A stretch of 8,214 bases of DNA from Candidatus Latescibacterota bacterium (GCA_016209865.1 JACQVL010000290.1:1-8214); one strand, 5' to 3'; shown: positions 1 to 8,214, counted from the first letter of the stretch. Numbers and translations are program-made. The notes: generated from the sequence alone by a model not told the origin.

Positions 1-354
1 CTGTTCCATGACCATGGGGTACGAACGATCTTTGTCGAGAGTAACGGGCAGCTTGACGGGCTCCTCGATCTCTGGGTTGAGAGTGGGATGAACGGGGTGT
101 ACCTGTTGGAGGCAGGAGCGGGGGTTGATGCGCTGAACCTCCGACGGCGGTACGGCCGGGCGCTCGTCCTCATCGGTAATCTCGATCATCACGCCTTCTG
201 CAAGGCGAAGCGTGATATTGCCGATGAAGTGCGGACGAAGGTGCCGGCTTTGCTCGAAGAAGGCGGGTATATTCCTGCCCCTGACCATCCACTCCCGCCT
301 GAAGTCCCGCTGGAGAATTACGAATACTATCTGCAACTCTTGAAATTTGTCTAG
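1..354 (+). CDS. UroD/MtaA-superfamily protein, C-terminal part (5' end outside window)
   Basis: The frame is open from base 1 to the TAG at 352-354, giving about 117 residues, so this is the last third of a protein normally near 350-370 residues. The ending is typical of uroporphyrinogen-decarboxylase-like proteins of corrinoid methyltransferase clusters: a GGYIPAPDH segment, then PPEVPLENYEYYL. These domains are TIM barrels, and MtaA-type members transfer methyl groups to or from corrinoid proteins using zinc. Where the third paralogue (5723-6796) has His-Ser-Cys, this protein has Val-Glu-Ser-Asn (fragment residues 12-15), so neither metal-ligand residue is present there. The second paralogue has Val-Asp-Cys-Asp. 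A substrate-binding, non-zinc or accessory role is therefore possible. No terminator is visible before the corrinoid protein gene 97 bases downstream, so the two may be co-transcribed. The family call is firm; the substrate is unknown. Confidence 0.85.
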   Translation: MFHDHGVRTIFVESNGQLDGLLDLWVESGMNGVYLLEAGAGVDALNLRRRYGRALVLIGNLDHHAFCKAKRDIADEVRTKVPALLEEGGYIPAPDHPLPPEVPLENYEYYLQLLKFV

Positions 355-360
355 AGAATC

Positions 361-389
361 TTGCATATAGTGGAAGAATGGTGTAGTAT
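361..389 (+). promoter_or_regulatory. weak candidate sigma70-type promoter before the corrinoid protein gene
   Basis: In the 97-base gap between the UroD-like fragment and the corrinoid protein gene, TTGCAT (361-366) and TAGTAT (384-389) are separated by 17 bases. This is correct spacing for -35 and -10 elements. The -10 matches the consensus at four of six positions and the -35 only at its first three. The gap is more AT-rich than the surrounding genes. No cobalamin-riboswitch-like or other structured leader is obvious. Matches this weak occur by chance, so this is only a candidate. Confidence 0.2.
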
Positions 390-451
390 TGTGTCTTACG
401 AAGAAGTCGTCCCCATTACCGTAGGGAATTATCCAACAGGGAGGCACACAC

Positions 452-1087
452 ATGGCTGATTTCGATGCTATCGCCAACAACCTCATCGCCGGTCAGGCCC
501 CGAAAGTCAAGGCGCTCGTCGAGCAGGCGGTCCAGGAAGGGACGCACGTCGGCGATATTCTCCAGCAGGGTTTGATCAAAGGGATGAGTGTCATCGGACA
601 ACGGTTCAAGAACAACGAATGTTACGTCCCTGAAGTCTTGATCGCGGCACGGGCGATGAAGGCCGGGATGGAGATCATCCGGCCGCTGCTCGCCGAGGCT
701 CACGTGGAACCCGTCGGGACGGTTGTGATCGGGACGGTCAAGGGAGACCTGCACGACATCGGGAAGAACCTGGTTGCCATGATGCTCGAAGGGGCCGGGT
801 TTCAGGTGGTCGACTTAGGCGTCGATGTCTCTCCTCAACAATTCATCGACGCCGCCAAACAGCACGGCGCACAGATCATCGGGATGTCCGCCCTGTTGAC
901 GACGACGATGACGTCGATGAAGACGACGATCGAGGCGATCAAAGCGTCGGGGCTCGAAGGGCAGGTTCGGACGATAATCGGGGGCGCGCCCGTGACGCAG
1001 GCGTACGCGGAAGAGGTCGGCGCAGACGGCTACGCGCGGGATGCGGCCAGCGCGGCGGATAAGGCGAAAGAGTTGCTGGCGGCGTAA
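452..1087 (+). CDS. methyltransferase corrinoid (cobalamin-binding) protein, MtaC/MtbC/MttC type
   Basis: This 211-residue protein carries the methyl group on a bound corrinoid between two methyltransferases. Residues 1 to about 85 form the helical cap typical of the family (NECYVPEVLIAARAM at about 55-69). Residues from about 88 form the Rossmann-like B12 domain. The signature Asp99-x-His101-x2-Gly104 (GDLHDIGKNLV) supplies His101 as lower axial cobalt ligand. It is followed by Ser146-x-Leu148 (MSALLT) and the GGAP turn at 177-180, both of which line the corrinoid site in this family. The length matches stand-alone corrinoid proteins, and no substrate methyltransferase is fused to it. The start is supported by AGGGAGG at 438-444, seven bases upstream. 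Only three bases separate its stop from the activase ATG, so the pair is almost certainly one transcript. The family is certain; the methyl donor cannot be told from this protein. Confidence 0.96.
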   Translation: MADFDAIANNLIAGQAPKVKALVEQAVQEGTHVGDILQQGLIKGMSVIGQRFKNNECYVPEVLIAARAMKAGMEIIRPLLAEAHVEPVGTVVIGTVKGDLHDIGKNLVAMMLEGAGFQVVDLGVDVSPQQFIDAAKQHGAQIIGMSALLTTTMTSMKTTIEAIKASGLEGQVRTIIGGAPVTQAYAEEVGADGYARDAASAADKAKELLAA

Positions 1088-1090
1088 ATT

Positions 1091-2932
1091 ATGCCTCATT
1101 CTTCTCTTTCCCTCACCATCCAGCCGGACGAGATCGTCGTTCAGGTGCCGTTCGAGACGACGGTCATGGACGCGCTCGCCCAGGCCGGAATCCCGATCAC
1201 CGCGCCGTGCGGCCGGATGGCTCACTGCGGGAAATGCCGCGTCGTGATCGCGGCCGGGGTGCTGCCGCCGACCGAGGTGGAAACAGTCGTCCTGACTGCG
1301 GACGAGATCGCCCATGGCGTCCGGCTCTCCTGCCAGGCCCGGCTGATCGACGAAGCCACGGTCATCGTCCCGCCGGCATCCCGCGCGGCAGAGATGCGCG
1401 TCCTCATCGGCGGGACGCCGAGGCAGGTGACGTTCGACCCCGGCGTGGTGAAGAAAACCTTCTCGTTGACTCAGCAGACGCTCGGTAGTGCGGTGTCGGA
1501 GTTCGATCATCTCGGCCGGACCTTAGACATCCGGGCGGACCTGACGGCGGGCCTGGCGTGCATCCAGGCCTTGCCCGCCGTGTTGCACGGGTCGGACGCG
1601 CAGGCGACTGCCGTCGTCTGCGGGGAGAGGTTGATCGCGGTCGAGCGGGGGGATACCGCCGCCCAGTGTTACGGGCTTGCGTTCGATGTCGGGACGACGA
1701 CCGTCGTCGGGACGTTGGTCGACCTGACCACCGGCCGGGATGTCGAATCCGCATCCGCCATCAACGCGCAGACCCAATACGGCCACGACGTGATCTCCCG
1801 GATTCATCTGACCCTGGAGCGGGAGGACGGCCTGGCGCTCCTCCAGCAGGCGGCCATCACCACGGTCAACCTCATCATCGACAAGCTGCTCGCGCGCGCC
1901 GGGGTGCGAGCAGACGACATCTACGAGATGACCGTCGTCGGCAACGCGACGATGATGCACCTGTTCTTAGGCATCCCGCCCCGGTCGTTGGGGTTTCTGC
2001 CGTACGTCCCGGTCATCAGTCATGCCGTCGACGTGGACGCGAAGATGTTAAGAGTGGCCATCAACCCGGTCGCCAACGTCCACGTCCTGCCCAACATCGC
2101 CGGGTTCGTCGGGGCGGACACGGTCGGCGCATTACTGGCGGCTGGATTGGACGAGCCGGACGACGGAGTCAGGCTGTTAGCCGACGTCGGAACAAACTGC
2201 GAGATCGTGCTCCGATTAGGCCACCGACTGATCGCCTGTTCGACCCCGGCCGGTCCGGCGTTCGAGGGTGCGCGCATCCAGCACGGGATGTACGCGGCCC
2301 CCGGCGCGATCGAGCAGGTCAGCCTGGAAGGGGAGTGTGTCTACAAAGTCATCGGGCGGACGAGTCCACAGGGCATCTGCGGGTCCGGGCTGATCGACAT
2401 CGGGGCCGAACTGCTCCGGGTCGGGTTGATGGACGAAACCGGCCGGCTGCTGTCGGCTGAGGAAGTAGACGGACAGGTCAGCCAGGCGTTGCGGGATCGT
2501 CTTGCCGATGAAGGAAACGAGCGGCATTTTCTGATCGCGCACTCCGAGACGGGACAGCTCATTACCTTAACTCAGCGGGACATTCGGGAGCTTCAGGTGG
2601 CGAAAGCGGCCATCCGGAGCGGGATCGACGCGCTGCTGGCCACGGCCGGCCTCCGCCCCACCGACATCTCGACCCTTTACTTAGCGGGCGGGTTTGGCAG
2701 TTATCTCAACAAAGACCACGCGGTCCGGCTGGGGATGATCCCTGAGATGCCCCTCGACCGCATCCGGTTCATCGGCAATGCGGCGGCGGTCGGGGCCAAA
2801 CTCGTCCTCATCTCTCAAGAGATGCGGCGGCGAGCGCAGCGAGTGGCGCGGACGACCGAGCATCTCCAGATCGCCGAGACGGCGGATTTCCAGTCCCGGT
2901 TTGCGGAGGCGATGCTGTTTGAAAGGCAGTGA
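1091..2932 (+). CDS. corrinoid-activating ASKHA protein with N-terminal 2Fe-2S ferredoxin domain (DUF4445/RACo/RamA-like)
   Basis: This 613-residue protein is a reductive activator of corrinoid proteins. Such enzymes use ATP hydrolysis to drive reduction of inactive Co(II) corrinoid to Co(I). The N-terminal ferredoxin domain (about 5-95) has Cys40-x5-Cys46-x2-Cys49 and Cys81, the plant-type 2Fe-2S ligand pattern. A linker domain follows (about 100-190). The ASKHA nucleotide-binding core then shows DVGTTT (199-204), VGNATMMH (283-290), DVGTNCE (365-371), GICGSG (428-433), LAGGFGS (531-537) and an IGNAAAVGA segment near the end. This is the bacterial RACo/activase architecture; methanogen RamA instead has C-terminal 4Fe-4S clusters. 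The gene starts three bases after the corrinoid protein gene, its likely partner. The ribosome binding site is weak, so translation is probably coupled. Its stop codon lies inside a repeat arm that begins at 2927. Family assignment is firm; the specific partner is inferred from adjacency. Confidence 0.95.
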   Translation: MPHSSLSLTIQPDEIVVQVPFETTVMDALAQAGIPITAPCGRMAHCGKCRVVIAAGVLPPTEVETVVLTADEIAHGVRLSCQARLIDEATVIVPPASRAAEMRVLIGGTPRQVTFDPGVVKKTFSLTQQTLGSAVSEFDHLGRTLDIRADLTAGLACIQALPAVLHGSDAQATAVVCGERLIAVERGDTAAQCYGLAFDVGTTTVVGTLVDLTTGRDVESASAINAQTQYGHDVISRIHLTLEREDGLALLQQAAITTVNLIIDKLLARAGVRADDIYEMTVVGNATMMHLFLGIPPRSLGFLPYVPVISHAVDVDAKMLRVAINPVANVHVLPNIAGFVGADTVGALLAAGLDEPDDGVRLLADVGTNCEIVLRLGHRLIACSTPAGPAFEGARIQHGMYAAPGAIEQVSLEGECVYKVIGRTSPQGICGSGLIDIGAELLRVGLMDETGRLLSAEEVDGQVSQALRDRLADEGNERHFLIAHSETGQLITLTQRDIRELQVAKAAIRSGIDALLATAGLRPTDISTLYLAGGFGSYLNKDHAVRLGMIPEMPLDRIRFIGNAAAVGAKLVLISQEMRRRAQRVARTTEHLQIAETADFQSRFAEAMLFERQ

Positions 2933-3112
2933 CGAGTGATAAGTGACGAGTGACGAGTAAGACCAATTCTCTCTGAAAGTCACGCATACGCCATCATGTG
3001 GATTCTCGCTCCTCGCTTTTGCGAGGATCAGTTTCGCGGGAATGACAGTAGAGAAACAGTTGCACCAGGGAGTATGTTTTACTCGTCACTTGTCACTCGT
3101 CACTTGTCACTG
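2927..3112 (+). repeat. long inverted repeat with heptamer-array arms (GTGACGA word)
   Basis: The left arm (2927-2962) and right arm (3077-3112) are each 36 bases and complementary at 31 positions. Of the other five, four would be G-U pairs in the plus-strand RNA and one is A-C. The left arm is a run of the 7-base word GTGACGA with variants, and the right arm is its complement. The left arm contains the stop codon of the activase gene (2930-2932). The right arm ends four bases before GAGAGGG (3116-3122), the ribosome binding site of the DUF1638 gene. The 114-base loop contains a smaller palindrome. As RNA this would be a large stem, which could end or attenuate transcription, though no clear U-tract follows. 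The arms resemble the heptanucleotide repeats described as STRRs in cyanobacteria. Confidence 0.9.
3002..3043. repeat. REP-like palindrome nested in the loop of the heptamer inverted repeat
   Basis: ATTCTCGC (3002-3009) pairs with GCGGGAAT (3036-3043) with one G-T mispair. Inside it, CCTCGC (3011-3016) pairs perfectly with GCGAGG (3021-3026) around a TTTT loop. With its flanks, the element has the shape of the common GGATTCCCGC...GCGGGAATGAC interspersed palindrome found in many GC-rich genomes, here apparently expanded by an inner hairpin. I see no gene in the 194-base gap that holds it. Confidence 0.6.
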
Positions 3113-3126
3113 ATTGAGAGGGTCGT

Positions 3127-3873
3127 ATGCGTCTCTACATCATCTCCTGTGAAGTCTTCTGCCGCGAGTTCCAGGTGTTTGCGTCGGCGTCGCGGCATCT
3201 GATCGACACCGTTTTCAAGCCGTTCGGGCTGCACGACACGCCGGAAGTCCTCCGCGAGCGGCTCCAGGAGGCGATCGATGCGGTCCCCTCCGGCCGGTAC
3301 GATTACATTCTCATCGGCTATGGCCTGTGCTGCCGGGGAACAGCCGGGCTGGTCGCGCGGGACACCCCGCTCGTCTTCGTCCGCGCGCACGATTGCATCA
3401 CCTTCTTCCTCGGCTCGAAAGAACGGTACATCCACCAATTCACCGAACATCCGGGGACGTATTACTATACCTCAGGGTGGATCGAGCGCAAGGATGGGCA
3501 TGCGGAGCAGGGGCACACCAGGGCGCTGAAGGATATCGAACGGCAGGCCCGGTTCGAGCGGTACGTCGAGCGGTACGGCGAGGACAACGCCCGGTATCTG
3601 ATCGAGATGGAGACCCAGTGGCTGAGCCAGTACAAACGCGCGGCGTTCATCGACCTCGGCATCGGGAACACGGAAACCTACCAGACGTTCGTTCAGGGTG
3701 TTGCAGAGACACACGGATGGGAATACGAGGAGATTCAGGGGGATACCCGTTTGATCGAGCGGTTCCTCGAAGGGGAGTGGGACCCGGAGAGTTTTCTCAT
3801 CGTCCCGCCCGGACAGCGCATGGCCGAGACGCATGATGCGAGCATCATAAAGGTGGAAAATAAAGCGGGTTGA
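3127..3873 (+). CDS. DUF1638 family protein of unknown function
   Basis: I recognise this 248-residue protein as DUF1638 from its opening (MRLYIISCEVFCRE), the central GYGLCC segment and the following DCITFFLGSKERY segment. The family has no established biochemical role that I know of, but members are commonly found beside corrinoid methyltransferase genes, as here. Visible candidate metal or thiol ligands are Cys8-x3-Cys12, Cys68-Cys69 and His88-x-Cys90. No signal peptide or membrane helix is seen, so it should be cytoplasmic. The ATG is supported by GAGAGGG at 3116-3122. The gene stands alone between two inverted repeats, which suggests that its expression may be set separately from its neighbours. 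Possible roles, all inference, are in metal or corrinoid handling or in assisting a UroD-like partner. Family call strong; function unknown. Confidence 0.88.
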   Translation: MRLYIISCEVFCREFQVFASASRHLIDTVFKPFGLHDTPEVLRERLQEAIDAVPSGRYDYILIGYGLCCRGTAGLVARDTPLVFVRAHDCITFFLGSKERYIHQFTEHPGTYYYTSGWIERKDGHAEQGHTRALKDIERQARFERYVERYGEDNARYLIEMETQWLSQYKRAAFIDLGIGNTETYQTFVQGVAETHGWEYEEIQGDTRLIERFLEGEWDPESFLIVPPGQRMAETHDASIIKVENKAG

Positions 3874-3928
3874 GGTTAAGGTTGAGTAACAACCGAACTT
3901 TCTTAACCTTAACCTCAACCTTAACCTT
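3868..3928 (+). repeat. hairpin with hexamer-array arms (GGTTAA/AACCTT words), possible terminator
   Basis: The perfect 16-base arm GGTTGAGGTTAAGGTT (3868-3883) is complementary to 3905-3920. The stem extends by three more pairs (3884-3886 with 3902-3904, one of them G-U) to about 19 pairs around a 15-base loop (3887-3901). The arms are tandem hexamers, GGTTGA/GGTTAA on the left and AACCTT/AACCTC on the right, and the right array runs on to 3928. The left arm covers the TGA stop of the DUF1638 gene (3871-3873). A pyrimidine-rich stretch with several T runs (about 3926-3939) follows, so of the three paired repeats this one most resembles an intrinsic terminator. It fills almost all of the 77-base gap. 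Confidence 0.85.
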
Positions 3929-3940
3929 ATTTCTTTCTAT

Positions 3941-3947
3941 CGAGGTG
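3941..3947 (+). promoter_or_regulatory. ribosome binding site fixing the start of the second UroD-like gene
   Basis: CGAGGTG lies a few bases before the ATG at 3951. The frame is also open from an upstream ATG at 3870, but that start overlaps the DUF1638 stop and would add 27 residues translated from the hexamer repeat. This site and the family-typical N-terminus support 3951. Confidence 0.75.
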
Positions 3948-3950
3948 TGC

Positions 3951-5054
3951 ATGATTGATCGTGAACGCTGGGTCCGCACGATGCACTTCCAGCGTGTCGA
4001 TCATGTGCCGGACGAAGAGTTCGGGTACTGGACGGACACCCTGACCGCCTGGCATCAGCAGGGACTCCCGGCGCATGTGTTGAACGACCCGCAAGCCGAC
4101 CGGTATTTCGGGTTTGCCCGGCGCGAGCACGTCCCGCTCCACCTGGGTCTCATCCCCAGCTTCGAGTACCGGGTCTTAGAGGAGACCGACCAGCATCGGG
4201 TGGTCATCGACAACGCCGGGGTCACCTGTTTGATCAAGAAAGACGGCACGTCCTCCATCCCGAAATACCTCAAGTTTCCGATCCAGACGCGGGACGACTG
4301 GGCGTGGTTCAAAGAACGGCTCAACTCGCACGACCCGCGCCGGCATCCCGCCAACTGGGATGAACTGAAGGCGCAGTGGGCGACGCGCGATTACCCACTC
4401 GGCGTCAGCGTCGGGAGTCTGTTCGGCTGGCTGCGGGACTGGATGGGGTTTGAGCACATCACGGTGACGTGCATCGACGACCCGGACTGGGTGCATGAGA
4501 TGATGGAGCATCTGACCGAGTTCATCCTCACCATCATCGACCAGGCCGTCCGGGAGGTCGACCTGGATTTCGCGTCATTCTGGGAGGACATGTGCTTCAA
4601 CATGGGGCCGATGATCTCTCCGGCGATGTTCAAGGAATTCATGGTGCCGAGGTACAAACGGATTACGGATTTCCTGCGGGCGCACGGGGTGGATGTCATC
4701 TACGTGGACTGCGACGGCAACATCAACGAACTGGTGGAATTGTGGCTGGAAGGTGGGGTCAACTGCATGTTCCCGCTTGAGATTCAGAGCGGCTCTGATC
4801 CTATTCCGATGCGGGAACAATACGGGAACCAGGTGTTGCTGATGGGGGGAGTGGACAAGACGAAACTGATCGAGGGGAAAGCGGCCATCCGGCGGGAGAT
4901 CGATCGGATCGCCCCGCTCGTCGCGGCCGGGGGCTACATCCCGCACGTCGATCATCGGTGCCCGCCCGACGTCACGTTCGAGAACTACCGGTATTACTTG
5001 AAGACGAAACGCGAGGCGTTCGGGATTCCGGAACCCGTGCGAGAGGAGCGGTAG
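3951..5054 (+). CDS. UroD/MtaA-superfamily methyltransferase-like protein (second paralogue)
   Basis: This 367-residue TIM-barrel protein is full length for the family. The N-terminus (MIDRERWVRTMHFQRVDHVP) matches the usual opening of UroD-like proteins in methyl-transfer clusters. FWEDMCFNMGPMISP (210-224) is a conserved active-site segment, and GGYIPHVDHRCPPDV closes the barrel. At the metal site it has Val-Asp253-Cys254-Asp255 instead of the MtaA-type His-x-Cys, so the first histidine ligand is absent. It has His335-x-Cys337 near the C-terminal ligand position, where a Cys337 is not usual for the DH-containing branch. Its substrate is not deducible. One base separates it from the nitroreductase start, so the two form an operon. 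It is too divergent from true HemE to be a heme-pathway decarboxylase, and no other heme gene is nearby. Family certain, activity inferred. Confidence 0.92.
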   Translation: MIDRERWVRTMHFQRVDHVPDEEFGYWTDTLTAWHQQGLPAHVLNDPQADRYFGFARREHVPLHLGLIPSFEYRVLEETDQHRVVIDNAGVTCLIKKDGTSSIPKYLKFPIQTRDDWAWFKERLNSHDPRRHPANWDELKAQWATRDYPLGVSVGSLFGWLRDWMGFEHITVTCIDDPDWVHEMMEHLTEFILTIIDQAVREVDLDFASFWEDMCFNMGPMISPAMFKEFMVPRYKRITDFLRAHGVDVIYVDCDGNINELVELWLEGGVNCMFPLEIQSGSDPIPMREQYGNQVLLMGGVDKTKLIEGKAAIRREIDRIAPLVAAGGYIPHVDHRCPPDVTFENYRYYLKTKREAFGIPEPVREER

Positions 5055-5055
5055 G

Positions 5056-5583
5056 GTGGATTTCTTCAGTCTGATCAAGAGCCGGCGGTCGATCCGGATC
5101 TACGAGCCCTGGACGGTCGAGCCTGAGAAGCTGTACCAAATCCTGGAGGCGATCAACGCCGCGCCGTCGGCGGGAAACCTGCAGGCCTACGACGTGGTCG
5201 TCGTCCGCGACCAGGACCGGAAGCAGCAATTGGCGGCCGCCGCCTGGGATCAGACGTTCATCGCCCAGGCTCCTCTGGTGCTCGTGTTCTGCGCCAACCC
5301 TGGACGTTCTGCGGAACGGTACAAGCGACGAGGAGCGGAACTGTACTGCATCCAGGACGCAGCCATCGCCGCGGCGTACGCCCAACTGGCCGCGACCGCC
5401 CTCGACCTCGCCAGCGTCTGGGTCGGGTCGTTCGAGACCGAGAAGGTTTGCGAAGCCCTCGGCGCGACGGCGGAGTTCGTCCCGGTGACGATCATGCCGA
5501 TCGGCTACCCGGCGGAGAGCCCGCCCCCGTCGACACGGAGGCCACTGATCGACCTTGTGCACGAGGAACGGCTGGATGACTAA
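5056..5583 (+). CDS. nitroreductase-family flavoprotein
   Basis: This 175-residue protein belongs to the FMN-dependent nitroreductase family, whose dimeric members reduce varied substrates with NAD(P)H or act as flavin-linked electron carriers. The N-terminal segment with Lys8-Ser-Arg10-Arg11-Ser12 and AAPSAGNLQ (35-43) are the usual FMN phosphate and ring contacts. MPIGYP (147-152) followed by RRPLIDLVHEE is the normal C-terminal ending. The start is GTG, one base after the TAG of the UroD-like gene, with GAGAGGAG at 5041-5048 as ribosome binding site inside that gene. Such tight coupling suggests a shared task, possibly supplying electrons to the corrinoid activase or modifying a substrate. 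BluB, which makes the B12 lower ligand, belongs to the same superfamily but is usually longer, so I do not favour it. Family strong; role open. Confidence 0.92.
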   Translation: MDFFSLIKSRRSIRIYEPWTVEPEKLYQILEAINAAPSAGNLQAYDVVVVRDQDRKQQLAAAAWDQTFIAQAPLVLVFCANPGRSAERYKRRGAELYCIQDAAIAAAYAQLAATALDLASVWVGSFETEKVCEALGATAEFVPVTIMPIGYPAESPPPSTRRPLIDLVHEERLDD

Positions 5584-5600
5584 TCTTCCCTATCCCATCC

Positions 5601-5692
5601 CCCCACCGGGCAGGTAGGCAATGGGCAGTGGGCAGTAGAAGCCGTTCCCCCGTCTACTGCCCATCTGCCTACTGCCCATCTGCCCGGTGGGG
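5601..5692 (+). repeat. long hairpin with heptamer-array arms (TGGGCAG word)
   Basis: The left arm (5601-5639) and right arm (5653-5692) pair over about 39 bases around a 13-base loop (5640-5652). I count 35 Watson-Crick pairs, two G-T and two A-C mispairs, and one bulged base. The left arm is built of TGGGCAG-like heptamers ending in GTAGA. C-rich sequence before it and G-rich sequence after it (to about 5706) could extend the pairing. It lies 17 bases after the nitroreductase stop and 16 bases before the ribosome binding site of the next gene. It fills most of the 139-base gap, and I see no gene there. No U-tract follows it. Confidence 0.9.
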
Positions 5693-5708
5693 AGGGGTGA
5701 GGGGTGGC

Positions 5709-5716
5709 AAAAGGAG
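5709..5716 (+). promoter_or_regulatory. ribosome binding site fixing the start of the third UroD-like gene
   Basis: AAAAGGAG is a near-perfect Shine-Dalgarno site six bases before the ATG at 5723. The frame is also open from an ATG at 5687, but that codon lies within the right arm of the hairpin and would add 12 residues with no family resemblance. Confidence 0.85.
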
Positions 5717-5722
5717 CCCACG

Positions 5723-6796
5723 ATGACCTCACGAGAGCGTATACTCACCGCCCTGAAGCATCAGGAAGCAGACCGTATCCCCATCCACGACAGTCCCTGG
5801 GGATCGACCATCAACCGGTGGCGCAAGGAAGGGATGCCGGACGACATCCCCCCGGCGGAGTATTTCGAGTACGAGCTGGCGTCGTTCGGCGCGGACCTCT
5901 CGCCCGGGTTTCCGGTGAAGATCCTGGAGAAGAATGAAACGTATATCGTCGAGACCACCCCCTACGGCGGGGTGAGGAAGAACTTCCGGGACTACTCGAC
6001 CACCCCGGAAGTGATCGGCTGGCCGATTCAGTCGAAAGAGGACTGGGATCGGATTAAGCCCCGGCTGGTGCCGGATTACACCCGGCTGGATTGGGTCAGC
6101 ACGCGGGTCAACTACGAGCGGGCGGTCGAGGAGGGAAAGTTCATCACGTTCGGCGCCGCGATGGGGTATGACCTGTTTCAGTCGTACATGAAGAGCGAGG
6201 AGGAGCTCATCGCGCTCGTCACCGAACCGGACTGGATGCGTGAGATGTTCCGCACCCATGCCGACCTGCTGGTCGAGATGGCGAAGATAATGATGGAAAA
6301 GGGGTATAAATTTGACGGCGCCTTCCTATACAACGACATGGGCTACCGGAATGGGTTGCTGTTCTCCCCTGAGACATACCGTTCCCTCCTCCTTGAGACG
6401 GATCAGATCGTCTGCGACTTCTTCCACGGTCACGACATGCCCGTGATCCTCCACAGTTGCGGGGGTGTGAAGGAACTCATCCCGCACCTGATCGAGGCGG
6501 GGTTCGACTGTCTCCAGCCGCTCGAGGTGAAGGCCGGGATGGACCTGATCGAGCTGAAGGAGCAGTACGGCGACCGGATGGCGTTCATGGGCGGCATCGA
6601 CGTCCGGGCGATGGCGCACCCCGACCCGGCGGTGATCGAGGAGGAGATCGGCACGAAGATCGAGGCGGCGAAACAGGGCGGGGGGTACATCTACCATTCC
6701 GACCACTCCGTGCCCAAGAACGTGAGTTTCTCGCAATACCTGCGGGTCATGGAGCTGGTCAGACAGCACGGACAATACAATGGCGCAGTGGTCTGA
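5723..6796 (+). CDS. UroD/MtaA-superfamily methyltransferase (third paralogue, with His-x-Cys metal motif)
   Basis: This 357-residue protein opens with MTSRERILTALKHQEADRIP, the standard N-terminus of UroD-like corrinoid methyltransferases. DGAFLYNDMGYRNGLLFSPE (from residue 198) is the conserved mid-barrel segment. His244-Ser-Cys246-Gly matches the zinc-binding His-x-Cys of MtaA-type methyltransferases, and Asp327-His328 in the SDHSVP segment occupies the position where MtaA has its third ligand, a cysteine. Of the three paralogues here it is the best candidate for a zinc-dependent methyltransferase that acts on the corrinoid protein. The next gene begins inside its last codons (17-base overlap), so the two are translationally coupled. 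That pairing suggests it works directly with the homocysteine methyltransferase, either delivering the methyl group to the corrinoid or acting on a shared substrate. Substrate unknown. Confidence 0.93.
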   Translation: MTSRERILTALKHQEADRIPIHDSPWGSTINRWRKEGMPDDIPPAEYFEYELASFGADLSPGFPVKILEKNETYIVETTPYGGVRKNFRDYSTTPEVIGWPIQSKEDWDRIKPRLVPDYTRLDWVSTRVNYERAVEEGKFITFGAAMGYDLFQSYMKSEEELIALVTEPDWMREMFRTHADLLVEMAKIMMEKGYKFDGAFLYNDMGYRNGLLFSPETYRSLLLETDQIVCDFFHGHDMPVILHSCGGVKELIPHLIEAGFDCLQPLEVKAGMDLIELKEQYGDRMAFMGGIDVRAMAHPDPAVIEEEIGTKIEAAKQGGGYIYHSDHSVPKNVSFSQYLRVMELVRQHGQYNGAVV

Positions 6797-7691
6797 GGCG
6801 CGACGCCCGACGCTCGCGCGACTGCCCGGATGGGCCTGGCTGGCGGACGGGGCGATGGGCACGATGGTGCAGACGGCCGGATTGCCGTCGGGCGAGTGTC
6901 CTGAATCGTGGAACGTGACGCACCCTGAGCGAATCATCGACATCCATCGGCAGTACCTCGATGCGGGGTGCGATATCATCTTGACGAATACGTTCGGCGG
7001 GTCCCGGCTCAAATTACGGCGGTTCGGCCTCGGCGATCGAGTTGGCGACTTCAACAGAGCGGGCGTCCGGCTTGCCCGGTCGGCCGCCCGGCCGGAGGCG
7101 CTCATCGCCGCGTCCATCGGTCCGACGGGGGAGCTACCCGAACCCTACGGAGAGGTGAGTGTCGAGACATTCATCCTGGTGTTCGCCGAGCAGATTGCCG
7201 CTGTGGCCGAAGAAGGAGTCGATCTCATCTGGATCGAAACGATGAGCGACCTGACGGAGGCCTGCGCGGCCATCACCGCCGCACAAGCGACCTGCCAGCT
7301 CCCGATCATCACGACGATGACGTTCGAGCGGAGTCCACGAGGCTATCATACGATGATGGGAGTGAGTCCGACGGAGGCAGCTCGGTGCCTTCTCGATGCC
7401 GGGGCGGACTGCGTCGGCGCGAACTGCGGCTTAGGGAGCGACGACACCGTCGAGATCATCCGGGCGATGCGCGCGGCAGTGCCGGATGCGATGCTCGTCG
7501 CCAAGCCGAACGCCGGGCTGCCGCAGTGGAACGACGGACAGGCGCTGTACCCTGAGACGCCGGAGTGGATGGCGGCACGCGTCCCCCGGTTGATCGACGC
7601 GGGAGTCCGCATCTTCGGCGGGTGCTGCGGGACGACCCCGGAGCATGTCCGCGCGATGGCGCGGGCGGGCAAGACAGTGGTCGGGAGGTAG
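6780..7691 (+). CDS. homocysteine S-methyltransferase (stand-alone MetH N-terminal / BHMT-type domain)
   Basis: This 303-residue TIM barrel transfers a methyl group to homocysteine, making methionine. LADGAMGTMVQ (about 21-31) and NTFGGS (about 70-75) are conserved substrate-site segments. The three zinc ligands are all present: Cys216 in GANCGLG and Cys282-Cys283 in GGCCGT. It is a single domain and lacks the pterin, cobalamin and reactivation domains of full MetH. Together with the separate corrinoid protein and activase upstream, it could form a methionine synthase made of separate polypeptides. Betaine or S-methylmethionine as direct donor is the alternative, because those single-domain enzymes share the fold. 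The ATG overlaps the UroD-like gene by 17 bases and has no strong ribosome binding site, consistent with coupling. Fold and zinc site firm; methyl donor inferred. Confidence 0.93.
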   Translation: MAQWSEARRPTLARLPGWAWLADGAMGTMVQTAGLPSGECPESWNVTHPERIIDIHRQYLDAGCDIILTNTFGGSRLKLRRFGLGDRVGDFNRAGVRLARSAARPEALIAASIGPTGELPEPYGEVSVETFILVFAEQIAAVAEEGVDLIWIETMSDLTEACAAITAAQATCQLPIITTMTFERSPRGYHTMMGVSPTEAARCLLDAGADCVGANCGLGSDDTVEIIRAMRAAVPDAMLVAKPNAGLPQWNDGQALYPETPEWMAARVPRLIDAGVRIFGGCCGTTPEHVRAMARAGKTVVGR

Positions 7692-7711
7692 TCGGTGGTC
7701 GGTGGTCGGTT
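7691..7711 (+). repeat. tandem heptamer array (GTCGGTG word) at the stop codon
   Basis: GTCGGTG is repeated as GTCGGTG GTCGGTG GTCGGTT directly from the last base of the TAG stop of the homocysteine methyltransferase gene. The preceding coding bases (GTGGTCGGGAGGTAG) look like degenerate copies, so the protein's last residues may derive from the array. Unlike the other arrays in the window it has no complementary partner downstream. Confidence 0.75.
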
Positions 7712-7734
7712 AAAACCATAAAATCAGGGACGAT

Positions 7735-7825
7735 CCTAACCCCCGGCCCCTTCCCTGAAGGGAAGGGGAGCAACCAGGGCCTCTTGGCCCCCTTCCCTCG
7801 CAGGGAAGGGGGTCGGGGGGTTAGG
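7735..7825. repeat. nested GC-rich palindrome (CCTAACCCCCGG family), possible bidirectional terminator
   Basis: The outer arms, CCTAACCCCC (7735-7744) and GGGGGTTAGG (7816-7825), are perfectly complementary. Within them are two independent hairpins: CCCCTTCCC (7747-7755) with GGGAAGGGG (7760-7768), and CCCCCTTCCCT (7788-7798) with AGGGAAGGGGG (7802-7812). Between these, GGGCC (7777-7781) can pair with GGCCC (7786-7790). The two inner hairpins share the CCCCTTCCCT core. The element lies in the 158-base gap between convergent genes, where it could stop transcription from both sides, although no T-tract is visible. It looks like an interspersed repeat family; copy number cannot be judged from one window. 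Confidence 0.85.
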
Positions 7826-7849
7826 CCGCATGCATATTATCTTCCCGAA

Positions 7850-8214
7850 TCACCGGGGCATCTTTATTCCCTTCACGGCATAGTACGCGCCGGCCCACGA
7901 CCAGAGTCGCGCCCCTACCCATTCGGTGGCCGTTCGCCAGTGCAGCCTGTTCTGGATATTCAGGGGAGGCGCGAAGATCGCCCGGCCAATCCAGTAGGGC
8001 TGGCAGCCGCTGGCGGCGAGGGCGGTGAGGAGGTCACGGGGTCGATGCCAGGAGGCACCCTGAAAGGAGCCTTTCCTGAAGGCAGCTTTGAGGCGTCGCC
8101 ACCATTGCCAGGGGACATCGGGGTTCAACTCCCCGAGGAGGACTGTCCCGCCGGGCCGGCAGACACGGAGCATCTCCCGGATGACGGAGGTTGAATCCGG
8201 GCAGAAGCAGAGCA
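7850..8214 (-). CDS. class I SAM-dependent methyltransferase, C-terminal part (5' end outside window)
   Basis: The complementary strand is open from the right edge of the window to a TGA at 7850-7852, about 121 residues. It begins LCFCPDSTSVIREMLRVCRPGG and continues TVLLGELNPD, the usual motif region of class I (Methyltransf_11-like) SAM-dependent methyltransferases: the acidic FCPD loop, the helix before RPGG, and the strand after it. The SAM-binding glycine-rich motif I would lie outside the window. The C-terminal part is rich in tryptophan (WQWWRRLK and ARLWSWAGAYYAV), which is common in the cap regions of this fold. An internal ATG at 8171-8173 lies within the conserved motif and is not the start. 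The gene is convergent with the cluster and is probably a separate transcription unit. Substrate unknown. Confidence 0.82.
   Translation of the reverse strand, partial: LCFCPDSTSVIREMLRVCRPGGTVLLGELNPDVPWQWWRRLKAAFRKGSFQGASWHRPRDLLTALAASGCQPYWIGRAIFAPPLNIQNRLHWRTATEWVGARLWSWAGAYYAVKGIKMPR

Follow-up and report, generated by a model that had tools for sequence, protein, structure and literature searches.

The closest described relatives of the arrays reported here are the heptamers of Xanthomonas and Nostoc, GGGAATC and GGGGA(C/T)T, which are intergenic, prefer four units and have their G-rich strand near the ORF on the 5′ side (PMC4692102). In two Xanthomonas genomes, GGGAATC arrays form 70-75 inverted pairs per genome (Rehm 2015, PMC4692102); many of the Xanthomonas heptamers overlap or adjoin stop codons, and the pair type is usually kept between species (PMC4692102). 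The cyanobacterial STRR heptanucleotide repeats are likewise short tandem heptamers with several words per genome (Calothrix, cited in PMC4692102) and are described as single direct arrays, pairing and gene-end placement not figuring in that description. The TAACTGA repeats of Beggiatoaceae are also heptamer arrays beside genes, many of them just upstream of starts (MacGregor 2015, PMC4679880); the passages of that paper on these repeats report a single word in direct orientation, with one inverted case in the main genome, and no arm at a stop codon. REP/BIME elements and REPINs are similarly small, intergenic, palindromic, dispersed and present in high copy number; as outlined in PMC3116915 and PMC2817692, they are linked to RAYT and their arms are not built of tandem words. 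A bacterial polymerase, DRT10, also yields short tandem repeats of DNA whose ends are defined, these being, in the outline given in PMC12632851, 9-nt repeats in protein-primed free cDNA involved in phage defence.

Here we analyzed a window that is an entire contig (G000:C245, 8214 bases). Its genome, G000, is 3.75 Mb long, consists of 356 contigs and is 83% complete. As in the Xanthomonas/Nostoc type, the arrays of G000 are concentrated between genes, period 7 is dominant, the array lengths of 24 and 31 nt correspond to around four units, and the G-rich arm is closer to the gene on its 5′ side, whichever way that gene runs (36/39 on the stop side, 18/24 on the start side). The words themselves are different. 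The Xanthomonas type, GGGNATC, is capable of forming G-quadruplexes, whereas the main G000 words GTGACGA, GATTTTG, and AAGGACG lack four G-tracts of three, and only the GGGGTTC and AGGGGTC types resemble GGGNATC. Rehm 2015 (PMC4692102) describes one word type per genome with a G-quadruplex reading, while most of the G000 word families are not G4-forming. Also unlike that account, arms here may be nested, stacked or hybrid, and the same gap is found with and without an element in relatives from other lineages. The original prediction, made from the window sequence, singled out the paired arrangement; this is not in itself new, as the Xanthomonas pairs have the same orientation to genes (PMC4692102). 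What is new relative to Rehm 2015 is that a single genome has many words, that one layout is found across distant genomes, that whole elements appear to be gained next to stop codons while the spacer is preserved, and that words are replaced at the same site.

Arrays and stems in the window

Among the genomes compared, G000 is the sole member of its family, and its order includes 15 more; by DUF1638, the nearest named MAGs are Candidatus Poribacteria and Latescibacterota bins. Genes were called as simple open reading frames. By Pfam, those in the window encode a corrinoid-binding protein, a RACo-type activase, DUF1638, two URO-D-type proteins, a nitroreductase, and a homocysteine S-methyltransferase, confirming the earlier naming of the activase, DUF1638, nitroreductase, and homocysteine methyltransferase genes. 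Four arrays, with the words GTGACGA, GGTTAA, TGGGCAG, and GTCGGTG, had been predicted in the gaps after these genes, and all four were found at the predicted positions. Downstream of the activase gene, every non-overlapping gap of the window bears such an element, and no array is present at the overlapping or abutting pairs (URO-D/nitroreductase and URO-D/homocysteine methyltransferase). The features are:

2928..2958, + strand: G-rich arm, AGTGACG x 4.4, 31 nt; overlaps the activase stop codon TGA (2930-2932)
2959..3080, no strand: loop region of the GTGACGA pair; a further palindrome, GTCATTCCCGCG..GCGGGAATCC in type, lies within it at about 3000-3050
3081..3111, − strand: C-rich arm, 31 nt, complementary to AGTGACG x 4.4; precedes the DUF1638 ribosome binding site
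3868..3889, + strand: GGTTRA hexamer arm; overlaps the DUF1638 stop codon TGA (3871-3873)
3902..3929, − strand: complementary TTAACC arm; about 12 nt 5′ of GAGGTG, with ATG at 3951
5584..5707, no strand: full extent of the palindromic TGGGCAG unit, its outer arms C-rich/G-rich; loop GAAGCCNTTCCCCCGTC, conserved genome-wide in 34 copies
about 5608..5638, + strand: TGGGCAG G-rich arm; 25 nt after the nitroreductase stop codon (5581-5583)
5653..5692, − strand: complementary CTGCCCA arm, nested within a wider G+C-rich palindrome; followed by AAGGAG and ATG at 5723
7687..7710, + strand: single GGTGGTC (GTCGGTG) arm; overlaps the homocysteine methyltransferase stop codon TAG (7689-7691)
7735..7825, no strand: another intergenic palindrome, CCTAACCCCCGGCCCC..GGGTCGGGGGGTTAGG; resembles those in L065 and L078

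As predicted, three arrays (GTGACGA, GGTTAA, and GTCGGTG) start inside the upstream stop codon, TGGGCAG being the one that starts past it, and in three gaps (GTGACGA, GGTTAA, and TGGGCAG) a complementary array precedes the next ribosome binding site. The C-rich arm of the GTGACGA pair is followed by GAGAGGG and then by ATG at 3127. The GGTTAA word is, strictly, GGTTRA, a hexamer. For the single-armed GTCGGTG array, a partner was looked for and not found. The inner palindrome of the GTGACGA loop recurs in L057, L083, and L049.

The three paired gaps have predicted folding energies of −96.5 (GTGACGA), −34.6 (GGTTAA), and −92.2 kcal/mol (TGGGCAG), with z-scores against shuffles of −8.9, −4.9, and −7.6, respectively. 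Such very stable folds in all three gaps, together with placement directly after stop codons, would fit selection at the RNA level, where hairpins are retained as terminators, insulators or protectors of mRNA ends and the word is incidental. However, no T-run follows the array stems, and terminator-like sites are near the chance level. In other genomes, elements of the same architecture are found in many gaps within essential operons for ribosomal proteins, in which ending transcription would do harm, and many relatives have no stem at all in the same operon gap. The position inside essential operons and the lack of a T-tail argue against a terminator role, and the proposal that the arrays end transcripts is thus unlikely to be correct. 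Moreover, the words are fixed and their variable letter is unmatched between the arms, so that something more than pairing is retained. For the same reason, selection for a stem irrespective of its sequence, as originally suggested, fails as the main cause, and we regard RNA-level selection in general as quite improbable.

Rfam 15 gave no match in the window above the gathering score, and the sub-threshold matches were to generic miRNA hairpins; identity with a miRNA family was rejected, as these long-hairpin matches are far below the cut-off. The possibility that the arrays act as all-frame stop signals was also rejected, stop codons being absent from many of the words.

Word families and arm anatomy in the genome

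The G000 sample for array statistics comprised 60 contigs and the window, 589 kb in total. It contains 144 period-7 arrays, with essentially none expected by chance; at a strict threshold, there are 85 arrays versus 0 in Markov shuffles. Counts for other periods are near zero, except for 14, the double period. Heptamer arrays are dispersed genome-wide in G000, where hairpins with such arms number in the hundreds, and are strongly tied to gene ends, which supports the original prediction. The arrays of the sample fall into about ten word families, among them GTGACGA (44), GATTTTG (18), GGTGGTC (14), AGGGGTC (13), and AAGGACG (10). In the genome as a whole, three units of GTGACGA have 323 matches with at most one mismatch (0 for the reversed control), and the remaining 15 genomes of the order have none, also when up to two mismatches are allowed. 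GGTTRA is a rarer, hexamer family with 18 matches in G000, and is present on other contigs.

The words of the four gaps had been taken to be independent. They are all drawn from a shared genome-wide pool, and four arrays drawn from it would have four different words 42% of the time, so the apparent independence is a sampling effect. Variant-order haplotypes of GTGACGA arrays recur (GAG in 8/57, GCGG in 6/57, and GAGG in 5/57), as copies would show. The DUF1638 relatives in other Poribacteria are too distant for a comparison of strains within the lineage of the window, and are array-free bar one unrelated array.

Array lengths in the sample peak at 24 and 31 nt, that is, at three or four units plus 3 nt, and equal 3 mod 7 in 51/144 arrays. 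The GTGACGA arrays mostly begin and finish on AGT, and an A-rich stretch is common on the loop side of arms (AGT-AAAAC). Arrays are often paired as inverted repeats, in agreement with the prediction: the sample contains 40 inverted pairs, and the G-rich arm comes first in all of them. An earlier count in G000 gave G-first order in 61/61 arrays, with the threshold crossed by 5/279 random flanks. For a given word, a fixed arm order is automatic, as an inverted repeat reads alike in either orientation; a G-first bias across many words is not. No partner above the threshold was found for 70 of the 127 arrays with full flanks, about half. The anticipated preference for stop codons is observed: 29 of 39 G-rich arms lie at most 8 nt from one, compared to 8.0 expected (maximum of 13 in 200 permutations).

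One letter per word is variable, e.g., AGTGAC[G/A/C]. The variable letters of the two arms of a pair are unmatched in G000 (p = 0.57, n = 9) and in G396 (p = 0.50, n = 7). This bears on the possibility of growth in place, in which polymerase slippage would build an array at the gene end and template switching in a hairpin would copy its inverted partner. According to Mrazek, as cited in PMC4692102 and PMC4679880, heptamers are the favored unit of slippage; in addition, the arrays are located at the spacer edge. Still, the variant letters are not mirrored between arms, although at the subfamily level G368 pairs do match (p = 0.002); a small set of words and of variant orders is seen again and again at unlinked sites, and the full ancestral spacer persists beside the pair. 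Growth in place is hardly probable as the origin of the pairs.

Occupied and empty gaps in other genomes

The comparison genomes belong to phyla other than that of the window, and several sample sizes are small. An AGTGNNN array is present in 55/384 genomes and 50/322 genera; the backwards-pattern control for this search detects arrays as well and was not used as a null. In addition, 73 IMG/VR contigs, retrieved with three of the words, bear many other heptamer words, with a ratio of G-first to C-first of 53:9. These contigs served as a source of other taxa, and carriage of the arrays by phages was not evidenced by them.

In G368, hairpins with 31-nt arms are located in most gaps of the ribosomal-protein operon region. 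The S10-spc-alpha operons of 15 genomes from the G368 family contain 58 inverted pairs, including 48 with word arrays. G-first order is seen in 44 of these 48, and the four exceptions are all RGCTCTT, with a constant order. The words AGTCCTG and GGCTCTT have no more G than C, yet keep one order; hence, polarity is not defined by G content alone, and the strict counts, 11:7 in G368 and that for IMG/VR, may understate the consistency. In G368 and G396, words at unlinked sites are nearly invariant in six of their seven letters.

In the same operons, the distance from the stop codon to the start of the pair is 1-16 nt (median 6) for 42 array pairs, and 37 of them are nearer to the stop than to the next start. 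This range applies whether the old spacer is 10 or 80 nt long; as pairs sit at the stop even with 40-80 nt of spacer free, a real target preference is likely. The spacer beside a pair generally matches the full gap length in relatives without the element. In particular, the leftover spacer in the rplF-rplR gap is 40-58 nt in most genomes versus 41-60 nt for the empty gap, the rpsD-rpoA gap being an exception to this match. A clean indel within one genus is found in the map-infA gap, where G391 has TAGGAGGAACATG and G390 has a GGTGTCG hairpin of about 71 nt after TAG; at this cleanest site, no target-site duplication longer than 2 nt was found. More occupied and empty cases come from the pairs G399/G400 and G390/G391.

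The words at shared sites differ by lineage. The rplF-rplR gap contains AGTGCTG, AGTCCTG, and ATTGAGG in three genomes, and the rpsQ-rplN gap, AAGGATG in G390 and GGTTGTC in G391. The congeners G368 and G396 have common sites and, in places, common loops, and it is chiefly a single letter that distinguishes their words, AGT[G/A/C]CTG. The existence of occupied and empty forms of the same gap in relatives bears out the original suggestion that something makes or spreads arrays at gene ends. Given the empty sites in most relatives and the unrelated words at shared sites, we infer gain rather than loss. Judging from these comparisons of gaps, gene ends seem to acquire entire elements, whose words turn over. 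The insertions were seen in genomes of other phyla, and their extension to the lineage of the window would be an extrapolation.

Proposed insertion of hairpins and competing mechanisms

We favor, with a probability of about 0.55, the reading that the arrays belong to small dispersed repeat elements, hairpins with both arms made of tandem words of 6-7 letters, which are inserted whole past stop codons. In its favor are the dispersal of the arrays through G000, the strict order of the arms, their closeness to stop codons, the recurring haplotypes of GTGACGA arrays, the 34 copies of the TGGGCAG unit that retain its loop, and, in relatives within the comparison family, the filled and empty gaps with an intact spacer and the differing words at one site. 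A whole hairpin, with arms typically of 24/31 nt (about 3.4/4.4 units), would insert just downstream of a stop codon, and insertions would be retained only where harmless, between the stop codon and the leader of the next gene. The arrays would probably be copied from the resident word pool of each genome, as in REP/BIME-type elements, possibly via a hairpin-forming single-stranded DNA intermediate, with single arms being presumable remnants or half copies. In RNA, the elements would form strong non-terminating stems between cistrons, which may be tolerated and perhaps useful as putative sites of 3′-end protection or processing.

Several observations count against this reading. Most loops are unconserved, while a mobile hairpin should carry its loop along; about half of the G000 arrays are partnerless; hybrid gaps have different words in their two arms; the target-site duplication at the cleanest site is at most 2 nt; and RAYT is absent from G000, with no significant correlation with array load. 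Indeed, RAYT (PF01797, Y1_Tnp) has 0 matches in G000, at 83% completeness, and none in G185 and G265. The elements are intergenic, palindromic and high-copy, and RAYT-family genes are found in 12 of the 15 array-rich genomes, as would be the case for REP/BIME elements moved by the RAYT (TnpA-REP) transposase. However, the gene is missing in the three genomes above, in the comparison family the number of RAYT genes shows no significant correlation with how many arrays a genome has (rho 0.39, p 0.15), G387 and G388 have 8 RAYT-family matches each and no operon pairs, and REPs are not tandem heptamers. We find movement by RAYT very unlikely.

The unconserved loops, seen for most words including GTGACGA and AGTGCTG, and the hybrid and stacked arms would be accounted for by de novo writing, as would the arm order across many words. 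By this account, an RNA-templated or word-specified polymerase acts at a gene end, extending the 3′ ends left by a break or nick with tandem repeats in a telomerase-like manner; both flanks get the G-rich strand running inward, and a filler loop then connects the ends. An A-B-A′ template, as outlined for DRT10 (PMC12632851), would give arrays that have identical three-letter beginnings and ends (AGT..AGT; length 3 mod 7 in 51/144). On the other hand, RVT_1 reverse transcriptases were found neither in G000 (83% complete) nor in 7 of the 14 other array-bearing genomes, several of which are at least 95% complete. Moreover, many words per genome would require many templates, the TGGGCAG unit, dispersed across G000 as a whole, retains its loop, and DRT10, as outlined in the same source, yields 9-nt repeats as free cDNA and not chromosomal insertions. 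The chance that such a polymerase wrote the arms is small. Put more generally, a widespread unrecognised bacterial process might write short tandem words at breaks near stop codons, on either side of the break, with arms synthesised, not transposed, with the word set by the genome and turning over between species, and with arm order, 7k+3 length and site fixed across phyla; we consider this doubtful, though not negligible.

Writing of the arms de novo would amount to a novel mode of DNA synthesis; if they are copied, as in the insertion of whole hairpins that we favor, it would be a mobile repeat without its known transposase. The comparison of occupied and empty gaps makes an old puzzle (heptamers, gene ends, and G-first order) testable as a question of how small repeats insert. 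The elements shape intergenic DNA and presumably mRNA structure, and plausibly contribute to the fragmentation of metagenome assemblies.

G000 commonly shows nested pairs, hybrid gaps, and inner palindromes of different types. Nested and stacked arms may represent later insertions into the loop: L086 has a GGTTGA pair within a GTGACGA pair, and the motif GGTCGGT-AAAATC-AGTGACG is recurrent in stacked arms. A hybrid gap is found in L056, with GTGACGA in the left arm and GGTGGTC in the right one.

Arms and words of the array pairs

The ribosomal-protein operon of G368, a genome of the comparison family from another phylum, has five gaps (sequences L214 and L250) in which an identical 31-mer, with the variant order GAGA, serves as the arm on the start-codon side. 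The loops of these five pairs are unrelated to each other. As the start-side arm is constant, whereas the stop-side arm in the same gaps is variable, the two arms of a pair seem to have separate histories.

The layout is not limited to words of 6–7 nt, since the operon region of G399 (L243), another of the comparison genomes, has pairs with longer words at synteny positions 7265 and 9976, namely ∼8 nt (GGTTGCGC) and ∼9 nt (ATAGGAC-type). The genome richest in AGTGNNN arrays among the 384 screened was G337, with 643 matches against none in the control; AGTGCTG was the majority word among the G337 matches listed.

Arrays next to leader elements

In the rplF-rplR gap of G368's family (L221–L235), most genomes carry a short conserved leader upstream of rplR, GCCGGG..CCTCGGC, which looks like a small RNA element. 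It is unbroken and lies 3' of the hairpins inserted in this gap. At L050 (region 4752–5058), a site outside the window, two stacked arms, GGTAGTC and then GTGACGA, are followed directly downstream by a TPP riboswitch, which matches Rfam family RF00059 at 68.9 bits. Hence, the stacked arrays precede the regulatory leader and do not replace it.

Palindromes associated with arrays

A second palindrome, of the GTCATTCCCGCGAAAGCGGGAATCC type, occurs in the window at 3000–3050 and also in L057, L049, and L083. At several unlinked sites it lies within array loops or adjoins arrays, as if it were preferentially inserted in or near them.

A separate G+C-rich palindrome family, CCTAACCCCCGGCCCCTTCC..GGGGTCGGGGGGTTAGG, is found at three sites:
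window, 7735–7825
L065, 4759–4935
L078, 11016–11239
In both L065 and L078, this palindrome encloses a TGGGCAG pair.
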